Source: Planctomycetota bacterium
GTDB taxonomy: Bacteria; Planctomycetota; UBA8108; UBA1146
Assembly (NCBI GenBank): GCA_013911165.1
Contig: JACETR010000010.1
Location: 1-54,142 of the forward strand
Length of the DNA: 54,142 nt
Reading direction: 5' to 3'
Position 1 is the stretch's first letter. Each line of letters starts with the position of its first letter. The position numbers and the translations under genes are program-made. Positions 1 to 54,142 of the stretch are shown piece after piece. The notes under the pieces were generated by a model, which was not told the origin of the DNA, searched no databases, and saw nothing but the letters and a program-made list of their open reading frames with translations.

Positions 1-1115
1 CTCCACTCGGGCGGCATCGGCTTGGCCAGAATCTCTTCCCATTTTCCAAAACGGACCAGTACGTGATATTCCGCCGCGGCCCAACTGTCACTGAAGGAGG
101 CGAACTCCTTGAAGAGGGGCTCGGGGGCTTCTTTTGCAATCGCCGCAGAAACCTCGATGCACTCCCGACTTCTGCCGAGCATGAGAGTCGCATAGGCAAG
201 GAAGTGACGATTGTGCATGCCGTAAAAGTAGTAATCGGTCGGACCACCATTGCGTTCAAACCACAGATCATCGAGGGCCACCGCATCGCGGTTGCAATCG
301 GCAGATTCCGCATAGCGACCGGTGTTCATCCAGATATGTGATGGCATGTGGACCATGTGCCCCGCTCCAGGAATCAGGTCGAGCAGGCGATCCGCCGCCT
401 TCTCGGCCACTCCCGGATCCTGGGAGGATTCCATGATGTGAATGTAGAGGTGGCAGGCTCCCGGGTGGTAGGGATCCCTCTCCAGCACGTCCTCTACGAT
501 CCCCTTGAACTGCAACGTTCTCTTTTGCGGCTCTCCATCGAGGCTCCAGTATTCCCACGGCTGCATCAGCATCATCGATTCCGCTGCGAGCACTGCGATG
601 TCCGAATCCATCGGATACTTTTCATGAGCGGCCAGGATGGCATCGCGATAAGCGGCATTCACTTCGGAAAGATCTTCGGGCATCGGCCAGGCGTAACGAT
701 TCTGAAGAGCAGCAATGATCGCCTGGTTGGTCACCGACTCACGATCGGCAAACTCAGCCGCTTTTTTGCTCGCAGAGTAACACCAGCCGGCAAAGGGACC
801 GGGGAAGATTTCAGGAACATTGATGTTGGGCCCCGCCGAATGGGAGATGCCCCACCAGGCCATCGCAAACTCGGGGTCGAGTAGGGTCGCCTGATAAAAG
901 GACCGGATGGCACCATTAAAATTGAAAGAGAGCATCAAGTTGTATCCCTGATCAAACCAGCGGCGCGCTTCCTCCGAATCGGTCTCCACATCCCTGCGGA
1001 ACTCTCCCAGAGATTCGAGGATCATCGGAGGTGCGGGAAGATCTTTGGGAAGTTCGGCTTCCTCTGCGAAGGAAACTGGGCTCAAAAGAGTCAAAACGAG
1101 TACGGGCCAATACAT
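1..1115 (-). CDS. TPR-type repeat protein with signal peptide, partial (runs off left edge)
   Basis: Translated by hand from ATG (complement of 1113-1115): MYWPVLVLTLLSPVSFAEEAELPKDLPAPPMILESLGEFRRDVETDSEEARRWFDQGYNLMLSFNFNGAIRSFYQATLLDPEFAMAWWGIS...HLYIHIMESSQDPGVAEKAADRLLDLIPGAGHMVHMPSHIWMNTGRY. Open to position 1. Absent from the ORF track, which lists only antisense or short ORFs here. Confidence 0.85.
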   Translation of the reverse strand, partial: MYWPVLVLTLLSPVSFAEEAELPKDLPAPPMILESLGEFRRDVETDSEEARRWFDQGYNLMLSFNFNGAIRSFYQATLLDPEFAMAWWGISHSAGPNINVPEIFPGPFAGWCYSASKKAAEFADRESVTNQAIIAALQNRYAWPMPEDLSEVNAAYRDAILAAHEKYPMDSDIAVLAAESMMLMQPWEYWSLDGEPQKRTLQFKGIVEDVLERDPYHPGACHLYIHIMESSQDPGVAEKAADRLLDLIPGAGHMVHMPSHIWMNTGRYAESADCNRDAVALDDLWFERNGGPTDYYFYGMHNRHFLAYATLMLGRSRECIEVSAAIAKEAPEPLFKEFASFSDSWAAAEYHVLVRFGKWEEILAKPMPPEW

Positions 1116-1421
1116 GACGGTCCCTTTCGATGGGATCTGCGGAACTGTTTCACATGAGCAAGATGAGTGAAGGGAGAGTAGAAACCTCCCGCCCAAAAAT
1201 GTCGAGAGGCCGATTATGGACTTCGAAATCCAGTTCTTTTGAAAATCCTTCAGAATCGGTTTTCTCCGAGATGTCGTTAAAGGCCGCTCTATGGCCGAAC
1301 TGCGTCTTCCTGCCATCTTTCTTCCGTAATCGATTTGACCCAGCCCCCAAAGATTCGGTGTAATCTCTCAGGGAAAAGAGATCCCACGGTCGACACCAAC
1401 CCAAAGATTGGATGGTCGAGG

Positions 1422-2594
1422 ATGACTGACACGACGAACCCCAAGGAACCCACCCTCGTTCCCGAGTCGAATGAGTCCACCCCCACTCGTGGTCCCATCA
1501 TTTGGTCGAACGCACTCTTCCTCAGCCTGAGTCCGATTCTGACAGCCTTGGCAATTCCGACTTATATTTACTTTTATGGTCACCACTGGGCACTGACGGC
1601 CACCGCCGTCACTTTGTGGATCTTTGCGGGAATGGGGATCACGGTCGGCTACCACCGTCTCTTTGCCCACCGCTCCTACGATGCCCACCCAGTCTGGAAA
1701 TTCATCGCTCTTGTCTCCGGTGCGGCCGCCCTGCAGAACAGTGCCTTGGTCTGGTCTGCTTCCCATCGTCGTCATCACAAGCACACCGATCATCATGAAG
1801 ACCCCTACGATGCCACCAAGGGATTCTGGTGGTCACACATGCGCTGGATCTTCCACGAGAATGACAAGGTCCACGATTACAGCAATGCCCCCGATCTGGC
1901 GGCGGACAAGCTGGTGATGTGGCAACACCGCAACTACTGGAGCATCGTCTTCACCTGTAATGTCCTGTTACCACTGGGGCTTGGATTCCTGATCGGTCAT
2001 CCCTTGGGCATGCTCCTCTTTGCCGGACTCGCCCGGGTCGTCTTTACCCACCAGGCCACCTTCTGCATCAACAGCCTGTGTCACATGATCGGCAATCAGC
2101 CCTGGTCCAAAAAAGACACGTCCAAGGACTCCTGGATCTGTGCCCTGATCACCTTTGGTGAGGGCTATCACAACTTCCACCACACCTTCCCTGCGGATTA
2201 CCGCAACGGTCTGAAGTGGTATCACTTCGACCCTTCCAAGTGGATCATCTGGACCGGCAACCTCTTCGGATTAACGAGCAACCTGAAGCGAACCGAAGCT
2301 CCGGTGAGGTGGAGAAAACGCCACGACCGCCAGCTGGAGGTCTACCTCGGTCTCCTTGCGGAGACGCTTCCCGAAGTTCATGGCGAATGGAAAGTCCGTG
2401 TCGAAAGTGCCAGTCAGAGGGTCGAGGAAACCCTGACCCAATGGGCGCAACAGTTGAGAGAATATCGCCGCGCCGTGAAGAACGGGGAAGTCACCGAATC
2501 CCTGCGTCAGGCGGTCAGTGAAGCGCAGAAAGCATGGCATCACTCATGGAAAGAGTTCATCGCCCTGCGCAATACGATGCCCCTGCCCGCATGA
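1422..2594 (+). CDS. Acyl-CoA/fatty acid desaturase (membrane di-iron, stearoyl-CoA desaturase-like)
   Basis: Histidine boxes HRLFAHRS, HRRHH and HNFHH in order, with hydrophobic segments. ORF opens at 1335; MTDTTNPKEP at 1422 is the more plausible start. Confidence 0.9.
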   Translation: MTDTTNPKEPTLVPESNESTPTRGPIIWSNALFLSLSPILTALAIPTYIYFYGHHWALTATAVTLWIFAGMGITVGYHRLFAHRSYDAHPVWKFIALVSGAAALQNSALVWSASHRRHHKHTDHHEDPYDATKGFWWSHMRWIFHENDKVHDYSNAPDLAADKLVMWQHRNYWSIVFTCNVLLPLGLGFLIGHPLGMLLFAGLARVVFTHQATFCINSLCHMIGNQPWSKKDTSKDSWICALITFGEGYHNFHHTFPADYRNGLKWYHFDPSKWIIWTGNLFGLTSNLKRTEAPVRWRKRHDRQLEVYLGLLAETLPEVHGEWKVRVESASQRVEETLTQWAQQLREYRRAVKNGEVTESLRQAVSEAQKAWHHSWKEFIALRNTMPLPA

Positions 2595-3289
2595 TCGGCC
2601 TGAAACAGGTTTGCACAGGGGCTCTGGCCCTCGCCGTGCTCATGAGTGGCTGTTCCGGTCTCGGCCTCCGAAATCAGGGAACCGTCTCTCTCTTCAATGG
2701 CCAGGATCTCAGCGGCTGGCATACCGACATCCCCGCCGCCGATTCGGGAGATTCGGTCCCGGCTTCCTTCTCCGTCCAGGATGGTCTGCTGATCAGTCAT
2801 GGCTCCCCCGGGGGACATCTGATCACCGACGCTGAATATTCCGACTACACCCTGATTGTCGAATACCGCTGGGCGGGAGACCCGGGTAACTGCGGCATCC
2901 TCGTCCACGCTTCAACCCCAAGACGTCTCTACGGCATGTTCCCCCAATCGATCGAGTGCCAGATGTATCACGGCAACGCCGGCGACTTCTGGTGTATCGG
3001 TGAAGACATCACCGTCGACAACATGGAACAGCGCCGCGGACCCAGGGAACGCTGGGGAGTGGAAGAAGGTCAGAGCCGTCGTGTTCTGAACATGACCGAC
3101 GACTCAGAGAATCCGGTCGGCGAATGGAACACGATGGTCATCCGCTGCGAAGGCGACCGCGTCACCGTCGACGTCAACGGTGATCGGGTCAATGAAGGCT
3201 ATGGCTGCACCGCTGACCGTGGCAAAATCGCAGTGCAAGCAGAGGGTGCAATGGTCGAGTTTCGACGATTGGAGTTATCTCCTCTCTAA
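2591..3289 (+). CDS. DUF1080 (3-keto-disaccharide hydrolase-like) lipoprotein
   Basis: Lipobox-like LAVLMSGCSG near N-terminus; SLFNGQDLSGWH...GDPGNCGILVHA...IECQMYHGNAGDFW pattern of DUF1080. ATG overlaps the desaturase stop (ATGA). Confidence 0.85.
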   Translation: MIGLKQVCTGALALAVLMSGCSGLGLRNQGTVSLFNGQDLSGWHTDIPAADSGDSVPASFSVQDGLLISHGSPGGHLITDAEYSDYTLIVEYRWAGDPGNCGILVHASTPRRLYGMFPQSIECQMYHGNAGDFWCIGEDITVDNMEQRRGPRERWGVEEGQSRRVLNMTDDSENPVGEWNTMVIRCEGDRVTVDVNGDRVNEGYGCTADRGKIAVQAEGAMVEFRRLELSPL

Positions 3290-3306
3290 CGAAACGGAGC
3301 TGATCG

Positions 3307-5175
3307 ATGACCCCCTTTCGCATTCCTCACTTTCGCACTCATCACTTTCTCTCTCTTCTCTTGCTCTTCTCTGCACTCTTTCTTTGCTCCCCCCTCGAAG
3401 CGCAGAAGTACCCCCAAAAAGCCTCTCCCTTTGACGAGATTCGTTGGAAGGATGGCCAGCCGGAGGTTCGCGTCGATGACACCTGGTACTCCCCCATCTC
3501 GATCGATGGGATCGAAGTCAGCGAAATCATTGCGACTTGCGAAAAGCGTTGGCCTGGGCAAGTGGAGAAGCGCTTCACCGAAGATTTGATGGAAGCTCTG
3601 AGCCTGATGAATCATCGCTGTGGCGATACGGTCACCTTGCGACTCAGAAGTCTCGATACTGGAAAGACGGAGCTATTAAAGGGTGTTTCCAATACCCGCG
3701 ACAAAAGACAGAGACTGCGCGATGCTCGTAATCCGGGGTCGGGTCGACCGAGTCCTCTGCGCAGGACCCCTGACTGGCTCACCCGAGATCAGGTCAAAAC
3801 AGAGGTGGAGTTTTTCAAAGCAGCCCTACGAGATCAGTTCGCGTATCTACACCTCAAGGGGATCGATCTTGACCAGGCAATCGTCGAAGAAATCCGCTCC
3901 CGCTTCTCTACGGGGTTACCGGAGAAACTGCCCACCTTCGAACTCGCCGCCATCTTGCACCAAGTCCTCATGCGTTTCGGCGATGGCCATGCCCGGGTGA
4001 GTGCTGAAGGATACCGACCCGATCGCATGGCACCCTATACTCCCTTTCTGCTGGGAGAGAGTGAGGCGGGCATCGTCGCCTTCCAGCCCAACAGGAGCGG
4101 CTATCTCCACCGAAGTTATCCCATCCTCCTCGAGATCGATGGAACTCCCATCGAGGACATCATCGATAGACTGATGCCCCTCATCGCCGATGGCAGTCGC
4201 CAGTTAAAAAGAAATCGGTCACTCCGGCTGATTCGATCCGTCTCACTATGGCGAACCTTCGAAGAGAAACCGCAAAGTCAACGGGGTTACGACTTCGAGG
4301 CCCTCAAGAGACCCTTTGAGGTCAAGCTGAGTTCCCCGAATGGGAGGAGAACCAAATCGATCCGTGTCACCCCCACCGATCAAAGACCCATCTATGGGGA
4401 ATGGCCCGCCCGCGAAAGTCGGCTCCTCAATCAGGATGTAGGCTACCTGCGCATTCCCCAAATGGACGCGGACGCAGTCAGAGAAATTCGCGATTCGATG
4501 GATCGATTCCGCAAGACAAAGGGACTCATCGTTGACGTTCGTAGCAACGGCGGTGGCAGTCGTGAAGCGCTAATCGCCCTCGCGGGCTACCTGGGAGCTG
4601 ACGATTCAGATCCCTGGGTCGGCAACTTCGCCGCCTATCGCAAATCAGCCAAATTCGACGATGACCATCTCGTAAAACGATTCATGTACCCCGTCGAAAG
4701 TTCCCACTGGGATAAGCAACAGCGCGAAGCCATCGACAGATCCTTAAAAAGCTTTAAACCCGATTGGAAACTCCCGAAAGGGTTCAGCTCCTGGCACGCC
4801 CTTGTCCTCGGCAAAACAGGCCATAAGGACGAATATACCTACAAGGCCTCCGTGGTGATTCTCTCCGATGCGGGTTGTTTCAGCGCCACCGACATCTTCC
4901 TCGGAGCACTGGAGATCCTCCCACAGGTCACACTGATGGGTAGCGCGTCCTCGGGGGGCAGTGCCCGATCCCAGGGCTTTACCCTGCCCATATCGATGAT
5001 CGAAGTGCGTTGTGCGTCGATGGCAAGCTTCCGCCCCAACGGAAAACTCTACGACGGCATCGGCGTCGAGGTGGACGAAGAGACCCTGCCGACTCCTGAA
5101 TACTTCACCCACGGCGGGGAAGACCCGGTTCTAGAGCGAGCCATCAAGCACCTCAAAAAACAGGTGCGAGACTGA
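3307..5175 (+). CDS. S41-family (tail-specific/C-terminal processing) peptidase-like protein
   Basis: N-terminal signal; VGYLRIPQMDADAVREIRDSMDRFRKTKGLIVDVRSNGGGSREALIALAGYL and VVILSDAGCFSATDIFLGAL are S41 core motifs. Confidence 0.8.
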   Translation: MTPFRIPHFRTHHFLSLLLLFSALFLCSPLEAQKYPQKASPFDEIRWKDGQPEVRVDDTWYSPISIDGIEVSEIIATCEKRWPGQVEKRFTEDLMEALSLMNHRCGDTVTLRLRSLDTGKTELLKGVSNTRDKRQRLRDARNPGSGRPSPLRRTPDWLTRDQVKTEVEFFKAALRDQFAYLHLKGIDLDQAIVEEIRSRFSTGLPEKLPTFELAAILHQVLMRFGDGHARVSAEGYRPDRMAPYTPFLLGESEAGIVAFQPNRSGYLHRSYPILLEIDGTPIEDIIDRLMPLIADGSRQLKRNRSLRLIRSVSLWRTFEEKPQSQRGYDFEALKRPFEVKLSSPNGRRTKSIRVTPTDQRPIYGEWPARESRLLNQDVGYLRIPQMDADAVREIRDSMDRFRKTKGLIVDVRSNGGGSREALIALAGYLGADDSDPWVGNFAAYRKSAKFDDDHLVKRFMYPVESSHWDKQQREAIDRSLKSFKPDWKLPKGFSSWHALVLGKTGHKDEYTYKASVVILSDAGCFSATDIFLGALEILPQVTLMGSASSGGSARSQGFTLPISMIEVRCASMASFRPNGKLYDGIGVEVDEETLPTPEYFTHGGEDPVLERAIKHLKKQVRD

Positions 5176-5185
5176 GGACCCGTTG

Positions 5186-6208
5186 CTAACCGTGGTGCGG
5201 AACCAGGCGTTCGACGGGTAGGCCCGCCACTTCCCTGAGTACGGCGTCGACGTATTTCTCGATCATCTTGCCGCGCCACTGGGGGGCGAAGTCGGTGTTG
5301 CCGAGGGGGTTGGCGCCATCTCCCTTGCGGGCGAGGGCCGCGGCTTCAGCGATGGTTTCTGCGGTCAGTGGCTTGCCGATGAGGTGATCGATGCTGTCGC
5401 TGCAGCGCACCGGGGTACTGCCCACAGAGCCGAGCCAAATCTCGATGCGATCGGTGGTCTCGCCGTTGCACCAGCCGGCCACGGCCACACTCAACACCCC
5501 GTAATCGATGGAACCGCGTCGACGCAGTTTCCACCAGCCGGCGCGCTCACCAGATGGTGCCGGAACCCGAACACGAGTGAGAATCTCATCTGGACGCTTG
5601 GTCAGATAGTGTATGCCGTCATCGTTGAAGAGCTCTGCCAACGGTACGATGCGCTCGCCCTCGGTGGATTGCAGGGTGATCTCAGCTCCGAGAGCACACA
5701 GCATCGGCACCGAATCACCACTGGAAACCGCCCAGCAACGGGGACTGCTCGGAGCGACCCAGCACACTTCTCCCTCTGCCTTCATGCAGTAGGAGATGCT
5801 GCGACGCCACTCTTCATTCTGGTTGTAGTAAGTACAGCGGGTATCGAGGCACAGGTTGCCGCCGATGGTCCCGGTATTGCGCAACACCGGGCTCGAGATA
5901 CTGGCGATGGCTTTGACCAGTGCCGGGTACTTCTCCTGCATCATCTCATTGCGGGTGATGCTGTCGAGGGTGGTCGTCGCACCGATGATCACGCCGCCTT
6001 CGTCGTCGACACAAATGCCACTCATCTCGGGGATGGACCGCAAGGAGACGATGGTCTTTGCTCCCTGGTGACGACGCTTCATGTTGGGCCACAGATCGGT
6101 GCCCCCGGCGACGACGCGGGTGTTGGCCGGATCCTCGGCAAGGATTCTTGCGGCTTCAGCAGCGGTTTCAGGAGCATGGAACTGGAATGCGGGAAGTCTC
6201 AGCATCAC
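5186..6208 (-). CDS. hcrB: 4-hydroxybenzoyl-CoA reductase-type beta (FAD) subunit
   Basis: CoxM/XdhB-type FAD fold (VVAGGTDLWPNMKRR, NTGTIGGNLC) with the insertion NLCLDTRCTYYNQNEEWRRSISYCMKAEGEVCWVAPSSPRCWAVSSGD. Cys spacing 16/8/9 fits the extra [4Fe-4S] loop of HcrB. Confidence 0.75.
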   Translation of the reverse strand: MMLRLPAFQFHAPETAAEAARILAEDPANTRVVAGGTDLWPNMKRRHQGAKTIVSLRSIPEMSGICVDDEGGVIIGATTTLDSITRNEMMQEKYPALVKAIASISSPVLRNTGTIGGNLCLDTRCTYYNQNEEWRRSISYCMKAEGEVCWVAPSSPRCWAVSSGDSVPMLCALGAEITLQSTEGERIVPLAELFNDDGIHYLTKRPDEILTRVRVPAPSGERAGWWKLRRRGSIDYGVLSVAVAGWCNGETTDRIEIWLGSVGSTPVRCSDSIDHLIGKPLTAETIAEAAALARKGDGANPLGNTDFAPQWRGKMIEKYVDAVLREVAGLPVERLVPHHG

Positions 6209-8739
6209 TCCCCTCCCTTCACGGCGTCCTTGCGTTCGGTCATGGTGCCGGTGCCATCGCGGACTCCAGCCTCATCGATGTTGATCGCCTTGCCGTCACC
6301 GCCCTCTTCGGGGGTCGGCACACGCAGGGGCGTTCCAAAGTCGACTTCCGGAAACTTCTTCGGACCGAAGCGTGCTTCCTTGCCCTTGTCACGCGCCTCG
6401 ATGGCCTGGCGGATCATGTGCGGTGCAATCGGCACCTGGTCCACACGCACGCCGACCGCATCGAAGATGGAGTTGGCCACCGCCGGCATCATCGGCAACA
6501 GCGGTCCCTGCCCCACTTCCTTGGCCCCGAAGGGTCCATTCGGATCGGGATCTTCAATGATGTAGGAGGTCACTCCCGGCATATCGGCAAAGGTCGGGCT
6601 CTTGTATTCGAGCATCGACGGGTGCTTGTGCACGAGAGCATTGGAGCGCTTCTTCGGCAGACGACGGTAGACCTGTTCCTCCATCATCGCCTCACCGAGG
6701 CCCATGTAGACACTGCCCTCGATCTGGCCCATCACCATCGCCGGATTGATGCACTGGCCCACGTCGTGCGCCATCCACACATGCTCGACGCGGTAGACAC
6801 CGGTTTCAGGGTCAACCCGCGTCTCGACGACAGCGGCACTGTAACTATAGGCCGGCGAGGGACCGACACCGGCTCCGCGGTAACGCCCCGGAGAGCGCGG
6901 CGGAATGTAACTGCCGGTGGTTCCCAGGGTGCCGAAACGGGACTCCGCCTCGATCACCGCTTCCTGCCAGGTCATGCCCACTTCCGGGTTTTCCCCGTGG
7001 AAGACACGCCCTTCTGCAAAGACCAGTTCGTTGGCGGGAACATCCAATTTTTTGGCCGCACCTTTGGCGACCAGATCCCGTGCCCGCTCTGCGGCCTGCA
7101 AGGCGGCATTGCCTGCCATCAGCGTTACCCGGGATGAGTAACTGCCGAGGTCGACGGGAGTCAGATCCGTATCTGCCACACAGAGTCGAATATCCTTGAG
7201 ATCGATGCCGAGGACCTCTGCAGTGATCGCTGCGACTACCGAATCAGACCCTTGGCCAATCTCGGTTTCCCCACAGAAGAGTGCGACGCCCCCGGATCGA
7301 TCCAGCTGTAGCTGCACCCCCGACTGGGGCATGTGATTCCAGTAGATGGGCAAGCCGGCGCCACTGAGATAGGAACCGCAGGCGAGACCCAGTCCGTGTC
7401 CTTCCGGCAGGTTTCCGTGGCGCTCTTTCCAGCCACTGCCCTCGACCACCGCCTCGATGCATTTGCCGAGACCCATCGAACCAACCTTGAGCCAGTTCGA
7501 GGTCACACTGTCGGCAGGCACCAGCTGCTGCATGCGCATCTCCGCCGGATCGAGTCCCAGGCTGTGGGCGATCTTGTCGAGGTGCACTTCAAAGGCGAAG
7601 CGCGGCTGCGGAGTACCGTGTCCACGCTTGGGACCACAGGGAGCCTTGTTGGTGAAGGCACGAATGCTGTCGAAGCGATACTTGGGAAGGTTGTAGGTCA
7701 CCGTCTGCAGGGCACCGGTGTAGTAGGTGCTCGCCACTCCGTAACTGCCGTAGGCTCCACCGTCGAGGGCGGTCTGCAGGTGCTGGGAGGTCAGGGTGCC
7801 ATCCTTCTTGACCCCGGTGCGGATCTTCATGAGCACCGGGTGACGTCCGCGGTGGCAGTAGAAGACCTCTTCACGGGAGAGGCTGATCTTGACGGGGCGT
7901 CCCAGTTTCAGCGCCATCTTTGCGGCACAGACTTCATGGTTGAAAGGATCACTCTTGCCGCCGAAACCGCCGCCATTGGGACAGGCGATGACGCGAATCC
8001 GTGAGGCCGGCAACTCGAGAACCTTGGTCAGTGAGCGATGCAGGTAGTGCGGGGTCTGCGTGGAAGAGTAGACGGTCACCCGATCGACCTCTTCGGTCAG
8101 AGCGACAGTCGCATGCTGCTCCATCGGCAGGTGCGTGTTGCCTTCGAAGTACATGACGTCCTCGAAGATCTCATCCGCTTCCTCAAAGCCGGCGTCGGTA
8201 TCGCCGAACTGCATCGACAACTTTTTGTGCAGGTTGCCTTCATCCCCATAGTCGTGAATCCGCGGTTCCGGAGTGGCGACCGCTTCCTCGACCGTGGCGA
8301 TGGTCTCAAGGGATTCATACTCGACTTTGACGGCGAGGGAAGCCTCGTAAGCCTGCTCTTCCGTGAGAGCGGCAACCGCCACGACCGGGTCACCGACGAA
8401 GCGCACCTTGTCGACACAAAGGGCGTGCTCGTCCTGACTCACCGGCAGGATTCCAAAGGGATTCGGCATCGATTCACCGGTGAGGAATCCGAGGACTCCC
8501 GGCATCTTCTCCGCTTCGGAGAGATCGATGTCGACGATGCGTGCATGAGGAACCGTCGAGCGCACCAGCTTCATGTGAACCATGCGCGGAAAACTGAGGT
8601 CGTCGGCAAAGCGGGTCTGACCCGTGACCTTGGCGCGGCCATCCACACGTCTGAACGGCTTGCCGACCAGATTGAAATCGCGTCCGGTCGGCGATTTGCG
8701 CTGATCCTGCTTTTTGGAGGGATCCAGGGGCTCATGCAT
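6205..8739 (-). CDS. hcrA: 4-hydroxybenzoyl-CoA reductase-type alpha (molybdopterin-binding) subunit
   Basis: Xanthine oxidase family large subunit: GRAKVTGQTRFADDL, CPNGGGFGGKSDP, CGETEIGQGSDSVVAAITAEVLG, GSYSSRVTLMAGNAA. ORF open to 8904; start MHEPLDPSKK at 8739 overlaps the upstream hcrC end. Confidence 0.75.
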   Translation of the reverse strand: MHEPLDPSKKQDQRKSPTGRDFNLVGKPFRRVDGRAKVTGQTRFADDLSFPRMVHMKLVRSTVPHARIVDIDLSEAEKMPGVLGFLTGESMPNPFGILPVSQDEHALCVDKVRFVGDPVVAVAALTEEQAYEASLAVKVEYESLETIATVEEAVATPEPRIHDYGDEGNLHKKLSMQFGDTDAGFEEADEIFEDVMYFEGNTHLPMEQHATVALTEEVDRVTVYSSTQTPHYLHRSLTKVLELPASRIRVIACPNGGGFGGKSDPFNHEVCAAKMALKLGRPVKISLSREEVFYCHRGRHPVLMKIRTGVKKDGTLTSQHLQTALDGGAYGSYGVASTYYTGALQTVTYNLPKYRFDSIRAFTNKAPCGPKRGHGTPQPRFAFEVHLDKIAHSLGLDPAEMRMQQLVPADSVTSNWLKVGSMGLGKCIEAVVEGSGWKERHGNLPEGHGLGLACGSYLSGAGLPIYWNHMPQSGVQLQLDRSGGVALFCGETEIGQGSDSVVAAITAEVLGIDLKDIRLCVADTDLTPVDLGSYSSRVTLMAGNAALQAAERARDLVAKGAAKKLDVPANELVFAEGRVFHGENPEVGMTWQEAVIEAESRFGTLGTTGSYIPPRSPGRYRGAGVGPSPAYSYSAAVVETRVDPETGVYRVEHVWMAHDVGQCINPAMVMGQIEGSVYMGLGEAMMEEQVYRRLPKKRSNALVHKHPSMLEYKSPTFADMPGVTSYIIEDPDPNGPFGAKEVGQGPLLPMMPAVANSIFDAVGVRVDQVPIAPHMIRQAIEARDKGKEARFGPKKFPEVDFGTPLRVPTPEEGGDGKAINIDEAGVRDGTGTMTERKDAVKGGE

Positions 8740-9307
8740 GAGAGTCCCCCTCTCCCGGCAAGGGATCGCCGTAGATCGCTTCCCTGGGAGGAGTGTAATC
8801 GTTGTCACCGCGCATTTTGGCGGCGGCCCACTCGACCCCCTCAAGGATTTTGTGGTAACCGGTGCAACGGCACAGGTTTCCTGCCAATGCCGAGACGATT
8901 TCATCGCGGGTCGGCTCCGGGTTTTCCTCCAGCAGAGCCTTGGCAGTCACGAGGATACCCGGGGTGCAGTAACCACACTGGGCAGCTCCCAGATCAGCGA
9001 AAGCCTCCTGAAGCGGATGAAGATCATTGCCGTTCATCATGCCTTCGACGGTGGTGATCTCCCGGCCTTCACACTCTGCCGCCAGTTCCAGACAACTGAG
9101 CACCGGCTGACCGTCGATGAGGACCGTGCAGGTTCCGCACTCCCCCAGTTCGCAGCCATGCTTGGTTCCGGTGAGATTCAGCTGCTCACGCAACACTTCC
9201 AGCAGGGAGTGATGAACCGAGAATCCGGTCTGGTGAGGTTCGCCATTGACGTTGAGAAGACGGAACACCTGCTGGTGCTCACCCGCCTTTTGGTCCTGTG
9301 AATCCAC
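8732..9307 (-). CDS. hcrC: 4-hydroxybenzoyl-CoA reductase-type gamma ([2Fe-2S]) subunit
   Basis: CELGECGTCTVLIDGQPVLSC and CGYCTPGILVTAKALL...NLCRCTGYHKI: the two [2Fe-2S] motifs of molybdenum hydroxylase small subunits. Confidence 0.75.
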   Translation of the reverse strand: MDSQDQKAGEHQQVFRLLNVNGEPHQTGFSVHHSLLEVLREQLNLTGTKHGCELGECGTCTVLIDGQPVLSCLELAAECEGREITTVEGMMNGNDLHPLQEAFADLGAAQCGYCTPGILVTAKALLEENPEPTRDEIVSALAGNLCRCTGYHKILEGVEWAAAKMRGDNDYTPPREAIYGDPLPGEGDSHA

Positions 9308-9356
9308 TTGCCCCCTCCTCCGGTTTTGGGCGGAGACCCTGTCGGGATCGGTTCGA

Positions 9357-9767
9357 TCAGCTCTGGAGATCTGCTTCAGGCTGATACGGTTTGGATGGTC
9401 CTGGAATTTCTGCCTCTGAACCGGTGATCCGGTTCTCGGAATCGACCCTCACCACCCGTGATTTGTACTCCCGGGCCTCGGCATCTTCCAATTCCACCCA
9501 ACTGGCGATGATGACCAGATCCCCCGGCTCGTTTTGGTGAGCTGCGGCCCCATTGATACAAATGGTTCCGGAGCCCGCTTCACCGGGCAGGGCGTAGGTC
9601 ACGATCCGGGTTCCCCGGGTGATGTTCCATATGTGCACCTGCTGGCCCGGCAGAATGTCTGCAGCCTCCAGCAGATCGGTATCGATGGAGACACTGCCCT
9701 CGTAATCGAGGTCTGCCCCAGTGACCGTTGCACGGTGTATTTTTGAATGCAGAAGGGTTCGCCGCAT
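9357..9767 (-). CDS. panD: Aspartate 1-decarboxylase precursor
   Basis: [77 protein letters not shown], including the EGS self-processing site. Start at 9767 rather than 9824. Confidence 0.93.
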
Positions 9768-9869
9768 GGCGCGAATCCATCCTTTCCCGGCCAGAAAAAC
9801 CTCCGGCCAACGGTCCTGAATCATATCCCAAGGCTACCCATCGCCTCCAGCAAATCGTATCACCAGAGC

Positions 9870-11720
9870 ATGTCCAAGAATCCCGCCTCCGAGGCGACCG
9901 TAAAGGTTGCCACCCATGTCCCATTCATGCAGGATGGGGGGTCTACGACCGGAAATCCGGATTCCGCCCAAACGGGAGGCGCCGGACAACAGACTACGCC
10001 CGATTCGTCCCTCCAAAGTGGGATGACCCCGGCGATGTCTCCGGGCAATGACCAAATGGACATGGACCAGGAAAGGGACCACGCCATGGACAACATTTCC
10101 CTGCAGACCCACCCGTCTCAGTACCGTCATTGGCAGATCGAGAAAAATGGGCAGGAGATGCGGGTCAACATGAATGTGAACCCGAATCACCCCCTCAGAG
10201 AAGGCTACGAACTGAAGTTGAACTCCTACGATCTGGGAGTCGACATCGAGTTGGCAGACATCGTCCGCAGACTGCGCTTCGAACACCCGGAGATCACCTC
10301 TCTGGTGGTCAGCAGTGCCCATGAACAGGTCTTCTGTGCGGGCGCCAACATCCATATGCTCGGAGTTTCCACTCACGGCTGGAAAGTGAACTTCTGCAAG
10401 TTCACCAACGAGACCCGGTGCGAACTGGAAGACTGGGCAGAACAAGCGGATGTTGCGACCGTTTGCGCCATCACTGGCCCCTGTGCCGGAGGTGGATACG
10501 AATTGGCTCTCGCCTGCGAGGAGATCTGGCTCGTCGACGATGGAAACAGTGCCGTCAGTCTCCCGGAGACACCCCTTCTTGGAGTGCTTCCCGGTACCGG
10601 AGGCCTGACCCGTCTCGTCGACAAACGCAAGGTCCGCCGTGATCGTGCCGACGTCTTCTGTACCCTTGCCGAGGGCTTCAAGGGCAAGAAAGCCCTCAAC
10701 TGGAGACTGGTCGATGCCATCGCTCCCAAGTCCAAGTTCAATGACAAACTTGCAGAACATCTCGTATCCCACAGGGAGCAACGCCCCGGTCGTGCTGACC
10801 GCAAGGGTATCGCTCTGGGTGAGATCCCCTTCGTCGATGAAGATAACGTTCGCAAGTACTCCACCTTGAACGTCACCTACGAAAATGATCGTCGCACTGC
10901 CAAGCTGGAGATTCAGGTTCCTTCCGCAGAAGGTGCCCCTTCCACCGTTGAAGAGATTCATGCCGCTGGTGACCAGTTCTGGCCACTGAAATTTGCCCGG
11001 GAGCTGGAAGACGCCATCCTCGATTTGAGGGTGAATCGTCACGACACCGGCCTGGTGTTGCTGAGCACCCAGGGCAATCTGGACGACATCAAGGCGTGGG
11101 ATCAGATCCTCATCAATCATCAGGGAGACTGGCTCGTCGACCAAATCACCTACCTGATGAGCCACGTGATCCAGCGTGTCGAAAGAACCTCCTGCAGTTT
11201 CTTTGCGTTGATCGAGAACGGATCCTGCTTCGGTGGATCTCTTCTCGAACTGGCCCTCGCCTGCGATCGCCTCTACATGCTGGACGAAGACGGGATCGAG
11301 ATTCAGCGTTCACCGATGAATGAGGGACTGCTGCCGATGACGACCGGCATCACCCGTCACGCTTGCCGACTCCTCGGCGAAGAAGAACTCTGCGCCAACA
11401 GTCAGGGCAATTTTGATCGCCTGGACGCCACAGACGCCGAGGAAATGGGCCTGATTACCGAGGCCCTTGACGAATTTGATTTTGAAGACATGGTTCCCGT
11501 GGCCATCGATGAGCGAGTCAGTCTTTCGCCCGACTCCCTCACCGGCATGGAAGCCAATCTGAGATTCGCTGGACCGGAGAATATGGAAAGCAAAGTCTTC
11601 GGTCGTTTGAGCGCATGGCAAAACTGGATTTTCATCAGACCCAATGCAACTGGACCGAATGGAGCCTTGACCCTGTACGGACGCCCGGAGAGACCGGAGT
11701 TCGCATGGGACAGGGTTTGA
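9870..11720 (+). CDS. boxC: Benzoyl-CoA-dihydrodiol lyase (2,3-epoxybenzoyl-CoA dihydrolase), enoyl-CoA hydratase family
   Basis: THPSQYRHWQIEKNGQ...RFEHPEITSLVVSSAHEQVFCAGANIHMLGVSTHGWKVNFCKFTNETRCELED: characteristic BoxC sequence. About 70-aa low-complexity N-terminal extension before the conserved region. Confidence 0.9.
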   Translation: MSKNPASEATVKVATHVPFMQDGGSTTGNPDSAQTGGAGQQTTPDSSLQSGMTPAMSPGNDQMDMDQERDHAMDNISLQTHPSQYRHWQIEKNGQEMRVNMNVNPNHPLREGYELKLNSYDLGVDIELADIVRRLRFEHPEITSLVVSSAHEQVFCAGANIHMLGVSTHGWKVNFCKFTNETRCELEDWAEQADVATVCAITGPCAGGGYELALACEEIWLVDDGNSAVSLPETPLLGVLPGTGGLTRLVDKRKVRRDRADVFCTLAEGFKGKKALNWRLVDAIAPKSKFNDKLAEHLVSHREQRPGRADRKGIALGEIPFVDEDNVRKYSTLNVTYENDRRTAKLEIQVPSAEGAPSTVEEIHAAGDQFWPLKFARELEDAILDLRVNRHDTGLVLLSTQGNLDDIKAWDQILINHQGDWLVDQITYLMSHVIQRVERTSCSFFALIENGSCFGGSLLELALACDRLYMLDEDGIEIQRSPMNEGLLPMTTGITRHACRLLGEEELCANSQGNFDRLDATDAEEMGLITEALDEFDFEDMVPVAIDERVSLSPDSLTGMEANLRFAGPENMESKVFGRLSAWQNWIFIRPNATGPNGALTLYGRPERPEFAWDRV

Positions 11721-11733
11721 ACGGGGGACTTAC

Positions 11734-13149
11734 ATGAGCAAGGTAGATCAGAACGGCAAGATTCCGAATAACGTCGATCTCTCGAGCGACAAGCGTTTGC
11801 AGCGCGCTCTGGAGCATTGGCTGCCCCTCTACATGGAGTGGTGGAATGACATGGGACCTGTCGGTTTCCAGTCGAAAGATATCTACCTGCGGACCGCCGT
11901 CTCCGTGGAAGCGGGTGGCTGGGCCAACTTTGACTACGTCAAAATGCCCGACTACCGCTGGGGTATTTTCCTCGCTCCCGATGGTGACAGCCAACGCACC
12001 ATCGGCTTTGGCGACCACTACGGCAAGCCGACCTGGAAAGAGATTCCCGGTGAATACCGCGGAAACCTCCGCCGCATCATCGTGACCCAGGCGGATACCG
12101 AGCCCGCGTCTGTGGAGCAGCAAAGATACCTGGGCAGCATTGCACCGTCCCTCTACGACATGCGTAACCTTTTCCAGGTCAATGTGGAAGAAGGTCGCCA
12201 CCTGTGGGCGATGGTCTACCTGCTCTTCCGGTTCTTTGGCAAGGACGGTCGCGACGAGGCGGAAGAGTTGCTTAGCCGCCGCAGTGGTGACGAGGACAAG
12301 CCGAGGATTCTCAATGCTTTCAACGAGCCTTGTGACCACTGGCTCTCCTTCTTCAGCTTCACCCACTTCACCGACCGCGATGGCAAGTTCCAGTTGGCCT
12401 CGCTGGCAGAAAGTGGATTTGAGCCTTTGGCGAGAACCTGCGAGTTCATGCTGACCGAGGAAGCCCACCACCTCTTCGTGGGTGAGACCGGGATCGACCG
12501 AATCATCAAACGAAGCGCTGAGTTGACCAAGGAAACAGACGGTCAGGCGGAAACTGCCGGCGGTATTCCGCTGGACATGATCCAGAGATCTATCAACTAC
12601 TGGTTCAGCTACAGTCTCGATCTCTTCGGTGGCGAGATCTCCTCCAACGCAGCCAACTTCTTTGGAGAAGGCCTCAAGGGCCGCTTCAAGGAGCCGGGCC
12701 GCTACGAAGATCACATCATGAAGGACGGCATCAAGGTAATCCCCATCGTCAAAAATGGCGTGGTCGTCGAGGAAGAGATGCCCTACCGGAATACACTCAA
12801 TGAAGTGCTCCGCGAGGAATACATCGCCGACTGCGAAAGGGCTCTTCGCAAATGGAATCGCACTCTTGAGAAGAGCGGACTCGACACTCGCTTCAAGTTG
12901 CCGAACCGCCGATTCCATCGAGCACAGGGAATCTATTCCGATCACCACTTCGATCCGGAAGGAAACCTCATCACTGAGGAAGAGTTCCGCGCCAACATGC
13001 ACATCTGGATGCTGAATACCGAGGACAATGACTACCTGAAGTCGATCATGCACCCCGTCACCGAACCGGGAAAAATGGCCAACTGGATCGCCCCGCCTTC
13101 AAGGGGAATTAATGGTCAGGCTGTCGAGTTCGAATACGTCCGCCTGTAA
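11734..13149 (+). CDS. boxB: Benzoyl-CoA 2,3-epoxidase subunit BoxB (di-iron)
   Basis: IPNNVDLSSDKRLQRALEHWLPLYMEWWNDMGPVGFQSKDIYLRTAVSVEAGGWANFDYVKMPDYRWGIFL typical of BoxB; ferritin-like ExxH (TEEAHHLFVGE). Confidence 0.92.
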   Translation: MSKVDQNGKIPNNVDLSSDKRLQRALEHWLPLYMEWWNDMGPVGFQSKDIYLRTAVSVEAGGWANFDYVKMPDYRWGIFLAPDGDSQRTIGFGDHYGKPTWKEIPGEYRGNLRRIIVTQADTEPASVEQQRYLGSIAPSLYDMRNLFQVNVEEGRHLWAMVYLLFRFFGKDGRDEAEELLSRRSGDEDKPRILNAFNEPCDHWLSFFSFTHFTDRDGKFQLASLAESGFEPLARTCEFMLTEEAHHLFVGETGIDRIIKRSAELTKETDGQAETAGGIPLDMIQRSINYWFSYSLDLFGGEISSNAANFFGEGLKGRFKEPGRYEDHIMKDGIKVIPIVKNGVVVEEEMPYRNTLNEVLREEYIADCERALRKWNRTLEKSGLDTRFKLPNRRFHRAQGIYSDHHFDPEGNLITEEEFRANMHIWMLNTEDNDYLKSIMHPVTEPGKMANWIAPPSRGINGQAVEFEYVRL

Positions 13150-13171
13150 GAACCATTTCAGGCAACACAGC

Positions 13172-13214
13172 AAGAGCCCGCAGATCGAGACGATCTGCGG
13201 GCTCTTCTTCTTTT
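13172..13214 (+). terminator. Rho-independent terminator after boxB
   Basis: AAGAGCCCGCAGATCG-AGA-CGATCTGCGGGCTCTT followed by CTTCTTTT: long perfect stem. Confidence 0.85.
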
Positions 13215-13225
13215 GATTCAACAGG

Positions 13226-14758
13226 TCAATTTCCGATGGGCTGACCGGAACCCGGAGGGATCTCCCCCCTCAATACCTCTGAAAGGGTTTTCAGATGCAA
13301 GGGACGAGCCCCATGGGCACAGAGGACAGAGAGATTGTCCGCTTCTGGCATGGCGACCAAATCCCTGGAATCGTCGAGGAGCAGAACCACCAGAGAATCC
13401 AGACTCTTTGCAAGTGCTTCGAGGACTTCACGGTAACGGGAGTCGAGCCGTGCACCCTGAAGCGCGAGGAGAAGATTCTCTTCTGTCATAAGTTCATTCT
13501 CGGCAGACGCCAATCTGGCTAATTGTTCAGGGGAATCGAAGCGCAGCGTCCTCGATACCATGGGCAGTTCATGTGCCAGCAGATCCAGTTCGGCAGAAGA
13601 TCTGGAATCCTCCACAGGGCTATGGCTGAACTGTTCCGGCACCACCAGACTCCAGCCTCCAGTGAGTGGCGTCTCCGGAAGACGGCCCTGAAGCAGACTG
13701 ACTCCCCCACGACAGATCTTTCGGGCGACTTCTTCACCGGTCAGAAGCGGAATTGGCTTCGGACTATCTGCAGGGATCTCCGTGGCCGCAGCCAGAGCAG
13801 AGATTCTCTGCAGACTTTGCAAATGCGGAGCGGATTCATCCTCAATCTCTTTCTCAATCCGGTGATGGATTGCGCGCTGCAAGTCGGGAGTATGACTGAC
13901 CAGAAGAACATCATGCCCGGCCGCCATCGCCCCCTTGGCCACTTCTTCAGGTGAAAGCCCGGAAACACCACCCATCTCGAGACAATCCGTCATCACTACC
14001 CCGGAGAACTTCAAGCCCGACCTCAGGTGGTTCACCGCTCTCGACGAGATGGTCACAGGCAAATCGGCATCGAGGGCTCGGGCGATGACGTGACTCGTCA
14101 TCACGATGGATGCCCCGGCTTCCTCTGCCCCACCAAAAGGAATCAGGTCTGAAGCACTCTCTTCCGGATCGGTCGCGGGCAATCCGAAATGGGGATCGAC
14201 CGTCACCCGTCCAAGTCCCGGAAAGTGTTTCCAGCAATCCCGCACTCCAGCAGATCGCATTCCTCTTCCGAGAGCACTGGCCAAAGCCAGAGCACGCTGG
14301 GGGTCAGAACCAAACGAGCGTGAGCCAATCCCTCTTGAATGGGGAGAAGCAACCAGGTCTATGCAGGGAGCCAGATTGATATCAATCCCCAGCTCGAGCA
14401 ATTCCATGCCGGTATGCCAACCCTGTGCAAATGCCAACTCGAGGGCGACCTCGGGGTCACTGCAGGCCAGAGATCCAAGAGCCATGTTTCCCGGGAAAAA
14501 GGTGATCCCGTCGGGAAAGCGGACGACTCTTCCCCCCTCCTGGTCGATACAAATGTGAAGAGATTCCCCAGCCCATTTCCGCAGGTCCCGAGTCAGCCTC
14601 CTGACCTGGTCAGCGGAATCGATGTTTCTCCTGAAGAGGATAATTCCACCGGGCTTCAGCTCCTGCAAAAGCTCGATCGTAGCGGAGTCCAGTTCCGTGG
14701 AGGGGATACCGATCCAGAGTCGCTGTCCTGCGCATTGGGGATCCTGATAATTGATCAT
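13226..14758 (-). CDS. Glycoside hydrolase family 3 / beta-N-acetylhexosaminidase (NagZ-like)
   Basis: GGIILFRRNIDSADQVRRLTRDLRK...ICIDQEGGRVVRFPDGITFFPGNMALGS...WKHFPGLGRVTVDPHFGLP...GVVMTDCLEMGGV: GH3 core. Confidence 0.85.
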   Translation of the reverse strand: MINYQDPQCAGQRLWIGIPSTELDSATIELLQELKPGGIILFRRNIDSADQVRRLTRDLRKWAGESLHICIDQEGGRVVRFPDGITFFPGNMALGSLACSDPEVALELAFAQGWHTGMELLELGIDINLAPCIDLVASPHSRGIGSRSFGSDPQRALALASALGRGMRSAGVRDCWKHFPGLGRVTVDPHFGLPATDPEESASDLIPFGGAEEAGASIVMTSHVIARALDADLPVTISSRAVNHLRSGLKFSGVVMTDCLEMGGVSGLSPEEVAKGAMAAGHDVLLVSHTPDLQRAIHHRIEKEIEDESAPHLQSLQRISALAAATEIPADSPKPIPLLTGEEVARKICRGGVSLLQGRLPETPLTGGWSLVVPEQFSHSPVEDSRSSAELDLLAHELPMVSRTLRFDSPEQLARLASAENELMTEENLLLALQGARLDSRYREVLEALAKSLDSLVVLLLDDSRDLVAMPEADNLSVLCAHGARPLHLKTLSEVLRGEIPPGSGQPIGN

Positions 14759-14866
14759 GGGTGAAGAATATCCGCTCCCGAGAATGGAATCAGCAACGTC
14801 CCCTGCAAATTGGCCGAGAAGCAGGTGTGACTGGCCATCGCCCCCGTGAGAAGGGACAATAAGAGT

Positions 14867-15652
14867 ATGAATGAATCACTGCCATCTTCACTGGATCCGC
14901 GACTGGCCAATCTTTTCTTGGGAGACCTGGACGAGGTCACCGAAGCCTGCATCCAGTTGATCAACACCGTCTTTGATGATCCTGAACTTGAACAGTCGAT
15001 GATCGAGCGAATCCAGCAACTGATCGATGACGAAGAAGGATTCCTCCCCGGAGAATTATGCATGGCACTGATTCTCGGGGAACTGCGTAGCGCTCCAGCC
15101 ACTCCCGTCTTTCTGCAGGCTTTGAGGGATGAGGATGAGATGCTCCAACGGATCTCCATTCGATCTCTTCAGCGAATCGGTGACCCTGCGTTTGAAGCGA
15201 TTCTGGAAATGCTGGAAGACCCCCAACTCGAGGGGGAAACCGCCTCTCTGGCGATTGAAGCCCTCGAAGGGATTTCACTTCACGAACTCCCCCAGCAAAG
15301 AACGGCCATTGAAGAGCGGCTGCGCAAAGATCTTTTCTCCCAACGACTCCCATTACCCAGACGGGAAGCGGCGGCGACTGCTTTGTCTCATTTGGGAATG
15401 GCGGATGCGATTGATTTGCTCGAAGAGGTTTTGCAAAGGGATTTCCCCCACGGCAATGTGCTGATCGGGGAATCACTGGATGCATTGAAGGAAAATCCCG
15501 CAGGCCAGGGTGGAGTCGCCGAGGACCCCATCGAGAACGTTCTCGGTTGGCTGGAGTTGGATCTTGTTCCGGGGGCGGAGTTTGAAATCGAACCGCTTCT
15601 CCCCGAGGGCAAAACCCCCCGGGAAGAAACAGATCTCAGTTTCGAGGATTAG
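14867..15652 (+). CDS. HEAT-repeat-like acidic protein
   Basis: Repeating helical units (APATPVFLQALRDEDEMLQRISIRSLQRIGDPAFEAILEMLEDPQLEGETASLAIEAL). Confidence 0.65.
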   Translation: MNESLPSSLDPRLANLFLGDLDEVTEACIQLINTVFDDPELEQSMIERIQQLIDDEEGFLPGELCMALILGELRSAPATPVFLQALRDEDEMLQRISIRSLQRIGDPAFEAILEMLEDPQLEGETASLAIEALEGISLHELPQQRTAIEERLRKDLFSQRLPLPRREAAATALSHLGMADAIDLLEEVLQRDFPHGNVLIGESLDALKENPAGQGGVAEDPIENVLGWLELDLVPGAEFEIEPLLPEGKTPREETDLSFED

Positions 15653-16719
15653 ACCTCTTCAAAGAACCACGGCTTCAGAACCTGAAGCCTGGACTCGTAG
15701 TCTTCCGGATCGAGCAGCCAGTTGGTGCTTGCCACCGAAGACAGCAGGCTGTTGCCATCCTGCGGAGTGAAACAGAAACCGGTGATCCAGCGGCCGTCGA
15801 CCACTGAGAGAGTCTCGTGCGGAATGACGGTCTGATTCAGAATCCTGCCGAAGAAACCGTGATCCCTGCCGAAACTGAACACCTGGTTGGCTGACTTCTT
15901 GTAAGTCACTGCGAGGCGATCATTCTCACGAATCAATTCCATCAACTGCTCCACAGAGGTGTCTTTTTCCACACGAATGCGGAATCTCAGGGTATGCATG
16001 TACTGCGAGTTGAGCTTCACTGCACTGGAATAAAGATTCTGATAACTGAGATTCATCGTCTTGAAGAGATGATGGGCGTCTCGCGCATGGTGAGTACCAA
16101 AAGACTCATCCTTGTGTTTGCCTACCTGAGGTGAAGGTGCGAAGCCGGCATCCTGACTGACGTCATTGGCCCTGCGCATGCAAACGAAGTCTGCAGAGAC
16201 AAGGTTTTGCGGTTCACGACCATTTTCCATCGCAAGGGTCTTGAGAATCGCCGCAAGATTGTGGGTATTGCAAGACACCACATGGAGGAAGCGGTCTTCG
16301 CCGGGAACGAGAGCCTCGTCATTGATCCCCCGGGCATACATCTTGCCGAAGCCAAACTCTGATCCCTGGGCAATGAATCCCTTGACCGATGATGCGGATT
16401 CATAGAATTCCGATTTGTTGGCCAAGCCTGCACCCGAAGGCGTACAGTCGATGACCACTGCAGATCGTTCGATGGCTTCGCGTGTCTCAAATTCTGCCTT
16501 GAGACCGAGTTTTTCAAATCCGGACATCGCCTCCTGGGAAGTGGAAAGCTTCGCACCACGATCCAGAAGTGTTTTGACTTTGGAACGGTCAGTGAAGAGC
16601 GGAGATCGCTTGTTGAAAGTGACCTCGTCGATGCCGAGTTTCTCTTTGAAATGACACAAGAGGCCGATGAGTGGCTCACCGATAGTTCCGGTGCCGACAA
16701 CATGAACAATTCTGGACAT
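15649..16719 (-). CDS. Archaeal-type (type II) glyceraldehyde-3-phosphate dehydrogenase-like protein
   Basis: N-terminal Rossmann (VVGTGTIGEPLIGLL), VVIDCTPSGAGLANKSEFYE (cf. DATPEGxGxxNKxxYE), VVSCNTHNLAAILKTL (cf. SCNTTGL), later GTHHARDAHHL. Confidence 0.6.
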   Translation of the reverse strand: MSRIVHVVGTGTIGEPLIGLLCHFKEKLGIDEVTFNKRSPLFTDRSKVKTLLDRGAKLSTSQEAMSGFEKLGLKAEFETREAIERSAVVIDCTPSGAGLANKSEFYESASSVKGFIAQGSEFGFGKMYARGINDEALVPGEDRFLHVVSCNTHNLAAILKTLAMENGREPQNLVSADFVCMRRANDVSQDAGFAPSPQVGKHKDESFGTHHARDAHHLFKTMNLSYQNLYSSAVKLNSQYMHTLRFRIRVEKDTSVEQLMELIRENDRLAVTYKKSANQVFSFGRDHGFFGRILNQTVIPHETLSVVDGRWITGFCFTPQDGNSLLSSVASTNWLLDPEDYESRLQVLKPWFFEEV

Positions 16720-16890
16720 TGTTCCCCCTGAAAATCAGACGGTTCAACCACTGGGCCAACGTGACACCGGGGAAGATCCGATTCGTTTCATTCTATAAGT
16801 CGCTTCAGGGAGGTGCGACCACTGTCGAAGGCAAAGGCAAAAATAACGACCAAAGAGGAACATCTCCGTTTTCTGCCCGTTCCAGCGCAA

Positions 16891-16928
16891 AAAAAGGGCC
16901 CCGGTGAGTGATCACCGGGGCCCTTTTT
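16891..16928. terminator. Bidirectional hairpin terminator
   Basis: AAAAAGGGCCCCGGTGA-GTGA-TCACCGGGGCCCTTTTT; lies just past the 3' end of the minus-strand Gly-rich gene. Confidence 0.85.
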
Positions 16929-16946
16929 ACTGCTCAATAATCCCGA

Positions 16947-19900
16947 TTATTCTGCAGAAAATGGAATGTCGATCAGATCGATCACCGGAGCCACATCTCC
17001 AAGGAAGAAGTCGGAGTAGAGAAGAATGATCATTCGAACACTCTCCACTTCACTGTTGAGAAGGGTCGGATCACTGACCACACCCACAGAGGTGCCTGTC
17101 AATCCGGCACTCTCACTACTCGCACCGAAGCCCTCGTAAAGGACGCGGTGGTTATTGAAGTTTCCGAGATCACCCGCCTGCTGAACCACGATCGCATCAT
17201 CAATCAGGTTGATACCCGAAATCGATCCTTCGTCATTGACCAGGTTGTAAGGCGTCGAGAAAGCCGAACTGAGCTCTTTACCAAAGCTGAAGAATGGCCC
17301 CTCCACCGGTGCGGGTGTGACATTGATCTCATCCGCAAATCCGAGAGGAGTCTCGATACGAATCCAGCCCGCGGATCCATTTCCTCCTGAGTTGGAGGAT
17401 CCGGCCGTCGAGTAGGGTAGCCCCGGTGCACCCGGAATGTCGTTGGCATTACCACCGCGAACATCCAGAGTCGCCAGAGGATCGATCACCACACGACTCT
17501 TTCCACGAATGCGGATCACACCACCGGCACCTGCTCCACCTGCACCACATCCTTCCGGTGCAAGATAGGAATCTCCACCACGGGCATTGATCAGTGCGGT
17601 TTCGCCGATGGTCAGGGGACCTGCAGCGGCAATCTCCAGATAACCGCCTCCGCCACCTCCACCGGTGGAAGCCAGGGCAGTAGTGGTACCGGTGTCAAAG
17701 ACTGCACCTCCACCGGCTCCTCCAAGGCCACCCACTTCCAATGCGATACTGGCACCCGGGTTGTCCGGATCGGGGACGAGGAAGGAACTGGTACCGTATG
17801 CTGAACCACCACTTCCCGCATTCGGGAAGACCCCACCACAATCACCCGCTCCGCTGCCATTCGCCCCGGATTCGGCGTAACCGCCACCGCCACCACCACC
17901 GACAGTACATGCCGCAGCAATGTCTCCTGAGGAAGATTCTCCACCGGAAGCGGCCTCAATCTGGTCAGGGGGAACGGGAGTTCCCGGGTCTCCTCCGGGA
18001 GGAATCGTGAAAATCAATGAAGCAGGAACTCCGGCTGGAACACCGCCCGCTTCTCCATTGGTGAGAGTGACTGCATCCAGCGTCGATCCGCCTTCACCTC
18101 CAGCACCACCTCCAGGCCCCGGAACTCCTCCGGCTCCCGGAATCGGGTCAAGGGGATCAGTCGTCAGATCGGGGAAGCCACCATCCTGTCCGCTGACATT
18201 GATGGTTCCTTCGATGTTCACGAAACCGCTCGCCCTGAGGAAGAGAGAGTTGGCTCCTGTGGCATTGATGATGGCACCATCCAACACCGTCAGGTTGGCA
18301 ATCTCGAAGACTCCGTCTGTTCCCACGACTCCCATGTCGGTGCCACCGAAAGTGGTGATCGTCCCGGCAACGGTATCGATGAGATAGGGGGAATCGACTT
18401 GGGTAAAGGCGAGGTCAGTAACCCCGGAACCGGTCTCGATCGGACCAGAAGAAATTCCATAGGAAGATCCCGGACTCTGGGCGGGAGTCGGATTCAGGGA
18501 ACCGTCGTCCACCGATCCAGGTGCAACCAGGCTGCCGTTGGTCTCAAAGAGGATCAGACCGTCACCCCCGTCACCCGCTTGCATCAGGTTGCCGTTGGTC
18601 GTCTGGTCACCACCGAGGCCACCGACGGCAGAAATCTCGGCTGTGGAACCCACTTCCACATTTCCGCTGGCACGGACGACGAGGCTTCCGCCTCCTCCAC
18701 CACCACCAGCACCGGAGTTGGCACCCGCCACTCCAATGTTTCCGACTCCTCCATCGAGGTTGATGTTTCCGGTCAGGCGCACACCACCATTGGCAACCAC
18801 CATCATGGCGCCGCCACCGCCTCCGCCGCCACCACCATTGTTAACGATGGGAGGAGCCGTGGTCGGCTGTCGGCGAATACCGGCACCACCGCCGCCACCG
18901 CCGCCGCCACCGGTCAGGTTGAATCCCAATTCATCCGCAACGGCTCTGCCGCCAACACCGTTCAAACCACGGTTGACTGCGGTGAAATTGTTCTGGTTGA
19001 TCGCACTTTCACCGACGACACTACCGCCTCCGCCACCTCCGCTACCCGGGCGGGCCACGAAGATCGCTGCAGGAATGATGACGTCGATGTCTCCACCCGC
19101 TCCTCCCCCGAATTCACCGGGAGATGCTGAAACGAGCGTATCCACGAGTTGGGTCTGGCCATTGACTTCAATGAATCCGCCATCCCCACCAGCCCCACCA
19201 CCGGGACCGGCAGCTCCACCCAAACCGGGCTCGACGTTGGATCCCTGGGTGCCACCGCCTCCAGAGAAATCCAGATCAGCCGCCACGGAGAAGGCGAGAT
19301 CATCCACATTTCCGGTTCCGGAGCAGCGGAAGATCAAGGGTGTCGGTTGCGGGTTCGGGAAGGTCAGAACTGCTCCCTGCTCGATGATCATCGTGCGGGC
19401 ATGGAACTCTCCGGGAACCGGTCCGATGGGCAACACTTCAAAAACGTTGGCCGGGTCGGTCACATTGAAAATCGACCCATTGCCCTGATTCAACTCATAG
19501 GTTTCATCCGCCTGCAGAATCACATCCACTGTGCCCTGCCCGACATCACCAATGAAGTTGAACTCATTGCTGGCAGGATTGGTGGAGAGAACATCCCCTC
19601 CCCAAAGCGCAGTCCCCCCCGCACTGAAATCAAAGTTTGCAGGAGTGATGAAATCTTCAGCGATCGTGCCCTGGGGAATCACAGCACTGTCGTTATCGAC
19701 CAGCATGATCCCGGACTCCCATTCACCCGCCGCATCGGAGAGTGCCGTCACCGGAATCGGGTTAGAGGCCTGTACGCGAATGCGAATTGCCCGGGGGCCA
19801 TCGGTGTCAGGAAGATCGAGAATGCTGTCCCAAAGGAACACCATATCCGCCCCACCATTGATCGCGTACTCAGCCTGATCAGTCAGCAGCAGACTACCGG

Positions 19901-20939
19901 GCACGAAGCCCTGACCCCGGAAATCGGAGTTGGGATCATCGTAGGCTGTACAGGTATTCCAGTTGCCGGATCCTGCCGGATCCTCAAACTCGGGAATGAA
20001 GTCGAATCTTCCCAGAGCGGGTTGCGTCGCAATCACAAATTTCAGTGGCACGACTCCGGTACGGACTCCACCCGGCATCAAGCCGGCGGTCACGTAGGGC
20101 GGCATGTTCGAGGTTTCACCCGGCGCAATCAGGGTCGCCAGAGGAATATCGATACTGGAACTGATCAGCGGCAATCCACCCGTGGCGGCAGTCAAACTGA
20201 ACTTCAGGGGAGTCGTATCTCCGGAAGGAATGATGCCGGTTGGCAACTCGACACGAACCGCCTGCATTTCTGCGGGCAAATCGAAATTAGCTGCGGGGTC
20301 CAAACCTGCGGTCACGTTGGCTGCAGCGAGAACACTGGTTCCGTCGTCCACGCTGGCTCCGGTCACACCGTTGAGGTTGTAACCGTACAAAACCACTTCC
20401 GCAGGAACGACCTGGCCGCCGGCATTGGCCATCAGCTGGTTGCCGTCATCACCCACCGCATACCCGACGATCTCGGGAGCCGCGGTAAAGATGCCTGCAC
20501 CTGCATTGATACCATCGACAAACAGGGTGACCGGTCCACTGCGAACACCACCGGGCACCATTGCCGTCAGGGTGGAGACTGCACCACAGGCATTGGGGTC
20601 GGTCGGATCCTCCGGAACCACGTTCACTGACAGGATCAGGGCATCGATCTCGGCCTGACCACTGAAGCTGGACATGACCACCCGGTTTCCACCAGTGTCA
20701 GAGAAGTTGACTCCACTGAAGGTCAAAATGGTTCCTGCACTACCCTGAGCCGGAGTCACATCGTTGACCAGTGGCTGGTCACAGACGGGCGGCGGAGGCG
20801 GTGGAGGAGGGTTCGTAATCGGGGGATCACCAAACTGGACCCCGAAACGATTTCCGGTGTTACAACCGCCGATGACGATCAACACCAACAACAAAATGAC
20901 CGACCGGTTCAATCCGGCGAACCTGTGAGTGTCGAGCAC
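16947..20939 (-). CDS. Large Gly-rich lipoprotein with IPT/TIG-like N-terminal region
   Basis: Signal with lipobox (SVILLLVLIVIGGCNTGN); VNDVTPAQGSAGTILTFSGVNF TIG-like; many GGGGGGGG blocks alternating with short beta segments. ORF opens at 21032; GTG at 20939 (VLDTHRFAGLNRS) has AAGGAG just upstream. Confidence 0.75.
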   Translation of the reverse strand: MLDTHRFAGLNRSVILLLVLIVIGGCNTGNRFGVQFGDPPITNPPPPPPPPVCDQPLVNDVTPAQGSAGTILTFSGVNFSDTGGNRVVMSSFSGQAEIDALILSVNVVPEDPTDPNACGAVSTLTAMVPGGVRSGPVTLFVDGINAGAGIFTAAPEIVGYAVGDDGNQLMANAGGQVVPAEVVLYGYNLNGVTGASVDDGTSVLAAANVTAGLDPAANFDLPAEMQAVRVELPTGIIPSGDTTPLKFSLTAATGGLPLISSSIDIPLATLIAPGETSNMPPYVTAGLMPGGVRTGVVPLKFVIATQPALGRFDFIPEFEDPAGSGNWNTCTAYDDPNSDFRGQGFVPGSLLLTDQAEYAINGGADMVFLWDSILDLPDTDGPRAIRIRVQASNPIPVTALSDAAGEWESGIMLVDNDSAVIPQGTIAEDFITPANFDFSAGGTALWGGDVLSTNPASNEFNFIGDVGQGTVDVILQADETYELNQGNGSIFNVTDPANVFEVLPIGPVPGEFHARTMIIEQGAVLTFPNPQPTPLIFRCSGTGNVDDLAFSVAADLDFSGGGGTQGSNVEPGLGGAAGPGGGAGGDGGFIEVNGQTQLVDTLVSASPGEFGGGAGGDIDVIIPAAIFVARPGSGGGGGGSVVGESAINQNNFTAVNRGLNGVGGRAVADELGFNLTGGGGGGGGGAGIRRQPTTAPPIVNNGGGGGGGGGAMMVVANGGVRLTGNINLDGGVGNIGVAGANSGAGGGGGGGSLVVRASGNVEVGSTAEISAVGGLGGDQTTNGNLMQAGDGGDGLILFETNGSLVAPGSVDDGSLNPTPAQSPGSSYGISSGPIETGSGVTDLAFTQVDSPYLIDTVAGTITTFGGTDMGVVGTDGVFEIANLTVLDGAIINATGANSLFLRASGFVNIEGTINVSGQDGGFPDLTTDPLDPIPGAGGVPGPGGGAGGEGGSTLDAVTLTNGEAGGVPAGVPASLIFTIPPGGDPGTPVPPDQIEAASGGESSSGDIAAACTVGGGGGGGYAESGANGSGAGDCGGVFPNAGSGGSAYGTSSFLVPDPDNPGASIALEVGGLGGAGGGAVFDTGTTTALASTGGGGGGGYLEIAAAGPLTIGETALINARGGDSYLAPEGCGAGGAGAGGVIRIRGKSRVVIDPLATLDVRGGNANDIPGAPGLPYSTAGSSNSGGNGSAGWIRIETPLGFADEINVTPAPVEGPFFSFGKELSSAFSTPYNLVNDEGSISGINLIDDAIVVQQAGDLGNFNNHRVLYEGFGASSESAGLTGTSVGVVSDPTLLNSEVESVRMIILLYSDFFLGDVAPVIDLIDIPFSAE

Positions 20940-21822
20940 AGGGGCTCTCCTTTCCCTCGGGTGATGAGATCCGACTGACGGATCTGGCGACCTTTGGATT
21001 GGGACATCCAAAGCCGAGGCTGTCTGCTTCATTTCTTACCTGTTCAAGTTCTCAGTCGCAGAGATCAAAATCGAAATGCCAGCCGAAACTGTGCTTCGAT
21101 AAAGAGACTGTGCTTCGAAAAAGCAGGGCTCCACTCGGGAGGGGCTGCTGACATGACTGAGCACCTAATTTTTGAGTCTTCATTTTCTTGCCAAGCCCAT
21201 CACGGCTTGCAACACCGGAACCGGTTTCAACCCACGATGAGCAGACGGACCCGGGAAAATGCTCACCCCTCTGTGGAGCAAACATCAGGCCATAATCCCA
21301 CAACACCGCAGAAGAGCCTCTAAAGGCTTCCCAGTGGACTTTGGGATCATCGCATTCGTCTTTTGCAGATCAATTGGGGATTAACGCCGAAGGCTTCAAT
21401 GTGCCAAAGTTGACACGCGACTTCGACTCGACACACCCCGTGATCCTGGCTCTTCAGAATCCCTCGCCCGGCCACGACTCTTCCGCCGCCCCCACGTCTG
21501 GGACCCCTCGCAGGTTTGCCACAATTCCTACGGCCGGGGCCCGATCTCTCAATGGCCCGGCGCAAATGTTGGTCTGGCAAACAGCAGAATATCGTATCCC
21601 GGAGGGCATGGGAGTCAAGATCGGGAGACTGGCGTTCTGACAATAGAGAGGGCAAGATGCCCCTCCCGATTCCCCCCTTTGGCGGGGTTTCAATTTCGAT
21701 CTGCCGTCGGAAAGGCTGACCTCTTGAAGCGACCCCTGGGAGAGCTCTTTTCCCGTGAAATTGCCCTTCTGAGGCGATTCTTGGGGGTTTTCCGAAGAAA
21801 AAAGGGCTCCGAAAGCCCTGCG

Positions 21823-23592
21823 ATGTCGCCGAAAACCTCCCGCCGACAGCCAGCGGAGCCTTCAGAGCAGCCATCTGCCAGCAGCCAGAGTCCCAACCCA
21901 GTCTCGAAGGGCCCTGAACCCCGATCCCACCGCCCACGAACCGTGTTGAAACGAAAATCCCGTTCAGGCGTTCAGGAATCAGCCCCTCAAAAAGCTGAAG
22001 CCGAATCTGGCCGCCCAAAAAAACCGAGAAAACGGTCAGCGAAAGGGATTCCTTCCCCCAGGCCTCGAAAACGGGTCAGCCCTGCCAATGGAGTTCGCAG
22101 AATCGCCCCCATTCGCCCCGAACTTCTGGATCGCGAGATCGCCCACTCACCGGCAGATCCCTTTGCTTCAACCGTCGCCTCAGTGGTGTTTCATCTGGTC
22201 CTGCTTCTCATCATGATTCCACTGTGGACTCCGGCCCCTTCTCCCGACCCCCCTCCCTCCAGAGTCATCATTCGATATCTGCCCAGAGAAAACCCGGAAC
22301 CCGAGGGCGAAAAAGAAGAAGAAGCCACACCCGAAGCTCCGACAGTCGAGACTCGGCAAGAGGAGCCTGAACCGGTGGAAACGCCTTTGACAGATGAGGT
22401 GACTCCGGAGATTCGCGATGCCTCGCAAAACTCCCCTGTCGACGACTCGCAGTTCACCGTCGATGCCGAAGGGGGTGACTTCTCCACTGGCAGAACGGGA
22501 GGTGGTCGCACCCGTGCCCTCTCCCTTCATGGTGGCAGCACCGAGACTGAATCTGCGATTCAGTCAGGGATCGAGTGGCTGATCCGTCATCAGGACCGGG
22601 ATGGGAGCTGGTCACCCGACCGCTTTCATGTTCATTGCGAGGAGAGCGCAGATGAGTGCGAAGGAGCGGGTTACCCCGAACACCGGGCCGGCATCACCGG
22701 CTTGTGCCTGCTCGCTCTTCTCGGAAATGGTCATCCTCCGGGGGCGGACGGTAGCCCCCGGGAAGTGGCCGCCTGGAAAGCACTCCGCTGGCTGATCGAT
22801 CACCAGGATCCAACGGGGTGCATTCGCAGTGGAAAAGGCGAGTTCCCCCGCAATCTTTACGACCATGGCATCGCCACCTTCGCCCTCTGTGAAGCAGCTG
22901 AACTCGTGAACAACTCTGAGGTGAAAAAAGCGGCGGGCAAGGGTCTTGAGTTTATCGCCAGCAGTCAACAACCCGGTGGAGGTTGGGACTACGTGCCATC
23001 ACCCACACTGAGGAATGACCTCTCCATTACCGGCTGGCAGGTTTTGGCGTTGCATGCCGGACGGAAAATCGGCCTCCTGCCACCTCCTCAGGTTGTTCAC
23101 AAGTTGGAGAGATACCTTCAACGCTGCATCGACCCCGCAGGGGGTGCGACGTATTCGGACAGGGGCAGGGGTCGCGGTCGTGGAGGGTACGGAATCGACG
23201 CCGTCGGATTGCTGACCCGATTGACACTCGGTCACTCCCCCTTCTCCCGTGAGAGCATTCACTGCTCGAAAGTTCTGTTGCAAAACCTGCCCGCTCCGGA
23301 TTCAAGATCCGATTGGGATCGGGATCCCCAATCGATGTACTATTGGTACACCGCAACTCTGGCCCTTTTCCACATGGGCGGCCCCGCCTGGGAAAAATGG
23401 AACTCGGCGATACAGCAGCACGTCCTTCCACTGCAGCACACCGAAGGTGAATTGAAAGGTTCCTGGGATCCGGATCCGAACTGGATCGGGAAGGCAGGAG
23501 GCCGGGTGACCCAAACCGCGCTCGGAATCCTGACCTTTGAAACCTATTTCCGATACACCCCCCTGCACCGTCAATTGGGATTCCGGCGCTGA
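21823..23592 (+). CDS. Prenyltransferase/squalene-oxidase-repeat (terpenoid cyclase-like toroid) protein with Pro-rich N-terminus and one TM segment
   Basis: TM FASTVASVVFHLVLLLIMIPLW; repeats AIQSGIEWLIRHQDRDGSWSPDRF, ALRWLIDHQDPTGCI, KGLEFIASSQQPGGGWDYVPSP. ORF opens at 21679; MSPKTSRR at 21823 preferred. Confidence 0.75.
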   Translation: MSPKTSRRQPAEPSEQPSASSQSPNPVSKGPEPRSHRPRTVLKRKSRSGVQESAPQKAEAESGRPKKPRKRSAKGIPSPRPRKRVSPANGVRRIAPIRPELLDREIAHSPADPFASTVASVVFHLVLLLIMIPLWTPAPSPDPPPSRVIIRYLPRENPEPEGEKEEEATPEAPTVETRQEEPEPVETPLTDEVTPEIRDASQNSPVDDSQFTVDAEGGDFSTGRTGGGRTRALSLHGGSTETESAIQSGIEWLIRHQDRDGSWSPDRFHVHCEESADECEGAGYPEHRAGITGLCLLALLGNGHPPGADGSPREVAAWKALRWLIDHQDPTGCIRSGKGEFPRNLYDHGIATFALCEAAELVNNSEVKKAAGKGLEFIASSQQPGGGWDYVPSPTLRNDLSITGWQVLALHAGRKIGLLPPPQVVHKLERYLQRCIDPAGGATYSDRGRGRGRGGYGIDAVGLLTRLTLGHSPFSRESIHCSKVLLQNLPAPDSRSDWDRDPQSMYYWYTATLALFHMGGPAWEKWNSAIQQHVLPLQHTEGELKGSWDPDPNWIGKAGGRVTQTALGILTFETYFRYTPLHRQLGFRR

Positions 23593-23720
23593 AACCGACC
23601 TGCTGAAGCCCGAAGCCATATCCCCTCAAACCATGGAAAACATGAAAAAAATATCGCTTTGAAGTAGAATGGAACTCTGAACCACAGATCGTGGGGTTTC
23701 ACAGCTAGCAGGAGTTTGAC

Positions 23721-24296
23721 ATGAGTATTTTTGACAAAATTCTATGGGGAGTTTTCACTCTCCTGATCATTCTGGCCCTCGTTTGGGGAGTCGTGATTGG
23801 CTTGCCCAGCTCGATTCCGGATGTGGCCATGAAATCGGAACGCATCTCCATCGAAGCCCTGCGCAAGGATCTGACTTCTGAACAGAATGCCCTGCTGACA
23901 GAAAACCTCACTCCCGCAGCTCAAGAGGGACAAACCCGCCCCCCTCGAGCCCCCCAGTCGGAAGTTTTCCGAATCAACCGCCCCCTGATGGCCAAACTGG
24001 CCAATCGTACCGAATGCCAGCAAGAACTGATGAATGCATCCAGTGAGCCCCAGGAAGATGGCTCATTGAGAATTTTCGATATCAAGGCAGGCTGTCTTCT
24101 CGACAAGGTAGGACTTCAGAATGAGGACCGACTGAAGATGGTCGATGGCCAGCCCCTCGATTTCACTTCGATGGGCGCTGTTTTTTCCAGCCATTCAAAC
24201 AGTCTTGCCAAACTGCAGGCTGGCCAACCTGTTGTCATACAAATTGAGCGGAGAGGCCGAATGGTCGCTCTGGTCATTGACCCGACCGGCATCTAG
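23721..24296 (+). CDS. Single-TM PDZ-domain protein (GspC-like architecture)
   Basis: N-terminal TM (ILWGVFTLLIILALVWGVVIGL) and PDZ-like FDIKAGCLLDKVGLQNEDRLKMVDGQPLDF...QPVVIQIERRGRMVALVIDP. Confidence 0.6.
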   Translation: MSIFDKILWGVFTLLIILALVWGVVIGLPSSIPDVAMKSERISIEALRKDLTSEQNALLTENLTPAAQEGQTRPPRAPQSEVFRINRPLMAKLANRTECQQELMNASSEPQEDGSLRIFDIKAGCLLDKVGLQNEDRLKMVDGQPLDFTSMGAVFSSHSNSLAKLQAGQPVVIQIERRGRMVALVIDPTGI

Positions 24297-24338
24297 CCTC
24301 TCCGCCCACTATTTCAATCTTGAATACAGGGTGAAAGA

Positions 24339-25397
24339 TCACTCTGCTTCAGTACCGTTTTCTTTCGCACGGGCAACGGTCCTGTTGTAAATCGTCTTCA
24401 CGTTGACCCCGAGGTCTCTTGCGGCGCGAGTCTTGTTGCCTCCATGATGATCGAGCACTTTTTGAATGTGCGCATCCGTCACTTCCGTGAGAGACATCGT
24501 CACCGGGTACCCATCGATCCCCGGGCTGATGGCCATTTTATTTTCAACCATTGGTTGCGGTGAGTTGACGATCTGCTCACGAATCGCCTCTCCGTCGATG
24601 GCTTCACCACCACTCAGTAGAACAGCACGCTCGATCACATTCTCCAGTTCACGAATGTTTCCAGGCCAGCTGTGTTGCACCAAAACCTCAACCGCACTGG
24701 TTCTGAGCTCAGGAACATTGATGCCCTTATTGCGGAGATTATCGAGAATCGATTCGACCAGATGGGGGAATTCCATTTCGCGATCACGCAGCGGAATCAA
24801 CTCAACATGAACCACATGGATTCTGTAGAAGAGATCCAGGCGGAAACGCCCGGCGTTGACTTCTTCACGAAGATCCCTGTTGGTTGCAGCAATCACACGA
24901 ACATTGACGGCCTTGTCTTCGTTAGAGCCCACCGCACGGATACGACCAGACTGCAAGACACGGAGCAACTTGACCTGCGCTTCCATCGGAAGTTCACCGA
25001 TTTCGTCGAGGAACAGGGTTCCGCCATCGGCCTTCTCAATCAAGCCGCTCTTGTCCTTGTCGATTCCGGTGTAGGCGCCCTTGAGTGCACCAAACAGTTC
25101 ACTCTCCACCAGAGACTGGGGAATCGCACCGCAGTTCAAGGTCACCCAGGGACCAGAGGCTCGCTTGCTGGTCTGATGAACCAGACGTGCCACCAGATCT
25201 TTTCCGGTACCGCTTTCCCCGTCGATGAGGATGGTGGAATCGGTCGGAGCGACGGCAGAAAGGGTCCTCAGAACTCGCAAGGTTCTCGGATCATTTCCTG
25301 CCACAAAAATGTCGTTACCTCCGGACTCATTGAAGACCGGAAGACGAAGAATCGAGGGCTTGTGAGCCGCTCCGGATTCGGTAAGTGGATGACTCAT
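24339..25397 (-). CDS. Sigma54-interacting transcriptional activator (AAA+ plus Fis-type HTH, no receiver domain)
   Basis: [33 protein letters not shown] (GAFTGA-type loop), [25 protein letters not shown]-terminal [22 protein letters not shown]. Confidence 0.92.
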
Positions 25398-26368
25398 GGG
25401 GTCAACTCCTCCCTGACGAGGATCTCGTCCTTGTGTTTTTCAAAAAGGTCGGCAATACGTGGATCAAACTGAATCCCCCTGCCTGATTGGATCGCCTGCA
25501 TTGCCACGCTGTGTGGCATCGCAGAGCGATAGGATCTGTCACTGGTCATGGCGTCAAAGGCGTCGACCACTGCAATAATGCGGGCCATGAGAGGAATCTG
25601 CTCACCGGACAATCCATGCGGATAACCCTGGCCGTCCCACCTCTCGTGATGATGAAGAACTGCTTTGACGCTGGGATTCAGAAATGGCACAGGAGAGATG
25701 ATTTCCGCTGAAATTTCTGGATGCCTTTGAATCTCTTTGTATTCGTCATCGGTCAACTTGTCATTTTTGTTCAGAATGTCCTCATGGATGCCGATTTTTC
25801 CGACGTCATGAAGCAGAGCTGCATAACCCAGGGTTCGCAGTTGGCCTCTGTCGAGACCGGCATGCTCACCCAGTTTCACGGCCATATCCCTGACTCTGAC
25901 AGAGTGGCCATTCAGGTAACGGTCTTTGCTTTCAAGGGCAACGAGCAACGCTTCAACCGTGTCACGCATCCCCCGTACCTCGTGGACATTCATCGCACGC
26001 AAGCGAGCACGCTGCATTGAGGTGATAAAGTCATCGACATCGTAGGGCTTGGTGATGAAATCTGTCGCCCCCGACTGCATCAGGTCAACTGCATTCTGAA
26101 CAGTACCGTCTCCTGTGGTGACGATGATGCTCAGGTCCGGGTCCTCTTCGATGGCGTTACGGACCAAGTCGTCCCCTCGCATGCGTGGCATGTCGAGATC
26201 AGTGACAAGGATGTCCCAATGACGTTCGCGAATCGCTTCGAGAGCTTTTTCACCATCCTCGACGAGAACGGGATCAGGCCAACCGTCCGCTGCGAGAATC
26301 GCAGAGACCAGTTCCCGTGCTCCGGAATCATCGTCGGCGACAAGAATCTTGAGATCTTCGGTATTCAT
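25394..26368 (-). CDS. Response regulator with HD-GYP domain (probable c-di-GMP phosphodiesterase)
   Basis: Receiver (LKILVADDDSGARELV...ILVTDLDMPRMRGDD...ITKPYDVDDF) and HD-GYP (LLHDVGKIGIHEDIL, HHHERWDGQGYPHGLSGEQIPLMARIIAVVDAFDAMTSDRSYR). Confidence 0.93.
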   Translation of the reverse strand: MNTEDLKILVADDDSGARELVSAILAADGWPDPVLVEDGEKALEAIRERHWDILVTDLDMPRMRGDDLVRNAIEEDPDLSIIVTTGDGTVQNAVDLMQSGATDFITKPYDVDDFITSMQRARLRAMNVHEVRGMRDTVEALLVALESKDRYLNGHSVRVRDMAVKLGEHAGLDRGQLRTLGYAALLHDVGKIGIHEDILNKNDKLTDDEYKEIQRHPEISAEIISPVPFLNPSVKAVLHHHERWDGQGYPHGLSGEQIPLMARIIAVVDAFDAMTSDRSYRSAMPHSVAMQAIQSGRGIQFDPRIADLFEKHKDEILVREELTP

Positions 26369-27342
26369 CGAACCCCCCAGGTCTCACCAGGGAGTTCACC
26401 CGCAGCCATGGAATCTTCATGGTCCCAACGGTCGATCAGCTTCTCGTGCATTCTCTCAAATTGTTCCTTGAGCCAATGCGCTGAAACAGAAGTATTGATC
26501 TCCCCCACAAGCCTGCTTCCATCGGCACTTGCGGCAGATTCGCAGTACTCTTTTACCGCCTGAAGAAGCTCTTCCACATTTCCACACCAGTCACGGGTAA
26601 GAAAATCCGGAAGGATCTCCGCTTCAAATCTCTCCCAACGTTCCTGAAAATCTTCTTTCAGGGATTGGCTCCAAATCTGATAACGGGATATGGGCGAGAT
26701 ATCTTCACGACGCTGATTCAGGGGAGTCAAGGTGAAGGAACCTGCCAATGCAATCTGCGAAAGAATCGCACTCACGGGTTCAGTAGGTTCATCGCGAAAT
26801 CCAAAAATGAGTCTTGGAAGTTGCTCCTGGGCGTTGTTGACGAAGTGAGAGATCTCTCTCCATGCAGTCAGCGAGATCTTGTCGGCATTTCCGATGTAAA
26901 CACTTCCAGCCCTGCTGAGCAGGGAATGGGACAAGCCATCTTCCCTCAACTGCTCAATTCTCAGGGAAGCTCCATCCATGAATCGGAGGCTCGAACCGGC
27001 AATACAACCGGTGGCATGAATTTTTCTGGCCACCAGTTTTTTTCCGACCCCGTCTTCTCCTTTGAGAAGAACGGGGAAACGGGAGTCACTGACCTCCAAA
27101 ACGAAGGACCATAGACTTTGTATCAGTTCGCTGTTTCCCACGATCGGGTCGAATCTATCCGAGGTGGACAATCGACACTCCTCTTCGGCAGAGACTTCCA
27201 GACGAACCCCGCAACTTGCTGTTGCCCCATCCGAAAAGGGGAATCCTTTCCGGAAAGTCGGTAAAAGTTCGTCGTCAGGGAAGACTAGCCCGCTGTCGGG
27301 AAAATCGTCAAACCGGGTACAGGGACGTACCGGTGGAAACAC
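26365..27342 (-). CDS. Divergent/degenerate sigma54-activator-type AAA protein
   Basis: VLLKGEDGVGKKLVARKIHATG resembles NtrC-type Walker A, but the GAFTGA loop and acidic Walker B are not recognisable (GSVYIGNADKISLTAWREI); no HTH evident at the C-terminus. Confidence 0.6.
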   Translation of the reverse strand: MFPPVRPCTRFDDFPDSGLVFPDDELLPTFRKGFPFSDGATASCGVRLEVSAEEECRLSTSDRFDPIVGNSELIQSLWSFVLEVSDSRFPVLLKGEDGVGKKLVARKIHATGCIAGSSLRFMDGASLRIEQLREDGLSHSLLSRAGSVYIGNADKISLTAWREISHFVNNAQEQLPRLIFGFRDEPTEPVSAILSQIALAGSFTLTPLNQRREDISPISRYQIWSQSLKEDFQERWERFEAEILPDFLTRDWCGNVEELLQAVKEYCESAASADGSRLVGEINTSVSAHWLKEQFERMHEKLIDRWDHEDSMAAGELPGETWGVR

Positions 27343-27387
27343 CGCAGGAGTACGGTAGAGCTCTCATACTGTGAAATCAGCGAAAAA

Positions 27388-30300
27388 TCAAATCTGCGGA
27401 TCGGCGGCAACCGGAGACGCACCCCGATCGAAGATCGATTTGGCATCCTTTGACCGGGGACTGGGCTGTGACTGCTGATCCGCATTGTCATTCATCCACG
27501 AATCCGCTTCGTCAATCTTGACGACCACCCGGCGCGAAACTCCCTGCTCTTCCATGGTGACTCCATAGAGTCGCTCCGCTTCAGTCATCGTGACGCGGGA
27601 GTGGGTGATCACCAGGAACTGGGAGTTTTTCGCAAACTCCTGCAGAACCCTGACGAAACGTCGGGTGTTCTGCTCGTCCAGAGGAGCGTCCACTTCGTCA
27701 AGAATACAGAACGGACTTGGTCTCGTTTTGAAGAGCGAAAAGATCACTGAGATCGCTGTCAATGCACGCTCACCACCAGAGAGCAATCGAAGGTTCGAGA
27801 TGCGTTTTCCGGGTGGTTTTGCGATAACCTCAATGCCGGCTTCGAGCGGATCGATCTCTTCGTCGTCAAGTTTGAGGTCGGCTGTTCCACCGCCAAACAT
27901 CAAAGAGAAGATTTCCTGGAAATGCTTTCGCACTTCCTCAAAGGAATCCTTGAACAGGGTCCGACATTCATTATCGAGCAGTTCGATGGCCTGGACAATC
28001 TGATCCCGGGCTTCGGTGAGATCCTCAATCTTGCCGCTGATCTCGGTGAAGCGGGATTCTTCCGTTTCCAACTCTTCGACCGCCTGCAAATTGACATTGG
28101 TGTTTTTGCGAAGGCGATCCTGCAACTGCAGATACTCTTTGCGTAATCGATCCACCCACTCCGATTCGGTTTCCTCTTCTTCGACAAGTTTCAAACGCCA
28201 CTCATCAACAGGAGCTTCCGAAAGATCCATTTCCAGATCCTCACGGATCTTCTCCTGGATACCCTCGATTCGAACTCGGCATTCATTTTCAGCAAGGAGA
28301 TCGGATTCACGCCCTTCACGGATCTGTTCACCGCGATGGCGACACTCCTTGACGCGCTTCTCAAGACGACCTCGCTGTGATCTCTGTTCGTCAAGACGCT
28401 GATCGAGAACAGTGCGATCTTCGGTCGCTTTGGAAAGTTCGACCCCGAGGTTCTTTTCCTCCCCATCGATGGAGACCAGATCAACATCCAGCTTTTCGAT
28501 GAGTTTTTCGTCGTCGACAATATCGGTGAGGATGCGCTCCCTCTGCGATTTCCTCTGATCCATTTCGTCAGCCAGGCGTCGCTGCTCCCGCCAATCGGAA
28601 GAGATCCGTTCTTGTTCCCGGGTCGCTTCCAGTGATCGGCTCTGGATTCCGCCTTCAAGCTGGGACAACTTCTCAGCGAGGGGCTCGAGTGCTTCTTCAG
28701 AGGATTCCAACTCTGTGGCAACCGACTTCCTGCGGTGATCCACCTCTACCAGCTTCGATTGGGCGGCAGATTTGAGCTGCTCCAGCTCCGAAGTCAATTG
28801 CTCAGCTTTTTCGATGTCGACCTTCAATGAGGCCCTGCGATCAGAGATCCTCTTCAGGGTCTCTCGACAGCGATGTCTCTCTGAAAGAGCATGCTCGGCC
28901 TCGAGCTTTGCTCTGCCTGACTCCTGCTCCAGTCTTTGCAACTCACCCTGACGGGCAAGAATGGATTCTTCAAGGGCATCACCCTGATGCGAGAGCTCCT
29001 CGAGATCACTGGAGAGAATGTCGACACGTTCCTGCAACTGGGTCATTTCCACTTGTCGCGAAACCAGACCAGTACTGTTGACCGCAGGGATCTTGACGGC
29101 GCCCCACGGTTCGACCACGTGTGCATCGGCAGTCACAACCCGGTAACCGGGATACTGCTCACGCAATCGCAGCGCTTCGTCCATATCCGTAGCGACGATG
29201 ACCTCATCGAGCAGGGCATCCACGATGGGACGACACAACTGCTCACAACGCACTCGGCTGGCCAAGGTGACGACACCGGATTCGAGCTCCAGTTCACCCG
29301 CTCTCCTGCTCGCCTCCAGATTGTCTTCCAATGAAACAAAGTTGGCGGCTTCACCATCGAGAATGCCGGTGATCGCCCTGACCCGCTGTTCGATGGGCGT
29401 ACGTCCCTGGAAAACCACGGTTTCCAGGATCCTGCCGAGAACAGCGTCGACCATTTTTGCGGTATTTGGGTCGGCTTCGATCAATCGGGCCAACAAGCCA
29501 CGAATATCACCCGCTGCCGGTGCTTCACTGCCGAGCAAATCCCGGGTGCCCTTGGAAAGTCCCTCGAGGTTTTCCTCAAGGTCCTTCAAAAGCACGAGTC
29601 GACCATGGGAGGACTCCAGCTCGGATCGGACTTCCGTCAGTTTCTTGCGTGCTCCACCGAGGATATCCGTGCGCTGGTTGATTTCCATTCGCAGGGATTC
29701 GACCCGGATCAGGAGTTCGTGTTCCCTACTGTGAGAGTCACGAATCTTCTTCTCGAGTCCCTCGATCTGCCCTTCGATCTCGGATTGCTGTTTGCGGTAA
29801 TCGAGATCTTCCGTCGACCTGCGCTCACGAATCGCCTCTTGTCCACGCAAGTCCCCTTCATGGGAAGCAATGGAGTTCTTCAGACGCGATTCCTCAAAAA
29901 CAAGTCCCAGATCCTGGTCTTTCAGATTATGGATCTTTTTGTCCAGCTCATCCTGCTGGGCCAATTCCACAGAATGATCGATTTTCAGCTGGTCGATCAG
30001 CGTCCGCAGCTTACGCAATTCGACGAGGGATTCCCGGATTCGCTGGCGGGCATCGGAGCGACGCTGACGGTAGTCCTCCTCCACATGGGACAACTCCTCC
30101 AGCTGTCTGTCGCGATCTTCATTTCGACGACGACTTTGATCCTGCTGCTCCCGCATCTGAATCCGGCGAGCCTCGATCCCCTGCAGAGCGACCCGCTTCT
30201 CGGTTTCGACCTGGCGAACCTCCTCCAACTCCCGGTGGAGACCCTCGATCGCGTTGCGAACACTTTCGACAGAAGCGTCCAGTCGTGTCGCCACCTCAGC

Positions 30301-31074
30301 GATCAAACCCCTCAGGGTGTTTCTCCAACTGAGCCTGAAGTTGAGTGACTTCTGTTCAAACTCCAACTGATCCACATCCCAGGCGGCGAGAACAGTACTG
30401 ACATGCTTGAACCGGTCGCGATCCTCAACGTAACGACGCGCCTTGCCCGCCTGCATCTTCAGGCTGCGAATTCTGCGCTCGATCTCAGACAATTGGTCGG
30501 TAACCCGGGTGAGTTCCCGCTCAGACCGATCAAGCCTGTTGGTCGTTTCAGATCTCTGCTTGCGGAAACTGGAGATTCCCGCAGCTTCCTCAAAAATTTT
30601 GCGCCGCTCCTGGGCATTGGCATTCAGGAACGAGTCCACTTGGCCCTGCCCGAGGACCGAATAGCCATCTGCGCCGATTCCAGTATTGGAGAAGACGGCC
30701 AGAATATCTTTCAGGCGGCAGGACTTGCGATTGATCTCATAGTCACTGTTGCCATCACGGGTCAGGATTCGACTGATCTCCACCTCGGCAGTATCGATGG
30801 GAAGGGTCTTTGACTCATTGTCAAAAACCAGTCGAACCTCTGCTCTGGAGAGGGCCGGTCGATGGGTCGTCCCCTTGAAGATGACATCGAGCATCTCACT
30901 GCCGCGAAGTCCTTTCGCGGAACGCTCTCCCAAAACCCAGCGAAAGGCGTCCACCACATTTGATTTACCACAACCGTTGGGACCTACCACTGCACTGGTG
31001 CCGGGGTCAAAATCAAACTGCACCGGATCCGCAAAGGATTTGAAACCGGAGAGGTGAATGCTCTTCAAATACAA
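27388..31074 (-). CDS. smc: Chromosome segregation protein SMC
   Basis: [50 protein letters not shown]; long coiled coil with hinge; [40 protein letters not shown]. Confidence 0.95.
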   Translation of the reverse strand: [1228 protein letters not shown]

Positions 31075-31091
31075 CGGTTGTCTCCTCGGAC

Positions 31092-32390
31092 TTACAGAGT
31101 CCGGTCTCCTGAGGGTTGGAGAATCTGCGGGGGAGCGGCCAGCAACTGGAGAAGTTCTCCCAGTCGCTCCCAGCCTCCACCACGACGACGGGATATCCTG
31201 TCGACCAGTCGCTTCAGATCCCGTCTTCCACGGTCGACTATCATCGACTCCAAAGCGATCACTGGAAGCGATTCCAATTCATGAAAATTACGCTGGATGT
31301 ATTCTACGGAAGGTCTGGGGAAATCCTGCTCCCGGGCCCACCAGACCGGTTCACCGGCGGCTCGAAGATCGAGCCAATCCTGACGCCACGGCGGATCAGC
31401 CCCCAACTCCAGAATCAGATCAAAACTCCTCATGCGCTGTTCGAGAACGAGGACCACTTCCGGGTCCGCCGGCAACTCCCCCGCCACGATTCTTGGTCGA
31501 GGGGCTTCTGAACTGTGCAAGTCGGGCGGAGAAGCGGCTCTGAGAGCCCTGGCGATGACTGGCCTCAGGGGAACCGGGATCTCTCTGGGCAATCGGAGGA
31601 TCAACTCCTGGGCACCGGGCTTTCTGCTGCAACGGTGGAGGAAATCGGCAAACCAGTCCTCCTGGGACGGATCTCCAAAAAGATCTCCCGGGCGAGGATC
31701 CGCCACGGGTGAAAATTCCCATCGGACACGAGGACCGGGAATCATCCCATCGAGAAAACCGCGGATGCGCTCGCTCAATCTTACCCAGCGGATCCACGCT
31801 TCATCCTGAGGAATCTCGAGAGGGCCTTCGAGGACCCCACCGATGGTCAACTCAGCACTGACCCAATCCAACTCGCGCATCACCGCCTCGGCGATGGAAT
31901 CGACACGATCCCGTTTTTCGAAGAGACTTCCCAACTCGATGTGTCGGCGCAAAAACCGGAACGGTTCGATGGGACGCAAGCCATCATGAAGAGGCCAGTT
32001 CTGGGAAAGGAACGATCTGGAAAAGAAGGACTCCAACTGACGCGGATGTTGGAAATCAGTCAGGTGACGAGTCATTTCTGCAAGCAACAAACCCGGAACC
32101 AATTGATCCCCCGAGTAGCAGACCAACTCTTCAAACTGATCGGCCCACTCCTGAAGCCCGGTCTCCTTGCACGCCTCTGCAAGGGGCTCAACAAATTCGT
32201 GACTCTGCCAATCGACCGCAGCGATTCCGATCTCGTCGATGACGTGATCGATCACCCGGTCTGCCGTCGAAATCTCGCCGGCAATCGACAGGGAAGACTG
32301 CAGAATCTCACCGGGGTCGATCACTGTTGCCAGCATCTTGCGCAGTCTCAATTCCAGTTTCTGTCTTTTGACCGAATCAGCTTTGGACAT
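31092..32390 (-). CDS. Hypothetical protein, no recognised family
   Basis: 432-aa ORF in a same-strand cluster, overlapping the end of nrdR by 14 nt; coding-like composition. Confidence 0.65.
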   Translation of the reverse strand: MSKADSVKRQKLELRLRKMLATVIDPGEILQSSLSIAGEISTADRVIDHVIDEIGIAAVDWQSHEFVEPLAEACKETGLQEWADQFEELVCYSGDQLVPGLLLAEMTRHLTDFQHPRQLESFFSRSFLSQNWPLHDGLRPIEPFRFLRRHIELGSLFEKRDRVDSIAEAVMRELDWVSAELTIGGVLEGPLEIPQDEAWIRWVRLSERIRGFLDGMIPGPRVRWEFSPVADPRPGDLFGDPSQEDWFADFLHRCSRKPGAQELILRLPREIPVPLRPVIARALRAASPPDLHSSEAPRPRIVAGELPADPEVVLVLEQRMRSFDLILELGADPPWRQDWLDLRAAGEPVWWAREQDFPRPSVEYIQRNFHELESLPVIALESMIVDRGRRDLKRLVDRISRRRGGGWERLGELLQLLAAPPQILQPSGDRTL

Positions 32391-32853
32391 CCGGTTTTCT
32401 TTCCTTACCGACCAGCCGGGTCAATTCATTGAGGAATTCTGTCACGTCAGCAAACTCCTGGTAAACCGAAGCAAACCTCACATAAGCCACAGAATCGAGT
32501 TTCCGGAGGTGTTCGATGACGATTTCGCCAATGAACCCCGAGGGAACCTCCTGATCGAATTCCTCACGAAGACGCTTTTCGACCTCGTCGACGATGGATT
32601 CCATTCTTTCGACGGAAATCCGTCGCTTCTGGCAAGCGGTCATGATGCCGTCCAGAACCTTGGCCCGATTGAAGGGTTCCCTGCGCATGTCTTTCTTGAC
32701 GACCATGCGGGGAGTCTCCTCAATACGCTCGTAACTGGTGAATCGTTTGTTGCAACCCTGGCATTCCCTGCGCCGGCGAACGGCCAGACCATCCGAGCTG
32801 GACCGGGAGTCAACGACCCTGTCTTTTTCAGATCCGCAACTGGGACAGCGCAT
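32377..32853 (-). CDS. nrdR: Transcriptional repressor NrdR
   Basis: MRCPSCGSEKDRVVDSRSSSDGLAVRRRRECQGCNKRFTSYERIEETPRMVVKKD: zinc ribbon and ATP-cone. Confidence 0.95.
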   Translation of the reverse strand: MRCPSCGSEKDRVVDSRSSSDGLAVRRRRECQGCNKRFTSYERIEETPRMVVKKDMRREPFNRAKVLDGIMTACQKRRISVERMESIVDEVEKRLREEFDQEVPSGFIGEIVIEHLRKLDSVAYVRFASVYQEFADVTEFLNELTRLVGKERKPDVQS

Positions 32854-32993
32854 CGGTTCATTTCCTTCATTTTTGGCCGCTGGCAGGAATGGGGCACCGA
32901 CCTTTTCCCCAAAAAACGGGTCGGTGAAATATCTGGATACATCTTACTCCACAGATGGGGGTCGCTCAACGTGCCCCCAAAAAGGAGATGGAC

Positions 32994-34358
32994 CTACTTG
33001 CCCAGACAGAAGCGGGCAAAGATCCGATCGAGAACGTCTTCCGGAGTGGTTTCACCACTGATCTCGGAGAGTTGATGCAAGGCATCGCGCAAGTCTGCGA
33101 CCAGCAATTCAGGGCCGGCCATCGAATCATGACAGCGATGGAGAGCCTCGATACAGGCCTCAAGGAGATGTCTTTGCCGACGAGTGAAACGAAGGGCATC
33201 TCCCCGAATCTGACCGGGTCTTTGCCTCACCTGAAGAAACAGTTCGCCGGTCAGTTTTTCCACTCCATCCGAGGTGATAGAGCTGACCTGAAGGATGCCC
33301 TCAGGAACGTCGGGGGTTTCCTCATGACAGTCCGAATGGGTCCAGACCGGAATCACCCTGGGAAGCCAATCTTGCGGAATCCGTTCCCGTTCCTGTCGCC
33401 ACTCCCCTGCCCCCCGACGGCCGTCGAAAACCCAGAGGATGCGGTCGTCTCCGCTCAACAGTTCCCGGGCCCTTTCGAGGGCCAGTTGCTCTACTGAACC
33501 ACCGGCCTCCCTTTCACCAGGCAAATCAAGCAACTCAACTGTCTCTCCCCCCGATTTCAGGGCACCACGAATGACATCCGTCGTGGTTCCTTCCTGATCC
33601 GACGTAATCGCCAACGGCTTGCCGACCAGAGCGTTCAGGAGAGAGGATTTGCCCGCATTCGGTTTTCCCCAAAGGAGCACTCTCGGGAGATCCGGCCCCT
33701 GGGCGGGCCAATGCCGACGCTGAAGGAGCGCTCTCAGATCTTCCTGAATCGGTCCCAGCCAACGATTCAACTCTTCTTCACCGGGTGGCTCGACCTCCTG
33801 CTCCGAAAAATCGAGTCCCGCTTCCAATTCTGCGACCACGTCTACCAGCCGATCAGAGAGTTGGCGGATCTGCCGAGCCAGATCCCCCTCCAACACTCGT
33901 CTGGCGGCACTCAATGCAGCCTGATCCTCTGCCTCAATCACGGTCAGGACCGATTCCGCACGACTGAGATCGATCTGGCCATTCATGAAGGATCGCCGTG
34001 TAAACTCACCCGGCGTTGCCAATCTCACACCGGCGGATTGCACCAGTTTCATGACACCTTCAAGGATGGGATCGGAACCGGGGAAATAAACTTCGACCGA
34101 TTCATTTCCCGTCCAGGACTCACCTTGTGCCCAGGCGACAGCCAATGCCGGAACAGCAGGAAAATTCAGTTTCCAGGGAAGGCAGACTTCGATGGGCTTC
34201 CGTATCGGCAACGACTCTGGAGGTGAGCCGCTCTTTTCCAGATAATCGAGAAAGGCCCGGTGAGCCCCCTCACCATCGATTCTCAGAATCACCGCCGCGG
34301 CAGGGGGCGGAGGACTGGCCAATGCCAGAATCACTTCCTCGGATCCCACCGCAGCCAT
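32994..34358 (-). CDS. mnmE: tRNA uridine-5-carboxymethylaminomethyl modification GTPase MnmE (divergent G domain)
   Basis: N-terminal folate-binding-like domain (ATPGEFTRRSFMNGQIDLSRAESV), GKPNAGKSSLLNAL, C-terminal ILDRIFARFCLGK-type ending; adjacent to yidC. Confidence 0.88.
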   Translation of the reverse strand: MAAVGSEEVILALASPPPPAAAVILRIDGEGAHRAFLDYLEKSGSPPESLPIRKPIEVCLPWKLNFPAVPALAVAWAQGESWTGNESVEVYFPGSDPILEGVMKLVQSAGVRLATPGEFTRRSFMNGQIDLSRAESVLTVIEAEDQAALSAARRVLEGDLARQIRQLSDRLVDVVAELEAGLDFSEQEVEPPGEEELNRWLGPIQEDLRALLQRRHWPAQGPDLPRVLLWGKPNAGKSSLLNALVGKPLAITSDQEGTTTDVIRGALKSGGETVELLDLPGEREAGGSVEQLALERARELLSGDDRILWVFDGRRGAGEWRQERERIPQDWLPRVIPVWTHSDCHEETPDVPEGILQVSSITSDGVEKLTGELFLQVRQRPGQIRGDALRFTRRQRHLLEACIEALHRCHDSMAGPELLVADLRDALHQLSEISGETTPEDVLDRIFARFCLGK

Positions 34359-34366
34359 GGGCGTCT

Positions 34367-36229
34367 TCAGGATTTCTTTTTACCGGGACGTCCCGGCCCC
34401 TTGGGTGGAGCAGGTGTCGCCGGACCGGAAGGAACCGCAACCTGGGGGACACCGGGAGTGATGCCGGCCGCAGCCAACTCCTTACGGATCAACTTCTGTT
34501 CACCGATTCCCACCAGAGCTGAAATGATGAAGTAGATCAGCAGACCCGAGGCAAAGGAGTAAAAGATGAAACCGAAGGCAATCATCATGAAGGTCATCAT
34601 CTTTTGTTGTGCCTTTACCTGGGGGTCATCGGATTTCGGCATCATTCGCTGGTTGATCAGGGTGACCACCACATAAATCAATGGCAGCAAGTTGAACCAA
34701 TCACCCAACAAGGGCAGGGCAAAAGGCATCTGGAAAAGCATATCCGGTTGGGTGAGATCGCCGATCCACAAGAACGCAGTCTGACGCAGCTCGATGGCCA
34801 CCGAGAAGGTATTGATCAGAGCAATCCAGATCGGCAGCTGCAGGAAAATGAAAAGACAACCGCCAAACATCGCTGCAGGATTGACCCCTTCCTGCTTGAA
34901 CAACTCCTGCGTCTTGCGGTGCATCGTCGTCGGATCATTTTTGAAACGCTCACGAATCTCATCCATCTGGGGTTTGATTCGGGCCATTCCCTGCTGCTGC
35001 ACCTGCATTTGTCTCTGGTTGCGCTTGTTCACAGGGTGGAGAACCGCACGAATGACAAAGGTCAAGGCTATGATAGCCAGGCCCCAGGATCCAAAAATCG
35101 AATCGAAGAAGCGCAGCAAGGCGAGGAAGGGACGACACAGCCAGCCGAAGAAACCGTAGTCGATCAACTGCATCGCATCCCAGCTGGCATTTTGCGAAAG
35201 CACTTCAGGATCTTTGGGCCCCATGAAAACGGCGTAACTGTGGTCTGCTGTGGGATCGATCAGACGATTGAAACCCACCCTCAAGGGCCAACCCTGCAAA
35301 CCGTCATCTGCATATTGGTTGAAGAGGGCTTCGTCGACTCCGGGTTCCTTGCCACGAATCACCAGTGAACCGGTTTCCCGCTCTCCGAGAGGACGGATCA
35401 CTTGGGCGAAGTAGGTACTTTCCAGTCCACCCCATGCGATGTTGCTCTTACGCTGCTCACCGCCTTCAAGAGCATCCACCGACTCATGAACCGCTTCCTT
35501 GATCGATCCATCCTGATTGCGTTGTGCGGCCACCCATTGGTTGGGATACGCCGTCGCACGACCGGAGGATTCGAAACGGATCCGTTCCGCTCCAAGGATT
35601 TCGTAATAGAGCTCATTTGTTGTCGCCCAGTTTCCGAGGAACTCCACTTTGGAGGTCAGTTCATAGCCCTCGGCAGGAAGGGTAATGGAGTGAACCACCT
35701 GACGCTCTGCATCAATGGCCGTCTGAAAGCGAACACTGCCGGCATCCTCAGCGACCACTTCCCAGTTCACCCGGGACAGGTCCAACTGCATCGATGGGAT
35801 TCGGAGGCCGAGCGCACCAGCGGATTTCAAAGCGGGTGAGAGCAACGCGAGAGGTTCCTGGTCCTCGAGACTTTCCTTGTATTCGGGCAAACGTACTTCG
35901 GTCAGCAATGCTCCCCGGCTGCTCAGAACCAGATCCAGCATTCCATTGGTCAGGGAGACTGTTTTGACCTCCGCAGGGGGTTGAACCGGGACAGAGAGGG
36001 TCGTCGTTGAATCAGTATTCCCCTGAGTAGCTCCGCTCCCCTGTGGGGGAACATTCCCTGCTGCCTCAGATCCCTGAAGATCTCCTGCGACCTGTTCAGT
36101 TGTCCCGGTGGGAATTGTGACAGGCTCATTGCCACCTGGGCCCTGTTCTGGCGGGGCCATGAAAAGATTCATGTAAAGGATTGAGATAGCAAAACAGACG
36201 AGCAACGCCTGAAAGGTTCTTTTATCCAT
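34367..36229 (-). CDS. yidC: Membrane protein insertase YidC
   Basis: MDKRTFQALLVCFAISILYMNLFM, periplasmic domain, YGFFGWLCRPFLALLRFFDSIFGSWGLAIIALTFVIRAVLHPVNKRNQRQM, C-terminal TM core. Confidence 0.95.
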   Translation of the reverse strand: MDKRTFQALLVCFAISILYMNLFMAPPEQGPGGNEPVTIPTGTTEQVAGDLQGSEAAGNVPPQGSGATQGNTDSTTTLSVPVQPPAEVKTVSLTNGMLDLVLSSRGALLTEVRLPEYKESLEDQEPLALLSPALKSAGALGLRIPSMQLDLSRVNWEVVAEDAGSVRFQTAIDAERQVVHSITLPAEGYELTSKVEFLGNWATTNELYYEILGAERIRFESSGRATAYPNQWVAAQRNQDGSIKEAVHESVDALEGGEQRKSNIAWGGLESTYFAQVIRPLGERETGSLVIRGKEPGVDEALFNQYADDGLQGWPLRVGFNRLIDPTADHSYAVFMGPKDPEVLSQNASWDAMQLIDYGFFGWLCRPFLALLRFFDSIFGSWGLAIIALTFVIRAVLHPVNKRNQRQMQVQQQGMARIKPQMDEIRERFKNDPTTMHRKTQELFKQEGVNPAAMFGGCLFIFLQLPIWIALINTFSVAIELRQTAFLWIGDLTQPDMLFQMPFALPLLGDWFNLLPLIYVVVTLINQRMMPKSDDPQVKAQQKMMTFMMIAFGFIFYSFASGLLIYFIISALVGIGEQKLIRKELAAAGITPGVPQVAVPSGPATPAPPKGPGRPGKKKS

Positions 36230-36242
36230 CGGTGATGATTCC

Positions 36243-36998
36243 TCAGCGGCCTTCGACGAGGCGAAGGGCCAGATTTTCAGGCAAGGGAGTTGCTCGGAAA
36301 CGCTTCACGGTTTCCTCAATCGGGTATTCAACCCGGCGAAACTGCACCTTGTTTTCTTCAATGATGACGTAACTGCTGCGAGGATCCCCATCCCGTGGTT
36401 GCCCTACTGAGCCCACATTGATCACTGATTTTCCGGTTCCACAAATATGGATGCCATCTTCGAGTTGATCGGGGCTGATGAAACGGGGTCCATCGACAAA
36501 CACACCCGCAACATGAGTGTGACCAACAAAAGCGGTGTGAGTGGGGAAGCTGTCAAAAATTGACTCCACCTTGGCAGGATCTTCCGTGCAATCCTGAACA
36601 AAGAGGTATTCCCTCGTCGGCTCCCGGGGAGTCCCATGAGCCAAAAACACATCCCCAAGTGTGTGACTGACCTTCATCGAATCGAGGATCTGCCACAGAA
36701 CCCCATTTTCTTCCCGGGAGTATTCGGGACTCATCAACTGTTGCTTGGTCCATTCGACGGCGGCGCGCGCTCTGGGGTTGAATCCGATCGGATCGAAAAG
36801 CACGGCCTCCTCATGATTGCCCATCAGGTTAACACTGAAGTCTTTGCACATGAGCAAGCATTCACGGGGATCCGGACCGTAGCCGATGATGTCACCCAAC
36901 CCGACGATTTGCTCGACCCCTTGGGAGGAACAATCTTCAAGTACCGCTCTCATCGCGGCGAGATTGGCGTGAACATCGCTGATGATTGCCGTCTTCAG
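36243..36998 (-). CDS. Metallophosphoesterase (YfcE/ApaH-type calcineurin-like)
   Basis: LKTAIISDVHANLAAMRAVLEDC...VGLGDIIGYGPDPRECL...LMGNHEEAV...GHTHVAG. ORF opens at 37292, but homology begins at 36998 (CTG preceded by AGGAGG). Confidence 0.85.
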   Translation of the reverse strand: MKTAIISDVHANLAAMRAVLEDCSSQGVEQIVGLGDIIGYGPDPRECLLMCKDFSVNLMGNHEEAVLFDPIGFNPRARAAVEWTKQQLMSPEYSREENGVLWQILDSMKVSHTLGDVFLAHGTPREPTREYLFVQDCTEDPAKVESIFDSFPTHTAFVGHTHVAGVFVDGPRFISPDQLEDGIHICGTGKSVINVGSVGQPRDGDPRSSYVIIEENKVQFRRVEYPIEETVKRFRATPLPENLALRLVEGR

Positions 36999-37215
36999 TT
37001 GCGGCCTCCTGATCCGGGGTACACATCGGGAAGGGAGTCCCTGGGCCCTTCCCGTACAGCTTCTGGAAACTGATCCAACGTGAATCGGATGATGATTGAA
37101 ACTGAACGGGGATGGTAACCGGATCCGGGCTTGATTCCAGCAAAGGCATGGGATCACCCAATACCGGCAAGACGCTTTATTCCGCTGTTTATCGGCTGAA
37201 TTCCGGACCAGAGCC

Positions 37216-38007
37216 TCACGGCTCGTTCGGATCGTCTGTGGGATCGACTGTGGGATCGACTGTGTGAAACGGCCCCTCTTCGCCGGAACCACTCCAGGGG
37301 CCCATGGCTGACTCTCTCAGGGAACACCAATCTCCACGTCCACAAATCACATGATCGAGAACCGGAATCCCCAGCCATTGACCACAACGATACAACCTGT
37401 GAGTGACACGCAAATCCTCTGCGGACGGATCCGGATCTCCCGAAGGGTGATTATGCGCCAGAATCACTGCGGCCGCCGAGTGAATCACTGCAGGTCTGAA
37501 GACTTCCCTGGGATGAACGATACTTGCAGTCAGGGAGCCGATGCTGATCACACAGTCCCGGATCAATCGGTGACGGATATCCAACAGCAAAAGACAAAAA
37601 TGCTCTCTGGTCTCCCCCGACCAGAGGCGAGCCAGATGATCGTGGACCTGCCTCGATGATCGAAAAGGCTCCCGGGATTTCCATGTCCCCTGCTGACTGC
37701 GACGCCCCACTTCATGGGCAGCCAGAATCCTCAATGCCAGTGACGGTCCAACCCCTGCAAGGGATTGCAATCTTGCAGGAGTCTCAAGGCGAGCAGCATC
37801 AAAAAGATCAAACAGAGAAAAATCACTGCAGAAAGAACTCACACTGCAGGGAAAGTCCGTATCAAAGGTCTCAGTGACGCCACACTTATCGACAGTGGAA
37901 TGCCTCCCTCCCTGGACCGACTCCAGCTTTCCCTCCAAAGCCTGACGAAGACACGTCTCTGAAAGTTGGGACCAATCCCTCACCCTTGACTCGTCCATGG
38001 ATCCCAT
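37216..38007 (-). CDS. RadC-family JAB-domain protein
   Basis: HhH-like LQSLAGVGPSLALRILAAHE and JAMM motif SAAAVILAHNHPSGDPDPSAEDLRVTHRL...GIPVLDHVICG. Confidence 0.88.
   Translation of the reverse strand: MGSMDESRVRDWSQLSETCLRQALEGKLESVQGGRHSTVDKCGVTETFDTDFPCSVSSFCSDFSLFDLFDAARLETPARLQSLAGVGPSLALRILAAHEVGRRSQQGTWKSREPFRSSRQVHDHLARLWSGETREHFCLLLLDIRHRLIRDCVISIGSLTASIVHPREVFRPAVIHSAAAVILAHNHPSGDPDPSAEDLRVTHRLYRCGQWLGIPVLDHVICGRGDWCSLRESAMGPWSGSGEEGPFHTVDPTVDPTDDPNEP
37229..37264. repeat. Three tandem 12-nt units GGATCGWCTGTG
   Basis: ggatcgtctgtg ggatcgactgtg ggatcgactgtg; encodes the RadC C-terminal STVDPTVDPTDDP. Confidence 0.85.
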
Positions 38008-38046
38008 ACTTCACCTCGCTCCCCAACAGACACAGCCTGTTAGGTA

Positions 38047-38087
38047 TAAAAAAATGCCCGTGCCCCCGAAAACAGGGGCACGGGCAT
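38047..38087 (-). terminator. Rho-independent terminator of the 38-43 kb gene
   Basis: Minus strand: ATGCCCGTGCCCC-TGTTTTCG-GGGGCACGGGCAT-TTTTTTT. Confidence 0.85.
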
Positions 38088-38112
38088 CCAATGGACCGGA
38101 ACAGGTTCGGGG

Positions 38113-41100
38113 CTACAGTCCGTCCGGTGTGGGATCGGTCCCTGGGCTCGGGAAAGGCTCTGCAGGCGGGGTTCCGCCATCGAAGAGCCAACTGGCCAAC
38201 TGGACTGCGTCTCCGATATGCACTGCTCCGTTATCATCGATATCCGCACTGTCGAGAATGACGGGTGCAGAACCGGAACCTGCGACGTAGGCAGCGATCA
38301 AGGCCACATCCGCGATGTTGACGAGGCCGTCGCAAGTCACATCACCGCGGAGGAAAACACCATCGTTGAAGTAGTTGAAACCACCCGGGAAAACAGCGAT
38401 CTCAGTGCCCACGGCATCCAGGAATCGCAGATCGACGAGACCGGTGGTCGACGACGCCGGGATTCTGACGGTAGCCATGGTGCCATCCGGAGAGACCTGA
38501 ACGAGACTCGAAGCCAGATCACCAAAGACGACCTGAAGGCCTTCTGGAATACCGACACCATTGACCAGCATCGTCGTAGGACTACAGATCGATCCTTCAT
38601 TCGGAGTGTAGCTGTCGATGGTGGAAACGTAGTAGGTAAATGCTTGCGCGAGGGTCGCCTGTCCGTAATCGGTCAACACCGTCACGTCCACACTGCCCTC
38701 TGAACCTGCAGGAGCATTGACCACCAGTGTTCCTGGGTCGATCAGCACCACTTCCGAAGCTGGATTCGGGCCGAAGAAGACATTCGATCCAGGAGCGAAT
38801 CCGGTTCCATTGAGGATCACTTCAGTCCCTCCCACTGCCGGTCCTGACGTCGGTGAAATCGACAACAGGGTTGGCGGCTCGGGCTGAGAGAGGACCTGGA
38901 ATTCTGCAGGGAAAAGAACCGGCTCAATCGTTGAAGCCACCGAGTCGACGAAAAGGTTTTCGATCTCGACTCCGTCGGTGTCATAAATACCAAAGTTGAT
39001 GGTTGTACTGTCGCCGACCTGTGCATCCGCTGAGACGAGGAATCGGAAGTAACCCAACTCTGCCTGGGGATTGGCGGGAATGGCATCGAAGGTGGAAATC
39101 ACCGATCCATAGGCCTTTCCTGAGAGGGGGTCGATTCCGGAGAAGAACAATCCAAAGGTTCCGCTGAGATCCTCACCCACCGTACCCACATTGCTGACTT
39201 CCAAACAGGTCAGAACAGAGGGGTCGTAGTCGAGCACAACAGAATATCCGGTCAGTGCCTGGCTCCAGACACCTCTGGCCCAGACCACGATCTCTTCACC
39301 GGGGGTCAGGCTGGCATTGTCGATGAAGAGGGCATTTCCGGAGACGGTCACCCCCCCATCTTCGAGGGCGGGAGATTGTGTACCGGAAGCAGTTCCCAAA
39401 GATCCATCGACAAGGTGGAAAAGAACCGGCCCCAAAAGATCAAAGTCCGGTTCCAGATTCCCTGTCACTCTGGCGAGGAGAGAATCTGCACCGACTGGAG
39501 CATTCCCGGAAATTACCTCGACTGTCAGACGGCGAAGCCCGGCAAAGGTCCCCAGTGGATTGTCCGTTATCAGGAGATCGGCAGTTGCCACTCCTGGAAC
39601 ATCGACCGCAACCTCTTCAAGAACGTTGCCATCGTAGTCGATCTGGAAAATCCAGCTGTTGGCTTCCGTCAAAAGTTGCCCAAGGATATCGATCTCAAAA
39701 TCACGACCCACGACCACAGAGGTTGGGTCGTAGTAGATTCTTTCAGAGATGTTGACTTCACATTGGCCAGAGGGAGCGGAGTAACTGACACCGTCACGGA
39801 AGAAGTACCCAACGACACGATAGGCCCAGGTACCACCACCCACAGGATCACTGTAAGAGGTCGCTGTTCCAGACAGATTGATGAAATCGGTTCCCTGAGG
39901 ACCCGTTCGCTCGAGAACCACCTCGTCATAGGAGAAGGACTCTGGACCATTGGTCCACGAAATTTCGATGGCTGCTCCCGTGGCCTGACAACTCAGGTTT
40001 GTGGGAGTGGCAAGAGGAATGTTGACTTCACCCGCTTCGATCAGGGAACTCAGTCCCCCGTCGCCAAGAGCCTGAATGGCATAGTTGACCGGCCCCGGCA
40101 GCAAATCGAAGACTTCGTATTCGATTTCCAGACCACCCAATGTGGCAACCTGAAGACCACTCTCAAAGACACGAATCTCGTCGTAGTACTCTTCATTGGT
40201 CCAGGTCAATCGCAGGTTGTCATTCCCGTTGAGAGTCGCCTGGAGGTCGGTCGGGTTTGCAGTCCCTGCCCCACCGGCATCCTCAACCAGACAGGTTGCA
40301 CCTGCAGATGTGACTCCGCCCTGGACAGCACGAACCTCGTAGAGGTGAGACTGGAGACCGGCATTGTCGACGTAGTTGAGCTGAACCGCAGGAAGTTCGA
40401 TCAGGAACCCGCCATCACGGAAAACCTGCCAAGCGGAGGTTCCCGGAAGCGAAACCCAGTTCAACTGAATAGTGTTCAGATTGGTTTGAACACGCTCACA
40501 GTTAAGGTTGGTCGTAGGGATGATGACTGCATTACAGGTTGTTTCCGCTGAAGGAACTCCCGCAACAAATCCGGTGACACTGTAATTCAGTGAACCCTGA
40601 CCGGGACTGGTATCGACGTATTGGGTGTTGGTTCCAGACATGGAAGCAAGGAATGCACCACCCCGACGAATCTCGATTCCACCCTGCAGGTCGTATCCCA
40701 CCGGGTTACTCCAGGTCAGCAGAACTTCTGCCTGACCAGAGGAAGACGAGATTTCGCACTGCAGCGATTCCGGAGCTGCTGTGGCAGAGTTGATGAGAAC
40801 AACACCCTGTGCTGAAGAAATATCAGCAGAGAGCAAAGCACCACTGCTGGACAAAGTTCCCTGATTGGACCAGGTGGTACCCTGAATACTCAACCCGTCA
40901 GCCAGCAGGAATGAAGCCTCGCCCAACTCACTGGGAACCGTTTGCATTTGCACGCGGGCAATCGGAACCTCAGTTCCTGCCGGAATGAATCCATTGATCT
41001 GCAGTGTCGCAGCGATCAATCCGTTGGCGGTATCGATGCTGGTCACAACATCGGCACTTCCAAATGGGAAAGTGGCCGAATCGGCGATCATCCCGGTCGC

Positions 41101-43161
41101 GGTCACCAGAGATTCATCGTAGTCGAGTGCGATGCTGAAGCCTGAAAGGTCATCTTCAAAGGACGCTGTAATCGGGATTTCAAAGCTGTTGGTTCCAACA
41201 GGAAGTGAAAGGCTGGCTGGGACCTGAAACTGAAGGGCACTTTGTTGGTCATCGACGACCGCCTGTGATCTCCACACTGCGAGCGAATCGGAGCCTGCCC
41301 CGGCCTGACGAACGAGTACGTCTGTTCCCAGATCGCCGTCGGTATCCACAAGCAACAGGTCTGCCGTCGAAACATCCCCGACGAAATTCAGAGAGACCAA
41401 TTCCGAGTCTCCCAGATCCGGTGAAAGCCTCCTCAATATGACCAGCGGATCAGCGGCATCCTGAAGAAGCAGAATGTCATCGATTGCGACCGGGTCACCG
41501 TCTACTTCTGCCACCGCAAGGTCGAGAACCGCCCCTGCAGTCAGCAGGGATACGCCGGTCCAGCTCAACGGAGGTGCTCCAGCGGGATTCAGGTGAACAG
41601 AGAGACCCTCATTGCCTGGAGTGACTGCGTCGAGCCAGCCATCTCCATTGACATCACCGACGACCACTTTTCCAAAGGGTGCGGGTTCAAGGAAAGAGGA
41701 CTCCAGGAAAGAACCGTTTCCGGCACCCCTGAGAAGCAAACCGACTCCCGCAGAAACCAGCAGATCCAGTCGTCCGTCGCGGTCAAAGTCGGCGATTTCA
41801 AGAGATTCGGTGGGTGCGGGCATGGGCAGGACACCTGTCACTGCCAAAGCTCTGCTCAACTCAAAAGTCACCGGGTCGATGACGACGGTACTCTGAATGA
41901 TTCGCAAGCCATCGGAAGCAGCGCCAATAATGTCGAGGCTCTGGTCTCCATTCAACTCTCCCACACGGAGCAGGCTGAAGACGAGTCCGCCCATGTCATG
42001 GGAAATGTCGTCTACGATCAGTTCCTGACCGAGAACCTTGACCACCCGGAGGATTCCATCTTCGCAGGAGATCACCATTTCAGATCGACCATCACCGTCG
42101 AGATCAGCCAAAACAGCAGAAGCAGGAAGCACCGGCAACGTGAGCTGTGACTCAAGAGTCCAACTCGCACCTTCACCGGAGATCCCGGAACGGAGGAGAG
42201 AGACGACGCCCGAGGCTGTCATCGTCAACATTTCGAGTCCACTGTAGGGAAGTAACTCGCCCAATTCGGCGAAAATCAATCCCTGGGTTCCGGAAGCGGT
42301 CAGAGCCTCACGGGGTCCGAGGCCACCGGTGGCATATCCCAGTGCAGCCCGGTAACTCGCCACAAAAGGAGAGAGTTTACGGGGTGTGTCTTCTCCGCTT
42401 TGAAGTTGGGAAAGCAGATTGGCATCGAAAACCACCTCCACCTTTTCACCGGGATAGAGAGGGGCTTCCGATCCATCGAGAAGGACCTGCAACAGATCAG
42501 AGATGCCATTGGTCTGAGTCGGATAGACAAGCTGGGCCGTTCTTAATCCCGTTCTCTCACCTCTCAGGCTAACTGCACCGGCTGCACTTGTTACCTGAAA
42601 TGGCAAATCGAAAGAGGCGGTGATCGACGGTCTGCGAGGGATCCCGGACTCACCCGCCTGTGGGGTGATCTGCACGAGGGAGAACTCTCCACTTCCTGGT
42701 TCAAAATCACCGGCACCGGCACCCGCACCGACGGTTGTGAACTGAATGGTGATCGGGTCGATGGGGATCTGGATCCCTGTTTTGACACCATCCGTGATGA
42801 CCACTGTGACCGTTTCTCCCTGTTGAAAGGGAGTTTCCGGTATCAGGGTCAGGATGCGCAGATCTTCATTGAGAGCACCAGCAGCAGGATGGGGTCCTGA
42901 GAGACTTCCCGAGATGCTCCAGTTTGCCGGATCGGTAGAGGAGATCGGATCCATCGCTGTGGTGAATGCGATCTGGATATCCGTGGTCACCTCGACGTTC
43001 GTGGCTCCATTTCCAGGAACCGTGAAGGGAACGTCCGGAGGATTGGTGCAACCGGACATGGCAAATGCCATGACCAGAACGGCAACCATGACGACGAAAC
43101 TGTTGGCCAGTTTCGTCAATCCCTGTGCGACGGCGGGAAGTGAATTATCGGCGATCTTCAT
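38113..43161 (-). CDS. Large multidomain lipoprotein: Ig-like (Big_5-type), FG-GAP/VCBS-like repeats, cohesin-like and Fn3-like segments, IPT/TIG, C-terminal dockerin-like domain
   Basis: Lipobox MAFAMSGCTNPP; PGNGATNVEVTTDIQIAFTTAMDP; ADFDRDGRLDLLVSAGVGLLLRGAGNGSF; ISPTSGPAVGGTEVILNGTGF; end LRGDVTCDGLVNIADVALIAAYVAGS...ADIDDNGAVHIGDAVQLASWLF. ORF opens at 43212; MKIADNS at 43161 preferred. Confidence 0.85.
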   Translation of the reverse strand: MKIADNSLPAVAQGLTKLANSFVVMVAVLVMAFAMSGCTNPPDVPFTVPGNGATNVEVTTDIQIAFTTAMDPISSTDPANWSISGSLSGPHPAAGALNEDLRILTLIPETPFQQGETVTVVITDGVKTGIQIPIDPITIQFTTVGAGAGAGDFEPGSGEFSLVQITPQAGESGIPRRPSITASFDLPFQVTSAAGAVSLRGERTGLRTAQLVYPTQTNGISDLLQVLLDGSEAPLYPGEKVEVVFDANLLSQLQSGEDTPRKLSPFVASYRAALGYATGGLGPREALTASGTQGLIFAELGELLPYSGLEMLTMTASGVVSLLRSGISGEGASWTLESQLTLPVLPASAVLADLDGDGRSEMVISCEDGILRVVKVLGQELIVDDISHDMGGLVFSLLRVGELNGDQSLDIIGAASDGLRIIQSTVVIDPVTFELSRALAVTGVLPMPAPTESLEIADFDRDGRLDLLVSAGVGLLLRGAGNGSFLESSFLEPAPFGKVVVGDVNGDGWLDAVTPGNEGLSVHLNPAGAPPLSWTGVSLLTAGAVLDLAVAEVDGDPVAIDDILLLQDAADPLVILRRLSPDLGDSELVSLNFVGDVSTADLLLVDTDGDLGTDVLVRQAGAGSDSLAVWRSQAVVDDQQSALQFQVPASLSLPVGTNSFEIPITASFEDDLSGFSIALDYDESLVTATGMIADSATFPFGSADVVTSIDTANGLIAATLQINGFIPAGTEVPIARVQMQTVPSELGEASFLLADGLSIQGTTWSNQGTLSSSGALLSADISSAQGVVLINSATAAPESLQCEISSSSGQAEVLLTWSNPVGYDLQGGIEIRRGGAFLASMSGTNTQYVDTSPGQGSLNYSVTGFVAGVPSAETTCNAVIIPTTNLNCERVQTNLNTIQLNWVSLPGTSAWQVFRDGGFLIELPAVQLNYVDNAGLQSHLYEVRAVQGGVTSAGATCLVEDAGGAGTANPTDLQATLNGNDNLRLTWTNEEYYDEIRVFESGLQVATLGGLEIEYEVFDLLPGPVNYAIQALGDGGLSSLIEAGEVNIPLATPTNLSCQATGAAIEISWTNGPESFSYDEVVLERTGPQGTDFINLSGTATSYSDPVGGGTWAYRVVGYFFRDGVSYSAPSGQCEVNISERIYYDPTSVVVGRDFEIDILGQLLTEANSWIFQIDYDGNVLEEVAVDVPGVATADLLITDNPLGTFAGLRRLTVEVISGNAPVGADSLLARVTGNLEPDFDLLGPVLFHLVDGSLGTASGTQSPALEDGGVTVSGNALFIDNASLTPGEEIVVWARGVWSQALTGYSVVLDYDPSVLTCLEVSNVGTVGEDLSGTFGLFFSGIDPLSGKAYGSVISTFDAIPANPQAELGYFRFLVSADAQVGDSTTINFGIYDTDGVEIENLFVDSVASTIEPVLFPAEFQVLSQPEPPTLLSISPTSGPAVGGTEVILNGTGFAPGSNVFFGPNPASEVVLIDPGTLVVNAPAGSEGSVDVTVLTDYGQATLAQAFTYYVSTIDSYTPNEGSICSPTTMLVNGVGIPEGLQVVFGDLASSLVQVSPDGTMATVRIPASSTTGLVDLRFLDAVGTEIAVFPGGFNYFNDGVFLRGDVTCDGLVNIADVALIAAYVAGSGSAPVILDSADIDDNGAVHIGDAVQLASWLFDGGTPPAEPFPSPGTDPTPDGL

Positions 43162-43451
43162 GGACGCGCCTCCATCGTCAAATTGTGGAATCGTGGATCG
43201 ATTCCTCACCATTACATTCAGGCTGGACCTGATTCAAACGTGCTTGCAGAGGTACATGAACACAGGTTCAGGCAACTCGTCTGCACGGACGATGAGGGTT
43301 CCGGAAGGAAAATGGGCAAGACCCGGTGGTTGCGTGATCCCCGAGGCTTATTCCATGTTATCGACCCTGCCCATGGGGTCAATCCCCCACACCCCGACCC
43401 CCGATAACGTCTCTCCGATCCGGTAAAAGTGCCCGTGACCTGGATCAGTGC

Positions 43452-43489
43452 AAAAAAACTGCCCGGTGCGACCATGCGTCGCACCGGGC
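43452..43489 (-). terminator. Rho-independent terminator
   Basis: Minus strand: GCCCGGTGCGAC-GCATG-GTCGCACCGGGC-AGTTTTTTT. Confidence 0.85.
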
Positions 43490-43524
43490 TTTCCCTAGTG
43501 TCCTGTATGTTCCTGATTCAAGAA

Positions 43525-44829
43525 TCAGGGGCAGTATGAAGTCGCCTCGCACTCGGCGCCTTCAATCGTTCCGCAGTCCGGCCACGGTGCACTCGGAGCG
43601 GGACCGCTCAGCAGACGGTAGCTGATCACGAAAATCGCGTCGGCTGCGTCCATGAGTGAATCATCATTGGCGTCACAAGCGACGAGACAGGTTCCGGTCG
43701 GACCTCCCTGGAAGAGATCATTCAGAATCCAGATTCCGTCGGCAATGTCGACAGTGTCATCGCCATTGCAGTTACCGCGAATGAAGGGAACGTCGGGCGG
43801 AGCGTACTGAGGGAACAGGCTGACACTTCCGTTGGTCAGCTCAGCCTCAATCGAACCACCACCGACGACGACCACGTTGGCCACCGGAGGACTGCCAAGG
43901 CTGTCAGTCCAGGTAAGGGCAGTGTCGGTCGGATCCAGCAGTCCAGCGAGCGCAGAAGCGACAGAACTGTAACCGGCACTGAGAACGGCAGTCTCAGTCT
44001 CGAATGCGAGAGTATTCGCACCGGTAAAACTGTAAACCACCCCGATGGTCCAGCCATTGGCCAGAAGATTGACACCCGCGAAGTCCGGATCGAATCCAAG
44101 ATCAGAGTTCCAGTCGACGGAATCGATGGTCAGCAGCGAATCATCGTGCTGGAGACCCATCGAGAACCCCTGAGTCGAACTCGGGAATCCCGGGTTATCC
44201 GGATTTTCAGTAATACTCGGGCTGGCGGTGAAGGAAACCTCACCAGAGTTGCCGTCGTAATCGACGTCGTAATCACCTGCACCGTAGGCAAACGGAGGAG
44301 GACCGGCGACAAGCTCGACGGTTCCACCCGTGGTATCAGGTGTAATGGAAGCACCACCGACAACGACGATCGTTTCAACAGTCGGGCTGCCCAAAGTGTT
44401 GCAGAAGTCGACGTTGGTCGAGGTGCCAGGAGCACCGATCAGGTCGTAGGAAGCAACGTTGAGCTCGGCTCCGGTGGTTCCGGCGGCGAGATTGGCACAA
44501 CCGGTGAAGCAGATCACAACACCGACAGTGAATCCCTCAGCGGCATCCACGTTGACCTGGTTGAAGTCCGGCGGAGAGCCGTTCTTGACGACCTCGGTGG
44601 TCGATCCGTCGACCACTGCAGTCAGGGACAGAGCAGAACCATCGTGGCAGACACCGTAGGACCAGCCCTGAATGTCGTCGCCATTGTTGTCGAGCGACAC
44701 CTGAAGATCAAGAGAAGCACCGGGAGCGCCCGAGCCACTGGAGATCGACATTTGGTAGCTCTGCCCGAGTGCCGGGACGCTCAGCAGGAGCGCGAAGGCA
44801 AAGGGAAGAAGAAACTTAAAGGATTTCAT
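43525..44829 (-). CDS. Secreted cohesin-like module protein (N + M modules) with C-terminal dockerin-like domain
   Basis: Signal MKSFKFLLPFAFALLLSVPALGQ; GVVICFTGCA...FCNTLGSP; QGFSMGLQHD...GWTIGVVYSFTGA; FIRGNCNGDDTVDIADGIWILNDLF...CDANDDSLMDAADAIFVISYRLL. Confidence 0.85.
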   Translation of the reverse strand: MKSFKFLLPFAFALLLSVPALGQSYQMSISSGSGAPGASLDLQVSLDNNGDDIQGWSYGVCHDGSALSLTAVVDGSTTEVVKNGSPPDFNQVNVDAAEGFTVGVVICFTGCANLAAGTTGAELNVASYDLIGAPGTSTNVDFCNTLGSPTVETIVVVGGASITPDTTGGTVELVAGPPPFAYGAGDYDVDYDGNSGEVSFTASPSITENPDNPGFPSSTQGFSMGLQHDDSLLTIDSVDWNSDLGFDPDFAGVNLLANGWTIGVVYSFTGANTLAFETETAVLSAGYSSVASALAGLLDPTDTALTWTDSLGSPPVANVVVVGGGSIEAELTNGSVSLFPQYAPPDVPFIRGNCNGDDTVDIADGIWILNDLFQGGPTGTCLVACDANDDSLMDAADAIFVISYRLLSGPAPSAPWPDCGTIEGAECEATSYCP

Positions 44830-44889
44830 TTTATTACTCTGCTTTCTTACAAAAAGCGGTTTTCGATTTCTGGGTTCCTGAACAGTCCG

Positions 44890-46728
44890 TTAGTTACACG
44901 CAGCCGGAAGAGCACAATCAAGGGCGTCTTCAGACGGGTCTACACCCGAGCTGTAAGGACCCGGATCCGGCGTCGGATTTCCGAAACTGAAAAGGAAGTT
45001 CAGCAGGTAAACAGAGTCAGCAAGGTTGATGATTCCGTCGTCGTTGGAGTCACAGGCGTCGAGGCAAAGAGCGTCGTATCCCTGGAACTCGGTGGCGATG
45101 ACCGTGGCAGCGTCAGCAAGGTCGACCTTGGTGTCGGTGTTGCAGTCACCACGAAGGAATGCGGGAACCGGAATGATCTCGTAGTCAGCACCGATCAGAG
45201 TGAAGTTCTGAATCGACTGGTACTCGATCACAGCCATGTTGTTGATCTCGACCATGCCGTTACCGTTGATTCCGTCGCAGAAATCGATGCTGAAGGAGTC
45301 ACCACAAATGGCTCCACCGTCAACTTCGGCGTCCACACAGGCAATCAACAGCGGCTCGGAAGTAGTCGGAAGCTGCTGGTTCTCGAAGGGCGGCAGGGCG
45401 TCCATGAGAATACCGGCGACCAACTCGCGGCCGTCGCCGTCATTGTCGTCATTGTCGATCTGGTAGTGAACAAACTCGGCACCCAGTTCGTCGGCGATGG
45501 ATCCCTCGATGCTGAAGGTTCCGTCAACGAGCAGCAGGTCGTCATAGCAGACGGCCAACTGCACACCCTGAATGTTGTCGGTCGGGTCACTGTAGAAGAA
45601 GCAGAACTCGATCTCCTGGCCGGGGAATCCGCTGCCACCATTGGTGCCTGTCTCCGGGAAATCACGCTGACCAATGTAGAAAGCGGTATCGAAGACCGGA
45701 GGAGGAGGAGTCGGATTGATGCTCATGGTGCCATCCTCAAGCGAAGGGCTGAGGGAGATACCGGCGACCACGATCACGTTGTCCAGAGTCGGGCTGCCAA
45801 GCTGACCGTTGACGAAGGTCAGAGCAGTCTGAACCGGAGCATCGGGCTCAACAAGATCGATCTGTGAAGCGTAAACGTAAGAAGCAATGTGGTTGTCATT
45901 GCCAGCGGCAATGGTCTGTCCTTCGAACGGAGTCTCAAAATCGAGAACCACGCCGAGGGTACCACCGTTGGAGTAAAGCTCCTCAACCACCAGCTCAGCG
46001 CCGGCGGACTGGGAAGCAGCTCCCAGAGTAATATCGACCAAGCTCAAAAGAGCGGGGTCATGGGTGATGGAAAGAACAAATCCCTGGGCATCTCCACTGG
46101 AGTTGGAGAGAAGCACACGGGCAGGTCCACTTCCGTCAGCGTTAATGCTGCTATCTTCAATCCTCATGCTGTCAGGCGGAGGAGGAAGCAGGGTCAGGAG
46201 ACCGTCGTTGAGCTCCAGGCCGGTGGAAGCGTCCACACTCTGACCACCCTGAACGATCAGGTTGGAAAGAGGAGGATTGTTCAACACACCGTCGGAGAAA
46301 CCGATAGCGGAATCCGTGGCTGCGCCCACGAGGGCAAGGGGGGTCATGGTGAATGCCGCAATCTCAAGCCCGGCACCGGCAGGAATCTCCTGGCCGTCGA
46401 AGGGAGCAGTGGCGTCCACAACAACTCCGAGGGTGAATCCACCACTCAGGGTTTCGGGAACGACCAACTCCGCATTCGCGGAAAGAGTGGCAGATCCGGC
46501 CTCGACGTCACTGACGGACAGCAAGCTGTCATCATAAGTGATCGCAAGAACGAATCCCTGAACACCCGAATCGGAATCCATAAGGACAGACAGGGTCTCA
46601 GGTGCCAAACCCGCAGTTTCACCACTGGAAATGGTGAGTGCGTTTTGGGCAAACGATTGGGAACCAATAACGGTGAATAACACCGCAAACAGTGCGCTGT
46701 AGAGGCGCGGGAGACTGCGTTTCATCAC
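44890..46728 (-). CDS. Secreted cohesin-like module protein (second module class) with C-terminal dockerin-like domain
   Basis: Signal MMKRSLPRLYSALFAVLFTVIGSQSFAQ; repeated (D)xxGxxQGFVLxITxDxxLLSxxDxxxGxAxxSAxAELVV...PFxGQxI modules; FLRGDCNTDTKVDLADAATVIATEF...ACDSNDDGIINLADSVYLLNFLF. Confidence 0.85.
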   Translation of the reverse strand: MMKRSLPRLYSALFAVLFTVIGSQSFAQNALTISSGETAGLAPETLSVLMDSDSGVQGFVLAITYDDSLLSVSDVEAGSATLSANAELVVPETLSGGFTLGVVVDATAPFDGQEIPAGAGLEIAAFTMTPLALVGAATDSAIGFSDGVLNNPPLSNLIVQGGQSVDASTGLELNDGLLTLLPPPPDSMRIEDSSINADGSGPARVLLSNSSGDAQGFVLSITHDPALLSLVDITLGAASQSAGAELVVEELYSNGGTLGVVLDFETPFEGQTIAAGNDNHIASYVYASQIDLVEPDAPVQTALTFVNGQLGSPTLDNVIVVAGISLSPSLEDGTMSINPTPPPPVFDTAFYIGQRDFPETGTNGGSGFPGQEIEFCFFYSDPTDNIQGVQLAVCYDDLLLVDGTFSIEGSIADELGAEFVHYQIDNDDNDGDGRELVAGILMDALPPFENQQLPTTSEPLLIACVDAEVDGGAICGDSFSIDFCDGINGNGMVEINNMAVIEYQSIQNFTLIGADYEIIPVPAFLRGDCNTDTKVDLADAATVIATEFQGYDALCLDACDSNDDGIINLADSVYLLNFLFSFGNPTPDPGPYSSGVDPSEDALDCALPAACN

Positions 46729-47261
46729 TACTCTCCTCGTCTCGAAGGGACACTTCGGAGCTTCTTTGAGGACCGACGAGCCTTACAACTCTTCGACCCG
46801 CGCGGAGGGACTCCGAACAGGGGGAAAAAATTACAAAGTTGAAACAATCCGGAAACAGGCAGGCCTGGAACTCGGGGGAGACCAGGTCACATGATCCCGG
46901 GGGACGATTGACTGAATGTCGTGCAAGAAGAGGAATGTGCAGGAAGGGATGATCCTGCGGTTTGGAATCCGAAGACTCCTGTGCTGGTGCTTCAAAGTTA
47001 CAGATCGTTGCCGAAACTGTCTACGGCGATTCTGTGACTGCCCATGAAAGTGGAATCAACACCGCCACTCCATGGCATGCAAAGATCGCAATCTGCCCCC
47101 CACTCTCGGCAGCGATTGCCGAATCTCGGAATCGGTTGCCGATTTCAACTGGCGATCCATACCTCAACCGGGAATCGTCACCCCAAAAGAGAACCTGAGC
47201 CCTCTCTGAAGTGCGATTTCTCACCGGGATATTTTTCCGGAATGGATTTATTCAAAACAAA

Positions 47262-47300
47262 AAAACAGGCTCGGAACCCTGGGGATTCCGAGCCTGTTTT
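47262..47300 (-). terminator. Rho-independent terminator
   Basis: AAAACAGGCTCGGAA-CCCTGGGGA-TTCCGAGCCTGTTTT; T-rich on the minus strand. Confidence 0.85.
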
Positions 47301-47345
47301 GATCATGTGGTTCGATTCGGCCACTCTAGAGGCCTCATCGTGTGA

Positions 47346-49142
47346 TCAGGGGCAGTAAGAGGTTGCTTCACAATCTGCACCACCAACCGCTCCACAATCC
47401 GGGAACGGAGCAGTGGGCATCGGTCCGTCAAGAAGGCGGTAGCTGATGATGAAGACAGCGTCTCCGGCATCGTACTTGGCATCCTCATTGGCGTCACAAG
47501 CAGCAACACAGGTTCCGGAAGGGCCCTGAAGGAAAAGCTCATTCAGAATCCAGATTCCGTCTGCGATGTTGACCTTGTTGTCACCATTGCAGTTACCGCG
47601 AACGAACGGAATGTCGAAAACGGGCTGAAGGCTAATGGTTCCGTCGACCAGATTCGGCTCGACTGAGGCGCCATTGACCACGACGACGTTGTCGACGGGA
47701 GGACTTCCCAAAGTACTGGTCCAGGCAAGGGAAGTATCAATGGAATCGGTTCCGGTGAGCGCTCCGGCAACGGTGGAGTAATCCACAGAAACCACGTCCA
47801 GCTCGGAATCGAAGGCGAGGGTGTTTCCACCGGTGAAGCTGTATACGACACCGATCGTCCAGCCGTCGGCAAAAATTCCACCCTCGGCGAAGTCCGCGTC
47901 GAAGGGCAGAGTTGCAGTCACAGCGGTCGGCTCGATGACGGCACTGTCATTACCCATACCCATGGAGAAACCCTGACTCGGGTTCGGGAAATCTGCGCCG
48001 AGTGCACTGTTGTCAACTTCAGCAATGCTGAAGGCAGTACTGAAGGAGGCTGAGCCGGTGTTGCCGTCGTAGTTTACGGACTGGCTCGGAGCTGTGAAGT
48101 TAAACTCGGGGCCAGGAACGGAGAAGGGCTCCAGAGTAATGGTGCCATCCTCGAGAGACGGCGCAATGGAGGCTCCTGCCACCACGATCACATTCTCGAC
48201 CGGAGGCGATCCGAGCGCGTTGCTCCATGCAAGGGAGGTCACCACATTGTCGGTCGACCCGATCAGGCCTCCGGCAACAGTGTCGTAATCGACACTGACG
48301 ACGTCGGTCGGAGCGTCAAACGCAAGGGTGTTGGCACCGGTAAAGCTGTAGACGACCCCAATGGTCCAGCCGTCTGCAAGAATGTTCGACTCGGCGAAAT
48401 CAGCATCGAAGGGCAGCGTCTCGGTGACCGTCAATGCCGTGAGGAGAGAAGAATCATTCGAGAGACCCATGGAGAAACCCTGGGTCGGATTCGGGAACGG
48501 GGCACCCTGAGCGGAGTTATCCGTCTCGGAAACGGCAATAACTGCGGTGAAAGAGCCAATACCGGTATTTCCGTCAAAGGTCACCGCTTCAGTTGGAGCA
48601 GTGTAAACGTACTCTGGCCCGGGAACTCCCACCACTTCGATAGCGCCGGAGTTCTGGGTCGGGGCAACGGAGGCTCCATTGACCACGATGACGGTCTCTA
48701 CCGGCGGAGCACCGAGGGTGTTGCAGAAATCGACGGTCGTCGAACCTTCAGCCACACCATTGTAATCCACAGCCAGTAACTCAAATCCACTGACATCTCC
48801 CACGGAGGCACAACCGGTGAAGCAGATCACCACACCCTGGGTCGCTCCCTCAGGAAAGAGGTTGATCTGGTTGAAATCGGGAGCACCACCATTTTTGGAG
48901 GTCTCGGTACCGGAACCACTGTTGGCTGCAATCGCCTCGAGGAAAGCGGTGTCGTTGCAGATACCCAAAGACCACCCGGCGATCACATTGCCAGTGTTAT
49001 CCATGGTCAGAGAAACGGTGCCACTGCCACCCAATGCGATATCACCGCTTCCTGCGATGAAACTGGTGTCCTGTGCACCCGCATTTGCGGAAGCAAAGCC
49101 GACCACCAGGGCCAGCAGGAAAATTGAAAAAGTGCGCTTCAT
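47346..49142 (-). CDS. Secreted cohesin-like module protein (N + M + M modules) with C-terminal dockerin-like domain
   Basis: Signal MKRTFSIFLLALVVGFASANAGAQ; two tandem about 166-169-aa modules beginning VPGPEYVYTAPTEAV and VPGPEFNFTAPSQSV; FVRGNCNGDNKVNIADGIWILNELF...CDANEDAKYDAGDAVFIISYRLL. Confidence 0.87.
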   Translation of the reverse strand: MKRTFSIFLLALVVGFASANAGAQDTSFIAGSGDIALGGSGTVSLTMDNTGNVIAGWSLGICNDTAFLEAIAANSGSGTETSKNGGAPDFNQINLFPEGATQGVVICFTGCASVGDVSGFELLAVDYNGVAEGSTTVDFCNTLGAPPVETVIVVNGASVAPTQNSGAIEVVGVPGPEYVYTAPTEAVTFDGNTGIGSFTAVIAVSETDNSAQGAPFPNPTQGFSMGLSNDSSLLTALTVTETLPFDADFAESNILADGWTIGVVYSFTGANTLAFDAPTDVVSVDYDTVAGGLIGSTDNVVTSLAWSNALGSPPVENVIVVAGASIAPSLEDGTITLEPFSVPGPEFNFTAPSQSVNYDGNTGSASFSTAFSIAEVDNSALGADFPNPSQGFSMGMGNDSAVIEPTAVTATLPFDADFAEGGIFADGWTIGVVYSFTGGNTLAFDSELDVVSVDYSTVAGALTGTDSIDTSLAWTSTLGSPPVDNVVVVNGASVEPNLVDGTISLQPVFDIPFVRGNCNGDNKVNIADGIWILNELFLQGPSGTCVAACDANEDAKYDAGDAVFIISYRLLDGPMPTAPFPDCGAVGGADCEATSYCP

Positions 49143-49556
49143 TTTACACCTCTCACGCCGTCCCCCCCCCGGGGGAATAAATCAGGGTCTGATAATCATC
49201 AAGAACTGACAGATCCACCGGGGATTTGCCTGCCTTGGGTCTTGTTTGGATGAATCCGGGGAATGGGCAATCTCCCCGACTCTAGAATGCCTCTCCGGAA
49301 GAAATTTCCGGGTCGCACACTGTCCTCATAGTAAGGCCCCCATCACCCCGGATCACCCCCGTTTATGCAGAAATTCGGCTCAGAAGCGATCTTTCGATTT
49401 TCCCGTCAGGGCTGAACTTCACCGCCGCGAGGACTGCTTTACGGCTATCCGTCACAACACCTTTCCATTACTTATTTTAGGTGTCATGAGCCGGAGTGAT
49501 TCGGTCACTCGTGGAATCGTACTATTGAGACAAGTATTGAGGAGTAGGCATAAAAA

Positions 49557-49592
49557 TTCCTCCCCGGGGATTCTGGAATCCCCGGGGAGGAA
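49557..49592 (-). terminator. Rho-independent terminator
   Basis: TTCCTCCCCGGGGATT-CTGG-AATCCCCGGGGAGGAA; T-run on minus strand from TAAAAA at 49551. Confidence 0.85.
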
Positions 49593-49630
49593 CCGATCAA
49601 ACCCTGCCGGAAGTGCAGGGTCCCATCTTC

Positions 49631-51424
49631 TTACAGACAGGAACTGTTACCACAGTCCTCAGGAGTCTGTCCGTCCACCTGACCGCAGTCGGGGTAAGGA
49701 GCTGTCGGAGCAGACCCACCCATGAAGCGATACATGATGATGTAGGAGGTGTCCGCAAGGTCACCGAGGCCGTCATTGTTGGCGTCGGTGGCGATGGGAC
49801 AGGTGGTTGCCGGACCATTGAGGAACAGCTCGTAAATGATCCAGATGGCATCTGCGATGTTGACGATGCTGTCACCATTCACATCTCCGCGAATGAAGTC
49901 CACGGTGATCACCGGATTCAGGGCGATGGAGCCGTTTTCGAAGTTGGCGGCAAAAGAGCCTCCATCCACGACCACGACGTTGGCGACGGCGGGAGAACCA
50001 AGGTTGTCACTCCAGGTCAGATCCACGGTGGTACCGGTCTCGTCTCCGGCCATGCTGCCATTGGTGGAGTAATCCACAGAGACGACCTCGGTCGAGTTCT
50101 CAAAGGTCAGAGTGGCTCCGCCAGTGAAGCTGTAGACCACACCCAGAGTCCAGCCAGAGCCATCCAGATTGCTCTCTGCAAAATCCGCAGCGAATCCAAG
50201 GGACACGTTGACAGCGGAAGCTTCCACTTCAGGTCCGTTGGCAAGCCCCATGGAGAACCCCTGGGTAACACTTGGGAATGCAGCTCCGGCGGCACTGTTG
50301 TCCACCTCCGAGATGTTGATCCCCACACTCACGGAGGAGTTGCCGTCAGCAGGATTGTAGTTACCCGTCACGTTGCCTGCGGAGTAGGTGAACTCCGGAT
50401 CGGGAACAAACAGAGGCTCGAGGGTGATGGTTCCATCGACAAAGTTGGGAACCAGAGATCCCCCATTGACCACTGCGACGTTGGCAACCGGCGGAGAACC
50501 GAGAGTATCAACGAAAGTCAGGGAAGTGACGGTGGCATCCGCATTTCCGGCGAGTGCGCCGGAAACGGTGTCGTAATCGACACTGATCACGTCGACAGCG
50601 CTGTCGAATGCGAGAACCGTACCACCCGTGAACGAGTAGACCACTCCAGCGGTTACACCGTCGGCGAAAACAGAAGATTCAGCAAAGTCTGCGGAGAAAG
50701 GCAGAGTAATGTTGATTGCTGTTGGTGAAAGAAGCGCCGGGTCATTCCCCAATCCCATGGAGAATCCCTGGGTGTCATTCGGGAACGGAGCACCGAGCGA
50801 GCTGTTGTCGACTTCAGCAATACTTGCAGTAGCCGTAAAGTTGCCGCTGCCACTGTCGCCATTGTAGGAAACAGTCTGATCGGCAGTAGCGTAGGTGAAC
50901 TCAGGATCGGGAACCCCGACCACGTCGACAGCACCAGAGTTCTGCGTCGGAGCAAGAGATGCTCCATTGACCACGATGACGGTCTCCACTGCAGGAGAGC
51001 CAAGGGTGTTACAGAAATCGATCGTCGTCGATCCTTCAGCCACACCATCGTAGTCAATGGTGAGCATTTCAAAAGCAGACACATCGCCCACAGTTGCGCA
51101 GCCGGTGAAGCAGATCACCACTCCCTGAGTTGCTCCTTCGGCAAAAACACTGATCTGATTAAAATCAGGAGCAGAACCGTTTTTGGAAGTCTCGGTATCC
51201 GCACCACTGTTCGCGGCTGTGGTGGTAAGGAAAGCGGTGTCATTGCAAATACCCAAAGACCAACCGGCAATCACATTGCCCGTGTTGTCCATGGTCAAAG
51301 CAAGAGTTCCACTTCCACCTTCAGGAATCGTCCCACTTCCAGCATTGAAACTAGTGTCCTGCGCATTGACATTCCCCGAAAAAACGAAAGCCAGCACGAG
51401 AGCACACCAAATTGAATTCTTCAT
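49631..51424 (-). CDS. Secreted cohesin-like module protein (N + M + M modules) with C-terminal dockerin-like domain
   Basis: Signal MKNSIWCALVLAFVFSGNVNAQ; same module layout; FIRGDVNGDSIVNIADAIWIIYELFLNGPATTC...DANNDGLGDLADTSYIIMYRF. ORF opens at 51442; MKNS at 51424 preferred. Confidence 0.86.
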   Translation of the reverse strand: MKNSIWCALVLAFVFSGNVNAQDTSFNAGSGTIPEGGSGTLALTMDNTGNVIAGWSLGICNDTAFLTTTAANSGADTETSKNGSAPDFNQISVFAEGATQGVVICFTGCATVGDVSAFEMLTIDYDGVAEGSTTIDFCNTLGSPAVETVIVVNGASLAPTQNSGAVDVVGVPDPEFTYATADQTVSYNGDSGSGNFTATASIAEVDNSSLGAPFPNDTQGFSMGLGNDPALLSPTAINITLPFSADFAESSVFADGVTAGVVYSFTGGTVLAFDSAVDVISVDYDTVSGALAGNADATVTSLTFVDTLGSPPVANVAVVNGGSLVPNFVDGTITLEPLFVPDPEFTYSAGNVTGNYNPADGNSSVSVGINISEVDNSAAGAAFPSVTQGFSMGLANGPEVEASAVNVSLGFAADFAESNLDGSGWTLGVVYSFTGGATLTFENSTEVVSVDYSTNGSMAGDETGTTVDLTWSDNLGSPAVANVVVVDGGSFAANFENGSIALNPVITVDFIRGDVNGDSIVNIADAIWIIYELFLNGPATTCPIATDANNDGLGDLADTSYIIMYRFMGGSAPTAPYPDCGQVDGQTPEDCGNSSCL

Positions 51425-51450
51425 CCTCTTCACCTCCTCCATCCCTATGT

Positions 51451-51490
51451 AAAAAAAATCGGTGCGATGAATAAAGTCACCGCACCGATA
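51451..51490 (-). terminator. Putative terminator hairpin
   Basis: ATCGGTGCG ... CGCACCGAT inverted repeat with eight A on the plus strand (T-run on minus). Confidence 0.6.
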
Positions 51491-51568
51491 TTACTCGAAC
51501 GTCAGAGGTCAAAATAGAGAGAAAGGTCTCTGCACCCCTCCTCAGCCAGTATTTTCGTAACTACTGTC

Positions 51569-53266
51569 CTAGAAGGCTCCTGCGTCGATCCAAGACCCAA
51601 TCAGCTCGATGGTTGCTTCGTCCATGCACGAGTTTGAGTTTTCGCAGAATCGCGGCATTCTTCTACCGCAACCATCCGGAGATCCATCCCCGTCGGTATC
51701 CGGACAACAACCCATGTCCAGGACGTCAGGATCGAGATGAGACCCCTGAATCTTTCGGTACAACCAGCTTCCATTACGGTCGCCAGGGTTCACGAGATTC
51801 ATGGTATCGCATTGTCCTGCGGGCATGCCGACGATGTTGTCGTAGGCATCCTCCGTCAACTGCAATCCAAAGGAAGGGCCATTCCCCTGAGCGCCACCCG
51901 GAGCATGACAGGGAACACAGGAAGAGGTCAGGATCGGCTGAATGTCGGCCACGAAAGTGGCTGGGGCTGATCCCCCACCGTCTGCACAGCCGGAGGAAAC
52001 ACAGTCTTCCGGAGTCTGATCCACCACCTGGCCACAGTCGGGGAAGGGTGCAGAGGGCATCATTCCATTCATGAAGCGATACATGAAGATGAAGGATGCA
52101 TCCGCAATATCTGCGAGGCCATCCGCATTGGCATCGCTGGCCAGAGTACAAGTGCTGGCCGGTCCATTCAGGAACAGCTCGTAAATGATCCAGACACCAT
52201 CGGCGATGTTCACCTTGGCGTCTGCATTCGCATCTCCACGAATGAAGTCCAGAGTCACCACCGGATTCAGGGCGATAGCCCCATCCTCAAACGCCGCATT
52301 GAGAGAAGCACCACCGACGACCATGACATTGGCTACCGGGGGCGAACCCAGATCGTCGCTCCAGGTCAGGGTCGCTGTGGCTCCGGTTTCATTTCCGGCC
52401 ATGCTTCCAGCCGTCTCGTAATCAACAGAGATCACTTCTGTTGCATTTTCGAAATTGGCAGTCACCCCTCCAGTGAAGCTGTAGACCACTCCTGCAGTCC
52501 AGCCATCCGCGAAGAGGCCGATTTCACCGAAATCCGGATCAAAACCCAGATCAAGAGTGACATTGGTCGGAGAGACTTCAGCACTATTGGCGAGTCCCAT
52601 CGAAAAACCCTGAGTCGCATTGGGGAACGGAGCCCCAAGGCCAGAGTTGTCGGTCTCGGCAATGGAGATGCCCACTGTGGCACTGGCATTGCCATCTGCG
52701 GGGTTGTAACTGGCCGCAACAGAACCTGCGGAGTAGGTGTACTCAGGATCGGGAACCCCAACCACATCCAGTGTGCCGGCATTTTGCGTCGGAGCCAGAG
52801 AAGCCCCATTGACGACGATCACGGTATCGACCGGCGGTGCTCCAAGAGTGTTACAGAATGCGATAGAAGTCTGACCTTCTGCCACACCCTGATAGTCGAC
52901 AGTCATCATCTCGAAACCTGAGACGTCTGTCACCACCGCACAACCCGTAAAGCAGAGAACCACTCCCTGGGTTGCACCTTCCGGGAAGACACCAATTTGG
53001 TTGAAATCCGGAGCAGAGCCATTTTTTGCGGTCTCCGTGTCCGCACCACTGTTGGCAGCACTCACCGTAGCCACTGCAGGATCGTTACAAACCCCGAGAG
53101 ACCAGCCAGCGATCTCCTGACCAGTGTTGTCCATAGTCATGGACAGGGTCCCGGTACCGCCCTCGGGTGCGGTTCCACTCGCTGCATTAAAACTGGCATC
53201 CTGTGCAATGGAAACTCCACCATGGGAGAACAGCAGTGTCAGGACGAGACACATTCTAAATAACAT
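51569..53266 (-). CDS. Secreted cohesin-like module protein (N + M) with dockerin-like domain and C-terminal CxxCH (planctomycete cytochrome c-like) domain
   Basis: FIRGDANADAKVNIADGVWIIYELF...DANADGLADIADASFIFMYRF followed by FVADIQPILTSSCVPCHAPGGAQGNGPSFGLQLTEDAYDNIVG...NLVNPGDRNGSWLYRKIQG. Confidence 0.86.
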   Translation of the reverse strand: MLFRMCLVLTLLFSHGGVSIAQDASFNAASGTAPEGGTGTLSMTMDNTGQEIAGWSLGVCNDPAVATVSAANSGADTETAKNGSAPDFNQIGVFPEGATQGVVLCFTGCAVVTDVSGFEMMTVDYQGVAEGQTSIAFCNTLGAPPVDTVIVVNGASLAPTQNAGTLDVVGVPDPEYTYSAGSVAASYNPADGNASATVGISIAETDNSGLGAPFPNATQGFSMGLANSAEVSPTNVTLDLGFDPDFGEIGLFADGWTAGVVYSFTGGVTANFENATEVISVDYETAGSMAGNETGATATLTWSDDLGSPPVANVMVVGGASLNAAFEDGAIALNPVVTLDFIRGDANADAKVNIADGVWIIYELFLNGPASTCTLASDANADGLADIADASFIFMYRFMNGMMPSAPFPDCGQVVDQTPEDCVSSGCADGGGSAPATFVADIQPILTSSCVPCHAPGGAQGNGPSFGLQLTEDAYDNIVGMPAGQCDTMNLVNPGDRNGSWLYRKIQGSHLDPDVLDMGCCPDTDGDGSPDGCGRRMPRFCENSNSCMDEATIELIGSWIDAGAF

Positions 53267-53530
53267 CTTCAGTCACTCCTCAACTTGAATAGTCACCCCG
53301 GCTCATACAAATCCGGGAAATCAAAATACGAACTACAAGATTTAACTCTGAAATACCCAGAAAACTTGCGGAAACTGTCGAAAATACTCTGTGACGAAGA
53401 CACCACGCAAACCCTGGTGAGTCATGCCACTGGGTTTATTTTACTCATGATTCAATATGGAAACCATGTCCACCAAGTGACTTTTAATCCGTTTATGAAA
53501 TGTGCATGAAAACCGTTTCAGGCCCCAAAT

Positions 53531-53572
53531 AAAAAGAATCCCCCGGAAGGATGACCTTCCGGGGGAATCTTC
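53531..53572 (-). terminator. Putative terminator hairpin for the right-edge gene
   Basis: TCCCCCGGAAGG-ATGA-CCTTCCGGGGGA with AAAAA upstream on plus strand (T-run on minus). Confidence 0.75.
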
Positions 53573-53596
53573 GATAGATCTCAAACCATCCGAGCT

Positions 53597-54142
53597 TTAG
53601 CAGCCGGTGTCGTCGCTATCACAACTTGGAAGCCCGTCGTCTGTCGGGTCAACACCATCGTTGAACGGACCCGGAGCTGTCGGGATCGGACCAAACTTGA
53701 AGAGCCAGTTCAGCAAGTAGACAGAATCTGCCATGTTCAGCAGGCCGTCATCATTGGTGTCACAGGCATCGGGGCAAAGAATGGCAAATCCGTTGAACTG
53801 ATTGGCAAGGATCGTGGCAGAGTCTGCCAGGTCAACCTTGTCGTCGCTGTTGCAGTCTCCACGCTGGAAGATCTCTTCAGGAACCACGTAAACAGAACCA
53901 TCGTTGCGGGCATAGCTCTGGATCGAGTTGAAGTTGATAACAGCGTTGTTGTAGAGGTTCACGGTACCGGTACCGTTGATGTCGTTACACCACTCGATGA
54001 GAAGATCAGTCTCACAGGGAGCATTGGCCCCCACGGTGATCGGCAGGCACCCGATCAACAAACGTCCCTCATTGAGGTCCGCAGTTTGCGGAAGGGTCTG
54101 ACCGTCGAAGGGCGGCAAAGCATCCAGAAGGATTGCGACCAC
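53597..54142 (-). CDS. C-terminal part of a cohesin-like/dockerin-like secreted paralog (second class), truncated by the window edge
   Basis: VAILLDALPPFDGQTLP...IEWCNDINGTGTVNLYNNAVINFNSIQSY parallels 44890-46728 (MDALPPFENQQLP...IDFCDGINGNGMVEINNMAVIEYQSIQNF); FQRGDCNSDDKVDLADSATILANQF...CDTNDDGLLNMADSVYLLNWLF. Confidence 0.87.
   Translation of the reverse strand: MVAILLDALPPFDGQTLPQTADLNEGRLLIGCLPITVGANAPCETDLLIEWCNDINGTGTVNLYNNAVINFNSIQSYARNDGSVYVVPEEIFQRGDCNSDDKVDLADSATILANQFNGFAILCPDACDTNDDGLLNMADSVYLLNWLFKFGPIPTAPGPFNDGVDPTDDGLPSCDSDDTGC

Follow-up and report, generated by a model that had tools for sequence, protein, structure and literature searches.

Six genes at one locus of a planctomycete contig (JACETR010000010.1, assembly GCA_013911165.1; the window analyzed here is the entire contig, 54,142 nucleotides) encode proteins in which a dockerin-like domain is followed by a short tail containing cysteines. 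The question raised by this locus is what those cysteines do. The initial annotation proposed a disulfide clip, a covalent cross-linking site or an undescribed sorting or anchoring signal. The data presented in this study suggest, with a probability of roughly 0.8, that the tail is a covalent extension of the dockerin, stapled to its own domain by disulfides.

Tails in the window and in its genome

The translations bear out the C-termini that had first drawn attention to the array. Five of the six proteins end in a cysteine pair ahead of the stop (CEATSYCP in 43525 and in 47346, CALPAACN in 44890, CGNSSCL in 49631 and CDSDDTGC in 53597), and four of the six have PDCG ahead of the pair (43525, 47346, 49631 and 51569). 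The motif of 51569 lies inside the protein, with a CxxCH domain C-terminal to it; this region and its linker had no Pfam match at E<=0.01, and NCBIfam has no family name for the tail or for the array proteins. The full tail pattern reads P-x-P-x-x-C4-G-x-D-P-T-x-D-x-L-x-C5-x(n)-C6, and its cysteines belong with three cysteines of the dockerin body, C1, C2 and C3. The lipoprotein 38113, which had been described as lacking the tail, does lack tail cysteines, but it retains a Cys-free version, PFPSPGTDPTPDGL, that stops at the point where C5 would come next. Its dockerin-like domain is without C2, C4, C5 and C6, and the same four are missing together in another Cys-free tail, that of L191 from outside the class. 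The positions of all domains are given in Table 1.

Table 1. Domains and tails of the array proteins and of lipoprotein 38113 (window coordinates)
Feature	Gene	Position	Tail	Strand	Remarks
Dockerin-like domain	38113 (P0007)	38116..38355	38116-38175	-	Cys-free tail
Dockerin-like domain	43525 (P0001)	43528..43785	43528-43605	-	C1-C6 at domain residues 6, 33, 37, 71, 79, 85
First cohesin-like domain	43525	44308..44748		-
Dockerin-like domain	44890 (P0002)	44893..45159	44893-44982	-	C4 absent (PYSSG); C5, C6 present
Dockerin-like domain	47346 (P0003)	47349..47606	47349-47426	-	All six Cys; AlphaFold2 pLDDT 93.3
First cohesin-like domain	47346	48627..49073		-
Dockerin-like domain	49631 (P0004)	49634..49897	49634-49717	-	C1, C3 absent; C2, C4, C5, C6 present
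First cohesin-like domain	49631	50915..51361		-	Predicted cohesin fold (AlphaFold2, Foldseek)
Linker and CxxCH cytochrome-like domain after tail	51569	51572..51985		-
Internal dockerin-like domain	51569 (P0005)	51986..52246	51986-52066	-	C1, C3 absent
First cohesin-like domain	51569	52757..53203		-
Dockerin-like domain	53597 (P0006)	53600..53869	53600-53692	-	C4 absent (PFNDG); gene truncated 5' by contig end

It had been considered that the tail might be absent from other dockerin proteins of this genome. Instead, it is widespread among the 110 dockerin-like domains of the tail-bearing kind found in this 2.7 Mb genome, 102 of them terminal and 8 internal. The pattern C-x(3,8)-C-x(0,2)-stop ends 75 of the 102 terminal dockerin-like proteins versus 6 of 157 other ORFs (non-dockerin, at least 300 aa, same genome), far above chance.

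A C-terminal sorting, secretion or anchoring signal, possibly cleaved, in the manner of LPXTG, PEP-CTERM or the type IX C-terminal domain, would suit this largely terminal placement, a last cysteine at the stop or one residue away in 82 of the 102 terminal proteins (frequently as a CP ending), and the restriction of the tail to one class. However, 8 of the 110 copies in this genome are internal, and in 7 the protein runs on for more than 100 residues past the motif; a further 20 internal copies occur in related genomes. Signals of the LPXTG and PEP-CTERM type are strictly C-terminal and carry a hydrophobic segment and a basic cluster, and the tails of the window and its genome were found to have no transmembrane or hydrophobic segment and no basic cluster. 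Cys-free tail forms also exist, and the tail cysteines covary among themselves as well as with those of the body. A new sorting signal is a tempting but unsupported reading of this motif; it is very improbable and can now be removed.

Identity of the dockerin-like and cohesin-like domains

Asp or Asn occupies calcium-loop columns 5, 7, 9 and 16 and 38, 40, 42 and 49 in most of 241 non-redundant domains pooled for this study, with D16 present in 241/241, D38 in 237/241 and D49 in 240/241. This points to two calcium-binding loop-helix repeats with Asp or Asn at loop positions 1, 3, 5 and 12, the arrangement by which dockerins are recognized and which is shared with type I dockerins of PF00404 such as Doc48S and the Ruminococcus flavefaciens ScaB dockerin. 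The array bodies score below or around the Pfam cut-off (11-21.8 bits for the seven window proteins against a gathering cut-off of 22.9, which is passed at eight other places in the genome), and they differ from type I dockerins by an added tail of 20-30 residues with C4, C5 and C6 and by C1, C2 and C3 in the body.

The AlphaFold2 model of the 47346 dockerin with its tail predicts an ordered tail, with tail blocks at pLDDT 96, 85 and 79. The 31 best Foldseek matches of this model were all dockerins (probability up to 1.00, E-values 1.6e-3 or weaker), and a dockerin fold is accordingly predicted for the domain. Dockerins in the PDB were the best matches by both sequence and fold, covering approximately the first 60 residues; neither the Foldseek search nor the PDB sequence search, whose query was a profile of a 12-sequence alignment with one row off by one residue, found a dockerin covering the tail.

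The repeats ahead of the dockerin in the array proteins are predicted to adopt the cohesin beta-sandwich fold. The model of the 49631 domain has a pLDDT of 97.7, and each of the 50 Foldseek matches listed for it was a cohesin or a chain containing one (best E 6e-9). The top matches included PDB 2xdh, a non-cellulosomal cohesin from Archaeoglobus fulgidus, which is archaeal and has about 15% identity to the array domain.

Cysteines are gained and lost in pairs

Among the 110 domains of this genome, the presence of C1 is associated with that of C3 (phi 0.89, p 1e-18), C4 with C6 (phi 0.79, p 1.6e-15) and C2 with C5 (phi 0.62), while the remaining pairs reach at most 0.26. The 241 pooled domains gave similar values for C4-C6 (phi 0.78; 185 with both, 38 with neither, 18 discordant) and C1-C3 (phi 0.83; 37 with both, 192 with neither, 12 discordant), and 89.6% of these domains have an even number of cysteines compared to 56.4% (sd 3.0) in shuffles. 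The C2-C5 pairing rests on few events because C2 is missing in only 3/241 domains. At the level of whole proteins in this genome, cysteine counts were weakly even (35 to 21, p 0.08).

Parsimony gave 27-41 changes for C1, C3, C4 and C6 on a 64-column tree with few well-supported branches, and a test on tree branches was powerless for that reason. Since independent pairs on supported branches were too few, a matched-pair test of near relatives was used, and the recurrence of joint change rests on it: C4 and C6 changed jointly 37:0 and C1 and C3 34:0, while unrelated cysteine pairs were balanced, C4/C5 excepted. Given the loss of cysteines in pairs and the joint change of C4 and C6 among near relatives, a disulfide staple within the domain is the most likely reading of the tail. 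The disulfide clip of the initial annotation is thus supported by the paired loss and the ordered predicted tail, as well as by a VKOR-DsbA fusion gene in the genome that encodes a disulfide-forming enzyme (motifs CGLC and CSNC). The further suggestion of an ordinary intradomain disulfide common to known dockerins holds in part: the bonds look intradomain, but they do not appear to be common to known dockerins, none of which was found to cover the tail, and dockerins sampled from other classes of planctomycetes had none of the tail-associated cysteines.

Binding of a metal or cofactor by the tail cysteines and nearby acidic residues, without disulfides, would account for the conservation of several Cys and Asp residues (CGxDPTxDxLxC). 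Gain and loss two by two, with C4-C6 changing without C2-C5 and C1-C3 changing separately, fits two-residue bonds better, and both the signal peptides predicted for the dockerin-tail proteins and the VKOR-DsbA oxidase count against metal binding, making it highly improbable.

The C4-C6 rule is broken by 18 domains. These include a subfamily without C4 that keeps C5 and C6 (44890, 53597 and relatives), and some other exceptions are a lone tail cysteine misassigned in the alignment. An extra cysteine is found in calcium loop 2 of 13 domains, in most of which a clear partner is missing. The idea that upstream cysteines, odd in number, compensate for the missing C4 holds for 44890 (10 Cys in total) but not for L039 (13), and was dropped as a general rule.

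These exceptions bear on whether the tail cysteines form intermolecular disulfides, with cohesin partners or between dockerin proteins, that would build a covalent extracellular assembly. Assemblies are plausible since the array proteins combine cohesin-fold domains with dockerins, and unmatched tail cysteines do occur in one subfamily (44890, 53597, L029, L039 and L173). However, C4/C6 and C1/C3 are lost together within single domains, repeatedly, as closed pairs, which free cross-linking cysteines would not need. Cross-linking is therefore unlikely for the usual form of the tail and may be confined to the C4-less subfamily. There, and perhaps in the domains with an extra loop-2 cysteine, it is conceivable, if very improbable, that the unmatched cysteine locks the dockerin covalently to a neighboring domain or cohesin; if true, this would be a natural covalently locked cohesin-dockerin assembly.

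Distribution of the tail

The tail pattern was detected in 21/21 genomes of the window's class and in 1/273 elsewhere in the phylum, using the consensus sequence as query against genome contigs. The tail is thus a marker of this class. A PF00404 search in one class of four genomes gave no match. Apparent tails in other phyla ("Bacillota MAG 7" and "Proteobacteria DEBay") had match coordinates identical to those of same-family genomes in the phylum search and were rejected.

Proposed model and relation to known systems

In the model favored here, the intradomain staple, a dockerin with two calcium-binding loop-helix repeats would be made within an exported protein, and after export a disulfide-forming system would close as many as three bonds. 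C1, at the second position of calcium loop 1, would bond with C3 (just ahead of calcium loop 2), C2 (in the linker ahead of loop 2) with C5 (tail LxC), fastening the tail to the body of the dockerin, and C4 (PDCG) with C6 (the last cysteine), closing the tail end into a loop. We infer these bonds from the pairing, that between C2 and C5 mostly by elimination. Their probable role would be to lend this small domain stability in the extracellular space and to keep it in a form ready to bind the cohesin-like domains.

Cellulosomal dockerins have a non-covalent N-to-C clasp, to which such a staple would be a covalent counterpart. In the portions of the reports that describe this clasp (PMC4728124 and PMC5864761, citing Slutzki 2013), terminal residues join both ends of the dockerin and stabilize it, as in R. 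flavefaciens ScaA and Clostridium thermocellum Doc48S (Tyr5-Pro66). The tail-bearing domains likewise have a conserved aromatic first residue (217/241) and Pro67 (225/241). However, the clasp as described there is ring stacking, whereas the putative disulfides lie farther along a longer tail.

Because the preceding repeats have a predicted cohesin fold, the system is best read as a cohesin-dockerin variant with a putative disulfide clasp, resembling the "planctosome". That non-cellulosomal cohesin-dockerin system was proposed for Nemodlikiaceae (Phycisphaerae) with LTD, proprotein convertase P, HYR and cohesin domains; in the available part of its description, an LTD and P-domain anchor is joined by an HYR adaptor with cohesin and dockerin and by dockerin-bearing peptidases (PMC6461901). 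LTD, P, HYR and cohesin domains recur on dockerin proteins here, a likeness of domain content only. However, the window's genome, with about 110 dockerins in 2.7 Mb, apparently belongs to another class, to which the tail pattern is almost confined, and no Cys tail was found in that part of the planctosome description (PMC6461901). Cellulosomal dockerins are carried mainly by glycoside hydrolases, alongside a scaffoldin; here, the 25 most frequent of the 51 families found upstream of 100 dockerins (<=416 residues) included no glycoside hydrolase.

Dockerins are small calcium-dependent domains that serve as molecular connectors in nature and in biotechnology. The approximately 100 apparently stapled dockerins in this genome may represent nature's own route to a sturdier connector. 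The tail also offers a sequence signature for the window's class and a handle on the function of planctomycete cohesin-dockerin systems of the non-cellulosomal kind, which have been little studied.

A cysteine tail is shared by dockerins across the genome

The cysteine-rich C-termini quoted in the initial annotation were all found as given in the translations, and the tail, the segment C-terminal to the dockerin body, is a genome-wide rule and no peculiarity of the window's array. The window is an entire contig, one of 107 in a genome of 2.70 Mb that is 88% complete. A search of the whole genome with the dockerin and tail of the array gene 43525 gave 118 matches, and a profile search of these, once all were fetched, identified 110 distinct dockerin-like domains, 102 protein-terminal and 8 internal. 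The last cysteine was at the stop or one residue from it in 82 of the 102 terminal domains, and 54 had CP as final residues. The pattern C-x(3,8)-C-x(0,2)-stop closed 75/102 dockerin proteins compared with 6/157 other ORFs of at least 300 aa, which, together with the quoted ends, indicates that the tail is real and recurs on other dockerins of the genome. For a single 2.7 Mb genome (G000), about 110 such domains is a very high density; they are spread over many contigs, and their carriers include, among others, haem peroxidases, FG-GAP, HYR, P-domain and beta-helix proteins.

Calcium-loop residues are conserved in the alignment. The part with loop 1 reads F-x-R-G-D-(C1)-N-x-D-G-x(5)-D, the stretch from the linker cysteine to loop 2 reads C2-x-x-A-(C3)-D-x-N-D-D-G-x(5)-D, and the end of the body and the tail read L-F-x-G-G-x(2)-P-x-x-P-x-P-x-C4-G-x-D-P-T-x-D-x-L-x-C5-x(4,6)-C6-P. 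Occupancy among the 110 domains was 108 for C2, 105 for C5, 87 for C6, 80 for C4 and 24 each for C1 and C3.

Cysteines change in pairs

For 241 domains sharing less than about 85% identity, taken from the window's own genome and 80 loci of related genomes, each cysteine was recorded as present or absent. The strongest associations were C4/C6 (phi 0.78, p 5e-29) and C1/C3 (phi 0.83, p 5e-31); C2 and C5 gave phi 0.42 with few variants, and the remaining pairs gave phi of 0.34 or less. The scored cysteine count was even in 89.6% of domains versus 56.4% (sd 3.0) after column shuffling. Because kinship alone might yield such correlations, each domain lacking a cysteine was paired with the domain nearest to it in sequence that carries that cysteine (median body identity 0.54-0.59). 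In these pairs C4 and C6 moved together 37 times and in opposite directions never; for C1 and C3 the counts were 34 and 0. Unrelated columns were balanced with the exception that C5 tended to accompany C4. Loss of C4 thus accompanies a tail that ends shortly after C5, for example with PNPGVDPTPDTLPCS and then the stop.

The simplest reading of these patterns would be three intradomain disulfides, C1-C3, C2-C5 and C4-C6, with the C2-C5 bond, reached mainly by elimination, being the less secure. Three roles had been proposed for the tail. The disulfide clip is the best supported of them; the covalent cross-linking site and the sorting or anchoring signal are unsupported. We put the probability that the tail is an intradomain disulfide staple at about 80%; confidence in the role of such a staple is lower.

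An extra cysteine in the second position of calcium loop 2 (column 39, DCNDDG) was seen in 13/241 dockerins, and a second dockerin subfamily, near QxPGDxNQDGxL ... LPC ... C...GCP..C, has a cysteine tail that is spaced differently.

The AlphaFold2 model of the 47346 domain, run with 98 relatives, had a mean pLDDT of 93.3; its tail is ordered (block means 96, 85 and 79) though it has no regular secondary structure. The model's best Foldseek matches in the PDB were dockerins over about 55-70 alignment columns (E-values 1.6e-3 or weaker, probabilities up to 1.00). Sequence-profile matches to PDB dockerins are confined to about columns 1-60, so no solved structure covering the tail was found.

Proteins of the window and their surroundings

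The window proteins are listed in the table under the pairing reading, to which the small subfamily to which 44890 and 53597 belong is the chief unexplained exception. The initial annotation held that the large lipoprotein 38113 lacks the tail; its tail cysteines are indeed missing, but the tail itself is present as PFPSPGTDPTPDGL, and one similar cysteine-free tail was found outside the window's class (L191). The internal position of the 51569 tail, with a CxxCH domain after it, was borne out, and since seven other dockerins of the genome are internal, this layout is one of several internal architectures.

Features and loci of the dockerin proteins
Feature	Location	Strand	Observation
43525, 47346	window		all six cysteines present
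49631, 51569	window		C1 and C3 jointly missing
44890, 53597	window		C5 and C6 present, C4 missing
38113	window		C2, C4, C5 and C6 jointly missing
CxxCH domain after 51569 tail	window:51572-51985		no Pfam match at E <= 0.01
PKD-repeat protein	L177:5514-8909, contig C23	-	cohesin-like domain at end, no dockerin after it
VKOR-DsbA fusion	L179:1100-2533, contig C40	-	477 aa, CGLC and CSNC motifs
Column-39 cysteine with column-4 cysteine (FxRC)	L176, L054		
Column-39 cysteine, no obvious partner	L157, L159, L099, L116, L128, L035, L050, L060, L081, L083, L088		
Second dockerin subfamily	L129, L130, L136, L148, L160		

The first repeat of 49631 was modelled as a cohesin fold (AlphaFold2 pLDDT 97.7); every one of the 50 listed Foldseek matches is a cohesin or a chain that carries one (best E 6e-9). 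The window's genome has related domains in 47 places, and in related genomes a dockerin is also present on 25 of the 29 ORFs that have such a domain. One such domain lies in the PKD-repeat protein of the window's genome, a candidate to receive or anchor the dockerin proteins. The VKOR-DsbA fusion of the window's genome is likely a disulfide-forming enzyme, which makes disulfide formation outside the cytoplasm plausible; its contig also bears dockerin genes.

Distribution and relation to known dockerins

A scan of 294 genomes of the phylum with a strict DNA pattern encoding C4-G-x-D-P-[T/S]-x-D-x-[L/F/P/S]-x-C5 found matches in 21/21 genomes of the window's class (members of its own genus, family, order and class; 3 to 58 matches each) and in 1/273 elsewhere in the phylum (a single match); the reversed control pattern gave zero matches. 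Most dockerins sampled from the other classes of the phylum stop at most a few residues from helix 2, and none has the tail cysteines. Sporadic matches beyond the phylum, in 2/47 genomes of an Eisenbacteria bin's phylum and one WOR-3 bin, could be binning error or transfer. Records labelled Bacillota MAG 7 (L097, L146, L154, L155) and Proteobacteria DEBay (L102, L122, L168) look like planctomycete bins from the same family as the window's genome, with a mislabelled phylum, because their match coordinates are identical to those in phylum-search genomes G213 and G177.

Neither Pfam nor NCBIfam gave a model for the cysteine tail, and no account of it was found in open-access literature on disulfide dockerins, C-terminal extensions or planctomycete tails. 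The published dockerin clasps that were found are non-covalent aromatic-proline contacts (PMC4728124, PMC5864761). Upstream of 100 dockerins, Pfam domains include HYR, P_proprotein, LTD, cohesin, FG-GAP, haem peroxidase and beta-helix families, and several of these also belong to the 'planctosome' that has been proposed for Nemodlikiaceae, a family of Phycisphaerae (PMC6461901). The cysteine-tailed dockerin is best regarded as a known domain in a disulfide-clasped form.
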